Virus record (IMG/VR): IMGVR_UViG_3300042691_026427
Location: 1 to 64,000 of that record
From: a virus
DNA: 64,000 bases
Strand: one strand, 5' to 3'
In this document: positions 1 through 64,000 of the stretch, one piece after another
Layout of the letters: every line of letters starts with the position of its first letter
How positions within the stretch are numbered: the first letter of the stretch is position 1
Made by a program: the position numbers and the translations under genes
The notes under the pieces: generated by a model
Databases searched by the model: none
The model's input: only the letters and a program-made list of their open reading frames with translations
Told to the model about the DNA's origin: nothing

Positions 1-84
1 TGCCATCCAGGACCATACGGGGGTCTAGGATGACACTAGAGTTTACCTCGTTTCATGTCATTACCTCTTTGTGTTTAAGTTTTT

Positions 85-113
85 ATTATACAACCTTTTG
101 CAGTAGTTGTCAA
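85..113 (-). promoter_or_regulatory. sigma70-type promoter reading out of the window's left end
   Basis: On the minus strand a perfect TTGACA (108-113) is separated by 17 nt from a perfect TATAAT (85-90). It lies just downstream of the last tRNA of the array and points to whatever lies left of position 75. Only a very short frame is visible there, starting near an AAGAGGT ribosome-binding-like site, so the gene it serves is outside the window. Confidence 0.85.
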
Positions 114-121
114 CTGTTTTT

Positions 122-196
122 TGGTACCGGATGCGAGATTCGAACTTGCGACCAACGCCTTATCAAGGCGCTGCTCTACCACTGAGCTAACCCGGT
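122..196 (-). tRNA. tRNA-Ile (GAU)
   Basis: Complete cloverleaf with acceptor ACCGGGT/ATCCGGT, D arm GCTC..GAGC, anticodon loop TTGATAA (GAT), T loop TTCGAAT and encoded CCA. A second, divergent tRNA-Ile(GAU) lies at 2632-2705. Confidence 0.93.
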
Positions 197-205
197 ATTC
201 AATCT

Positions 206-280
206 TGGCGCCCACATATGGAATCGAACCACAATCCCCGGTTTCGTAGACCAGTGTATTATCCATTATACTATGCGGGC
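206..280 (-). tRNA. tRNA-Arg (ACG)
   Basis: Acceptor GCCCGCA/TGTGGGC, anticodon stem CTGGT/ACCGG with loop CTACGAA (ACG), discriminator G and encoded CCA. Confidence 0.92.
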
Positions 281-287
281 AAAATCT

Positions 288-362
288 TGGTGGAAGCCGA
301 GGGAATCGAACCCTTCTAGTCAGCAACCTTGCAAGGGTTACCCGTAGCCCACTACTGCTCCC
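288..362 (-). tRNA. tRNA-Ala (UGC)
   Basis: Anticodon loop CTTGCAA (TGC) on a TAACC/GGTTG stem, T arm AGGGTTCGATTCCCT and encoded ACCA end. The acceptor GGGAGC/GGCTTCC contains a G-T pair and a mismatch at its base. A second tRNA-Ala(UGC) lies at 3245-3319. Confidence 0.85.
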
Positions 363-369
363 AATTAAG

Positions 370-463
370 AAACACACTACATCCAGCGAACCCATCTGCT
401 GGCTTAGTTATTAATCGCTACAGGATAACCGGAATCCTTCGCTGAGGCGTCAGTAATGTGTTT
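370..463 (-). ncRNA. structured element with an 11-bp closing stem inside the tRNA array
   Basis: The ends AAACACATTAC and GTAGTGTGTTT (minus strand) pair over 11 bp with one G-T. Inside are AGGAT-TCCGGTT-ATCCT (5 bp, 7-nt loop, anticodon-arm-like) and CCAGC-AGATGGGTTC-GCTGG (containing a T-loop-like GGTTC). It is not a normal tRNA: the pseudo-anticodon loop lacks U33 and no D arm is visible. Function unknown. Confidence 0.5.
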
Positions 464-469
464 GTTAAT

Positions 470-548
470 TGGCTCCGTGTGTGAGGATCGAACTCACCTA
501 ATCACTGATTAACAGTCAGGTCCTTGCACCATGCTTGGATTTCACGGA
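470..548 (-). tRNA. tRNA-Asn (GUU)
   Basis: Acceptor TCCGTGA/ACACGGA, anticodon loop CTGTTAA (GTT), T arm GTGAG-TTCGATC-CTCAC, discriminator G and encoded CCA. A second tRNA-Asn(GUU) lies at 2462-2536. Confidence 0.9.
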
Positions 549-557
549 ATAGAAAAT

Positions 558-633
558 TGGCGCCACAGACGGGAATCGAACCCGCCTAAATCGGATAGAC
601 AATCCGGTGCCCTACCCAGAGGACTACTGTGGC
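558..633 (-). tRNA. tRNA-Asp (GUC), variant
   Basis: Acceptor GCCACAG/CTGTGGC, anticodon arm CGGA-TTGTCTA-TCCG (GTC), T arm GCGGG-TTCGATT-CCCGT, encoded GCCA. The position after the anticodon is T rather than the usual purine, and the outer anticodon pair is C-A. It is less canonical than the neighbouring Asp tRNA. Confidence 0.8.
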
Positions 634-641
634 ATTAAACT

Positions 642-717
642 TGGCGCCCCGTAGGGGTTTCGATCCCCTTACCTCAGCAGTGACAGTGCTGTGCTCTCCC
701 GATTGAGCTAACGGAGC
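642..717 (-). tRNA. tRNA-Asp (GUC)
   Basis: Acceptor GCTCCGT/ACGGGGC, anticodon stem CAGCA/TGCTG with the standard Asp loop CTGTCAC, discriminator G and encoded CCA. Confidence 0.92.
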
Positions 718-778
718 ATGAATTACGAGCTTGTAGACTAAACTACAATTTACCGGTTTCTAGACGAACTCATAAACT

Positions 779-865
779 TGGTGGAGACAACTGGAGTCGA
801 ACCAGTAGTGCCTTTCGGGCGGAAGATTTACAGTCTCCTGGGGTTACCAATTTTCCTACATCTCC
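779..865 (-). tRNA. tRNA-Tyr (GUA), class II
   Basis: Acceptor GGAGATG/TGTCTCC, anticodon stem GGAGA/TCTTC with loop CTGTAAA (GTA), a long variable arm GCCC-GAAA-GGC, T arm ACTGG/CCAGT and encoded ACCA. Confidence 0.93.
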
Positions 866-867
866 AA

Positions 868-945
868 ATGAAACATGCTAAAAGGGATCTAGTCCACCAT
901 TGGCACTAAGTGCAGGGGGCAGGCTAAAAGGGATCTAACACATTT
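868..945 (-). ncRNA. hairpin region with a 15-nt direct repeat
   Basis: Two identical 15-nt copies (GCTAAAAGGGATCTA on the plus strand, 877-891 and 923-937) flank a GCAC-TTA-GTGC hairpin. Outer ATGAAA/TTTCAT ends can pair. No tRNA fold and no ORF is seen. It may be a structured spacer or a small RNA displaying the same motif twice. Confidence 0.35.
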
Positions 946-953
946 CATAAACT

Positions 954-1028
954 TGGTACTCCGAACGGGTATCGATCCCGCTTCTCCAACTTGAAAGGCT
1001 GGTGTCCTAGCCACTAGACGACCGGAGT
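954..1028 (-). tRNA. tRNA-Glu (UUC)
   Basis: Acceptor ACTCCGG/TCGGAGT-type pairing, anticodon stem CCAGC/GTTGG with loop CTTTCAA (TTC), T arm GCGGG..CCCGT, encoded ACCA. Confidence 0.92.
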
Positions 1029-1032
1029 AAAA

Positions 1033-1155
1033 TTCTTATACAACTGCACACTCACAGGAGTCGAACCTGCCTACCCAGGACTTGCCCGAGCTGTAATCCG
1101 CTACATTAGCGTGGCCTACGCCTTTATGTGCATGTGTATAAGAACTTCTTATACA
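1033..1155 (-). ncRNA. tRNA-like element with extended acceptor stem and alternative pairing strand
   Basis: A T arm GCAGG-TTCGACT-CCTGT and an acceptor TGCACAT/GTGTGCA are tRNA-like, but no anticodon arm can be formed and no CCA is encoded. The acceptor continues into an outer stem TTCTTATACA/TGTATAAGAA (plus-strand 1033-1042 with 1135-1144). The same TTCTTATACA occurs again at 1146-1155, so 1135-1144 can pair with either copy. This could be a degenerate tRNA or a switchable leader just downstream of the promoter at 1198-1226. Confidence 0.45.
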
Positions 1156-1197
1156 ATAAATTTTTAAAGAACAGTGTTAATTTCTTAACATGTGTAT

Positions 1198-1226
1198 ATT
1201 GTAACATGGTTTTGCCACTTTGTCAA
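1198..1226 (-). promoter_or_regulatory. sigma70-type promoter inside the tRNA array
   Basis: Minus-strand TTGACA (1221-1226), 17-nt spacer, TACAAT (1198-1203). It drives the tRNA genes at 122-1028, with the alternative-pairing element at 1033-1155 in its leader. Confidence 0.87.
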
Positions 1227-1268
1227 TAGTCTTTGCAACTATTTTTTGTTGTATTTTTACAACAATTT

Positions 1269-1353
1269 TGGTGCCTTTGACTGGACTCGAACCAGCACGC
1301 CTTTCGGCACAGCGACCTCAACGCTGCGTGTCTACCAATTCCACCACAAAGGC
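1269..1353 (-). tRNA. tRNA-Leu (GAG), class II
   Basis: Acceptor GCCTTTG/CAAAGGC, anticodon stem CAGCG/CGCTG with loop TTGAGGT (GAG), long variable arm GCC-GAAA-GGC, T arm CTGG-TTCGAGT-CCAG and encoded ACCA. Confidence 0.92.
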
Positions 1354-1363
1354 TTTTTATATT

Positions 1364-1440
1364 TGGTACCCCGTGTCTGATTCGAACAGACAACCAACTC
1401 CTTTTGAGAGAATCCGCACTACCAATTAGCGTAACGGGGC
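1364..1440 (-). tRNA. tRNA with anticodon CAA (Leu codon) but short variable loop
   Basis: Acceptor GCCCCGT/ACGGGGT, anticodon stem ATTCT/GGAGT with loop CTCAAAA (CAA), T arm GTCTG-TTCGAAT-CAGAC, encoded ACCA. The variable loop is only five bases (TGGTT), whereas bacterial tRNA-Leu normally has a long variable arm. Either the charging identity is unusual or the anticodon assignment is off by one. Confidence 0.75.
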
Positions 1441-1449
1441 ATTTAATTT

Positions 1450-1527
1450 TGGTGCGGTGAACGGGATTCGAACCCGTACTGTACAGATTTTAAGTCTGTT
1501 GCCTCCTACCTATTGCGCTACCACCGC
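1450..1527 (-). tRNA. tRNA with anticodon UAA (Leu codon) but short variable loop
   Basis: Acceptor GCGGTGG/TCACCGC, anticodon stem ACAGA/TCTGT with canonical loop CTTAAAA (TAA), T arm ACGGG-TTCGAAT-CCCGT, encoded ACCA. As with its neighbour, the variable loop is class I (ACAGT) although UUA is a leucine codon. Confidence 0.85.
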
Positions 1528-1537
1528 GATGTAAAAC

Positions 1538-1650
1538 AGGATACCTTTTTCGATGGCGTGTAAGCCATTGCTCTACCATTGAGCGATCTACGCAAAAGCG
1601 TGGAGTTGGAATCGAACCAACGTGTCGTTAGACATTGCTGTATGTATCCT
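1538..1650 (-). ncRNA. Y-RNA-like element (a) with a circularly permuted tRNA-like domain
   Basis: On the minus strand: closing stem AGGATAC/GTATCCT, then ATA-CAGCAA. The enclosed tRNA-like parts come in permuted order: T arm GTTGG-TTCGATT-CCAAC (1605-1621); acceptor halves TCCACGC and GCGTAGA joined by a TTTT tetraloop (1587-1604); D arm GCTC-AATGGTA-GAGC (1570-1584); and ATGGC-TTACAC-GCCAT (1553-1568, a 6-nt loop). The acceptor has no free 3' end, so as transcribed it cannot be aminoacylated. This permuted, capped layout is that reported for YrlA-type bacterial Y RNAs. The same closing stem and CAGCAA occur in five other elements in this window. Confidence 0.72.
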
Positions 1651-1658
1651 AAAACTTG

Positions 1659-1734
1659 TGGTGCCATAGACTGGACTCGAACCAGTAACACACGAATTTT
1701 CAGTCCGCTGCTCTACCATTGGAGCTACTATGAC
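1659..1734 (-). tRNA. tRNA-Phe (GAA)
   Basis: Acceptor GTCATAG/CTATGGC, anticodon stem GCGGA/TTCGT with loop CTGAAAA (GAA), T arm ACTGG..CCAGT and encoded ACCA. Confidence 0.92.
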
Positions 1735-1746
1735 ATAAACTTATTA

Positions 1747-1819
1747 GGGGTGACTATCGGGATTTGAACCCGAACTACCAGAGTCACAGTCTAGGTTGCT
1801 ACCATTACAACATAGCCAC
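1747..1819 (-). tRNA. tRNA-His (GUG) inside a 9-bp outer stem
   Basis: Acceptor GTGGCTA/TAGTCAC, anticodon stem CTAGA/TCTGG with loop CTGTGAC (GTG), T arm CGGG-TTCAAAT-CCCG and discriminator C, typical of His. CCA is not encoded. The ends extend, past one mismatch, into a perfect 9-bp stem CTTATTAGG/CCTAATAAG (1821-1829 with 1740-1748), unlike every other tRNA here. The -1 base is T, not the G expected for His. Confidence 0.88.
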
Positions 1820-1837
1820 ACCTAATAAGTCTAAAAT

Positions 1838-1911
1838 TGGCAGGGGTAGTAGGGATCGAACCTACACTCTCAGAGTCAAAGTCTGATATGCTACCATTAC
1901 ATAATACCCCA
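1838..1911 (-). tRNA. tRNA-Gln (UUG)
   Basis: TGGGGTA/TACCCCT acceptor (1-72 mismatch, as weak first pairs are usual in tRNA-Gln), anticodon stem TCAGA/TCTGA with loop CTTTGAC (TTG), discriminator G and encoded CCA. Confidence 0.91.
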
Positions 1912-1921
1912 ACAAAATAAC

Positions 1922-1976
1922 AGGATGCTTATTTTTCAATTAAAAGTTGAATTTTAAAAATTGCTGAACGCATCCT
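1922..1976 (-). ncRNA. Y-RNA-like element (b), short form
   Basis: Minus-strand closing stem AGGATGC/GCATCCT followed by GTT-CAGCAA and the flank CCTGTT. It encloses one hairpin, TTCAA-CTTTTAA-TTGAA. The stem differs from element (a) by a compensated A-T to G-C change. Confidence 0.6.
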
Positions 1977-1981
1977 AAAAC

Positions 1982-2057
1982 TGGTACATCGTGTAGGGAT
2001 TGAACCTACGACCTACGCCGTGTAAAGACGCCGCTACTACCGCTGAGCTAACGATGC
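1982..2057 (-). tRNA. tRNA-Val (UAC)
   Basis: Acceptor GCATCGT/ACGATGT, anticodon stem GCGTC/GGCGT with loop TTTACAC (TAC), T arm GTAGG-TTCAATC-CCTAC, encoded ACCA. Confidence 0.9.
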
Positions 2058-2063
2058 ATAAAT

Positions 2064-2139
2064 TGGTCTCCGTACTAGGATTCGAACCTAGACCTTACCG
2101 CCCCAAACGGCAAGTGCAACCTGATAACACTTTACAGAG
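2064..2139 (-). tRNA. tRNA-Pro (UGG)
   Basis: Acceptor CTCTGTA/TACGGAG, anticodon stem TGCCG/CGGTA with loop TTTGGGG (TGG), T arm CTAGG-TTCGAAT-CCTAG, encoded ACCA. Confidence 0.92.
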
Positions 2140-2146
2140 ATGAAAT

Positions 2147-2220
2147 TGGCGTACCTCCAAGGACTCGAACCTTGACTGACGGTTTTGGAGACCGCGATGC
2201 TGCCATTACACTAGAGATAC
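2147..2220 (-). tRNA. tRNA-Trp (CCA)
   Basis: Acceptor GTATCTC/GAGGTAC, anticodon stem GCGGT/ACCGT with loop CTCCAAA (CCA), discriminator G and encoded CCA. Confidence 0.92.
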
Positions 2221-2230
2221 ATTATTAAAC

Positions 2231-2283
2231 AGGCTTCGCTTTTTTTCATTTACAGTGAAATTTAAATTTGCTGAAAGAAGCCT
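2231..2283 (-). ncRNA. Y-RNA-like element (c), short form
   Basis: Minus-strand closing stem AGGCTTC/GAAGCCT followed by TTT-CAGCAA, with a single internal hairpin TTTCA-CTGTAAA-TGAAA and the 3' flank CCTGTT. The stem sequence is quite different from (a), (b) and (d) but still fully paired. Confidence 0.6.
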
Positions 2284-2289
2284 AAAACT

Positions 2290-2375
2290 TGGAGGATAGA
2301 ATCAGAATCGAACTGATACCCATTTCTGAGTAGATCGGTTTAGCAAACCAACTTGTGCCCAGCACACTACTATCC
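2290..2375 (-). tRNA. tRNA-Ser (GCU), class II
   Basis: Acceptor GGATAGT/TCTATCC, anticodon stem TTGGT/ACCGA with loop TTGCTAA (GCT), long variable region, T arm ATCAG-TTCGATT-CTGAT and encoded CCA with a T discriminator. Confidence 0.88.
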
Positions 2376-2382
2376 ATAAAAT

Positions 2383-2456
2383 TGGTGCCCCATGACAGAA
2401 TCGAACTGCCGTAACCTGATTACAAAACAGGTGTAATACCATTATACTAATAGGGC
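2383..2456 (-). tRNA. tRNA-Thr (UGU)
   Basis: Acceptor GCCCTAT/ATGGGGC, anticodon region CCTGT-TTTGTAA-TCAGG (TGT; inner stem pair mismatched), T arm GGCAG-TTCGATT-CTGTC, encoded ACCA. Confidence 0.86.
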
Positions 2457-2461
2457 AAAAT

Positions 2462-2536
2462 TGGCTCCTCAGACTGGGATCGAACCAATGACCGATCGGT
2501 TAACAGCCGATTGCTCTACCGCTGAGCTACTGAGGA
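2462..2536 (-). tRNA. tRNA-Asn (GUU), second copy
   Basis: Acceptor TCCTCAG/CTGAGGA, anticodon stem ATCGG/CCGAT with loop CTGTTAA (GTT), encoded GCCA. The body differs clearly from the Asn tRNA at 470-548. Confidence 0.92.
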
Positions 2537-2544
2537 ATAAAACT

Positions 2545-2622
2545 TGGAGTAGCGGGTGAGATTTGAACTCACGGTTTTACGGATTTGCAATCCATTGCAT
2601 TGGGCCTCTCTGCCACCGCTAC
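2545..2622 (-). tRNA. tRNA-Cys (GCA)
   Basis: Acceptor GTAGCGG/CCGCTAC, anticodon stem ATGGA/TCCGT with loop TTGCAAA (GCA), discriminator T as expected for Cys, encoded CCA. Confidence 0.91.
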
Positions 2623-2631
2623 ATAAAAACT

Positions 2632-2705
2632 TGGTAGCCAGTCCACGAATTGAACGTGAAATTTCCGCTTATCAGGCGAATGTTATTCCATTTAACTAAC
2701 CGGCC
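2632..2705 (-). tRNA. tRNA-Ile (GAU), second copy
   Basis: Acceptor GGCCGGT/ACTGGCT with G-T pairs, anticodon stem TTCGC/GCGGA with loop CTGATAA (GAT), T arm CACG-TTCAATT-CGTG, encoded ACCA. It is divergent from the Ile tRNA at 122-196. Confidence 0.87.
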
Positions 2706-2714
2706 AGTTATTTC

Positions 2715-3116
2715 TTACCACTCTGCGTATTCACTTATCATACGAGAGTTTGTATCTTGTCTTTTAGTAGATTCTACACAACGAAGTTTAACTTCTTTCA
2801 CATCACATATTGCTGTAATAGGAATAAGATATACTTTATCTAATTCGTTTACATAAACTGCTAAACAATCAATGTTACTTTCGTTGTAAGAAACTCTATT
2901 AGTGAATGTGTTTTGCGATAGTTTGATTGTAACTACACCGTTACTTTCCAACGATCTAAACTTAACTTGAACTCTTAAAAGTGTCCCATCATGTTTATCT
3001 AACACATAATCATAAGGACAACCTTGAGGCATCTTGCCAGTCCAGTACCCTCGTTTAGCAGAAGCAAGCACAAATGCTGCTTCTCCTATTTCACCTTTTT
3101 CATTTGATATACTCAT
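2715..3116 (-). CDS. PD-(D/E)XK endonuclease-like protein in the tRNA array
   Basis: A 133-residue protein starting at MSISNEKGE. This ATG is chosen because AGGAG lies 7 nt upstream; the longer frame would run into a structured RNA. D36 in a PYDYVLD context and Q50-V-K52 in LLRVQVKF match the D...QxK catalytic layout of the I-Ssp6803I-like homing endonuclease family, followed by a YLIP-type strand near residue 105. I-Ssp6803I itself is encoded in a tRNA group I intron, so a lone copy among tRNA genes fits a free-standing homing endonuclease. No intron is visible around it. Inference is from motif only. Confidence 0.68.
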   Translation of the reverse strand: MSISNEKGEIGEAAFVLASAKRGYWTGKMPQGCPYDYVLDKHDGTLLRVQVKFRSLESNGVVTIKLSQNTFTNRVSYNESNIDCLAVYVNELDKVYLIPITAICDVKEVKLRCVESTKRQDTNSRMISEYAEW

Positions 3117-3173
3117 AGTGTTTCTCCTATGAGTAGTTATAACACTCGCCAGGAAAGCGGGCGATAATAAAAC

Positions 3174-3237
3174 AGGATACTTTGTGTCGCTAGACAACCA
3201 AAAAGTTTAGCTAATTTGAATTTGCAGAACGTATCCT
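3174..3237 (-). ncRNA. Y-RNA-like element (d), short form
   Basis: Minus-strand closing stem AGGATAC/GTATCCT, GTT-CTGCAA (one base different from the other copies) and 3' flank CCTGTT. It lies immediately upstream of the endonuclease-like gene and probably in its leader. Confidence 0.58.
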
Positions 3238-3244
3238 AAAACTA

Positions 3245-3319
3245 TGGTGGACCGTCGGGGGATCGAACCCCGACCTGAGACGTGCAAAGCCCCCGTGCTC
3301 CCATTATCACTAACAGCCC
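3245..3319 (-). tRNA. tRNA-Ala (UGC), second copy
   Basis: Acceptor GGGCTGT/ACGGTCC, anticodon stem GGGGC/GTCTC with loop TTTGCAC (TGC), T arm TCGGGG-TTCGATC-CCCCGA, encoded ACCA. Confidence 0.87.
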
Positions 3320-3324
3320 ATAAT

Positions 3325-3411
3325 TGGTGGAGTGTGATGGAATCGAACCACTTGGCGCCACCCTACTTGTTAGGCCTACCGGGTTACAGCCGGCAATAGG
3401 GAACACACTCC
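3325..3411 (-). tRNA. tRNA-Tyr (GUA), class II, second copy
   Basis: Acceptor GGAGTGT/ACACTCC, anticodon stem GCCGG/CCGGT with loop CTGTAAC (GTA), long variable arm and encoded ACCA. Only the outer acceptor resembles the Tyr tRNA at 779-865. Confidence 0.88.
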
Positions 3412-3440
3412 AATTTGTTAACACTCTCTTGTGAAAGTGC

Positions 3441-3513
3441 TTATTAAAACAAACTGTTACGCTATGCGTCCTGTTCTGAGTCAGAGTCAGCAGGTACCAA
3501 TTTGCTTTAATAA
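3441..3513 (-). ncRNA. hairpin-rich element closed by an 8-bp stem
   Basis: TTATTAAA/TTTAATAA closes a region with ACGC-ATA-GCGT and CCTG...CAGG hairpins. It resembles the element at 370-463 in style but not in sequence. From here to about 3625 no gene is seen, but CCCG-CGAC...GTCG-CGGG pairing suggests further structured RNA. Confidence 0.4.
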
Positions 3514-3625
3514 CTAGTATTTTTTTATCTACAAGAAGATAAGCCATCCACTAGTCCGCCCGTTTACGACATGTTTTAAGTGCGTCGCCCGGGCCTCGTT
3601 CCCGTACTTTATTACACTTTGCGTC

Positions 3626-3787
3626 CTACAACTGCTCTTGAGCAATCTCACGCTTTCTAACGGCTTTGCTGTACACTTGGGCACGTTCCATCTTTTCTAA
3701 GATCATCTTACGAAGATCTTCTTTGGATAGAGTATACTTTTGTGTAAACTCAGCTTCTCGTTGTTTCTTTTTATCTGTTTCTATCAT
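3626..3787 (-). CDS. small basic hypothetical protein (53 aa)
   Basis: An open frame of 53 codons reading MIETDKKKQREAEF and ending REIAQEQL. It is rich in Lys, Arg and Glu and predicted almost wholly helical. The start follows a weak ACGGA. It lies downstream of the terminator-like hairpin at 3800-3830. No family is recognised. The coherent charged helix and clean ends support a real gene. Confidence 0.5.
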   Translation of the reverse strand: MIETDKKKQREAEFTQKYTLSKEDLRKMILEKMERAQVYSKAVRKREIAQEQL

Positions 3788-3799
3788 TTTTCCGTTCTA

Positions 3800-3830
3800 A
3801 AAACAAAAAACCCCAGGGTTTTTAATCCTA
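3800..3830 (-). terminator. rho-independent terminator
   Basis: AAAAACCC paired with GGGTTTTT, with a T run on the minus strand (and a shorter one on the plus strand), directly after the 49-codon gene at 3862-4011. Promoter read-through would be needed to reach the tRNA array. Confidence 0.65.
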
Positions 3831-3861
3831 GGGTCCTTTGGAGTTGTTGTGTACTTTTGTG

Positions 3862-4011
3862 TTACACTACGGTCTCCTGGGACCCCGGGTAAATCTCTGG
3901 TGTGCGATCATATGACAGACTACCACACTCGATAGATAACCAATTGGAGGCTATGACGCCTGCCTGTTTGGGCATCGTATTAAATTGTTGATGTCTGTTA
4001 AACGATTGCAT
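3862..4011 (-). CDS. small hypothetical protein (49 aa)
   Basis: An open frame of 49 codons starting MQSFNRHQQF and ending GSQETVV. It is the first frame downstream of three tandem consensus promoters and is followed by a terminator, so it is probably a strongly expressed early gene. No clear Shine-Dalgarno site precedes it and no family is recognised. Confidence 0.5.
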   Translation of the reverse strand: MQSFNRHQQFNTMPKQAGVIASNWLSIECGSLSYDRTPEIYPGSQETVV

Positions 4012-4070
4012 TTTGTTTTCTTTTAAAAACCTTTGTTTACATAGATAGCACCATTGCTGCCTATGTGTTA

Positions 4071-4099
4071 ATTATACATTTATTTAGTCTCGTTGTCAA
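4071..4099 (-). promoter_or_regulatory. tandem sigma70-type promoter A
   Basis: TTGACA (4094-4099), 17 nt, TATAAT (4071-4076) on the minus strand: exact consensus at both hexamers. Confidence 0.92.
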
Positions 4100-4154
4100 C
4101 CACTATTTGTCTTTTTGAACAAAAAGTTTTTAACAACTTTCCTAACTTGTCTCT

Positions 4155-4183
4155 ATTGTACAGTTATTTAGTCTCGGTGTCAA
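4155..4183 (-). promoter_or_regulatory. tandem sigma70-type promoter B
   Basis: TTGACA (4178-4183), 17 nt, TACAAT (4155-4160). The spacer shares CGAGACTAAATAA with promoter A, and both are followed by AACTTTTTGTTC-type or AGTTA-type sequence, showing an ancestral duplication. Confidence 0.9.
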
Positions 4184-4247
4184 CCTTTTTTTATTCTGTT
4201 GAACAAAAAGTTTTTTGTTAACTGCGAAACTTCCAAACCATGTGTCT

Positions 4248-4276
4248 ATTGTATGATCATTCATCTTCTTTGTCAA
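4248..4276 (-). promoter_or_regulatory. tandem sigma70-type promoter C
   Basis: TTGACA (4271-4276), 17 nt, TACAAT (4248-4253). Together with A and B this 200-bp block forms a triple promoter for the minus-strand small gene and, by read-through, the tRNA array. The stretch 4012-4347 holds no gene otherwise. Confidence 0.9.
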
Positions 4277-4347
4277 CCACTATTTTACGCTGTCACAAAA
4301 AGTAGTTAGCACAGTAGAGTAAATTAAATACTACTATTACTTATATT

Positions 4348-5145
4348 ATGAAAAATCAAAACTTTGTTACTATCGGATCGTTCGGCGATACATTATACAG
4401 TCTATGTGTTGCAAAAATTTTAGGTGGGGGCAACATGTATGTCAAATTGGGAGGCATGGACGAACTGGTCAGAACACTGTTCGGAAGAGAACCAGAGGGA
4501 TTTCACAAGGGCCGTTACAATCAACAAGACTACGATCTTATTGCTCCGCTGCTCAAAGCTCAAGACTATCTATCAGATGTTGCTATTTGGACCGGGCAAG
4601 AAAATCATTTCGAATCGTTAAATGACCATTGGAAATTTCACTTACCCCGAGGTTGGCAAGGTAACCAAACAGAATGTTACGCATTAACACAAGGTATGGA
4701 CATATATGAGCCTGTATTGAGTAAAAAACTATTGCTAGAGCCTTGGCTTACCCCAGTAAAACCTGTTAAAATAAAAGATAAGCCCATTGTAATCAACAGA
4801 ACACCTCGCTATCTTTATGGCTGCGATGGTGCTCAGTGGACTACATGGGTAGGCCAAGGTCTAGAAGACTATGCTGTTTTTGTAGGAACAGAACAAGAAC
4901 ATAGTGATTTTCAGAAGCAATTTAACGTCAAAGTAGAGTATAAGCCAGTTAACGATCTGTTAGAGATGGCTCAAATTATACAAGGATGTGAACAGTTTAT
5001 GGGTAATCAAAGTGTTGCGTTGTCTATTGCTATAGGGTTAGGGAAAACATTTTGGTGCGAAACAAGAAAAGATTTTCACCTAACTAAAACTCCGCATGGT
5101 TGGGGGGACGTTTGGTTCCCAAGAGTTAACGGCCACTATTTTTAA
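4348..5145 (+). CDS. GT-B glycosyltransferase-like protein (family 9-like)
   Basis: 265 residues. The N-terminus VTIGSFGDTLYSLCVAKIL resembles the first strand and helix of heptosyltransferase-type (GT9) enzymes, which start with a G-x-GD signature. The C-terminal half (IVINRTPR, VFVGTEQEH, FMGNQSVALSIAIGL) matches the nucleotide-sugar-binding half of that fold. It opens the plus-strand sugar operon, 8 nt before the next gene. A TTAAATAC late-promoter-like box lies at 4324-4331. Two other genes of this kind are at 35818-36588 and 37147-37902. Acceptor and donor are unknown. Confidence 0.6.
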   Translation: MKNQNFVTIGSFGDTLYSLCVAKILGGGNMYVKLGGMDELVRTLFGREPEGFHKGRYNQQDYDLIAPLLKAQDYLSDVAIWTGQENHFESLNDHWKFHLPRGWQGNQTECYALTQGMDIYEPVLSKKLLLEPWLTPVKPVKIKDKPIVINRTPRYLYGCDGAQWTTWVGQGLEDYAVFVGTEQEHSDFQKQFNVKVEYKPVNDLLEMAQIIQGCEQFMGNQSVALSIAIGLGKTFWCETRKDFHLTKTPHGWGDVWFPRVNGHYF

Positions 5146-5153
5146 GGAATGAT

Positions 5154-5798
5154 ATGCACGCTATAATAAGCCACCACAATGACACATACCAGCCGTTGGC
5201 TGATTATACATGGACCGGAAACAAAATTCCCTATGCCGAAAAGCACGGGTATCAATGTCGAATGGAAGAACTAACATCGTTAGGGCACGGTGCCCAACTT
5301 CATAAAGTTGATTTTATCAATAGAATGTTGCACGATCCTCAAAACTACGACTGGATATGGTGGACTGGTTGTGATTTAATGGTTACTAACTTCAATACCA
5401 AAATTGAAGAAAAGATTGATAACCAGTATCACATGATTATCGCCACTGACTGCAACGGATTTAATGCAGACAGTATATTGATTCGAAATAGTCAAGAAAG
5501 TAAAGATTATTGGAAAATGGTTTCTGAAGTATTGCCGGGCTTACATTGGCATTGGGAAGGCGAGCAAAAGATTATCAAAGACACATATCCTAATTACAAA
5601 GACATTATCAAAGTTGTTCCACAGCGAGATATCAATGCTTATGATTATTCCACTTACGGTGGTGCATACCCTTCAATTGATTATCTAAACACTGACGGCA
5701 ATTGGCAGCATGGCGATTGGGCTATACAATGGCCGGGACTGGGATTAGAACTAAGATTGCAATTGGCCGAACTGTATTCACAAAAGGTTGTCAAATAA
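5154..5798 (+). CDS. galactosyl/mannosyltransferase-like protein (GMA12/MNN10, GT34-type)
   Basis: 214 residues. The segment YDWIWWTGCDLMVTN near residues 62-77 matches the W-x-DxD-like catalytic strand of GMA12/MNN10-type GT-A transferases, and HWHWEGEQKIIKD near 128 fits their conserved EQ region. AAGGA precedes the ATG. Its stop overlaps the start of the next gene (TAATG). It probably transfers a hexose to a phage- or host-made glycan; the substrate is not inferable. Confidence 0.62.
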   Translation: MHAIISHHNDTYQPLADYTWTGNKIPYAEKHGYQCRMEELTSLGHGAQLHKVDFINRMLHDPQNYDWIWWTGCDLMVTNFNTKIEEKIDNQYHMIIATDCNGFNADSILIRNSQESKDYWKMVSEVLPGLHWHWEGEQKIIKDTYPNYKDIIKVVPQRDINAYDYSTYGGAYPSIDYLNTDGNWQHGDWAIQWPGLGLELRLQLAELYSQKVVK

Positions 5799-7117
5799 TG
5801 GAACATATTTTAAAACAGATTCGCGAATACATTGACGAAAAGAATTCTAAAAAATCGTGGACTGCTGGTAAGGACTTTGTTAACTATGCAGGTCCACATT
5901 TTAATGCAGATGAAATTGTCAGTGCTACTGAAACCTTACTAAATGGATGGCTAGTAATGGGCGACAAATGTCTTAAGTTTGAAAAAGAATTTCCTAAGCA
6001 GTTTGGAAAAAACTTTGGAATACTTACAAACAGTGGTAGCTCCAGTAACTTGTTAATGATGGCAGCTTTGACCAGCAAGCGTGGACATCATTTGCCCAAA
6101 GGTACAAAAGTATTAATGCCTATTGCGGGATTTCCTACTACACTGAATCCTACACTTCAAGTAGGTTTTGAACCGGTATTTGTTGATATCGAAATTGATT
6201 CACTTAATCTAAATCTCGATCAAGTAGAACAAGTGCTAAACTCTGATCCAGATATTCGTGTTATTACATTTGCACATGTATTAGGTAATCCACCTAATAT
6301 GGATCAATTAATGGCATTAGTTCGCAAACACAATTTAATCTTGTTAGAAGATTGCTGTGATGCATTAGGCAGTACCTATGCAGGTATTCCTTTGGGCAAG
6401 TTTGGAGAAATGGCATCATGCAGTTTTTATCCAGCACATCATATGACCATGGGAGAAGGTGGCTTTGTTGCCTGCAGAGATTATCAGCAAGAAGTAATTT
6501 TAAGATCATTTAGAGAATGGGGCCGTGGTTGTTATTGTGTGGGTCCAGAAGCCAATAAACTCAAGTGCGGTAGTTGCGGTAATCGATTTAAAGAATGGAT
6601 TCCGGAAATGCCAGGAGAAATTTTTGACCACAAATATGTTTACGACGAAATTGGGTATAATTTAAAACCGATTGAAGTGCAGGGCGCCATGGGTCTACAT
6701 CAACTAGAAAAGTTAGACGAGATCCACAGTCTAAGAAAACGAAACTACCACTTGTTGTTTAGCATATATAAGAAATACGAAGAGTTCTTTCATCTTCCCC
6801 GACCTACTGCTAAATCAGATCCTAGTTGGTTTGCTTTTCCGTTGACTATCCGTGAAGGTGCACCTTTTAAGCGTAGCGACATTGTTGATTATTTAGAAGA
6901 AAATTTAATTCAGACTCGTCCGTACTTTGCCGGTAACATCATGTTGCAGCCTGCATACAGCCATTTGATGAATCCTGCTGATGCCCGTGATAACTTTCCT
7001 GTTGCTACTCATGTGATGCGCAACACGTTCTTTCATGGTACTAGTCCAGTTATTACTCCAGAACAAATTGCTTACATTGGAGAAAAGGTTGACGGTTTTA
7101 TGAGTTTATTTGTTTAA
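5798..7117 (+). CDS. RfbH-like CDP-4-keto-6-deoxyglucose 3-dehydrase (E1)
   Basis: 439 residues of the DegT/DnrJ/EryC1/StrS fold. The PLP lysine is replaced by histidine (SFYPAHHMTMGEGG), which is diagnostic for the RfbH/ColD-type dehydrases that remove the 3-OH of a nucleotide 4-keto-6-deoxyhexose. A cysteine cluster RGCYCVG...KCGSCGNRF near residue 245-270 matches the [2Fe-2S] site of RfbH. The ATG overlaps the previous stop; an upstream in-frame ATG at 5702 would bury the start in the preceding gene. RfbH needs a reductase partner (RfbI), which is not seen here. Product would be a 3,6-dideoxy-4-keto sugar. Confidence 0.88.
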   Translation: MEHILKQIREYIDEKNSKKSWTAGKDFVNYAGPHFNADEIVSATETLLNGWLVMGDKCLKFEKEFPKQFGKNFGILTNSGSSSNLLMMAALTSKRGHHLPKGTKVLMPIAGFPTTLNPTLQVGFEPVFVDIEIDSLNLNLDQVEQVLNSDPDIRVITFAHVLGNPPNMDQLMALVRKHNLILLEDCCDALGSTYAGIPLGKFGEMASCSFYPAHHMTMGEGGFVACRDYQQEVILRSFREWGRGCYCVGPEANKLKCGSCGNRFKEWIPEMPGEIFDHKYVYDEIGYNLKPIEVQGAMGLHQLEKLDEIHSLRKRNYHLLFSIYKKYEEFFHLPRPTAKSDPSWFAFPLTIREGAPFKRSDIVDYLEENLIQTRPYFAGNIMLQPAYSHLMNPADARDNFPVATHVMRNTFFHGTSPVITPEQIAYIGEKVDGFMSLFV

Positions 7118-7125
7118 GGAAAAAT

Positions 7126-7668
7126 ATGAAAAAAGCATTAATTATTACCCACAGCGGATTTCAAGACCACGAATTAGTTTATCCATACTATCGATTGTTA
7201 GGAGAAGGATTCGAGACACATATAGTTGCAGACAAAAAAGACGCACTAGGAAGATGCTACGGTATCTTTGGATTAAACATGCCTTGTCATATTTTGCTAG
7301 ATGATTTTGTAAACAATCTAGACAGATATCAAGATGAGTATGATGTTGTTGTTCTACCTGGTGGTGTAAAAGCTCTTGAAAAGTTGCGTTTGATCAAACC
7401 GGTACTGTCGTTTATTCACCAATGGAATCAGAACGGTAAAGTTATTATCAGTACCTGCCACGGGGCTCAGCTATTGATCAGTGCAAAAATTGTCAAAGGT
7501 CGTAAGATCAGTGGCTATTATAGTTTAGAAGATGACATTAACAATGCTGGCGCAACTTATGTCAATGCTCCGTATGTGATCGACGACAATATTATTTCTA
7601 GTCCGCATTACGATCATATGGGAGTGTGGATGGAAGAAGCAATTAAACTATACAATGCACGAACATAA
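7126..7668 (+). CDS. DJ-1/PfpI family protein
   Basis: 180 residues with a Rossmann-like start (ALIITHSGFQDHELVYPY) including the conserved Glu, VVLPGG near residue 84, and the nucleophile elbow STCHGAQLL with Cys near 113. DJ-1/PfpI members are proteases, glyoxalases or chaperones, and the phage role is unclear. AAGGA lies before the ATG and the 3' end overlaps the next gene by 14 nt, so it is part of the operon. Confidence 0.82.
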   Translation: MKKALIITHSGFQDHELVYPYYRLLGEGFETHIVADKKDALGRCYGIFGLNMPCHILLDDFVNNLDRYQDEYDVVVLPGGVKALEKLRLIKPVLSFIHQWNQNGKVIISTCHGAQLLISAKIVKGRKISGYYSLEDDINNAGATYVNAPYVIDDNIISSPHYDHMGVWMEEAIKLYNART

Positions 7669-8323
7669 CATCATAAGAAAACCCTGGGGCTATGAATACA
7701 TAGCCTATCAGAATGACAGCGTAGCACTCAAGGTGTTGCATATCAGTGCAGGCGAGAGAACTAGTCTACACTGTCATCCTAACAAAAGCACAGGATTAGT
7801 ATTATTAGCAGGCACTGCGGAAATTAATTTTATTGCAGATAGCAAACAGTTAACCGCTCCGGCAAAACAAATGATTCGACGGGGCTTATTCCATCAAACT
7901 CATGCAGTAAGCGACAACGGCATAATTATGTTTGAAATAGAAACTCCTGTAGATAAGGATGACCTTGTTAGATTACGTGACAACTACGGACGTAAGGATC
8001 AAGGATACGAGGACAATCAATTTGAACTGCCTAAAGATAGCGAATGTCTTTGGATTAACGATCCAGTTCTCGGAACTTCAGATTTTTATAAAATAGGTAC
8101 ATGTGATGTTGAAATTACTTGTGCCACTGATACATCAATTTTTGAAAACAGAAATTCTAATGACATTGTTATGTTTTTAAAAGGTGGTCTAATTAAAGAA
8201 GTTAACAATCGACCACACTTGGTAACACAACCTGGTGATGTAGGGCAAGTAAAAGTAGTAAAGCAGGTATCTCAAGAAATGGATTGTTTTGCTCCAGACA
8301 CTATAATAGCATTTATCAAATGA
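7655..8323 (+). CDS. cupin (mannose-6-phosphate isomerase type II-like)
   Basis: 222 residues. KPWGYEY near the start and AGERTSLHCHPNKST followed by GTAEI and HQTHAV supply the conserved cupin metal-binding histidines and glutamate seen in the isomerase domain of GDP-mannose pyrophosphorylase/PMI enzymes. The protein is longer than a single cupin and has a second beta-rich half. It likely acts on a sugar phosphate or as a sugar isomerase in this operon. It ends in an ATGA overlap. Confidence 0.72.
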   Translation: MHEHNIIRKPWGYEYIAYQNDSVALKVLHISAGERTSLHCHPNKSTGLVLLAGTAEINFIADSKQLTAPAKQMIRRGLFHQTHAVSDNGIIMFEIETPVDKDDLVRLRDNYGRKDQGYEDNQFELPKDSECLWINDPVLGTSDFYKIGTCDVEITCATDTSIFENRNSNDIVMFLKGGLIKEVNNRPHLVTQPGDVGQVKVVKQVSQEMDCFAPDTIIAFIK

Positions 8324-8721
8324 AAAACCATTTTCCTCCCGGATTTGCCGATGACGCTAACAATCTAAGTATCGACTTCGACGGTGTAATTCACAGTCAT
8401 CATTTAGGATTTCATGATGGCACTATATACGGTTATCCTATAGAAGGCAGTCTAGAAGCGGTTCGAGAACTTAGCAAATATTATCGCATAGTAATTTTCA
8501 CAGCAAAAGCCAAGTCTGATCGACCATTGGTAAATGGCAAGACTGGTACCGAGTTAGTATGGGAATGGTTGGCAAAGTACGGCATTTCCGATTGCGTAGC
8601 AGAAGTTACATCAGAAAAACCTCGTAGTTTTTTGTACATTGACGACAACGGCTACCGATTTGAAAATTGGGAAAATACACTAAACTACGTTAAGAGCAAT
8701 TATGAAGATAAAAGTAAGTGA
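8320..8721 (+). CDS. small HAD-like phosphatase
   Basis: 133 residues from the ATG that overlaps the previous TGA. LSIDFDGVIH carries the nucleophile Asp motif (DxDGV), IVIFTAKAKSD is motif II, and FLYIDDNG supplies the motif IV acidic pair. Such short HAD proteins are common in phage sugar clusters and may dephosphorylate a sugar phosphate. It overlaps the next gene by 20 nt. Confidence 0.75.
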   Translation: MKNHFPPGFADDANNLSIDFDGVIHSHHLGFHDGTIYGYPIEGSLEAVRELSKYYRIVIFTAKAKSDRPLVNGKTGTELVWEWLAKYGISDCVAEVTSEKPRSFLYIDDNGYRFENWENTLNYVKSNYEDKSK

Positions 8722-10483
8722 TTATATAATCAAATTATTAGAACAAAAGGGCGTTGATACAGCGTTTTGTATCACAGGCGGAGCAGCAGCGCATTTAATC
8801 GAAAGTCTTCGTATCAGCGATATGCAAGTTTTTCACAACTATAACGAACAAGCCTGCGCTATGAGTGCTGATGGGTATGCTCGTATTGCCAAAAAGCCAG
8901 CACTAGTCATGGTCACTAACGGACCAGGTAGTAGTAATGCTATTACCGGAGTATTAGGTGCGTGGCAAGACAGTGTTCCGATGATTGTGTTGAGCGGTCA
9001 AGTGCCGAGGCATCAAACACTTGCAGCCGAAGTTAGATCATTACGTCAATTAGGATTACAAGAAGCTGATATTATCAGCATGGTCAAACATTGTACCAAT
9101 CATGCTGTTCAGATAACACAGACAAGTAACATCAAACAAGAAATAGACAAAGCCTGGCACTTGGCAACTAGCGGTCGTATGGGGCCCGTTTGGTTAGACA
9201 TTCCTATCGATATTCAAGCAGAAATAATCGAAACTGATGACCAGTTAGAATATGTAATAGAAGCTGTTGATACTCGTGTTCACTCCATCGAAGGTATTGT
9301 TACTGCAATAAAGAATTCTAAGAAACCTTTGATAGTTGCAGGTAACGGTATTCATTTAGGCAATGCTGAAAATGAATTTTTACAATTAGTAAATCAATTA
9401 CAAATTCCAGTTGTAGCAACATGGAATGCCAAAGATCTTTTTAATTCAGATGACGACTTGTATGTTGGTAATTTCGGATTGCTAGGTGAAAGAGCTGCTA
9501 ACTTTGCTATTCAACAAGCAGATTTGTTAATTGTACTGGGCAGTAGATTAAGTATTCCTGTAACTGGATATAACACAAAAGACTTTTCTCCTAACTCTAA
9601 GAAGATCATGGTTGACTTAGATGAAAATGAAATACTTAAACATACATTAACTATCGATTATCCTTATGTTGGACATGTAAAAGATTTTATTAATGATATA
9701 AAAGACATTATCGAACCATCAAAGAGGCAGCTTTGGAATAATACCGTTAAAGGATGGAAAGAAAGATTTCCAGTGTTTAGTGAAAATCATGTTCGTGCCG
9801 ATGGTTTCGTTAACAGCTTTGATTTTATGCAGCATTTAAGTAATGCCATGCGACCAGATGATGTAGTAGTAACTGACATGGGAACTAGTTTTACTTGCAC
9901 TATGCAATCTTTGCAGCATACAGGCAAAGACAGACTGTTTACCAGTAGTGCTTTGTGCAGTATGGGATTTGGTTTGCCCGGAGCAATCGGCGCATATACT
10001 GCTAACGCTAATAATCGTGTAATTTGTATTGCAGGAGACGGTGGATTCCAAATGAACATTCAAGAGCTGCAAACTGTAGCTCAATACAATTTACCAATTA
10101 AAATTATTATCTTAAACAACGACGGATATCTAGCAATCAGTCTAATGCAGGATAATTTGTTTAATGGAAATCATTTTGGTGCAACTAGTGCTAGTGGTGT
10201 AGGAAGTCCTAAGTTTGTTGAATTGAGCAAAGCATATGGAATTCCTGCATATAAATTAAAAACTATCACAGATGTTAAAAATAATTTGGCTTTCTTGTTA
10301 AGTGAGTCAGGACCTTGTTTAATTGAAATTAACATGGTAAGAAACCAATTGTTAATTCCTCGTGTTCAAAGTAAACGAGATGCTTCTGGAAAGATTGTCA
10401 GCGGAAGCATAGATGCTATGTTTCCATTTTTAACAGATAAAGAAATAGACCAAGTATTAACTGAAAGCCGTAGTTGTGAATAA
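8702..10483 (+). CDS. thiamine-diphosphate-dependent enzyme (acetolactate synthase-like)
   Basis: 593 residues with the three-domain layout of the acetohydroxyacid synthase/pyruvate oxidase group: Pyr domain with FCITGGAAAHL and the catalytic Glu region HNYNEQACAMSADGYAR, a central domain, and the PP domain with GDG...N motif (CIAGDGGFQMN...IILNNDG). With an RfbH-like dehydrase next door it may resemble YerE, which adds a two-carbon unit to a 3,6-dideoxy-4-ketohexose in yersiniose synthesis. An ordinary decarboxylase or synthase role is the alternative. Specificity is inference. Confidence 0.85.
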   Translation: MKIKVSDYIIKLLEQKGVDTAFCITGGAAAHLIESLRISDMQVFHNYNEQACAMSADGYARIAKKPALVMVTNGPGSSNAITGVLGAWQDSVPMIVLSGQVPRHQTLAAEVRSLRQLGLQEADIISMVKHCTNHAVQITQTSNIKQEIDKAWHLATSGRMGPVWLDIPIDIQAEIIETDDQLEYVIEAVDTRVHSIEGIVTAIKNSKKPLIVAGNGIHLGNAENEFLQLVNQLQIPVVATWNAKDLFNSDDDLYVGNFGLLGERAANFAIQQADLLIVLGSRLSIPVTGYNTKDFSPNSKKIMVDLDENEILKHTLTIDYPYVGHVKDFINDIKDIIEPSKRQLWNNTVKGWKERFPVFSENHVRADGFVNSFDFMQHLSNAMRPDDVVVTDMGTSFTCTMQSLQHTGKDRLFTSSALCSMGFGLPGAIGAYTANANNRVICIAGDGGFQMNIQELQTVAQYNLPIKIIILNNDGYLAISLMQDNLFNGNHFGATSASGVGSPKFVELSKAYGIPAYKLKTITDVKNNLAFLLSESGPCLIEINMVRNQLLIPRVQSKRDASGKIVSGSIDAMFPFLTDKEIDQVLTESRSCE

Positions 10484-11297
10484 AATTGCAGTATTAGGCG
10501 CTAACGGATATATTGGTCGATATCTTGTTGAAAATTTAACTACTGATGGTTACGAAGTATTGCCTGTAACTAGGTCCGAGTTGACATTAACTAATACTCA
10601 GCAGGTTAAGAATTGGTTAGAAAAATACAGACCATATGCAATAATCAACTGTGCGTCTTCTGTGTCAATTACAGGCGTTCGAGAACACAATGTAAACTTT
10701 GATGATCTGCAAAATAATATCAATATTTTTCTTAATTTTTATTATCACAGTGATTTGTTTTCAAAATTTATCAACATCGGAACCGGTGCTGAGTTTGATA
10801 AAACAAGAAGTATTACAGAAATAACAGAAACCGAACTTACAAAATCATTTCCTACTGAAACTTATGGATACAGTAAAAATTTAATTTCAAGATTTGTTTT
10901 AGAAAAAGAAAAATTTTACACACTAAGACTATTTGGATGTTTTGATAAATCAGAACCCACTGCTCGACTGTTTCAACAATTGCAAATCAAAGATCAAGTT
11001 ACTATTGAAGATAAACAATTTGATTATATTAGTGCTCGAGATTTCTATAAGGTATTAAATCATTACTTAAATAATAATGTAGAACACAAAGATATCAATT
11101 GTGTATATTCAAAAAAGTATATGCTTAGTGAAATTGCAAATATGTTTAAAGAATATCACAACTTACCAGTAGACATTGTTATATCGGGTATTGGTAAAAA
11201 TTACTCAGCATGTGGAAAGAAACTATCGCAATTGGCAATAGCATTAGATGGATTAGAAAAATCCATCAAGAGTTATAACGCTAATAGTTTGATTTAA
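10476..11297 (+). CDS. NAD(P)-dependent sugar epimerase/reductase (SDR, RmlD-like)
   Basis: 273 residues with GTG start. The N-terminal GANGYIGRYL is the extended-SDR nucleotide-binding motif, followed by AIINCAS and TYGYSKN (YxxxK catalytic pair near 129). It is short for an epimerase and closest in style to RmlD-type 4-ketoreductases. In context it would reduce the keto sugar made by the dehydrase and ThDP enzyme. It overlaps the preceding gene by 8 nt. Confidence 0.8.
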   Translation: MNKIAVLGANGYIGRYLVENLTTDGYEVLPVTRSELTLTNTQQVKNWLEKYRPYAIINCASSVSITGVREHNVNFDDLQNNINIFLNFYYHSDLFSKFINIGTGAEFDKTRSITEITETELTKSFPTETYGYSKNLISRFVLEKEKFYTLRLFGCFDKSEPTARLFQQLQIKDQVTIEDKQFDYISARDFYKVLNHYLNNNVEHKDINCVYSKKYMLSEIANMFKEYHNLPVDIVISGIGKNYSACGKKLSQLAIALDGLEKSIKSYNANSLI

Positions 11298-11311
11298 AAA
11301 TTAAGAATAAT

Positions 11312-12250
11312 ATGAAAAAAATTGTATATGTAACTGGATGTCTAGGATTTATCGGATATCATGTAACCAAAGCCTGTTTAGACAAAGGTTGGTATGTTCG
11401 TGGAATTGACAAAGGCACCTATGCTGCCAATTGGAATCTACTTCCCACACTGGAAAAGTATAATAATTTTACATTCGAACATGTAGACATTAACGACTTA
11501 GATAGAATATACGATTGTGATTATTTTATCAACACCGCGGCCGAAACTCACGTTGACAACAGTTTAGAAGAAAGCGACTGTTTTGTCCATAGCAATATAA
11601 ATGGAGTTCATCATATTCTCAAATTGATCAATCAAAGAAAATATCGTAAACCTGTATTGTTGCAATTTAGTACTGATGAAGTATATGGAGATATCGAGCA
11701 GGGCAGTCACACTGAAGAAGATAGATTAGCTCCTAGTAATCCTTATAGTGCTACCAAAGCAGCAGCTGATATGTTGATACTAGCTTGGGGCCGCAGTCAT
11801 AATCTTCCCTATATAATTGTGCGTCCCACAAACAACTACGGCATTGGCCAATATGTTGAAAAACTTATCCCTAAAACTTGTAAGTTTCTAACTATTGGAA
11901 AAAAGATCGACTTACATAACAACGGTACTCCTGTGCGTACTTGGTTACATGCTAGCGATACTGCTCGTGCAGTGCTAACAATTATAGAATCAGGAGCGGT
12001 AAATGAAGTCTACAATATAAGTGGGCCTTATCAGACTGAAAATATCAATGTTGTTACTAAGATTCTTAAATTATGTGGCATAAAAGGAGATCCTTTTGAT
12101 CACATTGCACAGGCTTCTCGACAAGGGCAGGATGTTCGATACTCAATCGATGATTCAAAGTTAAGAAGTTTAGGTTGGACTCCTGTTGCAGACTTTGATA
12201 AAGAACTAAGCAAAATTGTAAAATATTATAAGAACAATTTTGTATGGTGA
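11312..12250 (+). CDS. dTDP/CDP-glucose 4,6-dehydratase-like SDR
   Basis: 312 residues. GCLGFIGYHV binds NAD, STDEVYGD carries the Thr-Asp-Glu active-site triad of 4,6-dehydratases, and NPYSATKAAAD holds the YxxxK pair. VRPTNNYG is the conserved substrate-side motif. These residues match RmlB/RfbG, so the enzyme should make the 4-keto-6-deoxyhexose that feeds the RfbH-like enzyme. It is the last gene of the operon, followed at once by a terminator. No nucleotidyltransferase is seen, so the host must supply NDP-glucose. Confidence 0.87.
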   Translation: MKKIVYVTGCLGFIGYHVTKACLDKGWYVRGIDKGTYAANWNLLPTLEKYNNFTFEHVDINDLDRIYDCDYFINTAAETHVDNSLEESDCFVHSNINGVHHILKLINQRKYRKPVLLQFSTDEVYGDIEQGSHTEEDRLAPSNPYSATKAAADMLILAWGRSHNLPYIIVRPTNNYGIGQYVEKLIPKTCKFLTIGKKIDLHNNGTPVRTWLHASDTARAVLTIIESGAVNEVYNISGPYQTENINVVTKILKLCGIKGDPFDHIAQASRQGQDVRYSIDDSKLRSLGWTPVADFDKELSKIVKYYKNNFVW

Positions 12251-12251
12251 T

Positions 12252-12280
12252 AAAAAAAGCCCCTTATGGGGCTTTTTTAT
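12252..12280. terminator. bidirectional rho-independent terminator
   Basis: AAAAAAAGCCCC-TTAT-GGGGCTTTTTT: a near-perfect stem with A and T tracts on both sides, shared by the plus-strand sugar operon and the convergent methyltransferase gene. Confidence 0.92.
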
Positions 12281-12900
12281 TGTTTAGGCAATCTGCCTTT
12301 TCTTAAAATTTCTTCACTAGTCTTTTTACGAACAATGAATTCAATAGCACATTCACTGATACTGTGATATGTTTGATCATATCGTTTTGTATCATATATA
12401 AATGAAGCATTAACTAACTCTGCCTTGAGCACTTCAATCTTGTCTCTAAATTGATACAAAAATTCAATTAGATTAATACTAGCTGGGCTCCAACTTTCTT
12501 GTTTTAACAGAGTCCAGCTTGTTTTGTGATCAGGATTATGATTACTAGGCCACACACCTTGTTCATATAAATCTTCATCTGGGATAGTCGTAATAATGTG
12601 GCCACCTGGTTTGCAAATACGAATCCAGTTATCAAATGCTTCGTAAGGATCATGCAAATGCTCTAGACAATGACTACTGTGTACAAAATCGTAAGAGTTA
12701 TCGGCAACGCTTTCCATTTTTTGTGCATCACCGTCTGGCATATCCCAAACCTTAAGTGAAATCATTCCTGGAAATTGTTGTCCATATTTAATTAATGGGT
12801 CAGGTCCAGCGCCAATATCAATACCATCTCCTTTGAAGTAAGTACTAACAAATCTAGCATCTTGTAAACGGCGAATTAACGCTTTGCTTGTTTCATTCAT
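12277..12900 (-). CDS. class I SAM-dependent methyltransferase
   Basis: 207 residues from MNETSKAL, preceded by AAAGG 8 nt upstream; the longer frame would translate the adjacent tRNA. GIDIGAGPDP is motif I, VWDMPDGDAQ the motif II acidic strand, and YDFVHSSHCLEHLHDP the post-motif typical of UbiE/sugar methyltransferase-like proteins. It probably methylates a glycan or small molecule. It is transcribed together with tRNA-Arg from the promoter at 13002-13030. Confidence 0.83.
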   Translation of the reverse strand: MNETSKALIRRLQDARFVSTYFKGDGIDIGAGPDPLIKYGQQFPGMISLKVWDMPDGDAQKMESVADNSYDFVHSSHCLEHLHDPYEAFDNWIRICKPGGHIITTIPDEDLYEQGVWPSNHNPDHKTSWTLLKQESWSPASINLIEFLYQFRDKIEVLKAELVNASFIYDTKRYDQTYHSISECAIEFIVRKKTSEEILRKGRLPKQ

Positions 12901-12918
12901 TTTTAAACCTTTGTTGTT

Positions 12919-12993
12919 TGGCCCGGCGTCCAGGACTCGAACCTGGATTAATTGCTTAGAAGGCAACTATATTATCCCTTATATTAACGCCAG
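12919..12993 (-). tRNA. tRNA-Arg (UCU), solitary
   Basis: Acceptor CTGGCGT/ACGCCGG, D arm ATAT/ATAT, anticodon stem GTTGC/GCAAT with loop CTTCTAA (TCT), T arm CCAGG-TTCGAGT-CCTGG, encoded GCCA. It lies 9 kb from the main array, with its own promoter placing the start of transcription about 2 nt before the tRNA. Confidence 0.9.
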
Positions 12994-13001
12994 TTGTATA
13001 T

Positions 13002-13030
13002 ATTATAGCAGTATTTAATGAAGTTGTCAA
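13002..13030 (-). promoter_or_regulatory. sigma70-type promoter of tRNA-Arg and methyltransferase
   Basis: TTGACA (13025-13030), 17 nt, TATAAT (13002-13007): perfect consensus, with the tRNA 5' end at 12993. Confidence 0.92.
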
Positions 13031-13091
13031 GTTATATATGTAGTTTTAGATTATTATCTACATAGTAAATATCGATACACTGGAGCAAAAT

Positions 13092-13367
13092 ATGGACTTT
13101 TTAAAATTAGTAGCAGAACTGGGCTTCCCTATAGCTGGGGCTATGGCTGCGGGCTACTTTGTTTTTCTAACATTGAAGTTTATTCTTGCTGGAGTGACCA
13201 GCTCAGTAAACGGTATGGGCGGTATTATTAAGGGTTTAGACAGCAGAGTTGACACCATGACCAATCAACTGCAACGTATTGATGTTAAAGTTAGTCATGC
13301 ACTAGGACTACAGCCCGATTACGATCGCATTGCTCGTGCCGATCAAGTAGATCAAAGGAAAGACTAA
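13092..13367 (+). CDS. small membrane protein, paralogue A
   Basis: 91 residues: one hydrophobic segment (about 10-35, LGFPIAGAMAAGYFVFLTLKF) and then a predicted coiled coil (LDSRVDTMTNQLQRIDVKV). It shares the MD..E...GFPI..A...GYF start and the coiled coil with the gene at 13546-13908, so the two are paralogues. GGAG precedes the start and a GTAAATATC late-type box lies near 13061. Topology is compatible with a holin or anchor protein, but no family is recognised. Confidence 0.68.
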   Translation: MDFLKLVAELGFPIAGAMAAGYFVFLTLKFILAGVTSSVNGMGGIIKGLDSRVDTMTNQLQRIDVKVSHALGLQPDYDRIARADQVDQRKD

Positions 13368-13546
13368 TGAAGTATATCGATTACGAATGGGATCTACGTA
13401 AGGACAAGATTGTGCTAGATCGCCAACTCGATATTGACAAGTTAGAATGGCGAGCAGGTGATCATTTTGAATTGCAAAATGTCAATGGACAAATGCAACT
13501 AGTTAAAGTAGATCCATTGATAAAGTTTGTTAAGGGATACAAGTAA
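13367..13546 (+). CDS. small hypothetical protein (59 aa)
   Basis: An open frame starting MKYIDYEWDL and ending VKGYK, overlapping both neighbours by one base (TAATG junctions), which strongly suggests translational coupling with the two membrane paralogues. Soluble, acidic and beta-prone (WRAGDHFELQNVNGQMQLVK). Function unknown. Confidence 0.7.
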   Translation: MKYIDYEWDLRKDKIVLDRQLDIDKLEWRAGDHFELQNVNGQMQLVKVDPLIKFVKGYK

Positions 13547-13908
13547 TGGACATAGCAGAGATGATTAACAAATATGGATTTCCTATTGTTGCTGCTGGTG
13601 GAATGGGATACTTCATATACTATGTTTGGACATGGGTAACTACCGAAATTAAACCCGTTATAGGACAAGCCAATGGAACTCTTATTGCTCTTATTGATCG
13701 TATTCGTATGCTGGACAACGACCTTATAAGGTTGAATCAAAAAGTTGAAACAGTTATGGAATTACGCGGCAAGACCATTGAAAAAGAACGTATTGCTGCT
13801 GATGCATCTATAAACAAAGAGCCAGAACCTGTTAAAGAAAAGCTATCCCCTATACCTCAGAGAAGATTTACACAGCAAGAAATTAACGACGCAGCTGGTG
13901 ATGAGTAA
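13546..13908 (+). CDS. small membrane protein, paralogue B
   Basis: 120 residues: N-terminal hydrophobic segment (YGFPIVAAGGMGYFIYYVW), a coiled coil about 40-70, then a charged proline-containing tail. It is similar in layout to the protein at 13092-13367 but carries a longer cytoplasmic or external tail. Third member of a coupled trio; possibly an inner-membrane assembly such as a holin/antiholin pair, but this is a guess. Confidence 0.65.
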   Translation: MDIAEMINKYGFPIVAAGGMGYFIYYVWTWVTTEIKPVIGQANGTLIALIDRIRMLDNDLIRLNQKVETVMELRGKTIEKERIAADASINKEPEPVKEKLSPIPQRRFTQQEINDAAGDE

Positions 13909-13920
13909 GTTAAATACTTA

Positions 13921-14634
13921 ATGATACAACTTTTATACATACTGATTTTAACACACATTACCATAGTGTCTGTTACATTATTTTTACACAGAGGTCAAGC
14001 ACATAGAGGCATTGAGTTCCATCCTATACTCAGTCATTTTATGCGATTCTGGCTTTGGCTTACTACAGGAATGACTACCAAACAATGGGTAGCCATTCAT
14101 CGTAAACATCATCAAACTACTGACGTACAAGGTGATCCTCATAGTCCTCACGTATTTGGACTCAACACTGTGATGTTCACAGGCTGGTATTTGTATAATA
14201 CTGCCAGCAAAGATGCTGACTTTGTCATGCAATATGGCAAGGGAACTCCTAAAGATTGGATAGAGCGTAAACTATATACTCCTCATCACAAGATGGGAAT
14301 CCTATTGATGTTACTGATTAACCTAATGTTGTTTGGTCCTGTGGGATTACTTATTTGGGGTGTACAGATGATATGGATTCCATTCTGGGCAGCTGGTATG
14401 ATCAATGGATTAGGTCATTGGTGGGGATATCGTAATGGGGAAACTAAAGATCACAGTCGTAATATAAGCCCTATAGGAATCATTGTGGGTGGAGAAGAAC
14501 TACATAATAATCATCACCTAGATCCAGCCAATCCTAAACTAAGTAGAAAGGTTTGGGAGTTTGATATCGGGTGGATGTGGTTTAAAATATTTGAATTTAT
14601 AGGTTTAGCAAAACTAAGATCATCTAATGGATAA
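13921..14634 (+). CDS. fatty acid desaturase
   Basis: 237 residues with the three histidine boxes of membrane-bound desaturases: HRGQAHR (about 23), HRKHH (about 60) and HNNHH (about 198). Hydrophobic pairs lie before box 1 and between boxes 2 and 3. Such enzymes insert a double bond in acyl chains using a di-iron centre, so the phage could alter host membrane fluidity during infection. A TTAAATACTT late-type box overlaps the start region, leaving almost no leader. A terminator with a UUCG loop follows. Confidence 0.87.
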   Translation: MIQLLYILILTHITIVSVTLFLHRGQAHRGIEFHPILSHFMRFWLWLTTGMTTKQWVAIHRKHHQTTDVQGDPHSPHVFGLNTVMFTGWYLYNTASKDADFVMQYGKGTPKDWIERKLYTPHHKMGILLMLLINLMLFGPVGLLIWGVQMIWIPFWAAGMINGLGHWWGYRNGETKDHSRNISPIGIIVGGEELHNNHHLDPANPKLSRKVWEFDIGWMWFKIFEFIGLAKLRSSNG

Positions 14635-14669
14635 TTTTTGAAGTTTTGTTAGATTGTGAAGCCATACGA

Positions 14670-14696
14670 CACCCTCTTCGGAGGGTGATCTTTTGT
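14670..14696 (+). terminator. UUCG-loop terminator after the desaturase gene
   Basis: CACCCTC-TTCG-GAGGGTG followed by ATCTTTT. A 7-bp stem with the very stable UUCG tetraloop is typical of T4-like phages. Confidence 0.85.
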
Positions 14697-14699
14697 GTT

Positions 14700-15091
14700 T
14701 GTTGAGTTGCTCGGCACACACTGAGACAATAGGTGTCTTGATTTCCACGCTTCTGGGCTCTGTACCTTACCCCACCTATTACGACTTTTAAACTAACTGC
14801 GGTGTCACTGTTAGTATGAGCGTGTAGGAAATCGTTTCAACTGTTACGACTATTCAAACGTTTCGTGCCGTAGGGCAGACGTTTAAGCATCCTTTCGGGT
14901 AGTGAATAGAAGCTGCCTTCGCAATGAGGCATAGATCAGTGGGTCGCTTGTTAAGAACCTTGACCAGCAGAGAGTTACTGGCGCTGCTACGCCTTCTGTT
15001 GCGATTGATAGGGTGTGAATGTAAGTGTCTAACTTACATTATATAGGATATCCAAAATGATCGCGACCGAAACGGCGATCTATTTTGGATA
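14700..15091. ncRNA. large hairpin-rich non-coding region
   Basis: No ORF in either direction. Folding by eye gives a nested domain CTATTC/GAATAG (14850-14909) enclosing AAACGT/ACGTTT with TGCC-GTAG-GGCA and ATCC-TTTC-GGGT. Further hairpins are at 14914-14931, 14942-14965, 14980-14993 and GTAAG-TGTCTAA-CTTAC (15021-15037). At 15050-15090 a 15-bp hairpin (ATCCAAAAT-GATCGC paired with GCGATC-T-ATTTTGGAT) borders the cyclase stop codon. The coding strand is unclear and no promoter was found. tmRNA and RNase P signatures were looked for and not seen. Confidence 0.5.
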
Positions 15092-15093
15092 GA

Positions 15094-17157
15094 TTACTTC
15101 GACGTTGCTCGGTATGTGCCGTCCCAGTCTGCAGGAAGATATCTAGTACGCATTTCAGCAATACGCTCTTGCCATAGTGTATAGTAGTCGTCCATCTTAC
15201 CGTCAAACTCGCCTATAAGTTCTTGGCACAGTGTAATGGCCTTGTCCCACTGCTGTTCACGATAGTACTGCAACATCAGTTCATGATGCTCACGGGCACT
15301 GATCCAATCTGCTGCTACTGTAACATCTGGATTGTAGAACACTGTGAAGATGTTAACACCGATGGTCTTACCTTTAACAGCAATGCAGTCTAACGGAATT
15401 GTAAAGTAGTTGTCACCTACACGAGCTTGTGTAAACTCACTAATGATAATTAACACACCGTAGTTCTTGGTCTGACCTTCTAAACGTGCTGTCAAACTAA
15501 CGCTGTCACCTAAGACGTCATAGCCAAAACGGTCCTTACTACCAATGTTACCAATCAGTGTAGGACCTGTGTTGATACCCAATCCGCAACCTACTAATGG
15601 CTTGCCTTCTTTGGTAAGTTCAATGTTAAACAGTTCAACAGCATGTAACATTTCTAAGCCTGTACGAACAGCAGCCAGCACATGATCTGGGTCTTGTTCT
15701 TCTTGAATAGGAGCACCATGAACGTGTAGTGACGCATCACCAATGAACTTGATCAAGCATCCGTTGTTGCGTAAGATAGGTTCGGCAATAGCAGTCATGT
15801 ATCGATTCATAGTGTGTGTAAATGCCACAACGTCATCGCCATAAGTCTCACCTAAGCCAGTGAAGTTACGCATGTCGCTCATGATAACTGTTAGATCTTT
15901 CTTTTCGCCGCCCAGTTTAATAAAACTTGGATCTTTCTGTAAGCGTTCTACGATAATAGGATTAACATAACCGCCAAATTGTTTCTTGATCTGTTGCTTC
16001 TGTAAGAACTCACTTACAAACTTGATGCCATAGGCATGCAAAGCGACCAAAGTTGTGCCAACTGCAAAGGCAGTAGCATCGAATAAGAATAGAAGATTAC
16101 TGTAAGCAAGAATACTGCCAGCAATACCCCCACCGACCAATACAACCACTGCGGCAAGTCCAACATATGTCCACCTTGTTAAAAATAGTAATAATAAACC
16201 TGCTAATAGAATAGCCACAGTTTCTAAATCATCTGCGTAGCCAGGACGTTGAATAGTAGTGCCTGACATCATTGTGCCTAGCAAACTGGCCTGCATGTCC
16301 TGGGGCCAAATTTCACCAAGACTAGTAGCTACTGGTTGCACTAAGCCTGCTGCACTCAATCCCACAATAACAACCTCACCATTAAAGTCTTTGGGCAATT
16401 TGGCAAGACTATGCTGCTTGGGCTGCTGACTCCAATCAATCCATACACGACTCAAAGGGTCCACATTGATACGGTTCAGTTTAGGTATTCGCACTGCTTC
16501 AACGCCTGCGTCAGTAATTTTAACCTGTATCTTTGTATCCCCTGCTGCCATTCTAAGTGTTTCTAAACCAATAGCAGGATGCACAGTTCCACTGCTTAGT
16601 ATTAACAACGGCATACGACGAACAACACCATCTATTTCAGGAAAGGTATTTACAATACCCGTGCCCGCCGCACGTTCTTCTAACATAGGGACGTTGGCGA
16701 TAATGCCTGGATATTCTACTAGACTACCGTTAGGATCAGCTCCTACAATTTGCACAGCAGATCCAAATGTTTTATTTTTGTCGGTAGTACTGGCAACTTG
16801 CGGCAGTACCACTGGATATTTTTCTAATGCTTGGGCCAGTTTATTATCTTGACCAAACCTATCTGCTTCAGGCATGAGGATGTTGAACACAACAAGTCCA
16901 GCATTTCTATTATATAAATCTTTAATAATGTCGGCATATAGTCCTCGAGGAAAAGGGAATTGTCCATATTTGTCTAGTGCTGCTTCGTCAATATTAACTG
17001 TGTGTACAGGAATATCTTTTGCAGGTTGGCTTGTGACCAGTTGATCAAAGTAGCGTAGTCTTACGCTTTCTACAAATGCAGGATCTGCAAATCTAATACC
17101 TACAATTAATACTAGCGTTACTAATGCTGTCCAAGGACTTAATAATATTTTTTTCAT
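15094..17157 (-). CDS. CHASE2-domain adenylate/guanylate cyclase
   Basis: 687 residues from an ATG that overlaps the previous TGA; the longer frame uses a TTG. An N-terminal membrane segment (about 5-20) precedes an extracytoplasmic CHASE2 sensor (about 20-290, with VVFNILMPEADRF and IVGLSAAGL). Then come two or three membrane segments (about 310-380) and a class III cyclase domain (about 405-585: IMSDMRNFTGLGE, CLIKFIGDASLHVHGAP, YDVLGDSVSLTARLE). Metal-binding Asp residues are present, so it is plausibly active and would make cAMP or cGMP. It is the last gene of the curli/FecR block. CHASE2-cyclases often sit beside FecR-domain genes in bacteria, suggesting capture of the pair. Confidence 0.87.
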   Translation of the reverse strand: MKKILLSPWTALVTLVLIVGIRFADPAFVESVRLRYFDQLVTSQPAKDIPVHTVNIDEAALDKYGQFPFPRGLYADIIKDLYNRNAGLVVFNILMPEADRFGQDNKLAQALEKYPVVLPQVASTTDKNKTFGSAVQIVGADPNGSLVEYPGIIANVPMLEERAAGTGIVNTFPEIDGVVRRMPLLILSSGTVHPAIGLETLRMAAGDTKIQVKITDAGVEAVRIPKLNRINVDPLSRVWIDWSQQPKQHSLAKLPKDFNGEVVIVGLSAAGLVQPVATSLGEIWPQDMQASLLGTMMSGTTIQRPGYADDLETVAILLAGLLLLFLTRWTYVGLAAVVVLVGGGIAGSILAYSNLLFLFDATAFAVGTTLVALHAYGIKFVSEFLQKQQIKKQFGGYVNPIIVERLQKDPSFIKLGGEKKDLTVIMSDMRNFTGLGETYGDDVVAFTHTMNRYMTAIAEPILRNNGCLIKFIGDASLHVHGAPIQEEQDPDHVLAAVRTGLEMLHAVELFNIELTKEGKPLVGCGLGINTGPTLIGNIGSKDRFGYDVLGDSVSLTARLEGQTKNYGVLIIISEFTQARVGDNYFTIPLDCIAVKGKTIGVNIFTVFYNPDVTVAADWISAREHHELMLQYYREQQWDKAITLCQELIGEFDGKMDDYYTLWQERIAEMRTRYLPADWDGTYRATSK

Positions 17158-17444
17158 TCTTCGCAATTCCAACGACTTAATGCTTTGGCTTTTGGAGTAG
17201 GGCGGCCTTTCTCATCCTTCATAGGACCTTTGTTACCTGACATCCTAGCACAGAAACTCTTGCGGCGTTTAGCATCCTTGCTACCTGCTTTGAGTTTACT
17301 AGGCTTAGTAGTAACAGCAGTCTTTAATTTACTGCCTGGATTCTCACGACGATAAGCATTAACTGCTTTTTGACTTAGGCCGTCAGTCTTGTCTTTTCTA
17401 TTGACTTTATTCCAGTCTTCATTAATAAATTCGTGTGCTCTCAT
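17154..17444 (-). CDS. small basic protein with capsid-targeting-like N-terminus
   Basis: 96 residues, very basic. The start MRAHEFINE resembles the T4 capsid-targeting signal ending in I-x-E, the site cut by the prohead protease. The C-terminal part (KSFCARMSGNKGPMKDEKG followed by RPTPKAKALSRW) resembles a small conserved phage protein family seen in marine T4-like phages, of unknown function. A DNA-binding internal head protein is a reasonable hypothesis. It overlaps both neighbours (ATGA-type junctions). Confidence 0.68.
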   Translation of the reverse strand: MRAHEFINEDWNKVNRKDKTDGLSQKAVNAYRRENPGSKLKTAVTTKPSKLKAGSKDAKRRKSFCARMSGNKGPMKDEKGRPTPKAKALSRWNCEE

Positions 17445-17635
17445 TTCTTTTTGGCCTTTCCTGCTTTCATGTTAGCCATCCAATGAGCTAGTTGCCCTTT
17501 ACGCCCACCTTGCTTGGCAACCTTGCGTAGTGTGCTTACGCTGGCTTTTGTCGGAACACCATGACGCTTACTATCGCCTTTATCTTGTGGATTCTTACCG
17601 TCGGCAAAGTTCTCAAGTAATTCGTGTATTTTCAT
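17441..17635 (-). CDS. small basic protein with capsid-targeting-like N-terminus
   Basis: 64 residues starting MKIHELLENFADGK and ending in a Lys/Arg-rich helix (KAGKAKKK). The start resembles the T4-type head-targeting signal. A TAATAAATA late promoter (17641-17649) lies 5 nt upstream of the ATG with no Shine-Dalgarno site, so the late transcript would begin at or next to the start codon. Probably packaged with DNA; function unknown. Confidence 0.68.
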   Translation of the reverse strand: MKIHELLENFADGKNPQDKGDSKRHGVPTKASVSTLRKVAKQGGRKGQLAHWMANMKAGKAKKK

Positions 17636-17640
17636 AGTGA

Positions 17641-17649
17641 TATTTATTA
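17641..17649 (-). promoter_or_regulatory. T4-type late promoter (leaderless configuration)
   Basis: TAATAAATA on the minus strand, followed by TCACT and the ATG of the 17441-17635 gene. Confidence 0.7.
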
Positions 17650-17940
17650 TATAGTGGGCTTGAGAAAAACTTGTCTGTGATTTTCGCCAGTGCCAAGAAC
17701 GCAGGCAATGTTATCGTTAAATTGCACGAAACTCCATGTTTTAGTTTTTTCGTTTACCATCATTATAAATCGACTAGTGGTGTCGTTTCCAATCCAAAAC
17801 GGCTGTTCTCTGTAGCCACTTCCGCTTAATGTTTCGATTACAATTTTTGGGGTATCGCAGACTACTGGTTTTTCTACGGTTACGGGCTGTGCGTATGCCA
17901 AGGCGGGTAAGAGTAGAACACCTAAGATAAATTTGTGCAT
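17647..17940 (-). CDS. small secreted hypothetical protein
   Basis: 97 residues with a clear signal peptide (MHKFILGVLLLPALAYA, cleavage after the second Ala of AYA) and a two-cysteine mature part. AGGAG precedes the ATG and a CATAAATA late box lies at 17958-17965. It sits in the curli-type block and may be an accessory (CsgE/CsgC-sized) periplasmic factor, but no homology to these is evident. Confidence 0.66.
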   Translation of the reverse strand: MHKFILGVLLLPALAYAQPVTVEKPVVCDTPKIVIETLSGSGYREQPFWIGNDTTSRFIMMVNEKTKTWSFVQFNDNIACVLGTGENHRQVFLKPTI

Positions 17941-17957
17941 AGTGTTCTCCTATGCTG

Positions 17958-17965
17958 TATTTATG
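17958..17965 (-). promoter_or_regulatory. T4-type late promoter
   Basis: CATAAATAC upstream of the secreted 97-aa protein, with a leader containing AGGAG. Confidence 0.65.
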
Positions 17966-19856
17966 GTCCGCCACCCTGTGTTACAGAAACACTACATCCC
18001 GAAAGTGTAGCACATTGCTGTGTAATATTGATGTTTTGTGCTGTAGCACCTTGTTGTACAAGGTTAATTGTACTAGCCCCACCTGCATTAGTTAGATTAA
18101 TAGTAGCTTTGTGACTACCTGCGTCTTTTTGGTTGGCTGTTACGTTATGTCCGTTACCAGTTAAACTTAAATCAAAGTAGTTTACACTGCCCTGCTGTGT
18201 AACATTAAACACATTGCTGCTGCCGTTAACTATGCCAAAGAACGTTTTTTCACTGTTGTTTGACTGTGTCAATGTGCCTTGATTGTTATTACCAGTAACA
18301 TCAACATAGGCAAAGTGCCCTGAAGAGGCGCCTCCAGTGTTACTTTGTTTTAAGCTCAATGTATTGGTGCTGCCATTTACATTTAATCCCAAATAGTGTC
18401 CACCACTCTCGCCTCCGTCTTGCAATCCTGTTGTAGGGTTACGTGCTTGCCATATAGTTACATTATTAGTATTGCCTACTACATTAAACTCAATAAGATT
18501 TTTACCTAGTGTATCACCTTGACGAACATTAATAGTATTGTTGTCACCATCAATGACAGCATAAGTTCCACCGCCTATGCCAGCAATTTTGTTGAAATTT
18601 CCAGTCTGTTCAATAGTTACATTATTACCGCTGCTGCCAATCTTTTGTTCAAGATGCAAGCTGTTGCCTAACACTATGTTTGATACTCGATTCTTGGCTG
18701 AATTACGCTGTGTAGTCTGCCCGGCAGTTATATCACTAGTAGAAGGCCAACTAGGAGCACAGTCAGCACAAACGCTGCCTGCTTGTCCTGGGTTACTAGG
18801 TGTGCCACCTGAACCAGTAGCTGTTGAAGTTACACCGTCATTTAAATCATAGTAGTAGGTAACTTCACCAATCTGCATACTATTGCAGTTTTCTCCGCAA
18901 CCTTCACCTGCTTTGGTCGTAGGAAACAGAATGAAGTAATAGACATAGGCAGTGGTGTTGCCCGTTTGTATTTCGGGACTGGTCCAGTATCGTGACTCAC
19001 TTAGACTTAGTGAATCTTGTTTAATCAATGTCCAAGTAACACCGTCATTTGATCCATACAGCTTGTAACTTGTAGGATCACGACCAGAATAGTCATTGGC
19101 AGTAGTAATGGTAAACTTTTGTACCACGCGGCCTTGACTTAGCTTAACTGTAACACCAGCATTGGCTTTGTCAAAGTTTAGGTACTTGGTGTAGGGATTA
19201 CCGTCAAAGGCATTGGCAGCACCTTCGCCACTTGGACTGTTATAGCTAGTAGGATAGATGTTGCTGATAACAACAGGATTACTGTTAGTGTTAACTGTTT
19301 GCCAGTTTGGTGTAGGGGTAGCTGGCGCTGCCGTCTGTCCTGCTGCTAGAGGAGTAGAACTTGGCGGTGTGTAGGCCTGTAGTTGTGAGTTTGTAGGATT
19401 ACTTTGTGTTACTGCCCAGTTACCACTTTGTCCGTTAGTATATCCTTGCCCTGTAGTAATTAATGTGCCCCACATGCCGTTACCGTTGTAAAATATAGCA
19501 CCGTTAGCTAATGCAGCAAAAGATCCTGTGTTGTTGATTATTTTATAAGTTGAGCCATCACTGTTGAACACAGCCATACCATAAGTACCAGGATTAGTAG
19601 TACTATTGAAGAATCCTATGTATCGTCCGTTGCTGTTAGCATCTGAAGTCTGTGCCGCAGTCCAACGTGCCGCACTTGTTGTTTGAGTAGAATAGTTTAC
19701 CGAAGCATAGATATAGTTGAATCCGCTGGCATACAATGTGCCGCCGCTGATATACCATTGCACATCAAATATTTGTGCTGTACTTAATTTTAAGTCAGTG
19801 ATGGCTGCAAATGCATTAGAGCATAAGAACATTAGGGCAAATAATATCTTTTTCAT
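17961..19856 (-). CDS. secreted curlin-repeat protein with discoidin-like (F5/8 type C) domain
   Basis: 631 residues. Signal peptide 1-18 (MKKILFALMFLCSNAFA). Residues about 195-340 form an F5/8C-like carbohydrate-binding beta-sandwich (NAFDGNPYTKYLNF, SYKLYGSNDGVTW). From about 395 to the end there are repeated N-x-hydrophobic-x-Q units such as NNVTIEQTGNFN, NVFNVTQQGSVN and QNINITQQ, which match curlin (CsgA/CsgB) repeats that stack into amyloid. It overlaps the FecR-domain gene by 4 nt. A surface or virion-released amyloid adhesin with sugar-binding head is the likely role. Confidence 0.82.
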   Translation of the reverse strand: MKKILFALMFLCSNAFAAITDLKLSTAQIFDVQWYISGGTLYASGFNYIYASVNYSTQTTSAARWTAAQTSDANSNGRYIGFFNSTTNPGTYGMAVFNSDGSTYKIINNTGSFAALANGAIFYNGNGMWGTLITTGQGYTNGQSGNWAVTQSNPTNSQLQAYTPPSSTPLAAGQTAAPATPTPNWQTVNTNSNPVVISNIYPTSYNSPSGEGAANAFDGNPYTKYLNFDKANAGVTVKLSQGRVVQKFTITTANDYSGRDPTSYKLYGSNDGVTWTLIKQDSLSLSESRYWTSPEIQTGNTTAYVYYFILFPTTKAGEGCGENCNSMQIGEVTYYYDLNDGVTSTATGSGGTPSNPGQAGSVCADCAPSWPSTSDITAGQTTQRNSAKNRVSNIVLGNSLHLEQKIGSSGNNVTIEQTGNFNKIAGIGGGTYAVIDGDNNTINVRQGDTLGKNLIEFNVVGNTNNVTIWQARNPTTGLQDGGESGGHYLGLNVNGSTNTLSLKQSNTGGASSGHFAYVDVTGNNNQGTLTQSNNSEKTFFGIVNGSSNVFNVTQQGSVNYFDLSLTGNGHNVTANQKDAGSHKATINLTNAGGASTINLVQQGATAQNINITQQCATLSGCSVSVTQGGGP

Positions 19857-21028
19857 CTGTAGTTCTGATTAATAACAATCTGGCCTATAGGTTTACCTGG
19901 GGCAAAGTTCCATTGATTAGTTTGCATGTCTTGTGTAACTGTGACTTGAACCTGAGTGTTAATTGGCATAACCACATTAGCATAGTTTCTGCTGTTAGGA
20001 CTTAGGCTTTCATACAGCCAGCCAACTTGCTGTGTTTCACTTTTGTCTTTGAATAATTTTTTAACATAAGGATTATCAGTGTCGCCTACACTGGCTACTT
20101 CGTTAACTAATGCATCTTTGTTTGATTTTTGATCAACGCCTACTTTGGTTCCGTTGGCAGTGTCTTCATCACCTTCGTTAGCACTACGATCTCGACGCTG
20201 TGATCTATTACTGCTGCCGCTTTCTTGTCCTCCAGCTACCTGTTGTTTTTCAACATCTTTAGCATCATCTTTAGCATCATCTTTGTCGTCTTTCTTATCA
20301 CTTTTTCTAGCATCGCCTGTAGCTATTGCGGCAGCACGAGCAGCAGCAATTACATTTACCCCAGTAGTTGTTTGTGGCGGACTAACCATTAAGTTGTTGC
20401 CAATAGCCATGCCATTAAGAGCAACGATAACAGCAGGACTAGGCATGCCATTTAATGTTTCAACTAGTGTAGCTTGATAAGGACGATTAAGTTTAACGAT
20501 ACCTGCTGGTGTTTCTACATCGATAGCACCACTTCCGCAGCTAAGACCTTTAAGATTTACGTTTTGTTCTATCTCACAGGTTGGCATTAGCATGATCATA
20601 CTAGAACCTGTTTCACTCACAGCCATAACGAAATCTGTACCGCGAACAGCAATGGCTGCTGTGGGTGTGTTGATTTTTACATTCTTAGGATCTTTGGCAA
20701 TAGCACCTGATACATAACGTACAGTACCTGCGGCTGCTTTGAGCCCTAGCTTGCCAGCTCCGCTCTTAGGATCATATACAAAATCATCAATAACAAGGCT
20801 ACTCGACTCAGTAACAGTAACGTTCGTATCGTCTTTAAAAACAATCTTAACCTTACCATTCTTAGTCTCTACTTTGTCGTTGATTTTGATTTCTGTGCCT
20901 TTGACAATTTGAATTGTATCTTTGCCGCGTTTGATAATGGCCGTACCTGATGATTCGGTAACAGAACCAATGTCTGCCCAGGCTGATGTAGCCAGCAGCA
21001 GGCCCGCGATAAGAGCAGCAACTCTCAT
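19853..21028 (-). CDS. secreted FecR-domain protein
   Basis: 391 residues with signal peptide (MRVAALIAGLLLATSAWA). Residues about 25-150 form a FecR-like beta domain (GTAIIKRGKDTIQIVKG, VETKNGKVKIVFKDDTNV, PTAAIAVRGTDF). A long Asp/Lys-rich low-complexity linker (about 235-300) and a short C-terminal beta part follow. There is no membrane helix, unlike sigma-regulating FecR, so it is a periplasmic or exported FecR-domain protein of the type found beside CHASE2-cyclases. It may signal to the cyclase at 15094-17157. Confidence 0.82.
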   Translation of the reverse strand: MRVAALIAGLLLATSAWADIGSVTESSGTAIIKRGKDTIQIVKGTEIKINDKVETKNGKVKIVFKDDTNVTVTESSSLVIDDFVYDPKSGAGKLGLKAAAGTVRYVSGAIAKDPKNVKINTPTAAIAVRGTDFVMAVSETGSSMIMLMPTCEIEQNVNLKGLSCGSGAIDVETPAGIVKLNRPYQATLVETLNGMPSPAVIVALNGMAIGNNLMVSPPQTTTGVNVIAAARAAAIATGDARKSDKKDDKDDAKDDAKDVEKQQVAGGQESGSSNRSQRRDRSANEGDEDTANGTKVGVDQKSNKDALVNEVASVGDTDNPYVKKLFKDKSETQQVGWLYESLSPNSRNYANVVMPINTQVQVTVTQDMQTNQWNFAPGKPIGQIVINQNYR

Positions 21029-21037
21029 TGCCGCTCC

Positions 21038-21826
21038 TTAGTTCTTTTGTGTTATGTTGAACATGCCATTGTTAGACACGCTCTTAATATTAATCACATT
21101 ATCAATTGTGCCAGTTTGACTCATTGTCAATGTGTTGCTACTACCAGTTAGATCAACCCAAATGCTAGAACCAGCGGCTCCTGTACTACGTTGGTTGATA
21201 TCAAATGTATTGGTGTCGCCTGCTACTTTAATAGTTTGGCTATGCTTGTTGCCGATGGCATCAATACGGAAAATGTTACTGTTACCTGTAACATCGATGG
21301 CGCTCTTTAGATCAGCACCAGTACCACGGAATTGTAGATCATTGCTGTCGCCAGTGAATTTCCAGTTTAGGTCAGCAGCATTACAACCTGTTAGGGCTGT
21401 ACCACCTGTTGAAGCAGTGCCATATCCGCAGGCTGCGTCAACTTTGTTGCTATCACCAATTTGCTGAATGGTGATATTAACACCTTTGCCGGTGCCTGTT
21501 GTATCATTAACTGCTTCTAGACTGATATCATTGCTAATGCCAATCTGACGAGTAACGACCTTTTGGTCAATACCACGTAGGTACACAGGACGGCCGCCAC
21601 TTCCGGCAGCATTGCCTGTACCATCCTGTGTCATGTTGACATTAGGATTGTCGCCGCTCTGATCAATGAAGATACGGTTAGTTGTGCCAAGGGCTAATGC
21701 GGCTGCTGCGTTAGGGCTAGTTATGGCCATCGTTGGAATAACGGGTGCCGACGGTGCCGAAACCGCTGTTTGTGCAAATGCCGGTAGTGTTGCGGCTAAT
21801 AATATTGCTAGTAGTGTTTGTTTCAT
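21038..21826 (-). CDS. secreted curlin-repeat protein
   Basis: 262 residues with signal peptide (MKQTLLAILLAATLPAFA). The mature part contains about eight short Asn/Gln-rich repeats (NPNVNMTQDGTGN, KGVNITIQQIGDSNK, NTFDINQRSTG, NTLTMSQTG, NGMFNITQ), the pattern of curli fibre subunits. By order and size it is the candidate major curlin-like subunit secreted through the CsgG-like pore encoded just upstream. It is poorer in Gly than CsgA. Confidence 0.8.
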   Translation of the reverse strand: MKQTLLAILLAATLPAFAQTAVSAPSAPVIPTMAITSPNAAAALALGTTNRIFIDQSGDNPNVNMTQDGTGNAAGSGGRPVYLRGIDQKVVTRQIGISNDISLEAVNDTTGTGKGVNITIQQIGDSNKVDAACGYGTASTGGTALTGCNAADLNWKFTGDSNDLQFRGTGADLKSAIDVTGNSNIFRIDAIGNKHSQTIKVAGDTNTFDINQRSTGAAGSSIWVDLTGSSNTLTMSQTGTIDNVINIKSVSNNGMFNITQKN

Positions 21827-21853
21827 TTTTTGCTCCTAACCTTATGGGTTATT

Positions 21854-22807
21854 TTATTTTGTTGAGTTGATGGGCTTTCCTGATCCATCAACTGCGTTTG
21901 TAACAACTTGGCCTGTTCCCACAGCTTCTCTGCTGTTGGACTGTAGTGGTGCGGATGAAGCTTTGGCGGCTCCTTCACGTGGGGTTTCCTTTTGAACCAA
22001 CTCATTAGGTTTCTCCTTGAATTTCCACAAATTTTGACGTTCGCCTTTATTAATTAACTCAATAACTGCTGTTTCGATTGCAGAACGTAGGGCATAGTTG
22101 CCTGGTTCGTTAAATGTTTGACTTGAATCAAATTCAAAAGCTCTTGTTGCCTGGTTGAAAAATTTCAACGCAGTAGCGCCATCGGCGGTGCTGAGTAAGT
22201 TCTTTTCTACAGTGACTGTAGTTAAAACTTCCCCAGTCTGAACACTCACTAGTCGTAAACTGATTACAACTACATCTTGAGTGTATGCTGTTTGTGCTCC
22301 AATGCCTAACCAACGTGCTCCTGTGCCACCTGTTAGTGTATTAGAGTTATAGTCAATAATGCCACCTTCTAAAATAACACCTGCCATTTGCAGTGGTGGT
22401 AACATCTTAGCATTAGCACCGTCATAGATCTCACGTGTCTGTTTGATCATTTGGCGCTCTTTCAACAAGTTGTCTAGGCCGACACGCTCAACTACAGTGA
22501 ACCATTGACGATTGCCAACTTCTTGTAAACTCTTGATCAAGTATGCTTCTGCACCTTGTGTAACTGCTGTGCTAAACAAGCTCAACGTCGAACTTGGTTT
22601 ACGTTGTCCAGTTAAGTCTTTGAAACCGTATACAGCTACGGTCACGGCCGGGCCAGCAGGACTTGGTATATTGCTAAAACTCTTGTTGATATTTTCACTT
22701 ACCTTAGCTTCTTCTTTTATCTGTATGCTGCCCCATGGACGCACAGTAGAACAACCTGCTAGGACTACAACTGCCAGTGTAATTAAGGATAGTTTGATTG
22801 TGTTCAT
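21854..22807 (-). CDS. csgG: CsgG-like curli secretion pore lipoprotein
   Basis: 317 residues. Lipoprotein signal peptide with lipobox LAGC (Cys19). The body matches CsgG/HfaB: VAVYGFKDLTGQ, QGAEAYLIKSLQEVGNRQWFTVVERVGLDNLLKE split across conserved blocks, GGIIDYNSN, and VVISLRLVSVQTGEVL. CsgG forms a nonameric outer-membrane channel that exports curlin subunits. A Gln/Ser-rich C-terminal tail is extra. A late-expressed outer-membrane pore in a phage could also serve lysis or surface remodelling. Confidence 0.9.
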   Translation of the reverse strand: MNTIKLSLITLAVVVLAGCSTVRPWGSIQIKEEAKVSENINKSFSNIPSPAGPAVTVAVYGFKDLTGQRKPSSTLSLFSTAVTQGAEAYLIKSLQEVGNRQWFTVVERVGLDNLLKERQMIKQTREIYDGANAKMLPPLQMAGVILEGGIIDYNSNTLTGGTGARWLGIGAQTAYTQDVVVISLRLVSVQTGEVLTTVTVEKNLLSTADGATALKFFNQATRAFEFDSSQTFNEPGNYALRSAIETAVIELINKGERQNLWKFKEKPNELVQKETPREGAAKASSAPLQSNSREAVGTGQVVTNAVDGSGKPINSTK

Positions 22808-22817
22808 TCTTTACTCC

Positions 22818-23303
22818 TTAAAAACTAAAACTAGCAATTGGGACTATAACGGTAGTAACTGTGCCTTTGGCATCTACTACTGTTAGTGTAACTTTGTCGT
22901 TAGCTTTACGCCAAGTGACTGTATTGCCGTCTAGTACAAAGTTACCAGTGTCTGGATTTACACAACCGGGAATAGCAGTACCGTCTGCGGCTGCACATTT
23001 GTTTGTGAATAAGTTGTTGCTTAACTGTGTTGCAAGTTGAGCATATACTTGACTTTGAAATAGACTCATAAATCTATTCAGTGGAGTGTTTAATAATTCT
23101 GCTTCTGCTTTGGCAATAGCAGATTTCTTATCTGCTTCAATGGCATCACGACGTGACTTTTCAATGCTGTCGATAGTTAGTACGTGGCTGCTAAATCCAA
23201 TGCCACTAAAAGCTGGGTTTTTAAATTGATGTACTAATTCTGCATGTGCCGAAGTAAGGCCTAGTGTTAGCCATACTGCTGCTGCAATCAAGGGTTTCTT
23301 CAT
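22818..23303 (-). CDS. csgF: CsgF-like curli assembly factor
   Basis: 161 residues. Signal peptide (about 1-21) is followed by HQFKNPAFSGIGFSS, matching the N-terminal F-x-NPxFGG segment by which CsgF plugs into the CsgG channel. The middle holds the conserved FxSQ-VYAQLATQLS region. It is the first gene of the block; GGAG precedes the ATG and a CTTAAATATG late-type box is at about 23322-23331. Together with csgG this is a dedicated export apparatus. Confidence 0.87.
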   Translation of the reverse strand: MKKPLIAAAVWLTLGLTSAHAELVHQFKNPAFSGIGFSSHVLTIDSIEKSRRDAIEADKKSAIAKAEAELLNTPLNRFMSLFQSQVYAQLATQLSNNLFTNKCAAADGTAIPGCVNPDTGNFVLDGNTVTWRKANDKVTLTVVDAKGTVTTVIVPIASFSF

Positions 23304-23375
23304 AGTTCGCTCCGATGTCCTTAATCATATTTAAGGACTACCAGGGGCAAATTAAGTGAGTGGTTTTCTTTTAGA

Positions 23376-23747
23376 TTAACCAATCACCAAATACCATATC
23401 ATCCATACGTATGTAAATTGGTGGGCCAGTTGATCTAATCCAAATTGTGTCCAGAAGATAGGCTTGGTGTTGTCTTTACTGCCGTACCTCACTTTGCTGT
23501 AATCAATAAGGTAGTGTGTGATGCCTTCTATTAACACTGCAAACACTATAGCAAATACGCTGACAGGAACAAAAAAACTAAAAATCAGTATTGCAACCAA
23601 AGAACACCACATGTGATCTAATGTATGACTTATTCCGACAGGGTTTAACCAGACTCCCTTTTTGACAGTCTGCATGTAAGTCTGCAGAACGAAGTCTGCA
23701 TAACAATGCTTGATCTGCAAAAGAAGAAGTAGAGAGAGTAATTCCAT
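23376..23747 (-). CDS. DUF3307-like membrane protein
   Basis: 123 residues with about four membrane segments. The pattern HxxADFVLQT near residue 15-22, SHTLDHMW and HYLIDYSKVRYG matches the DUF3307 family, whose function is unknown and which appears in several phages. A GTTAAATAC late box (near 23769-23777) lies upstream. It is separate from the curli block by 72 nt. Confidence 0.72.
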   Translation of the reverse strand: MELLSLLLLLQIKHCYADFVLQTYMQTVKKGVWLNPVGISHTLDHMWCSLVAILIFSFFVPVSVFAIVFAVLIEGITHYLIDYSKVRYGSKDNTKPIFWTQFGLDQLAHQFTYVWMIWYLVIG

Positions 23748-23811
23748 ATCTTTTCTATATAAGAGTATTTAACTCTGTAGAGTTATTTAAGTCTTAGAAA
23801 AGAACGTGAAA

Positions 23812-25386
23812 TTATTGTGGATTTGCACCCATTGGCTCTCTGGATCCGCCCAATGTTTTGTTCATATTTCTAGTGCCGGGCGTGGAAAACTGTGTGCCCT
23901 GCAATGTTGAGGTATTAGGACCAGATTTGATTCCAGCTAAGTTTTTTATATTTTGCAACTCATCAGGTTTAGCTGCCGTAGGAGTTTGATTAGTAGTTGC
24001 GCCCGGAGCAGGTTGCTTAGTTGCCATGGTTGTTAATTCGGCCAACAACGGCTCCATTGTAATGGCATTCCAAATCTTTTTATTATCACCAGTTGCATGA
24101 TAACCAAGTTTTACCAAAGATTTTCCAGAATTTGCATCTTTAATGTTAATCTCAGGCCTAGGTTCACCTGTTTTACTTTTTCCAACTCGGTAATCAACAG
24201 TTAAATTAATATTATCTGATATTAATTTTTGTAATAGTCCTCTAAAACTATGGACTGCACTAACACCTTTTTTACTTAATTGCACCAATCGAACAGTTTC
24301 GTCGCCTTTAGTAGCATGATTAACAATCATATCAGCAATTTTAGTAACAATTCCCGCTTCAGATTTAGCATTGTCTCCTGCTAACAGTTTAGATAATTGT
24401 TGAGCAGCTTGATTGTAGGCTTGATTCCACCATTCAATTTTTGTCGTAGGAGCTTTAGAGGGTGGTGATAATTCTATTCCTAATGGACTAAAAAAGTTAA
24501 CAGAGCTTTGATAGATACCTTTAGCACTGGTAACATCGCTAGTTACAGATCCTGCGCCCTGTTGTCCAAACTGGCTGCTACCGGCTTTCAAACTGATCTT
24601 GATGTTCTTAAGAGAACGTAGTTGTCCATCTTCGCCTTTTACATATGCTTCGATATCAGTTTTTCTACCTTTCTGATCACTCATTCCGTCACTTTGGACT
24701 CTGATTTCATCAACCTTACCATTCTTATAAAAATAATCGGCATATCGATCAATCTGACCACTGTTGGCATAATGCACGGCACTTTGTGCTATGCCACCGA
24801 CGTGGTCCCAAAATTCAGGTTTTTGCATGAATAACTTGGTAGGTTCTCTAACTGCGAGTGTAAATGTTATCAAATCAGCAATGGCACTATTTTTATCTGT
24901 AGGTTTATACGATGATGTTCCGGAAAAGACTGCATCATTCAACACATTTTTTAAATCTTCGATATCGATATTTTCTACTTTGTTAGAACCACGTTTAATT
25001 AATTTTGCTACTACCGCGGCACTAAGCACTGGCTCAGACAAGTCGCCTACATTGCCTTCTGTGCTGCCTTTTTGTCCAGGGGCATGTATCAAGCCACCTT
25101 GTATTGCACTGTCAGATCCAGCGATATTAAAATAAGAATTGTTACTTCTCTTAAATGATCTTAAATTTTCGCCTTTGCCAAATTGTACTGTAGCAGTTCC
25201 TCGGGGAGCTTTTTCGACCCATTCGATGTCTTCTATAGGATCGTAATCTGGAACAACTTGTTTAATAGCTTTAAATAGAGCGCGGCCTTTATCTGATGAT
25301 ACACCTACTCTAACTTTATGTCCGTAGGAGTATTTGTCAAGACGTGTAAAAATGCTAGCTTCAGGTAAAAATTCTTTTAATCGCAT
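23812..25386 (-). CDS. large putative internal head protein with capsid-targeting signal
   Basis: 524 residues starting MRLKEFLPEAS, an excellent fit to a T4 capsid-targeting sequence with L-P-E|A as the predicted prohead-protease cut. No enzymatic domain is recognised, but residues about 80-330 look globular and may be a nuclease or restriction-like fold (DIEAYVKGEDGQLRSLKNIK then ISLKAGSSQFGQ, resembling a D...ExK-type arrangement). The C-terminus is low-complexity. If cleaved and packaged, it would be injected with the DNA. Confidence 0.62.
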   Translation of the reverse strand: MRLKEFLPEASIFTRLDKYSYGHKVRVGVSSDKGRALFKAIKQVVPDYDPIEDIEWVEKAPRGTATVQFGKGENLRSFKRSNNSYFNIAGSDSAIQGGLIHAPGQKGSTEGNVGDLSEPVLSAAVVAKLIKRGSNKVENIDIEDLKNVLNDAVFSGTSSYKPTDKNSAIADLITFTLAVREPTKLFMQKPEFWDHVGGIAQSAVHYANSGQIDRYADYFYKNGKVDEIRVQSDGMSDQKGRKTDIEAYVKGEDGQLRSLKNIKISLKAGSSQFGQQGAGSVTSDVTSAKGIYQSSVNFFSPLGIELSPPSKAPTTKIEWWNQAYNQAAQQLSKLLAGDNAKSEAGIVTKIADMIVNHATKGDETVRLVQLSKKGVSAVHSFRGLLQKLISDNINLTVDYRVGKSKTGEPRPEINIKDANSGKSLVKLGYHATGDNKKIWNAITMEPLLAELTTMATKQPAPGATTNQTPTAAKPDELQNIKNLAGIKSGPNTSTLQGTQFSTPGTRNMNKTLGGSREPMGANPQ

Positions 25387-25392
25387 AATAAT

Positions 25393-26067
25393 TTATTTAC
25401 CTAATTCAGGAAACAATACTTCCTGTACAAATTGCTCAATAATAGACTGCTCATAGCCCATAGCAACCATGCTGCGTACTACATGCGGATTCTGTTTTTG
25501 ATAGTGACAATATCTATTTTGTAGGTCACTGTAGTCTGCGCCAGGTGTTGAATAGCCGTTGCAGTTGTCCAAATAGTAGTCTAGTGCATCAAATCCCAAT
25601 TCAATGAATTGGTCTACTTCGTGCAAATCTTGCACATTACCCGCCGCAACCATACTTTTGCTAAAAATAGCCTGTGCCCACTCGGGTAGTTGCCTAGGCT
25701 TATTCCATGTGTACCCCGAACTCTTGTCTTCCCACCATTTAAACATGGGGTGATCGGAGGTACCTGCCAAACTGAAATCGTGAAATGCACCTGTGATTTT
25801 GTTTTTTCCACACACAGCATCAAATCCCCATATGGGCGCACTAGATGTTACATGTGGAAATACTGTAGCGTGAACAATAAACAGTCCGTATTTCTCACGC
25901 TGGTCAACAACTTCCACATGACCTCGACGATATACGGTGCTAGTATAGATATGATTTTCCCAATTGTATTTCTTCAATATAGGATCATCATATAGCTGAC
26001 CGGCAGCTAACATTTTATTTTTCAAAGAATCTGCACAAGATTCCATTCTGGACCACACTTCGCTCAT
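25393..26067 (-). CDS. ferredoxin-dependent bilin reductase (PcyX/PebS-like)
   Basis: 224 residues matching the HY2/PcyA/PebS family: WGFDAVCGKNKITGAFHDFS then a HPMFKWWED region, PEWAQAIFS near 125 and a C-terminal QNPHVVRSM stretch with the YCHYQKQN helix. Family members reduce biliverdin to open-chain bilins using ferredoxin. It is encoded 3' of heme oxygenase in a coupled trio (4-nt overlaps), so heme to biliverdin to a phycobilin is the inferred route. Phage-encoded bilin reductases (PebS, PcyX) are established knowledge. Exact product is unknown. Confidence 0.82.
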   Translation of the reverse strand: MSEVWSRMESCADSLKNKMLAAGQLYDDPILKKYNWENHIYTSTVYRRGHVEVVDQREKYGLFIVHATVFPHVTSSAPIWGFDAVCGKNKITGAFHDFSLAGTSDHPMFKWWEDKSSGYTWNKPRQLPEWAQAIFSKSMVAAGNVQDLHEVDQFIELGFDALDYYLDNCNGYSTPGADYSDLQNRYCHYQKQNPHVVRSMVAMGYEQSIIEQFVQEVLFPELGK

Positions 26068-26639
26068 TTGAATTCTTTTAATTTATTCTTTATAATTTCG
26101 ATAACTTTGGTTGACACAACTACCTCATAATGATTTACGTCAACTTCAATAATTTCCATATCTTGTTGTCGTCTTTTCATGGAGGAAATAGTTACTACTC
26201 CGTCATTAGGAACATTCATCCAGGGACTGCGGCCAGCAGTGGTAACTATGTTGATCCAAGGTCTTGTAATTTTGTCTACCCTAGCATGTTGCATGGGCCA
26301 ACTGTTGGGACCAATATCTCTTAGCAATCTACTGAATGGCAAAAAGTATTTTGCATAGTCGGCAACTTCTGCGCCACCATAAGGTGTACTGAGAGTGATA
26401 GCACCTTTTACTCGTTCGGGAAAAATGTTGGCCAAGTGTAGTGAATAGATTCCGCCAAGACTGTGTGCAATAAAAATTATGTCATTATAATTTTTAATTA
26501 CTTCCGCCATTTCCTCCAGATTTTCTTTAAATCCGTGAGCACTGTCGTATTCTATAGCAATATCGGGCTGTTTAATATGCTGTCTTATATAATTGAAACT
26601 TTCAGCAGTTGCGCTGGCCCCATGTATATATACTATCAT
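26064..26639 (-). CDS. alpha/beta hydrolase (lipase-like)
   Basis: 191 residues. IVYIHGASAT is the oxyanion strand, FIAHSLGGIYS the nucleophile elbow (Ser about 79), PNDGVV the acid and VNHYEVV the catalytic His. This is a compact esterase/lipase of the PGAP1/triacylglycerol-lipase-like type. It is wedged between heme oxygenase and bilin reductase with 4-nt overlaps on both sides, so it may act on a bilin ester or lipid, but no precedent is known to me. Confidence 0.8.
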   Translation of the reverse strand: MIVYIHGASATAESFNYIRQHIKQPDIAIEYDSAHGFKENLEEMAEVIKNYNDIIFIAHSLGGIYSLHLANIFPERVKGAITLSTPYGGAEVADYAKYFLPFSRLLRDIGPNSWPMQHARVDKITRPWINIVTTAGRSPWMNVPNDGVVTISSMKRRQQDMEIIEVDVNHYEVVVSTKVIEIIKNKLKEFK

Positions 26640-27184
26640 TGCAGTATAGGCTCACTTAGCTCTTTCATAATTTTAATAGCCCATTCAAATGCAACTCTAG
26701 CTTCAGGGCCGAGATCATCTGTAAGTTCGGCTCTAATGGATTGTTTTAATATTTCAACGTCTTTAAACTGATAAAATTTACCACTGCCTGGAACTCGTTT
26801 GGCGATAATTTGTCCACCGAATAGATCTCCCATATGTCTGCAATAAAGGTGAGCTTTTATTAAATGTCGTTTTTCAGGATCTTGATTAAGATCAAGTAGA
26901 TATTTGTAATAGTCTACTACACTAGGCAACCATTTTAATTGGTGATGCTTACCTACCAATTCTATGCAATCTTGATAAATTTTGTGTGTTCGTTCTATAT
27001 CAGGTAAGTTTTTAAACATACCCTGACTGTTTCCTGAAGTTTCAATACCATTATATACAAGAACCATTTGCCACAAGTAGTTGGCATATTCTTCTTTAGA
27101 AAGAGTTCCTGCAATTAATTTTTTAGCAAATAAAGATCTCTCAGCTTCTGTGTGTAGATCTTTGGTAATTTCTTTTAGACTCAT
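26636..27184 (-). CDS. heme oxygenase
   Basis: 182 residues. KEITKDLHTEAE carries the proximal His ligand (His11), and HLYCRHMGDLFGGQIIAKRV is the conserved distal-helix signature. The enzyme opens heme to biliverdin, CO and iron. It leads the bilin trio from a CATAAATA late promoter (27202-27209) with GGAG before the ATG. Cyanophage ho1 is the known parallel. Confidence 0.9.
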   Translation of the reverse strand: MSLKEITKDLHTEAERSLFAKKLIAGTLSKEEYANYLWQMVLVYNGIETSGNSQGMFKNLPDIERTHKIYQDCIELVGKHHQLKWLPSVVDYYKYLLDLNQDPEKRHLIKAHLYCRHMGDLFGGQIIAKRVPGSGKFYQFKDVEILKQSIRAELTDDLGPEARVAFEWAIKIMKELSEPILQ

Positions 27185-27201
27185 AAATTCTCCGTATGGG
27201 A

Positions 27202-27209
27202 TATTTATG
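27202..27209 (-). promoter_or_regulatory. T4-type late promoter of the bilin genes
   Basis: CATAAATATC about 18 nt upstream of the heme oxygenase start, followed by ACGGAGAA. Confidence 0.68.
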
Positions 27210-27219
27210 GGCCTGAAAA

Positions 27220-27522
27220 TTATTCTTCTTCAACTTTGATTACAAGGGGATGATTGCTGTTTCGAGCTAACATTGTGGCATCAACTGCCTTTTGTTCTGC
27301 AATTTCAAAATTATATGTTCCTGCTACAGCAGAACCTTCATTGTGAATCTTCATTGTGAGATCAATTGCAGCCGACTCACTATGTTTGAATACTCCGATA
27401 AGCAGTGCAACTACAAACTCCATGGGAGTTTTATCATCGTTAAGAATTATTACCCTATACTTTGAAGGTTCTTTAATACGATTACTAACTAGATCTCTGC
27501 TTTTAACTGCGGTGTCTGACAT
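27220..27522 (-). CDS. clpS: ClpS-like protease adaptor
   Basis: 100 residues. YRVIILNDDKTPMEFVVALL matches the ClpS core including the N-degron-binding Asn-Asp, and MKIHNEGSAVAGTYNFEIAEQK matches the second ClpS helix and strand. ClpS delivers substrates to ClpA in the host. With phage ClpX and DnaK nearby it suggests redirection of host proteolysis. AAGGAC precedes the ATG and a TATAAT box lies at about 27543-27548. Confidence 0.88.
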   Translation of the reverse strand: MSDTAVKSRDLVSNRIKEPSKYRVIILNDDKTPMEFVVALLIGVFKHSESAAIDLTMKIHNEGSAVAGTYNFEIAEQKAVDATMLARNSNHPLVIKVEEE

Positions 27523-27561
27523 GAAAGTCCTTAAAGTTTTTTATATTATACAGTAATACTA

Positions 27562-27586
27562 GAAAGGGCGCAAGGCCCTTTCTGCT
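27562..27586 (-). terminator. stable hairpin after hsp20
   Basis: AGAAAGGGC-CTTGC-GCCCTTTCT: a 9-bp stem right at the end of hsp20. No T-run follows, so it may be an mRNA end-stabilising or processing hairpin rather than a full terminator. Confidence 0.5.
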
Positions 27587-28020
27587 CATTCGCCAGTAAT
27601 TTTAATCTTACGCGGCAATAGTGCTTCCGGAACAATACGTTTCAAATAAATGGTAAGAATACCATTTTTAATAGTTCCAGTTTCTACAACCATATGATCT
27701 GCTAATGTCCAGCTTCGTGTAAAATCACGTGTGGCTAGACCTCTATGCAGATATTCATGGGCCAGGTCGTCTTCTCGAGCTCGTTGCCCTTTGACAATAA
27801 GTTGGTCTTGATCTACTTCTACTGAAATTTCTTCTTTATCAAATCCACTTACTGCGACTTGGATCTCATAGTTATTTTCTCCAGTTTTAATAACATTGTA
27901 TGGAGGATAATTTTGAGTTACCTGTGTTGCAAACCTAGCTTCGAAATCATCAAAGAATCGATCAAAGCCTACAATGGCCCTGTTTAGAGCGGTTGTATCA
28001 AATCTTGCTATTTGTGTCAT
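27586..28020 (-). CDS. small heat shock protein Hsp20
   Basis: 144 residues with an alpha-crystallin domain (about 35-130: NYEIQVAVSGFDKEEISVEV, LIVKGQ, GILTIYLKR). N-terminal FDRFFDDFEARF resembles IbpA-type proteins. The C-terminal I-x-I-like tail (KIKITGE) is short. Hsp20-like genes are common in cyanophages and related T4-like phages, where they may act in virion assembly. Confidence 0.9.
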   Translation of the reverse strand: MTQIARFDTTALNRAIVGFDRFFDDFEARFATQVTQNYPPYNVIKTGENNYEIQVAVSGFDKEEISVEVDQDQLIVKGQRAREDDLAHEYLHRGLATRDFTRSWTLADHMVVETGTIKNGILTIYLKRIVPEALLPRKIKITGE

Positions 28021-28077
28021 TTTATTTTCTCCTTAAAAGTAAGATAATAGTTGGGGCCCATTAGGTGCCCCAGATGA

Positions 28078-29970
28078 TTACGCCGACTTAACTTCTGTTG
28101 CGTCGACATCTACCACACCGTCGGTAGATTCTTGTTTAGGCTGCTCGGGATTCTCAGCCTTGTATTTTACACTAGTCAATGGTGCTAACGATTGAAATAC
28201 TTCAGAAATCTTCGCTTGAATGTCTTCTGCGTCTTCGCCCTTGACAGATTCTTTAAGAGCAGTAACAGCAGTGTCAATCTTGCTCTTTTCTTCGTCTGTA
28301 ATTTTGTCACCATATTTTTCAAGATCTGTTGCAGTTTCATTTAGCAGTGCTTCTGCAGAATTTCGACGGTCAACTAATGCTCGACGTTGCTTATCTGACT
28401 CTGCATTGAGTTCTGCATCTTTGATCATTGCTGCAATTTCAGCTTCACTCAATCCACTGTTAGATTTAATAGTGATCTTGTTTTCTTTACCTGTGTTCTT
28501 ATCCTTGGCACTGACATGCATAATGCCGTTGGCGTCAATGTCAAAGGTAATTTCAATCTGTGGAGTACCACGACGAGCTGGCGCAATACCTTCTAGGTTA
28601 AATTCACCTAACAGCTTGTTGTACTGTACAAATTCACGCTCACCTTGGAATGCCTTGACAGTAACAGCTGGTTGATTGTCTTCGGCAGTAGAAAATGTTT
28701 GGCTAGCCTTAGTTGGGATAGTTGTATTCTTTTGAATCAACTTGCTCATTACGCCACCCATAGTTTCAATACCTAATGATAGTGGAGTAACGTCTAACAA
28801 TAGAACGTCTGTACGGTCTCCTGCCAGTACTGATCCTTGAATAGCGGCACCTGCGGCCACTGCTTCGTCTGGGTTAACATCCTTACGTGGTGCTTTGCCA
28901 AACAACTGTTCAACAACTTCTTGCACCTTAGGCATACGTGTCATGCCACCAACAAGGATAACTTCGTCGATGTCTGCGGCTGTGACGCCTGCATCTTTCA
29001 TAGCAGTACGGCAAGGTGTTAGACTACGTTGAATTAATTCGTCAACAAGACTTTCTAACTTGGCACGTGACAACTTAATGTTCATGTGTTTAGGACCACT
29101 AGCGTCTGCTGTGATGTATGGTAAGTTAACATCTGTTTGAGCACTGCTTGACAATTCAATCTTTGCCTTTTCAGCGGCTTCTTTTAGACGCTGTAGGGCA
29201 AGTGTGTCTTTCTTAAGATCAACACCATTGTCTTTCTTAAACTCGTCGACTAAGAAATCCATAATACGCTGATCAAAATCTTCACCACCTAGGAATGTAT
29301 CACCGTTGGTGCTCAACACTTCAATTTGCTTTTCGCTATCTACGTTGGCAATTTCAATAATGCTAACGTCAAAAGTTCCACCGCCTAGGTCATAAACTGC
29401 AATTTTTCTATCTTTTGTTGATTCTTTATCAACGCCGTATGCCAATGCAGCGGCTGTTGGTTCGTTAATAATACGTAAGACTTCTAAACCTGCAATACGG
29501 CCTGCATCTTTTGTTGCCTGACGTTGACTGTCATTGAAGTAAGCGGGCACTGTAATAACAGCCTGTGTTACTTCATGTCCTAGATAGTCCTCAGCAGTTT
29601 TCTTCATCTTGCGAAGAACTTCTGCTGAAATTTGTGGTGGCGCTAATTTTTCGTTATTTGCTTCTACCCAAGCATCACCGTTGTCTGCCTTGATAATTTT
29701 ATAAGGCATTAGGTCGATGTCTTTTTGCACGGCCTGCTCTTCGAACTTACGCCCGATTAATCGCTTGCTAGCATAGATAGTATTTTTGGGGTTTGTTACA
29801 GCTTGACGTTTTGCTGATGCACCTACTAGAATTTCTTCATTTGCATATGCAACAATACTAGGTGTAGTACGAGCACCTTCGCTGTTTTCGATTACTTTTG
29901 TTTGTCCGTTTTCAATTACGGCTACGCATGAATTTGTTGTACCTAAATCGATACCGATGACTTTACTCAT
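28078..29970 (-). CDS. dnaK: DnaK (Hsp70) chaperone
   Basis: 630 residues, full length. [13 protein letters not shown] is the phosphate-1 loop, [13 protein letters not shown] phosphate 2, and [13 protein letters not shown] the adenosine motif; the substrate domain and C-terminal lid follow. It lacks the EEVD-like tail. DnaK is rare in phages. It carries both a sigma70-type and a T4-late promoter (30046-30076). AAGGAG precedes the ATG. Confidence 0.95.
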
Positions 29971-30045
29971 TTTTTTCTCCTTAATTAAGTAAGATTTATT
30001 GCCCTAAGGGCTTTGCCTTAACCTCTAAAGTATTAAAGCTACATA

Positions 30046-30076
30046 TATTTATACAGCCTTTCTATCTAAAAGTCAA
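30046..30076 (-). promoter_or_regulatory. overlapping sigma70-type and T4-late promoters of dnaK
   Basis: TTGACT (30071-30076), 17 nt, TATAAA (30048-30053). The same bases form a perfect TATAAATA late box (30046-30053), so dnaK can be read early and late. Confidence 0.72.
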
Positions 30077-30810
30077 ATTTCTATGTTTTTTATGTCGTTT
30101 TTAGTCAATACATATACGCCATTATGCTGTACAGATATTGAACTGGCCTTGTTTGCAAATTGAATTGCTGTGGCCATATTTTTAGTATCCAAATATTTAA
30201 AAACTAGCGCACTTAAAAATGTGTCTCCAGCACCACAGACATCCATTACTTCTACTTTTTCTGTAGGATAATGTATGTCTTTATAATATGCACCATCGTC
30301 TCCGGCAGTGACAATCAATTCTGTAGGAACAGTTTTAGCTAGAGAAAATTCTTGCGAATTTATTTTTACAATACAACCTTCGAATCGAGATAGATCATGT
30401 TTCTTTGTATCTACAAAAATAGGACCAGTGTAAGTTGCTCTAATTTCTTCTACAGTTTCGTAATCAATTGTACCTTTGATGTAGTCACTTATTACTACAG
30501 CATCGTAAAAATTAGGAATATTAGTATCGAATGTTATAGGTTCTGATTTCTCATCTACATCAATTCTTACAATATGTTGTCTGCTTCTCAGATCGATTAA
30601 TCTAGTTTTAGTAGATGTTTTTCCGTGTAAAAAATCTACTTTGCAATCAAACGCTTGTAAATTCAATGCAACATTACCAGCCATGCCGGGTTTGCTTTCT
30701 TCGTGACTGAATTTAAAAACGGGCACTGGCGCTTCTGGACTGATACGATCGATCGTTCCATATTGATAAATGTCTGTGCAATTGTCACCTAGCAGTAAAA
30801 TTTTATACAT
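30073..30810 (-). CDS. PfkB-type sugar kinase (HldE/RfaE N-domain-like)
   Basis: About 245 residues from MYKILLLGDN; an in-frame ATG five codons upstream is possible. ILLLGDNCTDIYQYG, ISPEAPVPVFK and GMAGNVALNL match D-glycero-manno-heptose-7-phosphate kinases, and VCGAGDTFLSALVF is the PfkB signature with catalytic Asp. It is shorter than full HldE domain I (about 320 aa), missing part of the lid. Likely feeds an ADP-heptose-like precursor for glycosyltransferases of the GT9 type seen in this window. Confidence 0.78.
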   Translation of the reverse strand: MYKILLLGDNCTDIYQYGTIDRISPEAPVPVFKFSHEESKPGMAGNVALNLQAFDCKVDFLHGKTSTKTRLIDLRSRQHIVRIDVDEKSEPITFDTNIPNFYDAVVISDYIKGTIDYETVEEIRATYTGPIFVDTKKHDLSRFEGCIVKINSQEFSLAKTVPTELIVTAGDDGAYYKDIHYPTEKVEVMDVCGAGDTFLSALVFKYLDTKNMATAIQFANKASSISVQHNGVYVLTKNDIKNIEI

Positions 30811-30811
30811 T

Positions 30812-31090
30812 CTAATCTTTTTCATTCATATGATCAGCTACTGGTTTGCCCTTTTTCAAATATGCTTCTTCGTAGCGTCTTTTCGAGTCTTCGACATCAT
30901 AGTTATTTTTAATCTCTTTAACAGAAGTTAAAAGTGGATGCATAATTTTTTGAGTTAATTTGGTTGACAATATTTCTAGCACTTCATTAATTGGCATACC
31001 ATTTTTTAAATTTTTATGTGCATTGTCCAATTCGTGTACTCGTGCCCGCCCAACCCATTGTTCATAGCTTTCATTAGAAAGTTTTCTCAT
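30812..31090 (-). CDS. hypothetical protein (92 aa)
   Basis: Starts at the ATG in an ATGA overlap with the upstream gene; the frame's GTG three codons earlier is inside that overlap. Helical, charged (MRKLSNESYEQWVGRARVHELDN in part). The AGGTGG that encodes the Arg-Trp end of the preceding paralogue acts as its ribosome-binding site. No family recognised. Confidence 0.62.
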   Translation of the reverse strand: MRKLSNESYEQWVGRARVHELDNAHKNLKNGMPINEVLEILSTKLTQKIMHPLLTSVKEIKNNYDVEDSKRRYEEAYLKKGKPVADHMNEKD

Positions 31091-31368
31091 GACCACCTTA
31101 GAATAAACATAGTCATATCTTTTTCACTTTTGAAATAAAACCTGCGTTCTTTCTCAAACCAGCGAGCACCACTGTTTCCATATTGGCCTCGACACCATTC
31201 GGTGGCTAGTTCTGTAGTGTTTTCGTATTTGTTCTTTTCAGTTACAGGCAAACTGACCCAATGATACTCACCTATCCAGCCTTTGGCCTTGCCCGTTTGC
31301 ATTGGTTCTAATGCTGGCTCCATTGACACTCCATTAAACACGCTTGTGTTAAAAGATCCGATACTCAT
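31087..31368 (-). CDS. LRW-motif small protein, paralogue 1
   Basis: 93 residues ending with FKSEKDMTMFILRWS. Pattern shared with neighbours: W-C about 30 residues before the end, an aromatic-rich middle (RWFEKERRFYF), then F-x-F...D-x-x-x-F-x-LRW. Part of an array of five diverged copies in 31087-32740. Function unknown. Confidence 0.66.
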   Translation of the reverse strand: MSIGSFNTSVFNGVSMEPALEPMQTGKAKGWIGEYHWVSLPVTEKNKYENTTELATEWCRGQYGNSGARWFEKERRFYFKSEKDMTMFILRWS

Positions 31369-31407
31369 CTTACAAGTCCTTTGATAATTTCATATTGACG
31401 AACAGCT

Positions 31408-31665
31408 TCATGACCAGTGTATCCTAAACATTGTTGCTACCCGGGCGTCTTTGAATGCGTATTGATTGCCAGCTTTGGCCCAACCGTGTTCTCCGGCATA
31501 TTGCTTACACCATTGTATTACAGTGGTTAGACTGTTATGCTTCCATGGATCAATTTGACATGTGTGCCATCCACTTTGGCACATTAGGCTGAACAATATT
31601 TCAGCGTCAATTTCCTTAGCAATCTCTGCAGATAGTATTGCCGAATATTCTTCTTCTAATGTCAT
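31408..31665 (-). CDS. LRW-motif small protein, paralogue 2
   Basis: 85 residues from MTLEEEYSAIL, the ATG in an ATGA overlap. Contains WCKQYAGEHGWAKAG and ends YAFKDARVATMFRIHWS, the family tail with H replacing R. AGGTGG upstream belongs to the preceding gene's final Arg-Trp codons and serves as Shine-Dalgarno site. Confidence 0.66.
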   Translation of the reverse strand: MTLEEEYSAILSAEIAKEIDAEILFSLMCQSGWHTCQIDPWKHNSLTTVIQWCKQYAGEHGWAKAGNQYAFKDARVATMFRIHWS

Positions 31666-31919
31666 AACCACCTCAAAATAAACAATAACAAATCTTGTTC
31701 GTAAGCAAAGCAGAATCTATACTTGCCTGGCTGGTCTCTACCTGCCCAAAATAAACACCAGCGTCCGGATCGATAATCTATAGCTTCCCAACGCTGACCA
31801 AAATGTTCTGCACACCATCGAGCTGCGTCATTATGTTTTTTAGAATCTATTAGCACTTCGTGATCTAAGTGTCTAAATTCTTCATTAACGATTTTAGGTT
31901 CTTGCACTGCCACTTCCAA
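31662..31919 (-). CDS. LRW-motif small protein, paralogue 3
   Basis: Up to 85 residues. The start is uncertain: TTG at 31919 or a GTG at 31907 with GGAAG 5 nt upstream. Contains RWCAEHFGQRWEAIDYRSGRW and the tail FAYEQDLLLFILRWL. Confidence 0.62.
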   Translation of the reverse strand: MEVAVQEPKIVNEEFRHLDHEVLIDSKKHNDAARWCAEHFGQRWEAIDYRSGRWCLFWAGRDQPGKYRFCFAYEQDLLLFILRWL

Positions 31920-32148
31920 ACTTCAAAGCAAACATACTGGAGTATTTTTCACCTTTGTTCATAAATTTGAAGATAAGTTTTTCTTCGGCATGCCACACTG
32001 ACCATTCGAAGTCAAGGCCCATAATTAGTCCTTGATCCTTGCACCATTCTGCTAGTTCAATAGCATGATTGCTGGCATGATGCAGTTTCATAAAGTCCAG
32101 GTGCTTGTATTGAACTATCGTATCGAACGGTATATGCAGTTCAATCAT
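31894..32148 (-). CDS. LRW-motif small protein, paralogue 4 (degenerate tail)
   Basis: 84 residues. AEWCKDQGLIMGLDFEW and LIFKFMNKGEKYSSMFALKF correspond to the family core. The LRW ending has become LKFGSG, so this is the most diverged member. It overlaps its neighbours on both sides. Confidence 0.62.
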   Translation of the reverse strand: MIELHIPFDTIVQYKHLDFMKLHHASNHAIELAEWCKDQGLIMGLDFEWSVWHAEEKLIFKFMNKGEKYSSMFALKFGSGSART

Positions 32149-32495
32149 CTAATGACTACTAGATCTTCTCGACTGCGATCGCTGTAAATTTTATGGCCGC
32201 GCTCTCGAATAAGTTCCGCTGTATATTGCGGATCTTCTTTCCATTGTTGTTTCCAGAATGCTTCATCTAAACTAACATCGCAGTCTACTGCATATATTTC
32301 ATAGTGGCGATGTGTATTAAATCTGGCTCTCATGATCAGCTGCTGAACAATACTGTCTAGTGGATTTCGAATCCGTGATTGATCCTTCAACATTCGCATG
32401 AGATTTTCTTTGTCGTGATGCTCATACTGACTAATTGGAATAATACTTTCAATACCAAGTTGATCCCACGAAAATATAAATGCGTTAGTAGTCAT
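32145..32495 (-). CDS. hypothetical protein (116 aa)
   Basis: Embedded in the paralogue array but different in sequence: MTTNAFIFSWDQLGIESIIP at the start, then RMLKDQSRIRNPLDSIVQQL and a C-terminal segment RGHKIYSDRSREDLVVIR. It overlaps its neighbours by 4 nt, so it is co-translated. No family recognised. Confidence 0.6.
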   Translation of the reverse strand: MTTNAFIFSWDQLGIESIIPISQYEHHDKENLMRMLKDQSRIRNPLDSIVQQLIMRARFNTHRHYEIYAVDCDVSLDEAFWKQQWKEDPQYTAELIRERGHKIYSDRSREDLVVIR

Positions 32496-32740
32496 AAGAA
32501 TTTCCCAATGTATTCAACAGCCAACTGCTCTTCAGCAATAATTTCTGCATTCCACCGCAGTGCCATTACCAGTGCATCTTTATTACTTTTAAAAACAAAG
32601 TCCATATAGTTGACATTGGCGTGGGTTTGAAATCTGTCCCCAGGCAACCCAAAATATTCGATTGCCCAGGCACAGACTTCATTCCAGTAGGTGTCGTTAT
32701 CGTACTCTCTTGTCCAGGATATGCGAACTGTTGATCTCAT
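32492..32740 (-). CDS. LRW-motif small protein, paralogue 5
   Basis: 82 residues. VCAWAIEYFGLPGDRF and FVFKSNKDALVMALRWNAE match the shared core. It has a 16-residue tail beyond the LRW motif. The start overlaps the stop of the phosphoesterase gene (ATGA), so the whole array follows the promoter at 33556-33584. Confidence 0.64.
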   Translation of the reverse strand: MRSTVRISWTREYDNDTYWNEVCAWAIEYFGLPGDRFQTHANVNYMDFVFKSNKDALVMALRWNAEIIAEEQLAVEYIGKFL

Positions 32741-33549
32741 ACTTCAAAATACTGTCCAGCTAGAAATCCGTTGTCTTCTTCCCAGGGAATATATCCACGT
32801 GGGTTGCAAACAACACGAGTATCACCGACCATATAGTCTACAGGATCATGAACATGCCCATGCACCCATACTTTAATGTTGGGATTGTCCAAAATCAAGT
32901 TAGACAGATCCGAAACATAAGCACCATTGCTCAACTCGCCTTTATATTTGTCATTGATACTCATATAAGTTGGACCCATGTGAGTGATCACTACTACTGG
33001 CATGTCAGCATACTGTTTGGCCTTTTCTTCAATGTAACGCTTGCTCTCGATGTGCATGTTGACAGTATCCATAGGACGCATCTTGTGGTATGCGTTGTAC
33101 TGGGGATAATGAAAAGTGATAGCCTTGTAGTCGTTCATATAGTTCTGCATAGAGTGCAAGGTTATAGGGTCACCTTTGTTCATATCAGTCCACAAAGTGG
33201 CACCAATAAAAACTACACCTTCGTAGACTTCGCACTGATTTTCCAGCACGGTTATATTCTTTGGCAACACACGTTCTAGTTCAGCTTTGGTTTTCCAAAA
33301 CTTTCCACGATAATGTTCGTGGTTTCCCATAACGTAAAACACTTTTTTATATTTTGCACACTCGAATTCAAAGAAGTCATAGCAGGGAAACTTGCCGCCA
33401 GTGTACGGCAACTCTTTGGTGCTGTGATGTTCGTGAACTAACTCGCGAGCTTCGCAAGCATCGCCCGCAACAATAAGAACATCTCCGCCAGGTAGCTCGA
33501 GATGTTTACTGATATCCAAATGCAGGTCTGATAAGAATTGTATGTTCAT
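32737..33549 (-). CDS. calcineurin-like metallophosphoesterase
   Basis: 270 residues from MNIQFLSDLHLD. FLSDLHLD, VAGDACE, VMGNHEHYRG, VVITHMGP and WVHGHVHDP are the five metal-binding motifs. Acts on a phosphoester (nucleotide, RNA end or sugar phosphate); specificity not inferable. The promoter's -10 ends 6-7 nt before this ATG, so the mRNA would begin at or next to the start codon. An earlier in-frame ATG overlaps the -10 box and cannot be transcribed from it. Confidence 0.88.
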   Translation of the reverse strand: MNIQFLSDLHLDISKHLELPGGDVLIVAGDACEARELVHEHHSTKELPYTGGKFPCYDFFEFECAKYKKVFYVMGNHEHYRGKFWKTKAELERVLPKNITVLENQCEVYEGVVFIGATLWTDMNKGDPITLHSMQNYMNDYKAITFHYPQYNAYHKMRPMDTVNMHIESKRYIEEKAKQYADMPVVVITHMGPTYMSINDKYKGELSNGAYVSDLSNLILDNPNIKVWVHGHVHDPVDYMVGDTRVVCNPRGYIPWEEDNGFLAGQYFEV

Positions 33550-33555
33550 AGAGTT

Positions 33556-33584
33556 ATTATACATGATTTTTATTTAAAAGTCAA
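33556..33584 (-). promoter_or_regulatory. sigma70-type promoter, leaderless configuration
   Basis: TTGACT (33579-33584), 17 nt, TATAAT (33556-33561), with the phosphoesterase ATG at 33549. Confidence 0.85.
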
Positions 33585-33588
33585 GCCA

Positions 33589-33611
33589 CAAAAAAAGAGC
33601 CAATGGGCTCA
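33589..33611 (-). terminator. rho-independent terminator
   Basis: GAGCC-CATT-GGCTC followed by seven T on the minus strand, directly after the 70-aa gene. Confidence 0.88.
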
Positions 33612-33612
33612 T

Positions 33613-33825
33613 TTATTGTCTGCGCTTCTTCCAATTGTATTCAACACCATCTGGACAAAGTCCATCTTCTATACTGTCTACTCCGAACTTGCCGACTATT
33701 TCCATTCCATTACCTATTATGGTAACAAATACTGCTACAGTCTTTGCCCAATCCATCGCTGGACCTAAGTTATCAAATTCTCTATCAAATTGGTCATCGC
33801 CTATCTTCCATAGGACTTTATACAT
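33613..33825 (-). CDS. hypothetical protein (70 aa)
   Basis: A strong AAAGGAGAG site precedes the ATG. Sequence MYKVLWKIGDDQFDREFDN with a central hydrophobic stretch (VAVFVTIIGNGMEIVGKFG) and basic end WKKRRQ. It lies between two terminators, after the TROVE gene. No family recognised. Confidence 0.68.
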   Translation of the reverse strand: MYKVLWKIGDDQFDREFDNLGPAMDWAKTVAVFVTIIGNGMEIVGKFGVDSIEDGLCPDGVEYNWKKRRQ

Positions 33826-33836
33826 TTCTCTCCTTT

Positions 33837-33863
33837 ATAAAAAATGGGGCACTAAGGCCCCAT
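33837..33863 (-). terminator. rho-independent terminator after the TROVE gene
   Basis: ATGGGGC-CTTA-GTGCCCCAT followed by a T run on the minus strand. It ends the transcript that starts at the promoter 35762-35790. Confidence 0.87.
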
Positions 33864-33870
33864 AAACACA

Positions 33871-35268
33871 TTAAGCAATTACGCTGTAACGTGGACTGTT
33901 TAGTGTCGCCAACATTACGTTGGTTGGATCTAAATCTTCTGCCTTCAAGATTGAAGTCATGATGCTTGGGCTGAACCCAGACACCAATGCAACTCCCTTC
34001 TTGTCGAACTTGACTGGACTTTGTCCCGCCTTAGCGTTCAAGTTCCAGAATACAATGTTTGGCACAGTGTATCCTGCTTCGGCAAACTTACGTTCGATCA
34101 TTTGCATAGCAGAGTCATCGTGACGAGCACATTGATCAAACTGCATATCACTCATGATCAGAACATACTTTGGCATGTCGTTGGCACTAACACCACCTGC
34201 CTTGGCAACACGCAACACTTCTTCAAATGCGGCGTTTAGGTTAGTGTTCATGTCCCAATCTGCTCGTTGCAACTGTGCCAACTTGCTGGTCAAGTTACCC
34301 TTCAAGATTTCGATCTTGCTCTTTGCAGAGAAAGTCAAAAACATGTCCTTGAATGGACCAGTGTTCTTGTCAGCGAGGTACAGGCCCAAGCTAACGCAAA
34401 CGTCCATACAAGTCAAGTTGGCGTTTCCACCAACTGGGCAGCTCATAGAGCCCGATACGTCACACATTGGTAACACCAGTTCATCACCGATGTAGTTTGG
34501 CAATGCATCCCATTGGGCTTGCATTACAGTGGCATCGCCGCCAAACTTGTTGCTCTTGATGACATCGTAAGGGTAAACAGCCGAAGCGTTTACCTTTGCT
34601 TCACCAGTAACCAACTTGCCCTTGTAAGCTTCATACCCTGCGGCATCGTGCTTCTTAAAGGCCTTTTGGTAACGTGCAGCCGCAAGCGACGGCACATGGC
34701 TATAGTTGATGTTGGTCCAGTCGTTGGCACACATGTTCTGTTCCACAGTCTTGCTCAAAGAGACAAGGCTCTTACGGTAAAACTTTGGGCTCATTCCGAA
34801 GAATGTGCGGATTTCTGCGGCCAATGCACCCTGACGTGGCATCCACTTTGCAGCCAGGCCGTTACGTTCACGAAGAGCGTCACCGATTAGGGTAAATGCC
34901 TGTGCCTTTGCTTCCTTAGAAGTAAAGATCAACAGGTCATCCCAACGACCAAATTCTGCAAGGTGAGGGATCAAACGAGCCAACGCCTTAGGGTTAGTCT
35001 TTTCAAGATTCAAAAGAATCTTACGCACGACTTCACGTTCGCCTGCGCCACCACGGACGTCACGTGCCCACATCAAAAGACGTAGGGCCAGTGTTTCGTC
35101 CTGTGCAAGGGCACGGGCAAATTGGGTGCTCAAGTCCTTACCACGGCTTGCGCCAATAGTGAAGAACAGATCAACAAGATCGCTCTTGCTGGAATCGAAA
35201 GTCTTCATACCGTTATCGGTACGGACAGTCTTAGGTACGGTCTTAACCGCTTGAACAAATGCGTTCAT
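33871..35268 (-). CDS. TROVE/Ro60-like (DUF2828-like) vWA RNA-binding protein
   Basis: 465 residues. The N-terminal HEAT-like part carries the TROVE hallmarks: FFTIGASRGKDL, LRLLMWARDVRGGAGERE and LAEFGRWDDLLIF. The C-terminal vWA domain has the MIDAS motif LPMCDVSGSMS (D-x-S-x-S) and later KYVLIMSDMQFDQC. Ro60/Rsr proteins form a ring that binds Y RNAs and misfolded RNA ends. Two tandem structured RNAs with a consensus promoter lie in its leader (35329-35737). DUF2828 proteins share the fold but have no proven Y RNA; that is the alternative. Confidence 0.84.
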   Translation of the reverse strand: MNAFVQAVKTVPKTVRTDNGMKTFDSSKSDLVDLFFTIGASRGKDLSTQFARALAQDETLALRLLMWARDVRGGAGEREVVRKILLNLEKTNPKALARLIPHLAEFGRWDDLLIFTSKEAKAQAFTLIGDALRERNGLAAKWMPRQGALAAEIRTFFGMSPKFYRKSLVSLSKTVEQNMCANDWTNINYSHVPSLAAARYQKAFKKHDAAGYEAYKGKLVTGEAKVNASAVYPYDVIKSNKFGGDATVMQAQWDALPNYIGDELVLPMCDVSGSMSCPVGGNANLTCMDVCVSLGLYLADKNTGPFKDMFLTFSAKSKIEILKGNLTSKLAQLQRADWDMNTNLNAAFEEVLRVAKAGGVSANDMPKYVLIMSDMQFDQCARHDDSAMQMIERKFAEAGYTVPNIVFWNLNAKAGQSPVKFDKKGVALVSGFSPSIMTSILKAEDLDPTNVMLATLNSPRYSVIA

Positions 35269-35328
35269 TTTATTTTCCTTCAGGTTACTTTTAAATTAAA
35301 AAATTATGCTGTATATAACCTATACAAC
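35269..35328 (-). other. leader between the ncRNAs and the TROVE gene
   Basis: About 60 A/T-rich bases with AAGG about 7 nt before the ATG (AACCTGAAGGAAAATAAA ATG) and the CCTGTT flank of element (e). No gene. Confidence 0.5.
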
Positions 35329-35564
35329 AGGATGGGTGGAACCGTAATATTTTTTCTGGCCAACTTTCCCCAGTATATCGGTTCAGTTCCTTGGCCCTAT
35401 CCTAACTTGTGTCTGCGTTAGAAAACATATATGTCTTTCCATAAGTCGTCAGTTCCATTAGTGTTATAGTTTATACATTTCTGTATTCCTACTACAGCCT
35501 TTCCACGGGCCACTGTCTACTGCATTTACGGCTTTAGTATTGTTTAAATTGCTGAATCCATCCT
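35329..35564 (-). ncRNA. Y-RNA-like element (e), long form
   Basis: Closing stem AGGATGG/CCATCCT with ATT-CAGCAA after the 5' strand and CCTGTT after the 3' strand, as in the five other elements. The roughly 220 enclosed bases fold into several hairpins, including GGCCAA/TTGGCC and GGAAC/GTTCC. It is the second RNA of a tandem pair in the TROVE leader. Confidence 0.68.
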
Positions 35565-35574
35565 AGGATTTAAC

Positions 35575-35737
35575 AGGTTAGTTGTTGACTGCTTTTATTT
35601 TACTCAGGCCATCACTCTGAGCTTGTTGGTCTATTTCAATAGCTACCTTCACAGCACTTGGGCGAACCTTTGTGCTCCAGCGGACTACCATAGGGTCCAA
35701 CGATCCATAGTAATATGAATGTTGCTGTACCTAACCT
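35575..35737 (-). ncRNA. Y-RNA-like element (f), tRNA-mimic form
   Basis: Closing stem AGGTTAG/CTAACCT with GTA-CAGCAA and 3' flank CCTGTT. Inside, in 5' to 3' order: D-arm-like GGAC-CCTATGGTA-GTCC (35682-35698), AGCAC...GTGCT containing GGTTCG, a capped stem CTAT-TGAA-ATAG, and CTCAG-AGTGATGGC-CTGAG. The sequence GGTTCG, capped stem, D-like arm parallels the permuted tRNA domain of element (a). It begins about 18 nt after the predicted transcription start. Confidence 0.7.
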
Positions 35738-35761
35738 TAAAAACTTACTGTCTAAGCATTT

Positions 35762-35790
35762 ATTATATAGTAACTTAATTATCTTGTCAA
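35762..35790 (-). promoter_or_regulatory. sigma70-type promoter of the ncRNA pair and TROVE gene
   Basis: TTGACA (35785-35790), 17 nt, TATAAT (35762-35767): perfect consensus, no ORF for 490 nt downstream. Confidence 0.92.
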
Positions 35791-35817
35791 TACTTTTTTG
35801 GCACTAAAATAGCCAAA

Positions 35818-36588
35818 TTATACACGAATTCCATAAGTTACTACTTGCCACTTATATCCATTCCAGCGACTGTTAACTTTCATTAACGAATTACGTCGAA
35901 TGTCATGAAAAATTGGCACACCTTTTACATCAAAAATCATGCTGTCAACTAGATTAAAAAAGCTACTGGCAACACAATGAATTTCAGATGCATTTTCAAT
36001 GAGCTTTTTATATTGCAACATGTTCTCCGCTTGCCCTGGGCGTACTTCGATAATTTTTTTTGGCTCGAGTCCCCTAGCAGCTCTGTATGTAGGAACATCG
36101 ATAGCAATACCTTCTGGATGATCACTGGCATATCGATGTACCAAAATGTAATCATCAACACCTTCAGTTAACCAAGTGTATAGTTCGTCTGAACCTGTGA
36201 TAGTTTTGGGCATGTGAAAATCTAGATATCTCATTTTGTATGGAATATCCCAATTTTCATATAATTGCTGTTGCCAATGTATTTGTATCTGTTCTAATTC
36301 GCAACCTTTTCTATCAATTTCTTGAGTAATTAAAGGCAAACTTTTTAGATGAATAATATCTGGATTGGCCGTTAAAAAAACATCTTCTTGATCATTGCTG
36401 TAGAATCTCCAAACTTCAATATTTGGATAATCTTGATATAAACATTTGAGTGTTTCAAAATATTCACCTCTAGCCGGATAGTACAATTTTTTGCACATCC
36501 TTGCATAGTGATGCACAATAGGACTCATTACAAATGCATCACCTAATCCTACGCATCTATCAAAAAATAATTTATTAAATTTTGTCAT
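35818..36588 (-). CDS. GT-B glycosyltransferase-like protein (family 9-like)
   Basis: 256 residues. FDRCVGLGDAFVMSPIVHHYA gives the G-x-GD N-terminal signature of heptosyltransferase-like proteins; KKIIEVRPGQAENMLQYKKLI and IHCVASSFFNLVDSM match the C-terminal half (conserved Ser-Ser loop). Similar in kind to the proteins at 4348 and 37147. Stop-start overlap of 4 nt with the exonuclease gene upstream. Confidence 0.62.
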   Translation of the reverse strand: MTKFNKLFFDRCVGLGDAFVMSPIVHHYARMCKKLYYPARGEYFETLKCLYQDYPNIEVWRFYSNDQEDVFLTANPDIIHLKSLPLITQEIDRKGCELEQIQIHWQQQLYENWDIPYKMRYLDFHMPKTITGSDELYTWLTEGVDDYILVHRYASDHPEGIAIDVPTYRAARGLEPKKIIEVRPGQAENMLQYKKLIENASEIHCVASSFFNLVDSMIFDVKGVPIFHDIRRNSLMKVNSRWNGYKWQVVTYGIRV

Positions 36589-37115
36589 TTTTGCCGAATT
36601 TTTAATTTAGTATAAATGTTTTGCACTCCGACGGCCTGGCGAATAGCATCTTGCAAGGCATCGTGTTTACTGCCTTTTGGCATATCAGGATCATATCCTA
36701 GATCAAACAATGTGCGAGTATCACGCAGTTGCCAAAAATTCCAAGGCAAAGGCTTGTTTAATTGTCGATAGATATTTTCAATAATGACCAAGTCGAAGGT
36801 AGCACCGTGACTCCAAAATGCATCACAGCCCCAGGCGAACTTATGGAACTGATCCATAGCATCCACTAACGAAATACGATTGTCCGGACTAAATGCTTCT
36901 TCCATAACTACTGGATCTTGCTTACTCCACCAATCAATTGTGTTGGGATCTATTTCTCTGCCCAACTTGTCTTGATCATCGAGGTCAATACGGAAGTACA
37001 GTTTATCTCCGTATCCGTTGCCCCAGGGATTGAAATGTACAGCACCTAGGCTAAGAACTACTGCGTTTGGGGAAACTGCCATAGTCTCCATATCGATCAT
37101 AAGATGTTTTGTCAT
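36585..37115 (-). CDS. dexA: DnaQ-fold 3'-5' exonuclease (T4 DexA-like)
   Basis: 176 residues. MIDMETMAVS holds the D-x-E metal ligands, FWSHGATFDLVIIE the second Asp motif, and KHDALQDA the final His-x-x-x-Asp. It matches DexA, the T4 exonuclease A that degrades DNA or RNA ends. The sigma70-type -10 box ends 6-7 nt before this ATG, indicating a leaderless early mRNA. Confidence 0.85.
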   Translation of the reverse strand: MTKHLMIDMETMAVSPNAVVLSLGAVHFNPWGNGYGDKLYFRIDLDDQDKLGREIDPNTIDWWSKQDPVVMEEAFSPDNRISLVDAMDQFHKFAWGCDAFWSHGATFDLVIIENIYRQLNKPLPWNFWQLRDTRTLFDLGYDPDMPKGSKHDALQDAIRQAVGVQNIYTKLKIRQK

Positions 37116-37121
37116 CTTATC

Positions 37122-37150
37122 ATTATACTATAAACAGGAACAAAAGTCAA
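37122..37150 (-). promoter_or_regulatory. sigma70-type promoter of the exonuclease gene, leaderless
   Basis: TTGACT (37145-37150), 17 nt, TATAAT (37122-37127); ATG at 37115. Same geometry as the promoter at 33556-33584. Confidence 0.87.
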
Positions 37151-37902
37151 ATTTTAACTTCGTCGGGATAGAGGCAGTATTGCCAATCCAATCTAAATAT
37201 TCTTGGCAAATCGACAAAACTAGGGGGCATATACCTACTGATCAAATGACAAGGTACTGTTTTTGGAAGATACACTTCGGCTAAAATAGGAACAGACGTA
37301 TCTACCGTAATTAATCTACTGCATTTTTCAATGACTTTGATCCAATCAAATACTGAGTATCCTTCTAGTTCTGTCATGTAAATTGCTTTTCCCGGAGGTG
37401 GGCTAATATTGATAACGTGAGAACTGCAATTTTGATTGATTAAGGTATATTCTGTATCGTCTTTAAGATCTAATACGTTATAGAACAAATTGTTTTCTTT
37501 GTCCATATTTCTGTTTATTTTTACATATTGTTGCCAGTCTTGATAATCAACGTCTGCGGCCGAATACTTTCCGGCCATCATATCATTTCTTTCTATAGTA
37601 GAAGGACCACAACTTAGATAAATGAATTCATCTGCTATCACTGGTTTTCGAAACAGTGCATTAGTAGAACCCATTAGATAATAGAATTGCTCAGAAAATT
37701 CAAAAGAATCTTTCAAAGTTCTATTGTTGTTCATTAAAGGAAACGATATCCTTGGTCCTTGGAGGTATGGGACTATCCAGCTGTAAAATTCAAATAACGG
37801 AAATACAATTTTGTATCCTAACTTTCGATAGTGATGCACTACCTTTTGAATGAATATAATATCTCCAACGCCTTGTGGTTGGTAAATGAAACAGGTTTTC
37901 AT
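37147..37902 (-). CDS. GT-B glycosyltransferase-like protein (family 9-like)
   Basis: 251 residues. FIYQPQGVGDIIFIQKVVHHY shows the QGxGD signature and LITVDTSVPILAEVYLP the C-terminal D-T/S motif of GT9-type proteins. Less conserved elsewhere. It follows S21 by 3 nt. Probable glycan-modifying enzyme of unknown specificity. Confidence 0.6.
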   Translation of the reverse strand: MKTCFIYQPQGVGDIIFIQKVVHHYRKLGYKIVFPLFEFYSWIVPYLQGPRISFPLMNNNRTLKDSFEFSEQFYYLMGSTNALFRKPVIADEFIYLSCGPSTIERNDMMAGKYSAADVDYQDWQQYVKINRNMDKENNLFYNVLDLKDDTEYTLINQNCSSHVINISPPPGKAIYMTELEGYSVFDWIKVIEKCSRLITVDTSVPILAEVYLPKTVPCHLISRYMPPSFVDLPRIFRLDWQYCLYPDEVKI

Positions 37903-37905
37903 CTA

Positions 37906-38139
37906 TTAAAATAGTTTCTTTGGTAAGCTATCAGCTTCTAATTTTTTAAGCCAGCGAGCTCTTGCAGCTCCCTTTTTACGTTTTTTTTCAGTTGTGGGCT
38001 TTTCGTAGGCAGTTCTTTTAATGATGTCAATCAACTTGTTGCTTTCGTCGACTTTCTTCTTAAATTTACGTAGTGCAGAAACAATATTACCGTCTCGTAC
38101 CTCTACAGTAATGCCCTTTTTATGATAGTTTTTTGTCAT
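37906..38139 (-). CDS. rpsU: ribosomal protein bS21
   Basis: 77 residues from MTKNYHKKG. ITVEVRDGNIVSALRKFKKK is the S21 core that contacts the 16S 3' domain, followed by a basic tail (EKKRKKGAARARWLKKL). S21 is the ribosomal protein most often carried by phages. It probably exchanges into host ribosomes and may favour phage mRNAs. It overlaps the clpX end by 20 nt. An earlier in-frame ATG at 38151 is less likely. Confidence 0.9.
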   Translation of the reverse strand: MTKNYHKKGITVEVRDGNIVSALRKFKKKVDESNKLIDIIKRTAYEKPTTEKKRKKGAARARWLKKLEADSLPKKLF

Positions 38140-39358
38140 TCGTTTTATCAAAAATTAATTTTGCAGCGTTTCCTTCAACTGCTGATTTACTTATAATAAT
38201 TTTGGAAAGACCGCGCTCAACGAGATTAATTGCATCAAATTGATAGGGCAACAATATCTTTTCTAAAATATTTTTTAAACCTCTTGCATTGGTTTTTAAA
38301 CTTTTAGATTTTTCTGCAATGGCACTAAACGCTTCGTCGTCAAAATCTAAATTAATTCCGTCAATGTCGAACATATATTGGTACTGACGAGTTAAACTAT
38401 TTTTAGGTTCTTTTAGAATTTTTACCAGTTGTTCTGTGCTAAGTTCTTCAACACTGGTAATGATTCCAAATCTTCCTACAAATTCCGGAATCATGCCATA
38501 GGTAATTAAGTCTTTTGTTATGACATCGCTGTAATTTAATGCAGAATCGTCTTTAGCATTAACTTTACTATTAAATCCTATACTAGTGCCGGTGTTCTTT
38601 CGTTTTTCAATAATTTTATCAAGACCTACAAATGCGCCGCCGCATATGAATAAAATTCCCCTAGTGTCAATTTCGATAATATCGCCCCTAGGGCTTTTTC
38701 GTTTGTCACTAGCTGGGACTCTGCTAATAGTACCCTCGACCATTTTTAGCAAAGCCTGTTGTACGCCTTCTCCACTAACATCTCTAGTTATACTAGTGCT
38801 TTCGCCTTTTCTAGAAATCTTATCAATTTCATCAATGTAAACGATTCCACGTTGAGCTTTTTCTACATCACCGTCTGCAGATGCCAATAATCTAACCAAT
38901 ACACTTTCTACATCGTCCCCTACGTAACCAGCTTCAGTTAATCCAGTAGCATCGCAGATAGCAAACGGAATTTCTAAATAGTCTGCCAATTTTCTAGCAA
39001 GAAATGTTTTGCCGCAGCCAGTAGGACCCAACATCAACACATTGGTCTTTTCTAGATCAATGTCTTTGTTGGGATGATTGATTCTTTTAAAATGTTGACA
39101 TACTGCAACACTTAGGGCAATCTTTGCCTCATCTTGCCCAATAATGTACTCATCTAAGTAATCTTTTATTTTACTGGGATTATAAACTGACTTAGTTTCG
39201 TCAATTGGAAACTTCTTAACTTTTTCGTCTTTTAGTATATCCACACATAGATCTATGCAGTCATTACATATGGCGCTTTGATCACTAACAATTAGTTTTT
39301 CAACATCCTGTTTGCTTTTTCCACAAAAATCACAGTGGTGTTCATTGTTCTGTTTCAC
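38120..39358 (-). CDS. clpX: ClpX AAA+ unfoldase
   Basis: 412 residues, complete. Zinc-binding domain HCDFCGKSKQ...ICNDC (four Cys), Walker A GPTGCGKTFLA, Walker B IVYIDEIDKI, and pore loop GYVGDDVES. The IGF-type loop needed to dock ClpP appears replaced (around NTGTSIGFNSK only remotely), so docking to host ClpP should be tested. With phage ClpS and DnaK it forms a proteostasis set. Confidence 0.94.
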   Translation of the reverse strand: MKQNNEHHCDFCGKSKQDVEKLIVSDQSAICNDCIDLCVDILKDEKVKKFPIDETKSVYNPSKIKDYLDEYIIGQDEAKIALSVAVCQHFKRINHPNKDIDLEKTNVLMLGPTGCGKTFLARKLADYLEIPFAICDATGLTEAGYVGDDVESVLVRLLASADGDVEKAQRGIVYIDEIDKISRKGESTSITRDVSGEGVQQALLKMVEGTISRVPASDKRKSPRGDIIEIDTRGILFICGGAFVGLDKIIEKRKNTGTSIGFNSKVNAKDDSALNYSDVITKDLITYGMIPEFVGRFGIITSVEELSTEQLVKILKEPKNSLTRQYQYMFDIDGINLDFDDEAFSAIAEKSKSLKTNARGLKNILEKILLPYQFDAINLVERGLSKIIISKSAVEGNAAKLIFDKTNDKKLS

Positions 39359-39740
39359 CGATCGCTCTTTCTAAAAATTCCTTGACACTGTTTAATCTAT
39401 TTTGATTAATGTGGCCATACACTGCTTGTTTGTTTTTATCGCTGGTAGAATAAAATGTATTAGTTTTTCCTAAAACATATCCGGCCAGCATGTCAATCAT
39501 AGGTGCCGCGTTATCAAGGTTAATATACTTATGACTAGAGGATGCCATGGCGTGAAAAAACCAAACAACGTTTGGTTCTTTCTGTATAAAATAGATGTTG
39601 AGATCTATATCTCTTTTACAATCTGCCAACCACTTAGTGGCTTCATCTTGTTCGCTATCTGATATGTTGATTAGAAAAATGCTGGGACTGTCATTTTCAA
39701 AAATATCAGGTGGGGTTACTAGGGTTATTGTTAGGCTCAT
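39342..39740 (-). CDS. hypothetical protein (132 aa)
   Basis: Overlaps both clpX and the upstream membrane-protein gene. Motifs such as IYFIQKEPNVVWFFHAMASS and the MIDMLAGYVLGKTNTFYST stretch suggest an alpha/beta fold. No family recognised. Tight coupling with clpX may point to an adaptor or regulator, but this is only context. Confidence 0.6.
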   Translation of the reverse strand: MSLTITLVTPPDIFENDSPSIFLINISDSEQDEATKWLADCKRDIDLNIYFIQKEPNVVWFFHAMASSSHKYINLDNAAPMIDMLAGYVLGKTNTFYSTSDKNKQAVYGHINQNRLNSVKEFLERAIGETEQ

Positions 39741-41154
39741 TTTTATCTTTTTCTAATTTTAATCTGTATTCTTGTTCTGTAATTACTTTGTTCCAGATTC
39801 CGCTTTCTGTCTGCTCTTCATTCTGGACATAATTTGAAACTAGGTGTTTTGGGCCATACATGTCTTTGGCTGCTCGAACGTTCATTCTTTCCCCTTTGAT
39901 AGTAATGTATCCGTCTGGCGGCAATTTATCCCATTCTATTTGAGATATTTCATCATCCTGCGGTGCTACATAATTAACGGGACGTTCTGCATCTGGAATT
40001 TTAGTTTGTGTTAAACTACTATCTTCGTTTAGTATCTCTGTAGCTATAGGATCAACGTTAGTTTCTTCCGATTTATATACCATTGGCTTCAAATTTTTAA
40101 AATGTGCAAATGGTTGATTTAGATAGGGATTCTGTTCTAATATAGATTTTTCTTTTTCTGTATTTCTAGCAATGCTGTCGGGAAACATCCAGCCAGGAAT
40201 GTGAGGATTTTGAGATTTCGTGACAGTGGGTTGTTCTTCAACTATGTCAATAGAGCCCTTTGGGCTGTCACCCTCCGTAATTTCTTCAAACGTTGGGAAC
40301 AGATCATCGTCCTTTAGTTCTTCTGATGTAGGTTTTTCTCCTACATCGGCAATCCAAGCATCGGGTTTGTTTACTTCACGCTCTCGGAAGTTTTGGAAAC
40401 TGATCTGACTAGACAGTAGTAGTATAACGGCCAGTGGATCGAATACCACAATAAGAACAATAATTACCCACGTGACTGCTTTTTCCAATATTGTAGGATC
40501 TGTTTCGCCGTAGACAAAGGCCGCAATATATTTTATCGGACCTACTTCTGCTTCGACTTTACGTACCTCAGCGGCAATAGGCGCCCTCTCTTCAGATAAC
40601 TGACTAATAGTTTTCTGTTCGGCTGCGATCTCAGTTTGGATACGAGCACGTTCTTTTTGTTGTGCTCTTCGAATTGCAACTGCTTTGTCAGCACCTTTTT
40701 CATCTTGGCTTCGGCCCATGACTTGGTCCACAGCCTCATCCATCTGTTTAAGCGCCCTACGGTTCGCATCTATATTGTCCTTTGCTGTTTTAATCTTTTC
40801 ATCGTAGACTGCAATCTTACTCAGCACATCGCCTGACACTAAACTTTGGTCACTGTGCGCCTTTGACAGAAATCCAAAGATACCCATTGAAGTGATCAAC
40901 ATCAATACTGCAATGGCAGATAGTAGATATGACCGAATGGTCCAAGGTGCAATAGACCAATTTTGTTTTAGCCATAAGGTAGCAGTGATCTTACCTACAC
41001 CTAGTGCAATCCCCATGATTACCACTGACCAAGGAGCGGCAGAGAAAATGGCCATGAGGCCCAGAATACTATAGTACTCTGCTACAATTGACAGCGTGAT
41101 ACCGCTGACTAATGCTAGATAGGCGAGAAACTTTTCATTTAATGTTGGCTGCAT
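39706..41154 (-). CDS. large membrane/coiled-coil protein
   Basis: 482 residues: about three membrane segments in the first 100 residues, a long coiled coil (about 110-205, KIAVYDEKIKTAKDN onwards), another membrane segment (about 225-250, VIIVLIVVFDPLAVILLL), then an acidic disordered tail. GATAAATA late box lies immediately before the ATG, again without a ribosome-binding site. Architecture suits a membrane-associated phage protein; related T4-like marine phages have similar uncharacterised proteins. Confidence 0.65.
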   Translation of the reverse strand: MQPTLNEKFLAYLALVSGITLSIVAEYYSILGLMAIFSAAPWSVVIMGIALGVGKITATLWLKQNWSIAPWTIRSYLLSAIAVLMLITSMGIFGFLSKAHSDQSLVSGDVLSKIAVYDEKIKTAKDNIDANRRALKQMDEAVDQVMGRSQDEKGADKAVAIRRAQQKERARIQTEIAAEQKTISQLSEERAPIAAEVRKVEAEVGPIKYIAAFVYGETDPTILEKAVTWVIIVLIVVFDPLAVILLLSSQISFQNFREREVNKPDAWIADVGEKPTSEELKDDDLFPTFEEITEGDSPKGSIDIVEEQPTVTKSQNPHIPGWMFPDSIARNTEKEKSILEQNPYLNQPFAHFKNLKPMVYKSEETNVDPIATEILNEDSSLTQTKIPDAERPVNYVAPQDDEISQIEWDKLPPDGYITIKGERMNVRAAKDMYGPKHLVSNYVQNEEQTESGIWNKVITEQEYRLKLEKDKNEPNNNPSNPT

Positions 41155-41160
41155 GGAGAG

Positions 41161-41168
41161 TATTTATC
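41161..41168 (-). promoter_or_regulatory. T4-type late promoter (leaderless configuration)
   Basis: GATAAATAC followed by TCTCC and the ATG at 41154. Confidence 0.68.
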
Positions 41169-41556
41169 GACGCATGTTGGCAATGGCCACAGCTTCTTCG
41201 TCGCTAAAAATAGGCACAGCGTTTGACTTGTGCATAGTACCAATGCCTTTAATTTTATCGCCAGTATAAACCTTAGCCGGTGCCAAGGCAGCAACTCCTG
41301 CACCGGAGTTGAGACTAGGAATATGATTTGAAGTTGCGCGGCCTACTGGTGCTGACAATTGGTAAGACAATGGCTCAGCAGACAGGGCTCGTTTGCGCTT
41401 TTTATCTTCTGCCTCCACTTCCCACTTTTTCTGTAGTTCCTTCCATGACTCATCGAGTTCACGTGCTTTGCGAGCTTCGTCAGCATTGCGGAATTTAACC
41501 TTGCCCTTTTTCTTGCCGTTAAGACTAAGGCTGGGATGGTGTAGATGCATTGTCAT
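41164..41556 (-). CDS. hypothetical protein (130 aa)
   Basis: Basic N-terminal half with a predicted helix (ARKARELDESWKELQKKWEVE), then a low-complexity Ala/Pro-rich part ending EEAVAIANMRR. Overlaps the upstream gene by 4 nt. No family recognised; probably virion- or assembly-related from context. Confidence 0.58.
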   Translation of the reverse strand: MTMHLHHPSLSLNGKKKGKVKFRNADEARKARELDESWKELQKKWEVEAEDKKRKRALSAEPLSYQLSAPVGRATSNHIPSLNSGAGVAALAPAKVYTGDKIKGIGTMHKSNAVPIFSDEEAVAIANMRR

Positions 41557-41810
41557 TCTTCGTCCTTTAGTTGATCTCGAAACAAGGATAGTTGATCAAT
41601 AAGATGTTGAACCCCTAGTTTGGTCATTGTAATCTCATGCAACCCCATACTAAATGCAAGCCTGTTCTCATTGGTAACACCCAATCGATAAAAGACCGTT
41701 GCCGGTTTTTCTGGTTCAGGCCTGGGCGGCACAATGTAGGGAACTTTTTCCGGGAATGGAACGACATTGTCGGACATGCCTTTTCCCTTATTTTTAAACC
41801 AATCAAACAT
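41553..41810 (-). CDS. hypothetical protein (85 aa)
   Basis: Starts MFDWFKNKGKGMSDNVVPFP; a Pro-rich linker is followed by a beta-helical C-terminus (RLAFSMGLHEITMTKLGVQ). Coupled by overlaps on both sides. No family recognised. Confidence 0.58.
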   Translation of the reverse strand: MFDWFKNKGKGMSDNVVPFPEKVPYIVPPRPEPEKPATVFYRLGVTNENRLAFSMGLHEITMTKLGVQHLIDQLSLFRDQLKDEE

Positions 41811-42138
41811 GAACTTCTTCTAGTTTAGGAAAGTTAATAGGACTAGCAGTATTCGAAACGTGTGGCTCAAATGTTTTTTGGATCTTGCTGGGAATGCCCG
41901 TAAATCGAGCTACTGTACCGTTAGGGTTAATTTTCAGCGAGCCGGCGACTACCCAAATTTGTTTTCCGCTAGCATCAACTCCTGCTAACTTTCGTACTAC
42001 TCCATTGATCAGGCCAGTAGGGGTATCCTTACCGCGAGTCCATTGATAATGTGTATCTTTGTTAAACCAAATTTGCTCGGCACCGGATTGTGCGATGCAC
42101 CAAAGTTTCAATTGTGTAAGTGTGTATTCAGCGTTCAT
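41803..42138 (-). CDS. hypothetical protein (111 aa)
   Basis: WCIAQSGAEQIWFNKDTHYQW, then IWVVAGSLKINPNGTVARFTG: a compact alpha/beta protein. AGGAGGTT before the ATG and a consensus promoter directly upstream show it begins an early operon of three small genes. No family recognised. Confidence 0.65.
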   Translation of the reverse strand: MNAEYTLTQLKLWCIAQSGAEQIWFNKDTHYQWTRGKDTPTGLINGVVRKLAGVDASGKQIWVVAGSLKINPNGTVARFTGIPSKIQKTFEPHVSNTASPINFPKLEEVHV

Positions 42139-42158
42139 TATGAACCTCCTATTGCATT

Positions 42159-42187
42159 AGTATACAACAATAAGGAGGTTTTGTCAA
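42159..42187 (-). promoter_or_regulatory. sigma70-type promoter
   Basis: TTGACA (42182-42187), 17 nt, TATACT (42159-42164), followed by AGGAGGTT and the ATG at 42138. Confidence 0.85.
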
Positions 42188-42203
42188 CAACTGATTTTAC
42201 CAT

Positions 42204-43421
42204 TTATGTAATGTTTGGATCAACTGGAGTTGTTGCTTTTAAAATTAATGGTGCAACAGCTTTGGTAGTTTCTAAAATATCAGGTTTAACAGTGCTTTCA
42301 AATAATGCCTTCTGTTCTGGGTTAGTAATACCAACGTAGGTATTAGAAATTAATCCTATATCATCTAATGAATTTTGAGCTTTTAAAGATACTAAAATAT
42401 TTTGTTGATCTGATTGGACTTGTAACTTAATAGCGTTACCGGCAGTTTCTACAGATGCAGCAGCAGCGTCAAATTGTTCTTTAAAGAAATCGAAACTATC
42501 TATCAATACAGCCTGATCAGCAAGTGATAATGAATTAAGGCCTAATTCTGCAATTTCTGGATTTGTCGTAGGAATAGTACCTCCCAACCCGTCATCTATA
42601 TTAACTACTGGATACTTCAATGCTGATGATTTTCTCAAATTTAATAATTCTTTTTCTAATTGATCTTTTGCTTCGACTAAGTCTTTATATAGATCAGGCC
42701 TTGCCAGGGTTCCGACTAATGATGTTAAGGTTGGTACATCACCGATTCCGAGATACTCGGCCATAAATTTAGTATGACTACTGTTAACAATATCGAATGC
42801 ATCAGTTAATTTAAAATCACCAGTTCCTAGTGTTAGTTCATTTGACCAACCTTTGGCCTTATCAATGGCACCAGTAACTACGCTACCTAATTTTGTTAAG
42901 CCTGCACCAAATTGCCCTGATAATGAAGGATCATCTGCATACAAGGCTTGCAGTCCTGATAATTTACTAATGTCACCATTGAGTGCAGCTTTTGCACCGT
43001 CTAGTACATCTCCTATAGGATTAATAAAGTTATCAGTGACAGACTGTAGTCCACCTTCCACTGTTGTTTTAAATGCAGCTAAATTGCCACCCTCCGGAAT
43101 TAATCCATCGATACCTGTTTTTAAACTGTTTACAGCATCACCGGCGGATTTGGCTAGTGCTCTTGCTGGTTCAGACAGTTCTTTTGGTAGGGTATCAAGG
43201 AATTTATTAAGTCCCGCAGTGCCGCCTTTGATAAATTCAAATCCGCCCAGTGCTGCTTGAATTCCCAGTTGCGTTAAACCTGCTTGCAACATTTCTCCAA
43301 AACTGGATTTACGTACAGCTGGTTGTCCGTCAATTTCAACACTGTTGCTGGGTCGTGTTTTATTTTGTCCATACCACGTTTTAAACGCAGCTATCATTTG
43401 GGGATAAGTTACGTTAGCCAT
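42204..43421 (-). CDS. putative virion structural protein
   Basis: 405 residues. N-terminal MANVTYPQMIAAFKTWYGQN; the rest is Gly/Leu/Asp-rich amphipathic helix (LNKFLDTLPKELSEPARALA, LDGAKAALNGDISKLSGLQA). No enzymatic motif. In T4-like relatives such proteins occur near baseplate or tail genes. Ends 17 nt before a sigma70 promoter of the next gene. Confidence 0.52.
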   Translation of the reverse strand: MANVTYPQMIAAFKTWYGQNKTRPSNSVEIDGQPAVRKSSFGEMLQAGLTQLGIQAALGGFEFIKGGTAGLNKFLDTLPKELSEPARALAKSAGDAVNSLKTGIDGLIPEGGNLAAFKTTVEGGLQSVTDNFINPIGDVLDGAKAALNGDISKLSGLQALYADDPSLSGQFGAGLTKLGSVVTGAIDKAKGWSNELTLGTGDFKLTDAFDIVNSSHTKFMAEYLGIGDVPTLTSLVGTLARPDLYKDLVEAKDQLEKELLNLRKSSALKYPVVNIDDGLGGTIPTTNPEIAELGLNSLSLADQAVLIDSFDFFKEQFDAAAASVETAGNAIKLQVQSDQQNILVSLKAQNSLDDIGLISNTYVGITNPEQKALFESTVKPDILETTKAVAPLILKATTPVDPNIT

Positions 43422-43424
43422 AGA

Positions 43425-43712
43425 TTATACCAATGCAATGCCAGTGGTGCCCTGCATATACTGATCAGCAGCGTCTTTCTTTGCGGGCATAACAATAAAC
43501 ACATGCTCTCTTTTTAGAGTCATTGTTTCCTTTGAACCTAGGAACACCCAGGGAATCATTCCTAGGCCACCACCGCTCATTGTAAGAGCCAACGGGCGAT
43601 TGATAGTATATCCATCATGGTTATCCTTTTCTAAACGTGCAATGAGTTCATCACCGTTGATTAATTTGATACTGACTACGTCCCCTTCGGACATTGGTTT
43701 TTCGATTAACAT
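43425..43712 (-). CDS. hypothetical phage protein with Sm-like beta pattern (95 aa)
   Basis: GDVVSIKLINGDELIARLEK and YTINRPLALTMSGG give the beta-barrel pattern of Lsm-like phage proteins. Followed one base later by the next gene. RNA binding is possible but not shown. Confidence 0.58.
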   Translation of the reverse strand: MLIEKPMSEGDVVSIKLINGDELIARLEKDNHDGYTINRPLALTMSGGGLGMIPWVFLGSKETMTLKREHVFIVMPAKKDAADQYMQGTTGIALV

Positions 43713-44099
43713 TTATAATTCTCCTGATTGTGCTAACTTTAACATTAGACTGTATTGTTCGTATGCCTTACGTACTGCTGGGTATTTGCTTCTTAACTGT
43801 TGTTCTTGTTCTTTTTGTTCCATAAGAGTTTCAAACAATCTGTAGTGCCCAGTTTCTTTCATGTTGTTAAACACTTGATTTTCAAACCCTGCAATTCGAG
43901 TCAGTTCGCTTTCACTGATTTCAACAGTGTAAAGAGTTTCGGTTTCAAACGTCAGGTGGTCCTGCATAAACTTGTTATAGTCATTGGCATAATGAAACAG
44001 TGCTACATTAGCTTTGGTATGCCTGTGAGCACGTTTGTCTGAGTTAATCACTCTAATACCGTGCTCATTGCAAAATTTCTGCGTTGTTATATCTACCAT
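43713..44099 (-). CDS. hypothetical protein (128 aa)
   Basis: Its C-terminus SKYPAVRKAYEQYSLMLKL resembles FAALKKAYDNYKMLERLI at the end of the 44253-44696 product, so both share a short coiled-coil module. Central part YANDYNKFMQDHLTF. Possibly virion-associated. No family recognised. Confidence 0.58.
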   Translation of the reverse strand: MVDITTQKFCNEHGIRVINSDKRAHRHTKANVALFHYANDYNKFMQDHLTFETETLYTVEISESELTRIAGFENQVFNNMKETGHYRLFETLMEQKEQEQQLRSKYPAVRKAYEQYSLMLKLAQSGEL

Positions 44100-44272
44100 T
44101 ACGATCTTCCTATAGCAGATGCAAGTTGATTCATTTCTGATTTTCTACGACTGTTTTCACGTTCTAGAAAGTTAACACGATTTTCTAATTCCTTAACATA
44201 TCTTTCAGTTATTCTAAGTTGTTGCAGAATTTTTTCTATGTCAATTTGTTCTTTACTTTTCGGCGGAATCAT
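44099..44272 (-). CDS. short coiled-coil protein (57 aa)
   Basis: Almost entirely heptad-patterned helix (KEQIDIEKILQQLRITERYV). Starts at MIPPKSKEQ with GGAG nine bases upstream; an ATG three codons earlier is too close to that site. Overlaps the next gene's end. Confidence 0.58.
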   Translation of the reverse strand: MIPPKSKEQIDIEKILQQLRITERYVKELENRVNFLERENSRRKSEMNQLASAIGRS

Positions 44273-44696
44273 TTGAATCATCTCCGATCAATCTTTCTAG
44301 CATTTTGTAATTGTCGTATGCTTTTTTCAATGCGGCAAACTTTTCTAGTTTCGCAGGATCTGGATCTTGCAAGATAGCTAACCTGTCTTCAATCTTTTTC
44401 AAGGTACTAGCAATGTTTGAGCCTTTGATAGTAACATCGCCATCAAACACAGCATTACTGGTAACATGTAGACCGGCACTGCCATTGGTTATACTGCTTG
44501 GCCAAGCGGTGCTGCTAGTACCCCAAGATACACCAATTGATCCGGTTGCTCCGGTCTGGAGCATCGATCCGGTTGCTCCAGTAGCAATACTATACGTTTG
44601 ATTTGTAGGACTGGAAAACATATAGTTACTGGATGTAATACTACTGGTATCTATACTAAGTGTATCTATGTCGATTGTGATATCTTTGTCATCCAT
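44253..44696 (-). CDS. putative virion protein with collagen-like repeats
   Basis: 147 residues. GATGSMLQTGATGSIGVSW is a short GAT-G collagen-like repeat, flanked by DGDVTIKGSNIA typical of phage tail-fibre or head-decoration trimers, and ends in the coiled-coil module AALKKAYDNYKMLERLI. Overlaps glutaredoxin by 8 nt. Confidence 0.66.
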   Translation of the reverse strand: MDDKDITIDIDTLSIDTSSITSSNYMFSSPTNQTYSIATGATGSMLQTGATGSIGVSWGTSSTAWPSSITNGSAGLHVTSNAVFDGDVTIKGSNIASTLKKIEDRLAILQDPDPAKLEKFAALKKAYDNYKMLERLIGDDSNDSAEK

Positions 44697-44913
44697 TTAG
44701 TTTGACCTTAAGTTCTGTATATCCGCCTATTAGTTCTTCATCTAAAAAGATTTGTGGAACTGACCGTGCATCGGGCACGGCTTCTAATAATTCTTCTTTT
44801 GTATATCCATCTCCGATTTTCCTTTCTTCGAATTCAATACCGTGTTGTTTTAATAATGCCTTTGCTTGATCACAAACAGGGCAGTGATATTTTGACCATA
44901 CTACAGCTTTCAT
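44689..44913 (-). CDS. grxC: glutaredoxin
   Basis: 74 residues with CPVC redox motif (residues 12-15), SVPQIFLDEELIGGYTEL giving the cis-Pro and glutathione-binding Gly-Gly. It is the hydrogen donor for the ribonucleotide reductase encoded next, corresponding to T4 NrdC in role. Confidence 0.92.
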   Translation of the reverse strand: MKAVVWSKYHCPVCDQAKALLKQHGIEFEERKIGDGYTKEELLEAVPDARSVPQIFLDEELIGGYTELKVKLNG

Positions 44914-44915
44914 TT

Positions 44916-45089
44916 TTAATCACCTCTTTCAATTTCTACAGTAATTCCGCTACCAAGTAATTCTGTTGCCACTTGCTCTAATGAATTTAAAAACTCGTTG
45001 TCAGCTAACAGGATATCGGACGTATCTTCTTTATTCTTTAACAATTTACTTACTCTTAGTATTACTATTTCTTCTATAACTTTGGCCAT
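44916..45089 (-). CDS. small hypothetical protein (57 aa)
   Basis: Starts at MAKVIEEIV with GAGGAG six nt upstream; a longer frame lacks such a site. Alpha/beta, acidic (DILLADNEFLNSLEQ). Located between glutaredoxin and nrdB, so probably co-transcribed. Confidence 0.62.
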   Translation of the reverse strand: MAKVIEEIVILRVSKLLKNKEDTSDILLADNEFLNSLEQVATELLGSGITVEIERGD

Positions 45090-45099
45090 TGTTAACTCC

Positions 45100-46200
45100 T
45101 CATAAATCTGGTAATTCTTCATACTTAACGCTGTCCGACATTACGCCAATGACATAGTTAGTTGATTCATTTTCTTGCAGAGCAGTCTGCTTCTTGTTAA
45201 TGTTTACATGCTTGTTAAACCAAGGAATAGGACTTGCCTTAGGGTGTTCACCTTGATACTTGATACCAATTTCTTTTAAACGGGTAAACGCAGTATAGTC
45301 AACAAAGTCGCTTAAAATTGCAGCGTTTAGTCCGATAACTGGCCCTAACTTGAACAGGTATTGAGCCCATGCTTTTTCCTCTTCAATAACTTCCATGTAC
45401 ATGTTATATACTTCTTGTTCACATTCTGTTTCTAATGTAACAAAGTCTGGATCGTCACGAGTTACATTGTTGATCAACCAAGCAGTCCATTCGGCATGTA
45501 GAATTTCATCTTGCAGAATTAAACTAATGATGTTGCCGTTACCAATGTAGATCTTGTTCTCTACCATTGCTAAACTGGTAGCAAAGCTCACCATGAAGCG
45601 TAGAGCCTCCAATGCATATGATGCGTGTAGAGCCATCCAGATTGCTCGCTTGTGCTCCATGCTTGGAATTGTCTCTCCCAATTCTTTGCGGCAGTTAAGA
45701 ATATGAAGATCCTCATAGTAGCGACCAATGTTAGCAGCCATGCCAACAATTTCAGCTGTGTCGTGAATCTTGTTAAACTCTTCTTTAGGTACTCCATATA
45801 CGTTCCTAATGATGTGACTGTAGCTCTTTGAATGGATGTTAGTTTCAAAGAAACTCCAATTGCTTACTAATGATTCAAGTTCGGGAATACTGATAACAGG
45901 CTGAAATACCTGATTAGGTGCTCGCCCTTGAATACTGTCTAATGCGGTCTGTCTTAACAAGTTACTAGTGAAGATATGTTTAACCGCATCACTAGCTTCT
46001 TTGTGATCCATCTTGTCTTTGGTAAGACTAATCTCTTCAGGAACCCAAAAGAATCCCCGAGCAAGTTCTTCATATTTGGCAATCTTGGGATACTTGACTT
46101 CTTCGAATCGCTGTACAGTTACTGGACCTGCGGGATCCAAGAACATTGTACGTTTGAGATAGTTTGTTTGTTTTGATAAGTTATACTGTTGTTTGCTCAT
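45100..46200 (-). CDS. nrdB: class Ia ribonucleotide reductase small subunit (NrdB)
   Basis: 366 residues. ETNIHSKSYSH (E-x-x-H) and LQDEILHAEW (E-x-x-H) ligate the di-iron centre whose tyrosyl radical is passed to NrdA. Supplies deoxynucleotides for phage replication. nrdA lies 1.4 kb upstream, with four non-nrd genes between. Confidence 0.95.
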   Translation of the reverse strand: MSKQQYNLSKQTNYLKRTMFLDPAGPVTVQRFEEVKYPKIAKYEELARGFFWVPEEISLTKDKMDHKEASDAVKHIFTSNLLRQTALDSIQGRAPNQVFQPVISIPELESLVSNWSFFETNIHSKSYSHIIRNVYGVPKEEFNKIHDTAEIVGMAANIGRYYEDLHILNCRKELGETIPSMEHKRAIWMALHASYALEALRFMVSFATSLAMVENKIYIGNGNIISLILQDEILHAEWTAWLINNVTRDDPDFVTLETECEQEVYNMYMEVIEEEKAWAQYLFKLGPVIGLNAAILSDFVDYTAFTRLKEIGIKYQGEHPKASPIPWFNKHVNINKKQTALQENESTNYVIGVMSDSVKYEELPDL

Positions 46201-46427
46201 TTATTGTCCTCTATAGTTGAAATAACGTCTGACATGTTAGGAGCAGTGGGATTATCATTAAATTCAAACATCAGTGCTCCGTTATCTACATATACCATTT
46301 CAAGATCAGCAGATTCTAAAAAATTTAATAATACTTCTTCTACTTCTTTTTCAATAACTACTTGTTCTGAAATGTTATGATTTAAAAGATGGAGTCTTAT
46401 TTTTTCTATAGTAGTTAATTTACTCAT
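46197..46427 (-). CDS. small hypothetical protein (76 aa)
   Basis: Starts at MSKLTTIEKIRL with GGGGAACC upstream; the longer frame is inside the aldolase gene. Acidic alpha/beta with ESADLEMVYVDNGALMFEF. Overlaps nrdB by 4 nt. Confidence 0.58.
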   Translation of the reverse strand: MSKLTTIEKIRLHLLNHNISEQVVIEKEVEEVLLNFLESADLEMVYVDNGALMFEFNDNPTAPNMSDVISTIEDNK

Positions 46428-47064
46428 TATAATGGTTCCCCGATGCAAGTACTATCTTGCAAATATGTTCCAATCTCTCAATATGTTCGTAAGCACGCCA
46501 CGGGCTAGTGTCTATGGCCACAACTCCGTGTCCTTTGATACCTACAATGTCATAGGCAATATTACCTTCATGATCTAATTGTAACATCTCAAAGCATTTG
46601 TCTGCAAGTTCTTGGCTAATGGGAGGTACATCACCTACGTTGGGTGCAACCTTAGTGTAACGATTCAATTCTGGAAATGCTGCACTAATTGTACTGAGAT
46701 CAATTCCGGCATGCATGGCAGCAATACAGTATGTAGGATGCACATGAACTACTACCCGGACATCGTTGCTGTGTTGACCCATACGTTTTTGTAAGCCAAA
46801 GTGCAGAGGTATCTCTCCACTAGGTTTTAGATTGGCACTTATATCAGTGTAAGGTAAATCTATCCAGTCCCATCTTTCGACTGGTTGGAACATGATGCCA
46901 ATTTTTTTAAATTGATCAGGTTGTAGGGTTTGTTTACGTACTCCACTAGGAGTAATGTAAAAGTGATCACGGTCGTGGTGACGAATGCTCACATTACCAT
47001 CGCGACTGGTAATCCAATTACGCTTGTAAGCGTCTACTAATATGTCACATATTGTTTCTAACAT
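46420..47064 (-). CDS. class II aldolase/adducin-family protein
   Basis: 214 residues. VHVHPTYCIAAMH supplies two zinc-binding His and the third comes from GIKGHGVVAID; TSRDGNVSIR is the substrate phosphate-binding loop, as in L-fuculose-1-phosphate aldolase and methylthioribulose dehydratase. Its reaction in a phage is unclear. Lies between nrdB and SOD. Confidence 0.86.
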   Translation of the reverse strand: MLETICDILVDAYKRNWITSRDGNVSIRHHDRDHFYITPSGVRKQTLQPDQFKKIGIMFQPVERWDWIDLPYTDISANLKPSGEIPLHFGLQKRMGQHSNDVRVVVHVHPTYCIAAMHAGIDLSTISAAFPELNRYTKVAPNVGDVPPISQELADKCFEMLQLDHEGNIAYDIVGIKGHGVVAIDTSPWRAYEHIERLEHICKIVLASGNHYNE

Positions 47065-47596
47065 TAATATGATCCCAGTTAATAATTTTCCATTGGTTAT
47101 CTAGGTATTTCTTTTTGTCGTGTTGGTAATCGAGCGAAAATGCATGTTCCCACCAATCAATTAATAACACAATGTCTTTCTTAACTTCGTGATTTTTAAT
47201 TGTTTTAATCTTACCATCTTTGGCAAGGTAGACCCAGCCGCTGCCTTGTATCTTCATTGCTTCTTTGGCAAATGATTCTTTAAAATTTTCAAAGTTTTTA
47301 TAGTGCTCTACAATAAATTCTAGTATACCTCCTGTGGGTTTGTTAGAACCGTTAGGTGACTGGTATTGCTGAAATAGAATGTTGTGTAAGAATACTCCAG
47401 CTTCGTTAAATCCTGCATCACCTTCGTCATTGTTATAACGTTCGGCATAAGTCTTAGCCAACTTGCCGTAATGATAGTTAATGGTATCTTCAGAGATTGC
47501 TGGATCTAATTCATCAGTATCGTAAGGCAACGGGAGAATTTCTAATTTATGTTCTCTTCCTTCCTTTAAGACATTTCGTAAGAAACTAAAAGTCAT
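47045..47596 (-). CDS. sodB: Fe/Mn superoxide dismutase
   Basis: 183 residues. LPLPYDTDELDPAIS and HYGK at the N-terminus, FLHNILFQQY and the DWWEHAFSLDY motif give all four metal ligands (His, His, Asp, His). Removes superoxide, perhaps protecting the iron enzymes encoded around it. A phage sod beside nrdA is unusual but found in related marine phages. Confidence 0.87.
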   Translation of the reverse strand: MTFSFLRNVLKEGREHKLEILPLPYDTDELDPAISEDTINYHYGKLAKTYAERYNNDEGDAGFNEAGVFLHNILFQQYQSPNGSNKPTGGILEFIVEHYKNFENFKESFAKEAMKIQGSGWVYLAKDGKIKTIKNHEVKKDIVLLIDWWEHAFSLDYQHDKKKYLDNQWKIINWDHINVRNNM

Positions 47597-49929
47597 AACT
47601 TACAAGCCTCGCAATCAGCATCCTCGTAAATTGTAATTGGTTCAGTCATTACTTGTGCAGTAGTAGCAGTAACTCCTTCCTTGGCACCAACTTTATTGAT
47701 TAAACTATAATACACTGTTTTAAGACCCCACTTGTAAGCCAGCATTAAGTTCTTGGCAATCAATGTACCTGGAACTTTTCGGTCCTGCTGTGAATTATCA
47801 CTGGCAAAGTGTGCAGGGTTATAAAATGTATTAGTACTTAAACTTTGATCAATATAGGCAGCTAATACGGCACTGGTCTTCAAATAGTCCACACAGTCTT
47901 TCTGGTCCCACATCAACTGATAACGATTCTTTAGACGTTTATACTCTGGCACGACCTGTACAAACGATCCAGCTTTCGATTCCTTAACACTAATCAATTC
48001 CATCGGCATTTCAATTCCGTTAGTGGAGTTTAACACAACTGAGCTAGACTCGACTGGTGCCACTGCCATCAATGTAGCATTACGGATACCGTACTTGATC
48101 ATGCGCTCACGCAATGGCTCCCAGTCTAGGCTAGGAGTAAAATCTGTTAGTTCATTAACGCCCGCTGCTCGGCGTTCCCAAGGAAACACGCCCTTGCCGT
48201 AGTAAGTGTATTGACTACGAACACAGGGTCCGCGTTCTTGAGCAAGCTCAACACTGGTTTCCGTTAGGTAGAAAGCCTGATGCTCTATCCAACGCTTAAC
48301 TTCAGCGAGAGAATCTTTCTCTCCATACTTGAAGTTACGCTTGGCATGCCAGTAGGCTAAGTTAGTAATGCCAACGCCCAATGGTTCAAAGTCTAAGTTA
48401 GCTAAACGGCTTTGTACACTCAAGAAGTCTTGATATGATAGCAAGTTACTTAGGCTACGAACTAGCACACGACAGGCTTTTCTCATTTCCTGTGGATTGC
48501 GGAACGCACCCCAGTTGATTGACCCAAGAGTGCAAAGAGCAATTCGTCCCTCTGGATCTTCAATTCTCTGGAAAGGGCGGGTGGGTAAAAGTATCTCTTG
48601 GCATAAGTTTGATTGATATATCGGATCCAAGGTTGTATCAAATGGGCCTTGGTTAATAACGTTGTCGATGTTGACAAGATATATGCGCCCTGTATCAGTA
48701 CGCTCTTTAAGTATACCAGCTTTGAATATCGCATCCGCTGATACAACCTTCTTTTTCTTTGTCTTATCTTGTTCATACTGTGTGTAGAGTTTTTCAAATA
48801 GGCCACTATCCCTATAGTAGGCTTCGTAGAGGTCCGGAACTTCAGCAGGATCAAACAAGCTGATCATCTCTCCGTTCTTGTAACGGTTCCAGAACATCTT
48901 ATTGACTACTACACTATAATCCATTTGACGTACACGAGTTTCTTCTGTACCTTGATTATTTTTAAGAACGATAAGATCCTCAAATTGATAATGCCAAACG
49001 GGAAATGTAACTGTACAGCTGGCATTGCGAATGCCGCCTTGACTGCAACTGCGAAGGTCACTAAACCATTTCTTCAAGAAAGGAATCATTCCAGTATGTT
49101 TGATCTCACCGTTGCGAATAGGGGCACCTAACGGTCTGATTCTGCCTATTTCGAGACCAATTCCGGCTCGTTTTGAAGCATATTTGGCCATCATTTCGCC
49201 TGCTGCAAAGATACTGTCTAATGTGTCGTCTGAGCTGATCAATACACAACTACTGAATTGTTTTGTTGTAGTTCCTAAGCCGGCGAGAACAGGTGTTGCT
49301 AGTGTGAAGTGTCCATCACTGGCAGACTCATAATATTCCTTAACCCACTTTAGTCTTTTGTCTTTAGGTTCTGCATGAAATGCCGTTGCTGCGGCAACAG
49401 CATATCGCACCTGGGGTGTTTCGTAAATTTGTCCAGTGGCACGATTTTGTACTAGATATTTTTCAGCTAACTGTGCAATGGCTGCAAAAGTATAGGATTC
49501 GTCTTTGGCATGATCAATAAACAGATTGATGATATCCCATTCTTCTTTGGTATACCAATCTAGTAGTTCACTGGTGTACATACCAAGTTCTACATTTTTC
49601 TTTACAATATCGTACAGTGCAGGAGGTTCGTAGTCACCGTATACTTCCTTACGCAACATGCTGACTTTTTGTCGGCCTGCTACATATTGATAATTTACAT
49701 TATTAATTTCTGGATTTTCTTCTTCGTCAATTAAATTGACCATAGCCTTGAGCAGCAGTTCGTCGATGGTATTTGTTGACATACCATCGTGCAGTTCTAT
49801 CTGTGCTTTAATTTCAATCATTGATGGGCTAACGTTGTCTATGCCCCTGCACGAATATGCAACTTGTCTCTGTATCTTTGCGATGTCTAAGGGGACACGA
49901 TTCCCATTTCGTTTAACTACTGTGATCAT
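47593..49929 (-). CDS. nrdA: class Ia ribonucleotide reductase large subunit (NrdA)
   Basis: 778 residues from MITVVKRNGNR, the start of the ATP-cone; the longer frame lacks a ribosome site. SSCVLISSDDT and SNLCQEILLP contain the radical-site cysteines and the Asn/Glu of the active site, and the C-terminal CEAC pair is the glutaredoxin target. AAAGG precedes the ATG. Confidence 0.95.
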   Translation of the reverse strand: MITVVKRNGNRVPLDIAKIQRQVAYSCRGIDNVSPSMIEIKAQIELHDGMSTNTIDELLLKAMVNLIDEEENPEINNVNYQYVAGRQKVSMLRKEVYGDYEPPALYDIVKKNVELGMYTSELLDWYTKEEWDIINLFIDHAKDESYTFAAIAQLAEKYLVQNRATGQIYETPQVRYAVAAATAFHAEPKDKRLKWVKEYYESASDGHFTLATPVLAGLGTTTKQFSSCVLISSDDTLDSIFAAGEMMAKYASKRAGIGLEIGRIRPLGAPIRNGEIKHTGMIPFLKKWFSDLRSCSQGGIRNASCTVTFPVWHYQFEDLIVLKNNQGTEETRVRQMDYSVVVNKMFWNRYKNGEMISLFDPAEVPDLYEAYYRDSGLFEKLYTQYEQDKTKKKKVVSADAIFKAGILKERTDTGRIYLVNIDNVINQGPFDTTLDPIYQSNLCQEILLPTRPFQRIEDPEGRIALCTLGSINWGAFRNPQEMRKACRVLVRSLSNLLSYQDFLSVQSRLANLDFEPLGVGITNLAYWHAKRNFKYGEKDSLAEVKRWIEHQAFYLTETSVELAQERGPCVRSQYTYYGKGVFPWERRAAGVNELTDFTPSLDWEPLRERMIKYGIRNATLMAVAPVESSSVVLNSTNGIEMPMELISVKESKAGSFVQVVPEYKRLKNRYQLMWDQKDCVDYLKTSAVLAAYIDQSLSTNTFYNPAHFASDNSQQDRKVPGTLIAKNLMLAYKWGLKTVYYSLINKVGAKEGVTATTAQVMTEPITIYEDADCEACKL

Positions 49930-49981
49930 ATGTCGACCTTTTATTATATTTTTATGAAAGAACAAACTTTTAGAAAGATAT

Positions 49982-50416
49982 TTACCTTGGTTTCTCTATG
50001 TCGACTAGGTTTTCCATCAATAGTGATTCGGTGATTTCTTGGGATTTTATACTTTTCCATTTATCGTAATTTAGCACTATATCGTTATCTATATACACTA
50101 GATTATACAGCTTTGTACGATGTTCATCAACCATAGTACGTAGATCTATACGGCTATTGGCGAATTTAGTTGTTAGTTTTAAAGTCCACGCCATCATTAG
50201 ACTGATGGTAAAATCATCATATCTATTTTCAGCTATGATTTCCCATGGTGTGGGCCAGCTTTTTGAATTGTACTGATCTATCGTGTGATTGAATGCTGTT
50301 AATGGAGCATTGCTCCAAAATTCAGAAAGATCAGTTAGTGGGTCGTTAGAGTGGTCTAAACTTTCTCTTAATTTTTTCCACTCCGACAATCTTTCATCCG
50401 GAGATTTGTTAAACAT
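49982..50416 (-). CDS. hypothetical protein (144 aa)
   Basis: MFNKSPDERLSEWKKLRESL with an aromatic-rich middle (KSWPTPWEIIAENRYDDF). Overlaps the tail-fibre-like gene by one base. Similar small proteins accompany structural genes in T4-like phages; function unknown. Confidence 0.62.
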   Translation of the reverse strand: MFNKSPDERLSEWKKLRESLDHSNDPLTDLSEFWSNAPLTAFNHTIDQYNSKSWPTPWEIIAENRYDDFTISLMMAWTLKLTTKFANSRIDLRTMVDEHRTKLYNLVYIDNDIVLNYDKWKSIKSQEITESLLMENLVDIEKPR

Positions 50417-52074
50417 TAATAAAATTGATCGAGTTGATAAGTTAATGTACCAGTTACGGTATTTCCAGTGTATCCAATAATGATAGTATTGTTTCCGCTG
50501 TCAAACGTGCCGTTAAAAATAATTCCCGTATCGCTTGTGCCTGTATACTTATAATTGTCAGTTACATCTACAATACTACTTTGACTGCATACAATTGTCA
50601 AGTCTCCCCAACGAGTAATTCCAGATGCAGTAATTTGGTATTGTAATTTGATATTAGTAGTTACACCGCTGTGAGCAACCTTGACTATGCTGCCCGTTGC
50701 AGATGAATCGGATATAGCAACATTGTTTACTCTATGATCTATTAGAGATGCATTGCCTGCTACAGGAACAATAAATGCCGCAGCAGTGGTTGTTGAATTA
50801 ATTTGTACATTTCTATCAAATGAATCATAATCCGATACATTACCACTGGTTTCAAAATTTATAATTGAAGTAACTTGACCACCAATATCTCCTAATCCTG
50901 GCGTATCGTATGAACTGCCGTTGCCTACATTTATATAAGAATTTTGAGATAAGATATGATTTGAATATACATCAGTACTACCGGCTACTGAAATTGCTTC
51001 TTCATAGATAGTATGAAAAATATTTCGAGTAAATCTAGTTCTTACAGGACCAGTTAAATGAACACCACCAGATGCAATGTCGTAATTTACACCTCGATGT
51101 AAATTTTCAAATCGGCAATTGTCAACCACAGTGTCTTCAATGTCATGGTCGGAAAAGACTCCATAATACAATGACTGAAATACACAATTGGTAATTCTTA
51201 AATTTCTACTGGTTATACCGCCCTGGCCTCTAATTTTAATGCCCGAATGATTTACGTTAGTTACAGAACTAGTTCTTACTCCTAAGAATTTAACATTGTC
51301 TATCATAGAGTCTAAACAACCGTCTGCAAACAGTAATGGTAATGTGCCTGACGGGTCTGCTGCTTCCGGATCATACTTGATAGTCATTCCTGAGATTATA
51401 ATATGTCTAGGACTTGCTGCACTATCAAATGAGCTAACGGTTACATAGCTACCTGGGGTGCTGTCAAACCCTACAAATTGTAAACATGCTGCGGCAGAAG
51501 TTTTGAAAACTAAAACTGTTTTGTCTTTGCCTTCGCCTATTAAGGAGCAATATGAAGGGATGTAAACTGGATCTTCTAAGTTATATGCGCCAGCAGGAAT
51601 CTTCAATATGACTCTACCAAAAGTTTCTGCTTTGTCAGAATTTAAGTATAGTTCGTCAATTGCTCTTTGTAATATAGGAGAAAAATTTAGATCAAGACTT
51701 AATAAGTCTTCTTTTGGTATAAAATCATATAAACTGACAAAGTCGTCGAGTTTGTCTTTTACAGTTCTTATGAGATCAGAATCTCCAGCACCTGTATTAA
51801 TGTCAACATTTCTATGGCCTTCATAAAAGTATGTGCTGGTTGTGATGCTGTTTGAAAAAATATTAGGTAAGTCTAATACCGTTAAAATTCTTGTGTTGGT
51901 AGTGACAGCAGCACCTTCAGTAACTCTATTACCGATGAATAACTCTGGAACTATTGATTCCGGATCTGTTCCAGAAATGGCCCAGCCAAATTCTCCAGTA
52001 TCTAATTGAGGCATGCCTTGAGTTCTAGCATCCCCTCTTCTAACCTGTATTTTTGCAATCTCTACGACAGCCAT
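50416..52074 (-). CDS. right-handed beta-helix tail-fibre/tailspike-like protein
   Basis: 552 residues. N-terminal VQVRRGDARTQGMP... LDTGEFGWAISG resembles the attachment domain shared by many phage structural proteins. Residues about 140-440 are repeated short beta-strand units (IPAGAYNLEDPVYIPSYCSL, HIIISGMTIKY, NCRFENLHRGVN) as in pectate-lyase-like spikes. Probably binds or degrades host glycan. Late box GATAAATA at 52096-52103. Confidence 0.82.
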   Translation of the reverse strand: MAVVEIAKIQVRRGDARTQGMPQLDTGEFGWAISGTDPESIVPELFIGNRVTEGAAVTTNTRILTVLDLPNIFSNSITTSTYFYEGHRNVDINTGAGDSDLIRTVKDKLDDFVSLYDFIPKEDLLSLDLNFSPILQRAIDELYLNSDKAETFGRVILKIPAGAYNLEDPVYIPSYCSLIGEGKDKTVLVFKTSAAACLQFVGFDSTPGSYVTVSSFDSAASPRHIIISGMTIKYDPEAADPSGTLPLLFADGCLDSMIDNVKFLGVRTSSVTNVNHSGIKIRGQGGITSRNLRITNCVFQSLYYGVFSDHDIEDTVVDNCRFENLHRGVNYDIASGGVHLTGPVRTRFTRNIFHTIYEEAISVAGSTDVYSNHILSQNSYINVGNGSSYDTPGLGDIGGQVTSIINFETSGNVSDYDSFDRNVQINSTTTAAAFIVPVAGNASLIDHRVNNVAISDSSATGSIVKVAHSGVTTNIKLQYQITASGITRWGDLTIVCSQSSIVDVTDNYKYTGTSDTGIIFNGTFDSGNNTIIIGYTGNTVTGTLTYQLDQFY

Positions 52075-52095
52075 AAGACTTCCCCTATTATAGGG

Positions 52096-52103
52096 TATTT
52101 ATC
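52096..52103 (-). promoter_or_regulatory. T4-type late promoter of the tail-fibre-like gene
   Basis: GATAAATACCC 22 nt upstream of the ATG at 52074, with GGGGAAG in the leader. Confidence 0.7.
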
Positions 52104-52106
52104 GTA

Positions 52107-52832
52107 TCACCCCATGTGAATTCTGTAGTACTCTTCAACTTTATTGAGCCACATGTCTTGATATTTGTTGAAATCTTGGGGTAATAGATCAAACTGTTGA
52201 TAGATTTCACCACCTACCTTAATACTGTCGTCACCGCGGCTACACATGAAAATAACGCCACGACGCATGTCTGTGCCATAGACTTCATTATGTGCTAGGA
52301 TATATGCCATTAGCTGTAGATAGTAATCTTCTACCCATTCTGCTTTCTTAGGCTTGTTAGTCTGCTTGTGATCGCATACAGCAGGCTGGCCTTGATACAC
52401 ACCCACTAGATCAGTAGTACCGCTGTACAAGCCCGGAAAATACAGGCTTTGTTCCATAGCCCACACTTCATCCATTTTACTCAATCCGTTGACAATGATT
52501 TGATCAGCCATTGCGTTGGCTTTGATGTGTACAGGATTGTTGCCTGGCTGACGTTGCTCACCGATTAGAAAACGCTCTAAATTGGCGTGCATTGCTGTGC
52601 CTACTCCGGCTGCTTCTGTGGTAATACGTTGGGCGTTGGCTTCGCCTACTCGTTTCTTCCACTCATTCAAATGCGTCATATCCTTAGTTGCACTAAGAAT
52701 AGTTGTTACGCTGGGAAGTTTTTCTCCGTCTGGAGTTCGATATACTCTTTTACGAGTAATTGGGTCATTTACTTGTTCGCAATTTTTATACTGGAAACGC
52801 TCCACGAATGGAGGAGGATTTAGAATGTTCAT
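52107..52832 (-). CDS. RecB-family PD-(D/E)XK nuclease
   Basis: 241 residues. GTAMHANLERFL is the N-terminal His-Glu motif, GTTDLVGVYQGQPAVCDHKQ the D...DxK catalytic core and QLMAYILAHNEVYG the downstream Gln-Tyr motif of Cas4/lambda-exonuclease-like enzymes. May act in DNA processing or as a host-DNA nuclease. Confidence 0.82.
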   Translation of the reverse strand: MNILNPPPFVERFQYKNCEQVNDPITRKRVYRTPDGEKLPSVTTILSATKDMTHLNEWKKRVGEANAQRITTEAAGVGTAMHANLERFLIGEQRQPGNNPVHIKANAMADQIIVNGLSKMDEVWAMEQSLYFPGLYSGTTDLVGVYQGQPAVCDHKQTNKPKKAEWVEDYYLQLMAYILAHNEVYGTDMRRGVIFMCSRGDDSIKVGGEIYQQFDLLPQDFNKYQDMWLNKVEEYYRIHMG

Positions 52833-52846
52833 TCTAACAGTATATA

Positions 52847-53206
52847 TTATTTGAAGTCTGGTTGCAAGCCTTTTGACACAGCTCTGTCAGCCATTTGATC
52901 TACGCTAGGTCCGGCTTGTGTATCTACTTGCGTTTGTTTCTCAACATCGGGCGCTTCTTCTGTTCCTAGAACAATGCCTTCTTCGTTGAAATTTTTAATT
53001 AATGGTTGAATTGCGGGATTAGCATCATAAATTTTGCTAAATCCTGCATAATCGATATCACCATATCCAAATGGTGTTAGCATGTTGCTTAATGCAATCC
53101 ACGTGAGTGTTTTAGGAGCTTGTTTAGCATCACTCCTACCGATTTCATTTCTTAGAATGGTTTGTAGATCATCTACAAACCTATCCGCAACTTCAAACAA
53201 TCTCAT
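52847..53206 (-). CDS. hypothetical protein (119 aa)
   Basis: Starts MRLFEVADRFVDDL, related to the MR-x-x-EF N-terminal pattern of the head-targeting family but without a clear L/I-x-E cut site. Ends in an acidic linker. Coupled to the downstream virion gene by 4 nt. Confidence 0.58.
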   Translation of the reverse strand: MRLFEVADRFVDDLQTILRNEIGRSDAKQAPKTLTWIALSNMLTPFGYGDIDYAGFSKIYDANPAIQPLIKNFNEEGIVLGTEEAPDVEKQTQVDTQAGPSVDQMADRAVSKGLQPDFK

Positions 53207-54579
53207 CGTGCTAACTTGCTAATAATACTGTGGCTTTCTGCAATCTTGCGATAGCGACTTTCTCTAACTTGACGGCCGGATGTTTCTGCGCCGCCAGCTG
53301 CTGCGTCACTTGCACCAAACTCGTCTTCTGGAGGGTTCATAGAATCTGGTTCTACATCCATTGGCACTTCGCCGCCCATTGGTGGCTCGCCCATACCTGG
53401 CTCTTGACCCATCGGTGCTACGTCAGTTGCTTCGCCGGCTAATACTGCAACAGCGTGACTGATAGCTTCTCTCTGTTGAGTCAATGTATCTAATGTAGCT
53501 GCCAATGCTGGACTAACTGATTGCTTAAATGCTTCAGCTTCTTGTTCGCCGAAATCTGCACGAATAGCATCTGCTAACTCAACGATGGCTTTTGTTTGAT
53601 ACTGACCTACACGTTGCATCCATGTTGTAAAATCGTTAACCATGTCGCTGGCTGCGGTAATGGCTTTGGCCTTGCCTTCTTCATCTTCGTTAATTAGATA
53701 CTTTAGACTTTCATTGACCAATCTTACGTGCAAGCGGAAAATGTCTTCTTTCATTTTCTTCTTAAGATCTTTCTGGCCTTTACCGTCAGCTGCAAATGCA
53801 GGAACCATTTTACCCTTAGGACCTTTTACCATTGGCAAGCCTTCTTTAACTTTGGCTGCTTTCTTGGCCTTTTTAGTATCGCTGTCATCACCACCGTCAG
53901 TGAATGTATTAGACTTGCGAGTGTAGACTGTACCTGTGCTAGTCTGCTTCTTGTCAAACTTACCAGTAGTCTTTTCTTTTTCTGCACGAGCCTTAGCATC
54001 TGCTACAGTTGGGAAGCCTTCTTTCATATTGTCGCTAGTTGCCTTGGCAATAGCTTTTTTCTTTGGCACGCCGCCAGCGGTCATTCTGGCTACTTGAACA
54101 TCGTCGAAGTTCTTCTTGCCATCGCCTGTGCGGTCTATTTTTTTACCTTCAGTTGTTCTGTTATTCATATTTGTTTCCTCGATGCCCTCTTCGGCGTTGG
54201 TTTTCTTTTTCTTTGGATGCTTGATATGTGCCCAAGCAATTTGCTCTGCTTCGTCCTTAGACTTGCCTTTCTTCATCATACTAGTAGTGATATGTTTAGC
54301 TTGACGGTCTACTTTAGCACCTTCACCTAACATTTCTTTAATCTTAGTATTCAAAAGTTCTAACATGTGCTTGTCTTGTTGATAAGTTTCGTTAGCAAGC
54401 AATTCATTAAATTTAGAGCTAGATTCAGTTTGGTGAATTTTAGTTCTAAGAATATTGCGATAGTCTTCTAGTTGTTCTTGTGTATATTTGCTAAAATTAA
54501 TTTTAGTACCGAATCGTTTGAACATGTTTTCGTTCAATTGTGCGGCTGTTACCTTAGCAATAAAATCAGTTGTCTTCAT
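53203..54579 (-). CDS. putative internal head/scaffold-type protein
   Basis: 458 residues from MKTTDFIAKVTAAQ, whose start recalls the MK-x-x-x-FI pattern of head-targeting signals but lacks the Glu. Long Lys/Ala/Gly-rich disordered segments (about 100-230), a helical middle (EDIFRLHVRLVNESL, TTWMQRVGQYQTKA) and an acidic Met/Pro-rich end. Probably a virion or prohead core protein. Confidence 0.6.
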   Translation of the reverse strand: MKTTDFIAKVTAAQLNENMFKRFGTKINFSKYTQEQLEDYRNILRTKIHQTESSSKFNELLANETYQQDKHMLELLNTKIKEMLGEGAKVDRQAKHITTSMMKKGKSKDEAEQIAWAHIKHPKKKKTNAEEGIEETNMNNRTTEGKKIDRTGDGKKNFDDVQVARMTAGGVPKKKAIAKATSDNMKEGFPTVADAKARAEKEKTTGKFDKKQTSTGTVYTRKSNTFTDGGDDSDTKKAKKAAKVKEGLPMVKGPKGKMVPAFAADGKGQKDLKKKMKEDIFRLHVRLVNESLKYLINEDEEGKAKAITAASDMVNDFTTWMQRVGQYQTKAIVELADAIRADFGEQEAEAFKQSVSPALAATLDTLTQQREAISHAVAVLAGEATDVAPMGQEPGMGEPPMGGEVPMDVEPDSMNPPEDEFGASDAAAGGAETSGRQVRESRYRKIAESHSIISKLAR

Positions 54580-54606
54580 GGGTAGTTCCAAAGATTAATA
54601 GTATAT

Positions 54607-55077
54607 TTAGTGTATCTTTCTAAGTTTTTCAAAGCTATTGAAAATAGTTGACTTAGCAGAATTACCTCTTGCTCGAGCAATACCTAATCTAGTGAATAGA
54701 AAATCTGCTCGATCTACGTTATTTTTCTTTAGACTACTGTGTGCTCGCTTTGATAATAATTCAACTTCGAAAGTTCTAAATCCATACTCTTGATCTAAGT
54801 TATACAATTTAGTGTCTACCATCTTACCCAATGCTAGACTGTTGGCCAACAGCACAGCACTTTGTGGCAAATTAATGTTGCCTAATATTATGTCACCAGA
54901 TTTATTTTTAATACTGTAAAACCCTGTAGATTCTTTTATGACAAAATATTGATCGAGTGCAATAGAACCATCAGAATTTTTTACTGGAACTGCAATACCT
55001 TGTTTTTTCAGATCGTTCTTAACGGTACTGACAACTATCTTAAATTTTTTAAGTATTTGGTCTGAGACTAAAGACAT
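54607..55077 (-). CDS. hypothetical protein (156 aa)
   Basis: MSLVSDQILKKFKIVVST; alpha/beta with repeated hydrophobic strands (FYSIKNKSGDIILGNINLP). It overlaps the next gene by 28 nt. Context of head-associated genes; no family recognised. Confidence 0.6.
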   Translation of the reverse strand: MSLVSDQILKKFKIVVSTVKNDLKKQGIAVPVKNSDGSIALDQYFVIKESTGFYSIKNKSGDIILGNINLPQSAVLLANSLALGKMVDTKLYNLDQEYGFRTFEVELLSKRAHSSLKKNNVDRADFLFTRLGIARARGNSAKSTIFNSFEKLRKIH

Positions 55078-55270
55078 TTTTAACCCTTGTTATTTGGCCT
55101 GCGCTGTTACTTATTTCATATAAGCCTTTGCGCACAAGGTTTTGAGCTAACCAAACTTCTCGTTCATTTAAGCTGGTCAATCGAACATCATCACCATGCC
55201 TGGAAACAAATTCTCTTTCTTCGCGATTGATTACAACCCCGATAGAGTTAATAACATCTTTAATTTTCAT
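55049..55270 (-). CDS. hypothetical protein (73 aa)
   Basis: MKIKDVINSIGVVINREERE: the start recalls the MKI/MRA head-targeting pattern of neighbours but lacks a Glu cut site. Includes VWLAQNLVRKGLYEISNSAG. Sits between two virion-type genes. Confidence 0.58.
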   Translation of the reverse strand: MKIKDVINSIGVVINREEREFVSRHGDDVRLTSLNEREVWLAQNLVRKGLYEISNSAGQITRVKNVFSLRPNT

Positions 55271-56103
55271 GCTAGGTCCTTAGGGTCAACAATAATAGGG
55301 TAACCTAGAGTTTTAGTTGTATCTAACTTAATTCCTTTTCCACCAGGATTAGGCAGTACTTTGATACTACCTTTCCCAGTAATTGGATCTTTAATTGTTT
55401 GGCCTGCTTTAGGTTGCGAATTCAGAACTTGATTAACGTAGGCTTGTGGATTTACTCCACCGCTTGCCGCTGCTGATGAATTTTTCATACCTAGACTACT
55501 CAAACCTTTGGCAGCAAGAGTTTGTGCCATACTGGCATCTGGATCTATGCCCATGCCTTTCTTAAATCCTTGTGCAAGGCCACCAAGGAAACCAGACGGC
55601 GCTGCTTGAGTAGCAGCAGGTGCGCCTAGTGTAGGAGCACTTCTCATTATTCCTGGGGAAAGTTTTTGTGCGGCTGCAACTTGGGCAGCAGTTTGTGCTT
55701 TTTGCGTAGTATTAACTGATTGACCGGGTACTTTTACATCAACATCAGTTGCAGCAGTTTTATCTTTTGCCGCCAATGTACTTTTAGCTGTTTGCTGAGG
55801 AGTGCTCTGTCCAGTTTGTTGAGTAGTTTGCTGAGTAGTACTCTGTCCAGGTTGTTGAGTAGTTTGCTGTTGCGCCCCTACTGGCTTAATGACAGGTTTA
55901 GGGACTCCGGGTGCTGCATACTGACCTATCATCTTATCGAGTGAAATATCAGTTGCAGGTTTAGAATCGTCTCGAAAGCGTAAGTTTGCCAGGCTAGAAG
56001 TCTTTAATGCTTGATCTTTATTAGCTCGTATCTGTGCTCTTAGCTGATCTTGGCTAGGTGCAGGTAATCCTACAGCTTCTCTGATAAATTCTTTAGCTCT
56101 CAT
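55267..56103 (-). CDS. internal head protein candidate with capsid-targeting signal
   Basis: 278 residues. MRAKEFIREAVGLP fits a T4-type targeting signal with predicted cut I-R-E|A. The rest is Gln/Thr/Pro-rich low complexity (QQTTQQPGQSTTQQTTQQ), then Ala/Gly-rich sequence and a small C-terminal beta part. Unlikely to be an enzyme; a packaged protein or spacer is plausible. Confidence 0.62.
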   Translation of the reverse strand: MRAKEFIREAVGLPAPSQDQLRAQIRANKDQALKTSSLANLRFRDDSKPATDISLDKMIGQYAAPGVPKPVIKPVGAQQQTTQQPGQSTTQQTTQQTGQSTPQQTAKSTLAAKDKTAATDVDVKVPGQSVNTTQKAQTAAQVAAAQKLSPGIMRSAPTLGAPAATQAAPSGFLGGLAQGFKKGMGIDPDASMAQTLAAKGLSSLGMKNSSAAASGGVNPQAYVNQVLNSQPKAGQTIKDPITGKGSIKVLPNPGGKGIKLDTTKTLGYPIIVDPKDLA

Positions 56104-56348
56104 CAGGGCATCTTAGTTAAAATAATAACCAAAGTGCTTAACACTGTTGCTACAACAGTACCGGCTGTGCCGATCAATACCTTGGTCATACTCATTTGAC
56201 CCTTCTCAACAACAGAAGCTAATGTTGAAACTTTTTCTTCTATAGTTTCTAATCTTGTTTCTAACTGTCGATATCGTTCTGCACATAGTTCTACGTGCGC
56301 CTCAAGATTTTCTTTTTCAATCTGAGTTGTTTTAGTTTGGCCAGCCAT
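56103..56348 (-). CDS. coiled-coil plus C-terminal membrane anchor protein (81 aa)
   Basis: Coiled coil about 12-50 (LEAHVELCAERYRQLETRLE) and one membrane segment about 56-78 (VLIGTAGTVVATVLSTLVII). This shape fits an anchor, spanin-like or tail-terminator partner. It overlaps neighbours by one base on each side. Confidence 0.62.
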   Translation of the reverse strand: MAGQTKTTQIEKENLEAHVELCAERYRQLETRLETIEEKVSTLASVVEKGQMSMTKVLIGTAGTVVATVLSTLVIILTKMP

Positions 56349-56782
56349 TATTGTTCCTCCGAGTCTACGATGTTTATTTCAACAATGGTATTTCTGTACG
56401 CATCGTCATTGAGATCGAAAACCGCCTTAGTCATATTTATTGTTTCGTCTAATTTTTCAAGCACTGGCACTTGATGAAGATCATTGATTAATAAGTCCAA
56501 CGGACCCTGATCTGTATGAAATGGCGCACTACGATCAGTTGAAAATTCAAAGGTCCATACTTTGTGTTTTCCCTTGTGCTTCTTTCCAAATTTTAAATCT
56601 TTTAGATCTAATACTTCTACTGAAGGATTACTGCGATATTCTATAATAGATCGTAAACCTATACACTGTAGCAATGTTATCCAATTTCTATGTTGACCAA
56701 ACTCTCTGTCGGCGCCAGGTCTTGGTCTGCTGACTCCGGAATTTGTAATATCTACGAGCGTTTTGATTATGATAGTTTCCAT
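56348..56782 (-). CDS. putative virion protein (144 aa)
   Basis: Alpha/beta; KPWTFEF-like and LLINDLHQVPV segments, charged throughout. Late box CATAAATA at 56800-56807 about 18 nt upstream. T4-like phages carry similarly sized baseplate/neck proteins, but no family is recognised with confidence. Confidence 0.58.
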   Translation of the reverse strand: METIIIKTLVDITNSGVSRPRPGADREFGQHRNWITLLQCIGLRSIIEYRSNPSVEVLDLKDLKFGKKHKGKHKVWTFEFSTDRSAPFHTDQGPLDLLINDLHQVPVLEKLDETINMTKAVFDLNDDAYRNTIVEINIVDSEEQ

Positions 56783-56799
56783 ATATACCTACTTTATGA

Positions 56800-56807
56800 T
56801 ATTTATG
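56800..56807 (-). promoter_or_regulatory. T4-type late promoter
   Basis: CATAAATATC upstream of the 144-aa gene. Confidence 0.68.
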
Positions 56808-56815
56808 GTCAAAAG

Positions 56816-56840
56816 AAAAGGGTGTTAAAAAACACCCTTT
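56816..56840 (-). terminator. rho-independent terminator
   Basis: AAGGGTGTT-TTTT-AACACCCTT followed by TTC on the minus strand, after the 136-aa virion gene. Confidence 0.83.
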
Positions 56841-56860
56841 GTCATTACTTAATTTAAAAA

Positions 56861-57271
56861 TTAAGCAAGGTATGGGAAACCAGTTGTATTAGTAACCAAT
56901 GCAGCGTTTAGGTTAACGCTACCAACACCAACGCTAGTTAATGTTCTGATTTCGGTTTCTAAGAACTCAGCAAGAGTTTCGTTGTTTGTTCCGTCATATG
57001 TGTCTTGACCGTACTGGCCTTCAACCATGATGTCGAACATTTGACCAGCGTTAGAACCATCAGTGCGTAGAGCACTCATAGCAATAACAGTTACATTGCG
57101 ACGTAGAACGTCTAGAACTGCTTGAACGGCGCCTGTTGGGCCCATTTCTGTTGAAGCAAAGTTTGTACCGTTTACGGCCAAATCAATAGTAAAACCCATA
57201 ATGGTTCTACCGTTGAAGTTTCTAGAAACGTTTGCTAGTGTTGGGTTTTGTTTTGTAATTCCACCTGACAT
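56861..57271 (-). CDS. putative structural protein (136 aa)
   Basis: MSGGITKQNPTLANVSRNFN with beta-rich middle (IDLAVNGTNFASTEMGPTGA) and an ETEIRTLTSVGVGSVNL end. Short terminator-flanked gene with a late-type GCTAAATAA box near 57322. Resembles small virion or tail-tube-associated proteins; not assigned to a family. Confidence 0.62.
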   Translation of the reverse strand: MSGGITKQNPTLANVSRNFNGRTIMGFTIDLAVNGTNFASTEMGPTGAVQAVLDVLRRNVTVIAMSALRTDGSNAGQMFDIMVEGQYGQDTYDGTNNETLAEFLETEIRTLTSVGVGSVNLNAALVTNTTGFPYLA

Positions 57272-57332
57272 AATATTCTCCTATTTTGTGTCATACCCCT
57301 TCGGGGCTATTGTGCAATTATTTAGCCAGAAT

Positions 57333-57357
57333 GAAAAAAAATGCCTCAAATGGGCAA
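57333..57357 (-). terminator. rho-independent terminator
   Basis: TGCCC-ATTTGA-GGCA followed by eight T on the minus strand, after the 105-aa gene. Confidence 0.83.
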
Positions 57358-57360
57358 AAA

Positions 57361-57678
57361 TTAATCGTCTTTGACGTCACCTTCGATGATTGTAAGACCT
57401 TTGAGAACTTCCTTGTTATCTCGTAATTTACGTATGCTGCGAGTGAATTTAGCAGGATCGCTGCCTTTAATACTGTTGATGAACCTGCGCTCTAGCTCAT
57501 ATGCAGTTTCTGGATCAAAATTTTCTTTGATTAACTCTAATAGATTGATTGCACTGTTGATAACATGAGTTGCACGGCTTTCGATGACCAACTCGCTATC
57601 ACGTTTAACAGCTACTTCGTTTAATTCTTCTAACAGACTTTTGGTTTTACGTTGCACAGTGTTATAATCCTTCTGCAT
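57361..57678 (-). CDS. hypothetical protein (105 aa)
   Basis: All-helical: QRKTKSLLEELNEVAVKRDS and INLLELIKENFDPETAYELE, then KFTRSIRKLRDNKEV. AT-rich AATAAATA overlaps its ATG. Flanked by terminators on both sides. No family recognised. Confidence 0.64.
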   Translation of the reverse strand: MQKDYNTVQRKTKSLLEELNEVAVKRDSELVIESRATHVINSAINLLELIKENFDPETAYELERRFINSIKGSDPAKFTRSIRKLRDNKEVLKGLTIIEGDVKDD

Positions 57679-57759
57679 ATTTATTTTATTTGCTTACAGT
57701 ATAACACCTATTTTGGTAAACTGCTATCTTGTAAATTGTGGCAGTGCAACATATACTAG

Positions 57760-57767
57760 TATAAATA
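57760..57767 (+). promoter_or_regulatory. T4-type late promoter, perfect consensus
   Basis: TATAAATACT on the plus strand, about 50 nt upstream of the 58-aa gene at 57818. Confidence 0.78.
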
Positions 57768-57817
57768 CTATCAGTAGAAACCATGAGTCTCTACACTTTA
57801 ACACACAGGAAAACACA

Positions 57818-57994
57818 ATGAAATACATATCAGAAAAAATGCTAGCAATCTTGGAACGATTAGCCGAAATGTTCCCAGGATCTAGCTATCAAAGTAGCCT
57901 AGATTCTTATCTAGCAACCAAGGGCATTACCGATGCCGCACAGTTAGAACACTATGTTCGACAATTTAATTCTCAAAAGGAATCTTATCTATGA
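57818..57994 (+). CDS. small hypothetical protein (58 aa)
   Basis: Starts MKYISEKMLAILERLAEMFPG after an AGGAAAA site; helical with a GYR-like middle (YQSSLDSYLATKGITDAAQLE). Ends in ATGA overlap with the next gene. Plus-strand pocket within a minus-strand region. Confidence 0.66.
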   Translation: MKYISEKMLAILERLAEMFPGSSYQSSLDSYLATKGITDAAQLEHYVRQFNSQKESYL

Positions 57995-58113
57995 AAAAAT
58001 TACTAAACATTCTATACGAAATTGGCCTAAGCATTGGTCAAGCTCGTGCTGCCGCTGCTATGGCTCGTGCAGGCATGTACACCGAAGCACAGGCATTAAT
58101 GGCTGGCAAGTAA
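57991..58113 (+). CDS. very small hypothetical protein (40 aa)
   Basis: MKKLLNILYEIGLSIGQARA followed by an Ala/Met-rich helix ending LMAGK. The start is in an ATGA overlap with the preceding gene, which supports real translation. Resembles tiny late proteins known in T4-like marine phages; function unknown. Confidence 0.6.
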   Translation: MKKLLNILYEIGLSIGQARAAAAMARAGMYTEAQALMAGK

Positions 58114-58159
58114 TATTGTATTTTGTCAGACCGCTTTACAGATAACACTGTTGCCTGTA

Positions 58160-58168
58160 TAATAAATA
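58160..58168 (+). promoter_or_regulatory. T4-type late promoter
   Basis: TAATAAATACT on the plus strand, upstream of the 96-aa gene at 58223. Confidence 0.7.
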
Positions 58169-58222
58169 CTTAGACAGTAAATTAGTTACTGTTTATTCAG
58201 ACACATACACAAGGAGAAAAAT

Positions 58223-58513
58223 ATGTCTATTCCAGAAGTAAAATTACCAGAAGTAAAATTCAACAAGAACGGTTATGAAATCCGCACAGATATCTTAGCA
58301 ATGGCCAAGGATCTAGTACAATCGGAACACAGTGTAAAGTTTCATGGTTGGGAAATGTCCGCCAAGCGTGACGAAAAGACAGGCCAGATCGTTACGTCAG
58401 TAGGTATGCCAGAGTTTCCAGGACTTGATAAAGTTTTAGAAACCGCTGAAAAAATGTACGGTTTCGTCAACCAAAGTGTTAACACTGTAAATAAAGTTAC
58501 CACTAAAAAATAA
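58223..58513 (+). CDS. small hypothetical protein (96 aa)
   Basis: AAGGAGAAAAAT then ATG. MSIPEVKLPEVKFNKNGYEI, with a short repeated PEVK-type opening and a basic, Lys-rich end (NTVNKVTTKK). It lies between a late promoter and a bidirectional terminator. No family recognised. Confidence 0.66.
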   Translation: MSIPEVKLPEVKFNKNGYEIRTDILAMAKDLVQSEHSVKFHGWEMSAKRDEKTGQIVTSVGMPEFPGLDKVLETAEKMYGFVNQSVNTVNKVTTKK

Positions 58514-58558
58514 TATAATATAATTATAATAATATAGGTGCATAGCACGTTAAAATAA

Positions 58559-58583
58559 TAAAAGGGCGTTAAACGCCCTTTTA
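58559..58583. terminator. bidirectional rho-independent terminator
   Basis: AAAAGGGCG-TTAAA-CGCCCTTTT with A/T tracts on both sides, shared by the 96-aa gene and the convergent metalloprotease gene. Confidence 0.9.
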
Positions 58584-59003
58584 TTTTGATCTTACAATAT
58601 ATATTTTGTCTATGGAAAAAAACTGTGGATGATCTTTTGCAAAATTTCTCATTATGATGCCTGCTTGTCCGTTGGCTTCATTTTCTTCATTGCTGCCCGT
58701 GTCTCCGCTATGCGGATCTAATCTGTTTTCAATATCTTGTTTGTAATGAACAAGCTCGTGTGCAAATGTTCTTAAAATGTCAATCGGGTGTCTATTTAAT
58801 ACTGCCAGTATAATTGAAGAATCTTCAGTGGAGTATCTTCCAAATGTCGGTTGATCGTCTTCTGGGACTTTGTCTACTAGAGAAATTTTAGGTAAGCTAG
58901 GTAAATCTAGTTCTGATTTTATAAAGGGAAGAAACTTTTCAAGAGCATCTAGCAAATCAACTTTGCCGCCCACGGATTCTCTTAAAAGTTCAGTTACCTT
59001 CAT
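58581..59003 (-). CDS. HExxH metalloprotease with capsid-targeting-like N-terminus
   Basis: 140 residues. FAHELVHYKQDIE holds the zinc-binding H-E-x-x-H (about residues 84-88) with a downstream ENEANGQA Glu. The start MKVTELLRESVGG resembles the T4 head-targeting signal, cut expected at L-R-E|S. A CTAAATAC late box ends 6 nt before the ATG with no ribosome site. The combination suggests a protease packaged in the head and delivered into the host. Proteolytic activity is inferred from the motif. Confidence 0.72.
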   Translation of the reverse strand: MKVTELLRESVGGKVDLLDALEKFLPFIKSELDLPSLPKISLVDKVPEDDQPTFGRYSTEDSSIILAVLNRHPIDILRTFAHELVHYKQDIENRLDPHSGDTGSNEENEANGQAGIIMRNFAKDHPQFFSIDKIYIVRSK

Positions 59004-59111
59004 ATAGTGTATTTAGTGCTCACTTTTAATTTCGGAGTAGCGAATTCCTAGATCAGCCCAGCAGCCGGGCCACACATACCGTTACGAGTAACGGGTCCTA
59101 AGGTGTGTTCT
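59004..59111. ncRNA. short hairpin-rich spacer
   Basis: CCGTTA-CGAG-TAACGG is nested in an ACACAT/GTGTGT stem, beside GCCC-AGCAGCC-GGGC. It may be a structured RNA, or a 3' end of the gene at 59112-59441. No ORF. Confidence 0.38.
59010..59017 (-). promoter_or_regulatory. T4-type late promoter (leaderless configuration)
   Basis: ACTAAATAC followed by ACTAT and the ATG of the metalloprotease gene. Confidence 0.62.
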
Positions 59112-59441
59112 TTATGCCCACGGTGAATCGATTACGATCACTGGGGGATTTAATTTTAGATCAATCTGTCTGGTAACTTCTGTTTCAGCCATTACACGAT
59201 CGACTCCATTTGTCCAAAGCCAACTAATAACTTGAGATTCTGTAAGATCTTCTAACTGACTAAATTCAGCGCCTTCGGGCCAAATATTGGCAAATCCTTC
59301 AGTAGTACCAGTATGTGTTACTTGTCCTACTGTTGTAGTACCATTTACACTATACCATACTTTGCTGATAAATTTTTCAATTCCGTAGTGGCCAGGCAAA
59401 CATTCAATTTTATCTACTTTCCAAGAGATGTCAATACTCAT
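59112..59441 (-). CDS. hypothetical protein (109 aa)
   Basis: MSIDISWKVDKIECLPGHYG, beta-rich, with FANIWPEGAEFSQLEDLTE and LKLNPPVIVIDSPWA at the end. GATAAATA late box at 59461-59468 and AAAGGAG before the ATG. Resembles small phage proteins of unknown function. Confidence 0.64.
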   Translation of the reverse strand: MSIDISWKVDKIECLPGHYGIEKFISKVWYSVNGTTTVGQVTHTGTTEGFANIWPEGAEFSQLEDLTESQVISWLWTNGVDRVMAETEVTRQIDLKLNPPVIVIDSPWA

Positions 59442-59460
59442 ACTAACTCCTTTAATGTAA

Positions 59461-59468
59461 TATTTATC
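59461..59468 (-). promoter_or_regulatory. T4-type late promoter
   Basis: GATAAATATT upstream of the 109-aa gene, followed by AAAGGAG. Confidence 0.68.
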
Positions 59469-59473
59469 TTATA

Positions 59474-60142
59474 TTACGGAAGTAATTTTCTATAGATATC
59501 GTAAATGGCTTCGGCTGTAGGTCCTAAATAGTCATCGTTTGCAATTCCGTAGTCAATTTCAGTAATCCAAAACATTCTCAATTCAAGTTCGGCTTGTTTC
59601 TCAATTAAGAACTCTAATGGATGAAATGTCATATGATCTACTGTAGGAACTTTAGGATATGCAATCAATCGACCATTTTCATTATTAAAAATCCAACGAT
59701 GATGCATTGTTCCTCTAAAATTGCCTTCTCTACGTTGTAGTTCATTGTACTTGCTAGGAACAGCAATAAATCCCTGTTCTGCAATTCTAGGTAACATATC
59801 TAGTACCAGCATAGGATTGGCTAAATCTTCAAGAGTATGAGTACAATTAACAAAAGTAAATTTCCCGTGTTGCTCGACATAATCTAGCAAAGGTTTCCAA
59901 TCTTCATACTTGTTCATATTGCCTACAAATCCGTGAACTCCTTCAAAGCTAGTAGGCAGTATGTCAAACGTGTGAGTTAGAAATTCCTTATTAAAAGGAT
60001 TGTGGCTCGCACCAACATCGATAAGACTAAATTTCTCACCTCTATTGGCTTTTAGTCCTGTCACGGCATCTATTACCTCGGGTCTTAGATGCCATGGCCA
60101 TTCTTGTGTTTCTCTTGCGTTTAAGTATATTTGTTGTGCCAT
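59474..60142 (-). CDS. methyltransferase-like protein (Rossmann-type)
   Basis: 222 residues. FSLIDVGASHNPFNKEFLT is a motif-I-like glycine strand and FVNCTHTLEDLANPMLVLDM the post-I region of class I SAM enzymes, but the Gly-rich loop is reduced (GASHNP), so SAM binding is uncertain. Adjacent to the giant glycosyltransferase with a one-base overlap, it may modify the same glycan. Confidence 0.62.
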   Translation of the reverse strand: MAQQIYLNARETQEWPWHLRPEVIDAVTGLKANRGEKFSLIDVGASHNPFNKEFLTHTFDILPTSFEGVHGFVGNMNKYEDWKPLLDYVEQHGKFTFVNCTHTLEDLANPMLVLDMLPRIAEQGFIAVPSKYNELQRREGNFRGTMHHRWIFNNENGRLIAYPKVPTVDHMTFHPLEFLIEKQAELELRMFWITEIDYGIANDDYLGPTAEAIYDIYRKLLP

Positions 60143-63100
60143 TATTCTACTCTAAATGTCCATGAACCGTGATGTCCGCACAAAATTGTAGTGTCCGCCC
60201 AGATTTGTTTTCCTTGAGCCTTAGCTTTTAGACAAAAGTATACATCTTCACTGATTGTATATTGATGATCTAATGCACTTTTATAAAGGAAGTGAGGATA
60301 TTCAATACTGGTAAACACATCTTTCTTGATTAGAACACAGCCGAATCCACAACTGTCGACTTCAACTAGACCCCTGCCTTTTAGTTGTTCCCAAGGAACA
60401 TGAGTTACGCCACCATGTTCGTTTCTTTTCATAACTTCTATGCAATGCTTGCCCGGAATTCGCTGTATATAAAGACCTGTCACCATGTCTTTGTTATGTG
60501 TTAACATTTTTTTCAATGTGTCAGCTGGAAAACTGATGTCAGAATCTACTGCAAATAGATAATCATAAGGTCCCTTGACAATCCAGTCTGCAATTAAATT
60601 TCTAACTTGTTCAACTTGATATCCATAAAAATATTGAAACTCTGCTTCGTATCCATCTGGTATTTCTAAGTCGTAGATACTTTTAAAAGTTTCTGCTTCA
60701 ATTAGATTTTTGTTAGGAATAGCAATGAGAATTCTTTTCTTGGGCACCTGTGGTGGTACAGGTTGCATGGTGTTTAGTTGTAGCTTGGTAGCAGCTTCAA
60801 CTCTTCTTTGCGGAATCTGTTCTATTGTTTTCATATTTTTGTTTAAAATCTTTCCTGCTGTCTTATTTTGTTCTTGACCGTTGATTTTATAATCATTCAA
60901 AGGATTAATGTCATTGTAATTATACACAATATCTGAGTTAACAAATATTCTTGCAGGATCACACTGTTCTAATGGATTATAGAATGTAGAATTGTCGCCG
61001 CCAGCTTTGAACCATTGACCATTTTCATCTTTGAATTCGCTTTCGGGAATGTCTTTAATTAACTTAGCTTTGTAAGTTCTCAAATGTGTATAAGGCATAT
61101 TCCAGTTGAATCGATAGTTTCTATAATTTTTAGAATCTTTGATTTCTGGAGGATAGGGCTGACTGATTAACGGAATATTATCAACCATACTCCAGCTAGA
61201 CCCATAGACAAAGTCAGCATCTTGATGCAGTTCATTGTAATAGGTGAAAATGTCATTTCTGTTGGCAAGACTGTCGTCGCCGTCTAGCAACATTATAATA
61301 TCATCATCGTCGAGCTCTAAGTTTTTAATCATAGTAACTTGATTAGCTACCGCACTGCCGTTTCTTGTTTGATTTTTAATTAAAACAAATTTTTGTCTCA
61401 ATGTATCTGGCAAACAATCAATTGCTTCTTTTGCTAAATCAAGCCCATTGTCTTCTGAACAATCGTCTATTAGATAATGGACATAGTTATCATAATCCTG
61501 TGCTGCAACACTTTCAACACACTTTGCAATATAAGGTGCAGCATTCCAGAACGGACTGATAACAACTATTCTTTTCTCGTCTGAAATTTTAGGGCAAGTC
61601 CACAATTCAGGTCCAGATGTTTTCCTGCCAAATATTTTATTGTATTTGGCTGCAAAATAATTGCTTCGCTGAAATTCGCCTCGTTGAATATGCAAACCTA
61701 ATTTGGAATATAAATGATGTTTCCACTGTAATGCAGTGACATCCCAACCTACTAGGTCCTTAATTTCATCGAGTGCTTCTTGACGTCTACGCAATTCTTT
61801 TGGATTCCTATGCACATCTAACACTAACTTGACAAAGTCATCTGCTTGTTTTTCTGGATTGATATGTGGAAATAGTCCGTTGGGCACTATTGCATAGTCA
61901 ATCATCCAGCTGTGCTCAGTTGCAGTTTCTTCCAATGCACCAAATCTGCAGGTAATCAACGGTGTGTTAGCATACAGACTTTCTAAGGTACTAATGCCGT
62001 AAGTTTCCGGTAATTCTGCTGGGAATATAAAATAACTAGCTTCTGCAGAAATTTCTGCAACTTTTTGTTGACTGATTACTCCGGTAAATTCAATGCTAGA
62101 GTCATTGATAGAATTACCAACTAAATCTCTAAAATGCTTTTCTTGATCATCACCTGCAAATGCATTGCCTAGCTTGTAAAATCCGCCTATTACTTTTAGT
62201 CTTGCTTTGGGAATAGACTGTTTGACTCTAGGCCAAATGACATGCAACAGACTACGCAGTCCTTTGCTCATATTTGCATTGAAGAAAAACAAGTTGGGAT
62301 CTTTTTTATCTAGATCAACTTTATCAAAGTATTTTGTAATTCCGTTACGTGTGATCCACATGTGTTTTCGTAACACTTCGTAATTGCGAGGCTTACCGTG
62401 ATTGCAATTTGTCACATAAGTTGTGTGGAAATCACTTAAACACCAGATTTCATCTACAGCACCGCTGATAACTAGATCCTCGATAGTGTCGTCACCCCAG
62501 CTGAATGTGTCATGCATCCAGAATACTTTAAACTTGGCATTTTCTCTTAACCGTTTGAACATGTCATAAGGATACTGTCGTGCAGTATTGATCCTTAATT
62601 CATAGAAAGGTTCTGTAACAAATGGCATGACAGTTCTTGAACTGATTACCACATCATAGTTGCAAGGATCATCGGCAATGTCGGTAATGGGTCTATATGT
62701 AACTCCGCTATATGTGCCAGGTGCGCTGTCATCTTCATTACAACCGTTAAACACTGTTACATCAAATCCGATCTTCACTAGATTTTTTGCAACTAAAATA
62801 ACAGCACTTTCACTACCACCAAGACCTCTTCGATCCAACGTACCACCGTCGTAACTCATTCCAGGAATGTCTACAATAGCCAGTCGTACTCGAGCGCCTT
62901 CTTGATGTACAGGTACTGTTACTTGCGGGATAATAATTTCTTCCGGGTTCATAAACTTTCTGCCAAAAGTTTTGTGAACACGATAGTTGATCCAATCGGC
63001 ACGAGCCTTGTCTTCCTTGGATAATTCTAAACCTAGCTTATAAAAGAAATGTTGTTTCCATTGAACAGCTACAGTATCCCATGTGCTGACATCTTTTACA

Positions 63101-64000
63101 GCATTACAGGCATATTGTTTTTGCTGATGCAGATAAGGATTGTTTACAGCAGCAACGACCATCTGTGTAAATTTCTCAAACTGCTGACCCGGATCGATGT
63201 TTGGAAACAACCCATTGGGAACTACAGCATAGTCAATCATATAACTGGCTGCTTCTGTTGCAGTTTCTTCCATTGCACCGAATCTAGTGCCCAACACAGG
63301 AGTGTTATAGTTAATAGATTCTAATGTTGCAATTCCACTAGTTTCTGGAAATGCGCCAGGGTAAATCATATAAGATGATTTGGCCACAATTTCTGCAATC
63401 TGCGGTTGGGGAATAATACCAGTAAATTCTACACTGGCATCATTCTTATACATTTCCTGAAGTCTTAGTACAGTATGTCCTGCTTCATTTAAGGGCTCAT
63501 TGGGAAACTGATAGTAACCACCGATGATTTTTAATTTAGCCTGAGGTATTGCTTGTTTGACTCTGGGCCAAATATGTTCCAATAATGGAACCATACCTTT
63601 GGTAACGCTGGCGTTGTAAACAAACTGAAATGGATCTTTGGCTTTTACATCAACCCATTCGATCCAACGATTCATTGCGTTACGTGTTTGGAAGATTTTG
63701 TTTTTTAATACTTCAAAATTTCTACGGGGACCATGTTGATTGTTGGTAATATAATTGGTATGCCAATCACTTAGTGTAAACAATTCATTGATATAGCCTT
63801 TGACTACCAGTTCCTCTAGGATGTGATCACCCCAAAGGAACGTATCCTGCATCCAAAGAATTTTCAACTGTCCAGGACGTTGAACTTGTCGCCAAGTGTC
63901 AAAGTCATGATCTCGTGGCGGCGGCTGCTTGACTTGATCATAGAGATGCGATGGCGTAAAAGGAATAACAGTTCTTTGACTGATAACAATATCAAAGTCA
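60142..64000 (-). CDS. giant multidomain glycosyltransferase (5' end outside window)
   Basis: At least 1286 residues; the frame is open to the right edge, so the usual start near 63867 (a TTG) is not real. Two tandem GT4-type units (each about 400 residues, with LKIIGGYYQFP then EFTGIIPQPQIAEIVAKSSY and the E-x7-E-like FPETSGIATLE) are followed by a GT2 domain (VISPFWNAAPYIAKCVESVA, LLDGDDSLANRNDI) and a second GT-A domain (YDYLFAVDSDISFPADTL, DSCGFGC). The two GT4 units are near duplicates, showing internal duplication. It probably builds a repeating glycan on the virion or host. Confidence 0.85.
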   Translation of the reverse strand, partial: DFDIVISQRTVIPFTPSHLYDQVKQPPPRDHDFDTWRQVQRPGQLKILWMQDTFLWGDHILEELVVKGYINELFTLSDWHTNYITNNQHGPRRNFEVLKNKIFQTRNAMNRWIEWVDVKAKDPFQFVYNASVTKGMVPLLEHIWPRVKQAIPQAKLKIIGGYYQFPNEPLNEAGHTVLRLQEMYKNDASVEFTGIIPQPQIAEIVAKSSYMIYPGAFPETSGIATLESINYNTPVLGTRFGAMEETATEAASYMIDYAVVPNGLFPNIDPGQQFEKFTQMVVAAVNNPYLHQQKQYACNAVKDVSTWDTVAVQWKQHFFYKLGLELSKEDKARADWINYRVHKTFGRKFMNPEEIIIPQVTVPVHQEGARVRLAIVDIPGMSYDGGTLDRRGLGGSESAVILVAKNLVKIGFDVTVFNGCNEDDSAPGTYSGVTYRPITDIADDPCNYDVVISSRTVMPFVTEPFYELRINTARQYPYDMFKRLRENAKFKVFWMHDTFSWGDDTIEDLVISGAVDEIWCLSDFHTTYVTNCNHGKPRNYEVLRKHMWITRNGITKYFDKVDLDKKDPNLFFFNANMSKGLRSLLHVIWPRVKQSIPKARLKVIGGFYKLGNAFAGDDQEKHFRDLVGNSINDSSIEFTGVISQQKVAEISAEASYFIFPAELPETYGISTLESLYANTPLITCRFGALEETATEHSWMIDYAIVPNGLFPHINPEKQADDFVKLVLDVHRNPKELRRRQEALDEIKDLVGWDVTALQWKHHLYSKLGLHIQRGEFQRSNYFAAKYNKIFGRKTSGPELWTCPKISDEKRIVVISPFWNAAPYIAKCVESVAAQDYDNYVHYLIDDCSEDNGLDLAKEAIDCLPDTLRQKFVLIKNQTRNGSAVANQVTMIKNLELDDDDIIMLLDGDDSLANRNDIFTYYNELHQDADFVYGSSWSMVDNIPLISQPYPPEIKDSKNYRNYRFNWNMPYTHLRTYKAKLIKDIPESEFKDENGQWFKAGGDNSTFYNPLEQCDPARIFVNSDIVYNYNDINPLNDYKINGQEQNKTAGKILNKNMKTIEQIPQRRVEAATKLQLNTMQPVPPQVPKKRILIAIPNKNLIEAETFKSIYDLEIPDGYEAEFQYFYGYQVEQVRNLIADWIVKGPYDYLFAVDSDISFPADTLKKMLTHNKDMVTGLYIQRIPGKHCIEVMKRNEHGGVTHVPWEQLKGRGLVEVDSCGFGCVLIKKDVFTSIEYPHFLYKSALDHQYTISEDVYFCLKAKAQGKQIWADTTILCGHHGSWTFRVE

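What the first reader, a model, noticed from the sequence alone, without database searches (positions are those of the whole stretch)
33871..35790. Phage-encoded Ro60/TROVE protein with a tandem pair of Y-RNA-like RNAs under one consensus promoter
The sequence shows a TROVE-type vWA protein (RGGAGERE, FGRWDDL, DxSGS MIDAS) preceded by 490 nt without an ORF and a perfect TTGACA-17-TATAAT promoter. That leader contains two RNA elements, (f) 35575-35737 and (e) 35329-35564, each closed by a 7-bp stem (AGGTTAG/CTAACCT and AGGATGG/CCATCCT) with CAGCAA three bases after the 5' strand and CCTGTT at the 3' end. Ro60/Rsr proteins bind Y RNAs, which are stem-closed RNAs often encoded next to rsr; some Y RNAs mimic tRNA (established for bacteria). 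I infer a phage ribonucleoprotein that could act in RNA quality control, host RNA decay or tRNA turnover during infection.
Basis: partly seen in the sequence, partly recalled or inferred. Interest (0 to 1): 0.95.

Follow-up and report, generated by a model that had tools for sequence, protein, structure and literature searches.

The report
Phage Ro60 with tRNA-arm-mimicking Y RNAs
This phage encodes a Ro60-like RNA-binding protein together with a family of small RNAs that share one binding handle and display copies of tRNA pieces, most often a lone anticodon arm, which may be decoys against bacterial enzymes that destroy tRNAs.

Summary
The ORF at 33871-35268(-) is a divergent TROVE/Ro60 protein: PHROG 850 at E 2e-149, and its predicted fold matches a solved TROVE domain over its whole length. 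Elements f and e have the stems and motifs described. They belong to a real, large RNA family. The handle is a 7-bp stem P1 (AGG-N4/N4-CCT here), three bases, CAGCAA and, on the 3' side, GTT. In an unbiased viral scan, 136 of 141 hits pair at all four free positions with 24 different stems; the same pattern in 257 Gb of cellular genomes gives 1 of 60. Of 19 viral records found by the RNA alone, 18 carry the protein. The window holds four more copies (a-d) between tRNA genes and, newly seen, a seventh (g) abutting the protein's ribosome-binding site; 45 of 60 relatives have such an element. Element d is a permuted tRNA like Rfam YrlA. Most minimal elements (53-65 nt) are anticodon stem-loop mimics with U33 and A37, most often UGU and UUU anticodons. 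I infer a phage Ro60 RNP that displays tRNA parts, most likely as decoys for host anticodon nucleases, and that represses its own translation. Binding and function are untested. New variant of a known kind.

The parts
33871..35268 (-). TROVE/Ro60-like protein (Rsr), 465 aa: N-terminal helical TROVE part and C-terminal vWA domain
   Evidence: PHROG 850 'RNA-binding protein' E 2.3e-149; Pfam DUF7788 and DUF2828; AlphaFold2 pLDDT 80.9, pTM 0.78; Foldseek top hit 9kop TROVE domain, E 2.2e-8, TM 0.54
35762..35790 (-). Promoter TTGACA-17-TATAAT (12 of 12)
35575..35737 (-). Element f: Y-RNA-like RNA, P1 AGGTTAG/CTAACCT, 163 nt
   Evidence: covariation in A3: 94.7% of cells paired, 10 of 23 pairs with double changes, score 0.284 vs 0.112 shuffled
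35329..35564 (-). Element e: Y-RNA-like RNA, P1 AGGATGG/CCATCCT, 236 nt; interior fold unsolved
   Evidence: 6 different P1 stems among 32 relatives
35282..35321 (-). Element g (new): 40-nt P1-CAGCA hairpin whose 3' strand abuts the Shine-Dalgarno sequence GAAGGA of the TROVE ORF; proposed autoregulatory site
   Evidence: 45 of 60 distinct TROVE leaders have such an element ending at most 25 nt before the ATG; reversed control 0
1538..1650 (-). Element d: P1 AGGATAC/GTATCCT around a circularly permuted tRNA (T arm, acceptor stem capped by UUUU, D arm, anticodon arm with a 6-nt loop)
   Evidence: Rfam YrlA RF02553 model positions 1-114, 29.6 bits, E 0.0017 in 4.4 kb, below the gathering score of 69; fold z -3.5
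1922..1976 (-). Element c: minimal type, P1 AGGATGC/GCATCCT, anticodon-arm mimic UUCAA-CUUUUAA-UUGAA (Lys UUU)
   Evidence: R2 E 5.7e-14 (it was one of the 24 training sequences)
2231..2283 (-). Element b: minimal type, P1 AGGCUUC/GAAGCCU, anticodon-arm mimic UUUCA-CUGUAAA-UGAAA (Tyr GUA)
   Evidence: R2 E 1.5e-11 (training sequence)
3174..3237 (-). Element a: minimal type, P1 AGGATAC/GTATCCT, pseudoknot-like interior GCUA...GUUGUC-UAGC-GACA
   Evidence: R2 E 2.1e-5, not in the training set; 18 relatives of this subtype
33844..33863 (-). Terminator-like hairpin just downstream of the TROVE ORF

Best explanation
A phage Ro60 ribonucleoprotein system. SHOWN by comparative sequence analysis: one TROVE protein and a set of RNAs built on one handle (7-bp closing stem, 2-4 nt, CAGCAA, an A-rich 3' side), which occurs in phages that have the protein. 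Each handle carries an exchangeable module: an anticodon stem-loop (5 bp, 7-nt loop, U33, A37); a T arm; a nearly whole tRNA opened in the acceptor stem, before the anticodon arm, in place of the anticodon arm or in the variable loop; a pseudoknot-like fold; or the larger e and f folds upstream of the gene. A copy of the handle sits on the ribosome-binding site of the protein's mRNA. INFERRED: (1) the TROVE protein binds the handle (likely, about 0.85); (2) excess protein binds element g and blocks its own translation (about 0.6); (3) the displayed tRNA parts engage host enzymes that recognise tRNA, above all anticodon nucleases used in phage defence, as decoys held in a stable RNP, so that the cell's and the phage's tRNAs survive (about 0.35).
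For: P1 is real and RNA-level: 109 of 118 elements in TROVE loci pair 4/4 at the free positions, 19 stems, shuffled mean 17 and maximum 30; 136 of 141 in a viral scan that did not use the protein or the stem, 24 stems, shuffled mean 20; 1 of 60 in 257 Gb of cellular genomes. P1 plus anticodon arm: 99.7% of cells paired, covariation 0.588 vs 0.125 shuffled and at most 0.093 slid. Anticodon-arm mimicry: 126 of 193 minimal elements have a 5-bp/7-nt hairpin (shuffled 19); a 9-nt loop is only mildly raised (41 vs 16) and other sizes are near chance; U33 in 113 of 117, A37 in 98. 78 of 175 loops equal real anticodon loops of tRNA genes in the same loci (shuffled 0.1, maximum 2). tRNA modules in 81-148-nt elements: T arm in 77 of 86 (shuffled 1.2), in several permuted orders. 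Link to the protein: 18 of 19 RNA-found records have it; R2 E below 1e-3 in 13 of 18 cultured TROVE phages, one of which (BUCT-ZZ01) gave a training sequence; no R2 hit in TROVE-less T4, phiKZ, SPO1, syn9. Autoregulation: 45 of 60 leaders, control 0. Decoy idea: the commonest mimicked anticodons are UGU (25) and UUU (23), the two main targets of the PARIS nuclease AriB, whose site has UAAU, also present in these mimics (PMC12409363); Cas13a cuts U-rich anticodons (PMC11042736); YrlA was proposed as a competitor of an anticodon nuclease (PMC7790460); TROVE lies beside RNA ligase genes in several jumbo phages.
Against: No binding, expression or infection data here. Counts of anticodons are not corrected for shared ancestry. 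About a third of minimal elements do not fit a 5-bp/7-nt anticodon arm, and a, e and f do not look like anticodon arms, so decoying cannot be the whole function. PARIS AriB also reads the D loop, which a lone arm lacks. No PF09414 RNA ligase or RtcB was found in the 149-kb record, which may be a fragment.
Confidence: 0.45

Rival explanations
1. RNA decay adaptor: as proposed from Deinococcus radiodurans RYPER, the Y RNA tethers the phage Rsr to PNPase or another nuclease, and the tRNA modules recruit or gate substrates. The RNP degrades structured host or phage RNA.
For: Rsr-Y RNA-PNPase is the best-studied bacterial case (PMC7790460 and PMC8058203); the protein has the TROVE fold; authors of the Listeria phage CKA15 study propose it for their Rsr.
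Against: It does not explain why isolated anticodon arms with real anticodon loops are conserved, nor the many tRNA permutations.
Confidence: 0.2
2. Bait or regulator of tRNA modification or processing enzymes: the arms and permuted tRNAs bind host tRNA-modifying enzymes, or gate Rsr, to tune tRNA maturation from the phage tRNA array.
For: Position 36 of the mimics is U or A in 103 of 117 and position 37 is A in 98, the class that carries t6A or i6A-type modifications (general knowledge); 109 of 193 minimal elements have a tRNA end within 60 nt upstream, nearly all at 5-9 nt.
Against: Many elements lie outside tRNA arrays; no modification data.
Confidence: 0.2
3. Decaying tRNA pseudogenes or array spacers that happen to keep arms.
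For: Many elements sit between tRNA genes and contain tRNA-like pieces.
Against: P1 and CAGCAA have no tRNA counterpart, yet P1 covaries almost perfectly; elements occur outside arrays and at the rsr ribosome-binding site; the same pattern in cellular genomes is at chance.
Confidence: 0.03
4. Mainly cis-regulation: the elements are Rsr-binding leader or operator sites that regulate rsr and the tRNA operon, with no effector role in trans.
For: 58 of 60 rsr leaders carry at least one element, 45 of 60 at the ribosome-binding site.
Against: Elements with elaborate tRNA modules lie far from rsr; whole-tRNA modules are more than a repressor site needs.
Confidence: 0.12

Closest known systems
YrlA bacterial Y RNA (Rfam RF02553) with Rsr
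   Same: Closing stem that (in YrlA) carries the Rsr site, and a circularly permuted tRNA-like domain with a capped acceptor stem; element d aligns over the full model
   Different: Score 29.6 against a gathering score of 69; other tRNA permutations occur; most family members are anticodon-arm-only RNAs of 53-65 nt that no Rfam model covers
Mycobacteriophage Y RNAs (reported in Chen et al. 2014; cited in PMC12282133; paper itself not held)
   Same: In phage LeBron a YrlA-like RNA lies just downstream of the TROVE gene
   Different: On each side of it lies a minimal element with its own stem and CAGCAA; I found no description of these in the papers that could be read
Ro60/Rsr (TROVE-vWA proteins)
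   Same: Helical TROVE part plus vWA with MIDAS; Foldseek hit to solved TROVE domain 9kop
   Different: Sequence falls in Pfam DUF2828/DUF7788 and PHROG 850, not in the Pfam TROVE model; Ro60 and Deinococcus Rsr structures are not among the listed fold hits
Phage tRNAs that resist anticodon nucleases (PMC10264068, PMC12409363)
   Same: Phage RNAs with anticodon arms, encoded in the same arrays
   Different: The minimal RNAs have no acceptor, D or T arm and cannot decode
Bacteriophage T4 rnaC and rnaD
   Same: Small stable RNAs of the tRNA cluster
   Different: No P1-CAGCAA handle and no TROVE gene

Membership tests
TROVE/Ro60 protein family | Helical TROVE fold joined to a vWA domain | tested here: met
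   AlphaFold2 model and Foldseek 9kop, E 2.2e-8, TM 0.54 over 499 columns
TROVE/Ro60 protein family | vWA MIDAS residues DxSxS, T, D | tested here: met
   D270, S272, S274, T342, D374 invariant in 40 sequences
TROVE/Ro60 protein family | Match to a Pfam TROVE sequence model | tested here: not met
   Only DUF7788 and DUF2828 match up to E 1; profile search of PDB reaches TROVE chains only at E 0.68
TROVE/Ro60 protein family | Binds Y RNA | not testable with these tools
   Genetic linkage only
Y RNA, YrlA type (RF02553) | Score above the Rfam gathering threshold | tested here: not met
   29.6 against 69 bits for d; 0 of 25 TROVE-phage records above cut-off
Y RNA, YrlA type (RF02553) | Closing stem around a tRNA-like domain with capped acceptor stem | tested here: met
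   Element d and several relatives; not the minimal, e or f types
Y RNA in general | Small RNA encoded with an rsr gene and closed by a conserved stem | tested here: met
Y RNA in general | Expressed and found in complex with Ro60/Rsr | not testable with these tools
   No transcriptome or pull-down data; the CKA15 transcript region whose coordinates are given does not contain the motif
tRNA gene | Complete cloverleaf that could be aminoacylated | tested here: not met
   No element a-g is called by ARAGORN; the minimal types have one arm

The most novel reading that the evidence does not exclude
Phages carry a modular RNP counter-defence: a Ro60-like protein loaded with a changeable set of anticodon-arm and permuted-tRNA mimics that soak up host anticodon nucleases such as PARIS AriB, PrrC or Cas13a, with the set of anticodons following the local threat.
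Probability: 0.3. Interest if true: 0.95.

Novelty: new variant of a known kind. Interest (0 to 1): 0.82.

Why it matters
Bacterial Ro60 and Y RNAs have had known partners but little known purpose, and phage tRNA arrays are long debated. A Y-RNA family reduced in most members to a handle plus a real anticodon loop says what the display module may be for, and gives a direct link between Ro60 RNPs and tRNA-targeting defence. It is present in cultured phages of ordinary laboratory hosts, so it can be tested soon. It also adds short RNAs between phage tRNA genes, a place where annotation sees only spacers, and suggests that phage rsr genes are autoregulated.

Tried and rejected
Rfam search of the e-f region up to E 5 gave only chance matches. 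Single-sequence folding of e and f was not significant. A first covariance model (R1; counted) had the 3' strand of P1 shifted by one column; it was discarded and rebuilt as R2. PDB search by single sequence found nothing and by profile found TROVE chains only at E 0.68. YrlA hits near E 1 were not trusted, because 13 of 14 control cellular genomes also ring at that level. The most abundant non-coding region of Listeria phage CKA15 (26,236-26,727) was tested as expression evidence and rejected: it has no P1-CAGCAA element, although three elements lie upstream of its rsr gene at 25290-25552. A general coupling to RNA ligase was not supported: PF09414 was found in 6 of 20 records. Considered and rejected: chance repeats and tRNA pseudogenes. 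The interior fold of e was aligned but not solved.

Full report
What was checked. The window is part of a 149,248-bp virus record. By sequence it is PHROG 850 'RNA-binding protein' (E 2.3e-149) and Pfam DUF7788/DUF2828; 682 of 50,697 phage records hold a relative. An AlphaFold2 model from 40 relatives (pLDDT 80.9, pTM 0.78) has one match in the PDB below E 0.001: 9kop, a TROVE domain (E 2.2e-8, TM 0.54, whole length). So it is TROVE by fold, but divergent. A perfect sigma-70-type promoter lies at 35790-35762(-), and a terminator-like hairpin lies just after the gene.

The RNA elements. f and e are as described. Four more copies (a-d) lie on the same strand between tRNA genes at 1538-3237. All share AGG-N4, three bases, CAGCAA (CTGCAA in a), then N4-CCT-GTT with N4 complementary.

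Is the family real? In 80 IMG/VR loci fetched by the protein, plus the window, 118 distinct elements were found without using the stem; 109 pair at all four free positions, with 19 stem sequences, against 17 expected by shuffling and 30 at most. The same pattern in 257 Gb of bacterial and archaeal genomes gave 60 hits, of which one pairs 4/4, as chance predicts. For 24 minimal elements the proposed structure pairs in 99.7% of cells, covariation 0.588 against 0.125 shuffled and at most 0.093 when slid. For the f type, 94.7% and 0.284 against 0.112.

Is it tied to the protein? Of 19 viral records picked by the RNA pattern alone, 18 have PHROG 850; the exception is a 114-kb record that may be a fragment. 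I picked these 19 mostly for size, not at random. Of 18 cultured TROVE phages, 13 have R2 hits at E below 1e-3; one of them, BUCT-ZZ01, contributed a training sequence, and the hits for window elements b and c are also training sequences. Four large TROVE-less phages (T4, phiKZ, SPO1, syn9) have none at E up to 1. A relaxed scan of cultured phages finds 57 elements, some on overlapping loci, against 3 in reversed sequence, including Aeromonas phage 4_4572 (eight), APT65 (four in tandem just upstream of the gene), garuso, KVP40, LeBron and Listeria A511. P1 need not begin AGG: AGA...TCT, AGACC...GGTCT and GAGCGC...GCGCTC occur.

The element at the ribosome-binding site. Of 60 distinct TROVE leaders, 58 carry at least one element within 620 nt and 45 carry one that ends at most 25 nt before the ATG; reversed controls give 0 and 0. 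Some of these leaders come from close relatives. In the window this is AGGTTAT-ATA-CAGCAT...GTAACCT-GAAGGA at 35321-35282(-). This arrangement is what translational autoregulation would look like; that is inference.

What the modules are. Of 193 distinct minimal elements (up to 80 nt), 126 contain a 5-bp stem with a 7-nt loop (shuffled 19, maximum 32); loops of 9 are mildly raised (41 vs 16) and other sizes are near chance. Among 117 of these, position 33 is U in 113 and position 37 is A in 98 (where several hairpins fitted, the one with U33/A37 was taken, a small bias; shuffled hairpins have U33 in 0.27 and A37 in 0.47). In 78 of 175 the loop is identical to an anticodon loop of a tRNA gene in the same loci (shuffled mean 0.1, maximum 2). 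These are anticodon arms. In the window c shows CUUUUAA (Lys) and b CUGUAAA (Tyr). Commonest anticodons: UGU 25, UUU 23, then UCU, UGA, GGA 7 each, UAU 6, GUA 5; not corrected for ancestry. Of 193, 109 have a tRNA end within 60 nt upstream, nearly all at 5-9 nt. The 86 elements of 81-148 nt hold T arms (77, shuffled 1.2), anticodon arms (34, shuffled 5.6) and D arms (53, shuffled 18) in several orders: tRNAs opened in the acceptor stem, before the anticodon arm, at the anticodon arm or in the variable loop. d is of the last kind and aligns end to end with YrlA.

How it most likely works. Shown: the handle, its linkage to the protein, the modules, and the site at the ribosome-binding site. Inferred: Rsr binds the handle; the modules meet enzymes that recognise tRNA. 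I favour decoys for anticodon nucleases, for four reasons. Anticodon arms with real loops are the commonest module. UUU and UGU lead, and these are the two main targets of the PARIS nuclease AriB, whose UAAU signature the mimics carry; that study also found hints that phage tRNAs can act as inhibitors (PMC12409363). Cas13a prefers U-rich anticodons (PMC11042736). And YrlA was already proposed as a competitor of an anticodon nuclease (PMC7790460). Against: AriB also reads the D loop, many modules are not anticodon arms, and there are no experimental data. Rivals are RNA decay with PNPase, bait for modification enzymes, and pure cis-regulation.

Known and new. Phage TROVE proteins and phage YrlA are known, and a Listeria phage study suspected Y RNAs near its Rsr. 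I found no report, in the papers I could search, of the minimal anticodon-arm RNAs, of the range of permutations, or of the rsr ribosome-binding-site element. The key paper (Chen et al. 2014) is not held, and most preprints are not held, so prior description cannot be excluded. Verdict: new variant of a known kind.

Noticed in passing
L090:4875-4995 and 5005-5117; L089:5580-5824: tRNA genes of Cronobacter phage S13 and Synechococcus phage BUCT-ZZ01 carry insertions of about 35-45 nt with a shared pattern (AAAACGC-hairpin-TATTCAGCA or AATTCTGCA), apparently in or next to the anticodon arm, like small introns.
   Followed up: no
window 4064-4308: Three degenerate tandem copies of a 68-nt unit on the minus strand containing TTGACA-like and TATAAT-like boxes, upstream of the tRNA and Y-RNA array: apparently tandem promoters.
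   Followed up: no
window 381-490, 1040-1125, 3328-3412: tRNA-like sequences not called by ARAGORN, one with an unusually long acceptor stem, one with a weak tRNA-Sec match; they may be further tRNA mimics.
   Followed up: no
window 2719-3116 (-): An unannotated protein of about 130 aa encoded inside the tRNA array; possibly a homing-type nuclease (guess from the sequence, not searched).
   Followed up: no
L293:3237-3728 (Listeria phage cka15 26,236-26,727): The region reported as by far the most transcribed of this phage lacks the P1-CAGCAA motif and is a different, large non-coding RNA next to the tRNA array.
   Followed up: partly
Listeria phage cka15, CKA15_055: The Rsr-like protein was detected in purified virions (20 peptides, 57% coverage, PMC12282133); the authors caution that it may be a contaminant. 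If real, the RNP may be delivered with the genome.
   Followed up: no
L212, L217, L218, L219: In jumbo phages XbC2, Munch, BF and GAP32 the TROVE gene lies next to an RNA ligase gene; in Listeria A511 a 'tRNA splicing ligase' is close by.
   Followed up: partly
window 3174-3237 and relatives such as L168, L183: The a-type minimal element has an invariant pseudoknot-like core GCUA...UUGUC-UAGC-GACAA of unknown meaning; 18 relatives.
   Followed up: no
L294:909-1172: T4 rnaC and rnaD, small stable RNAs in the T4 tRNA cluster, do not carry the handle.
   Followed up: partly
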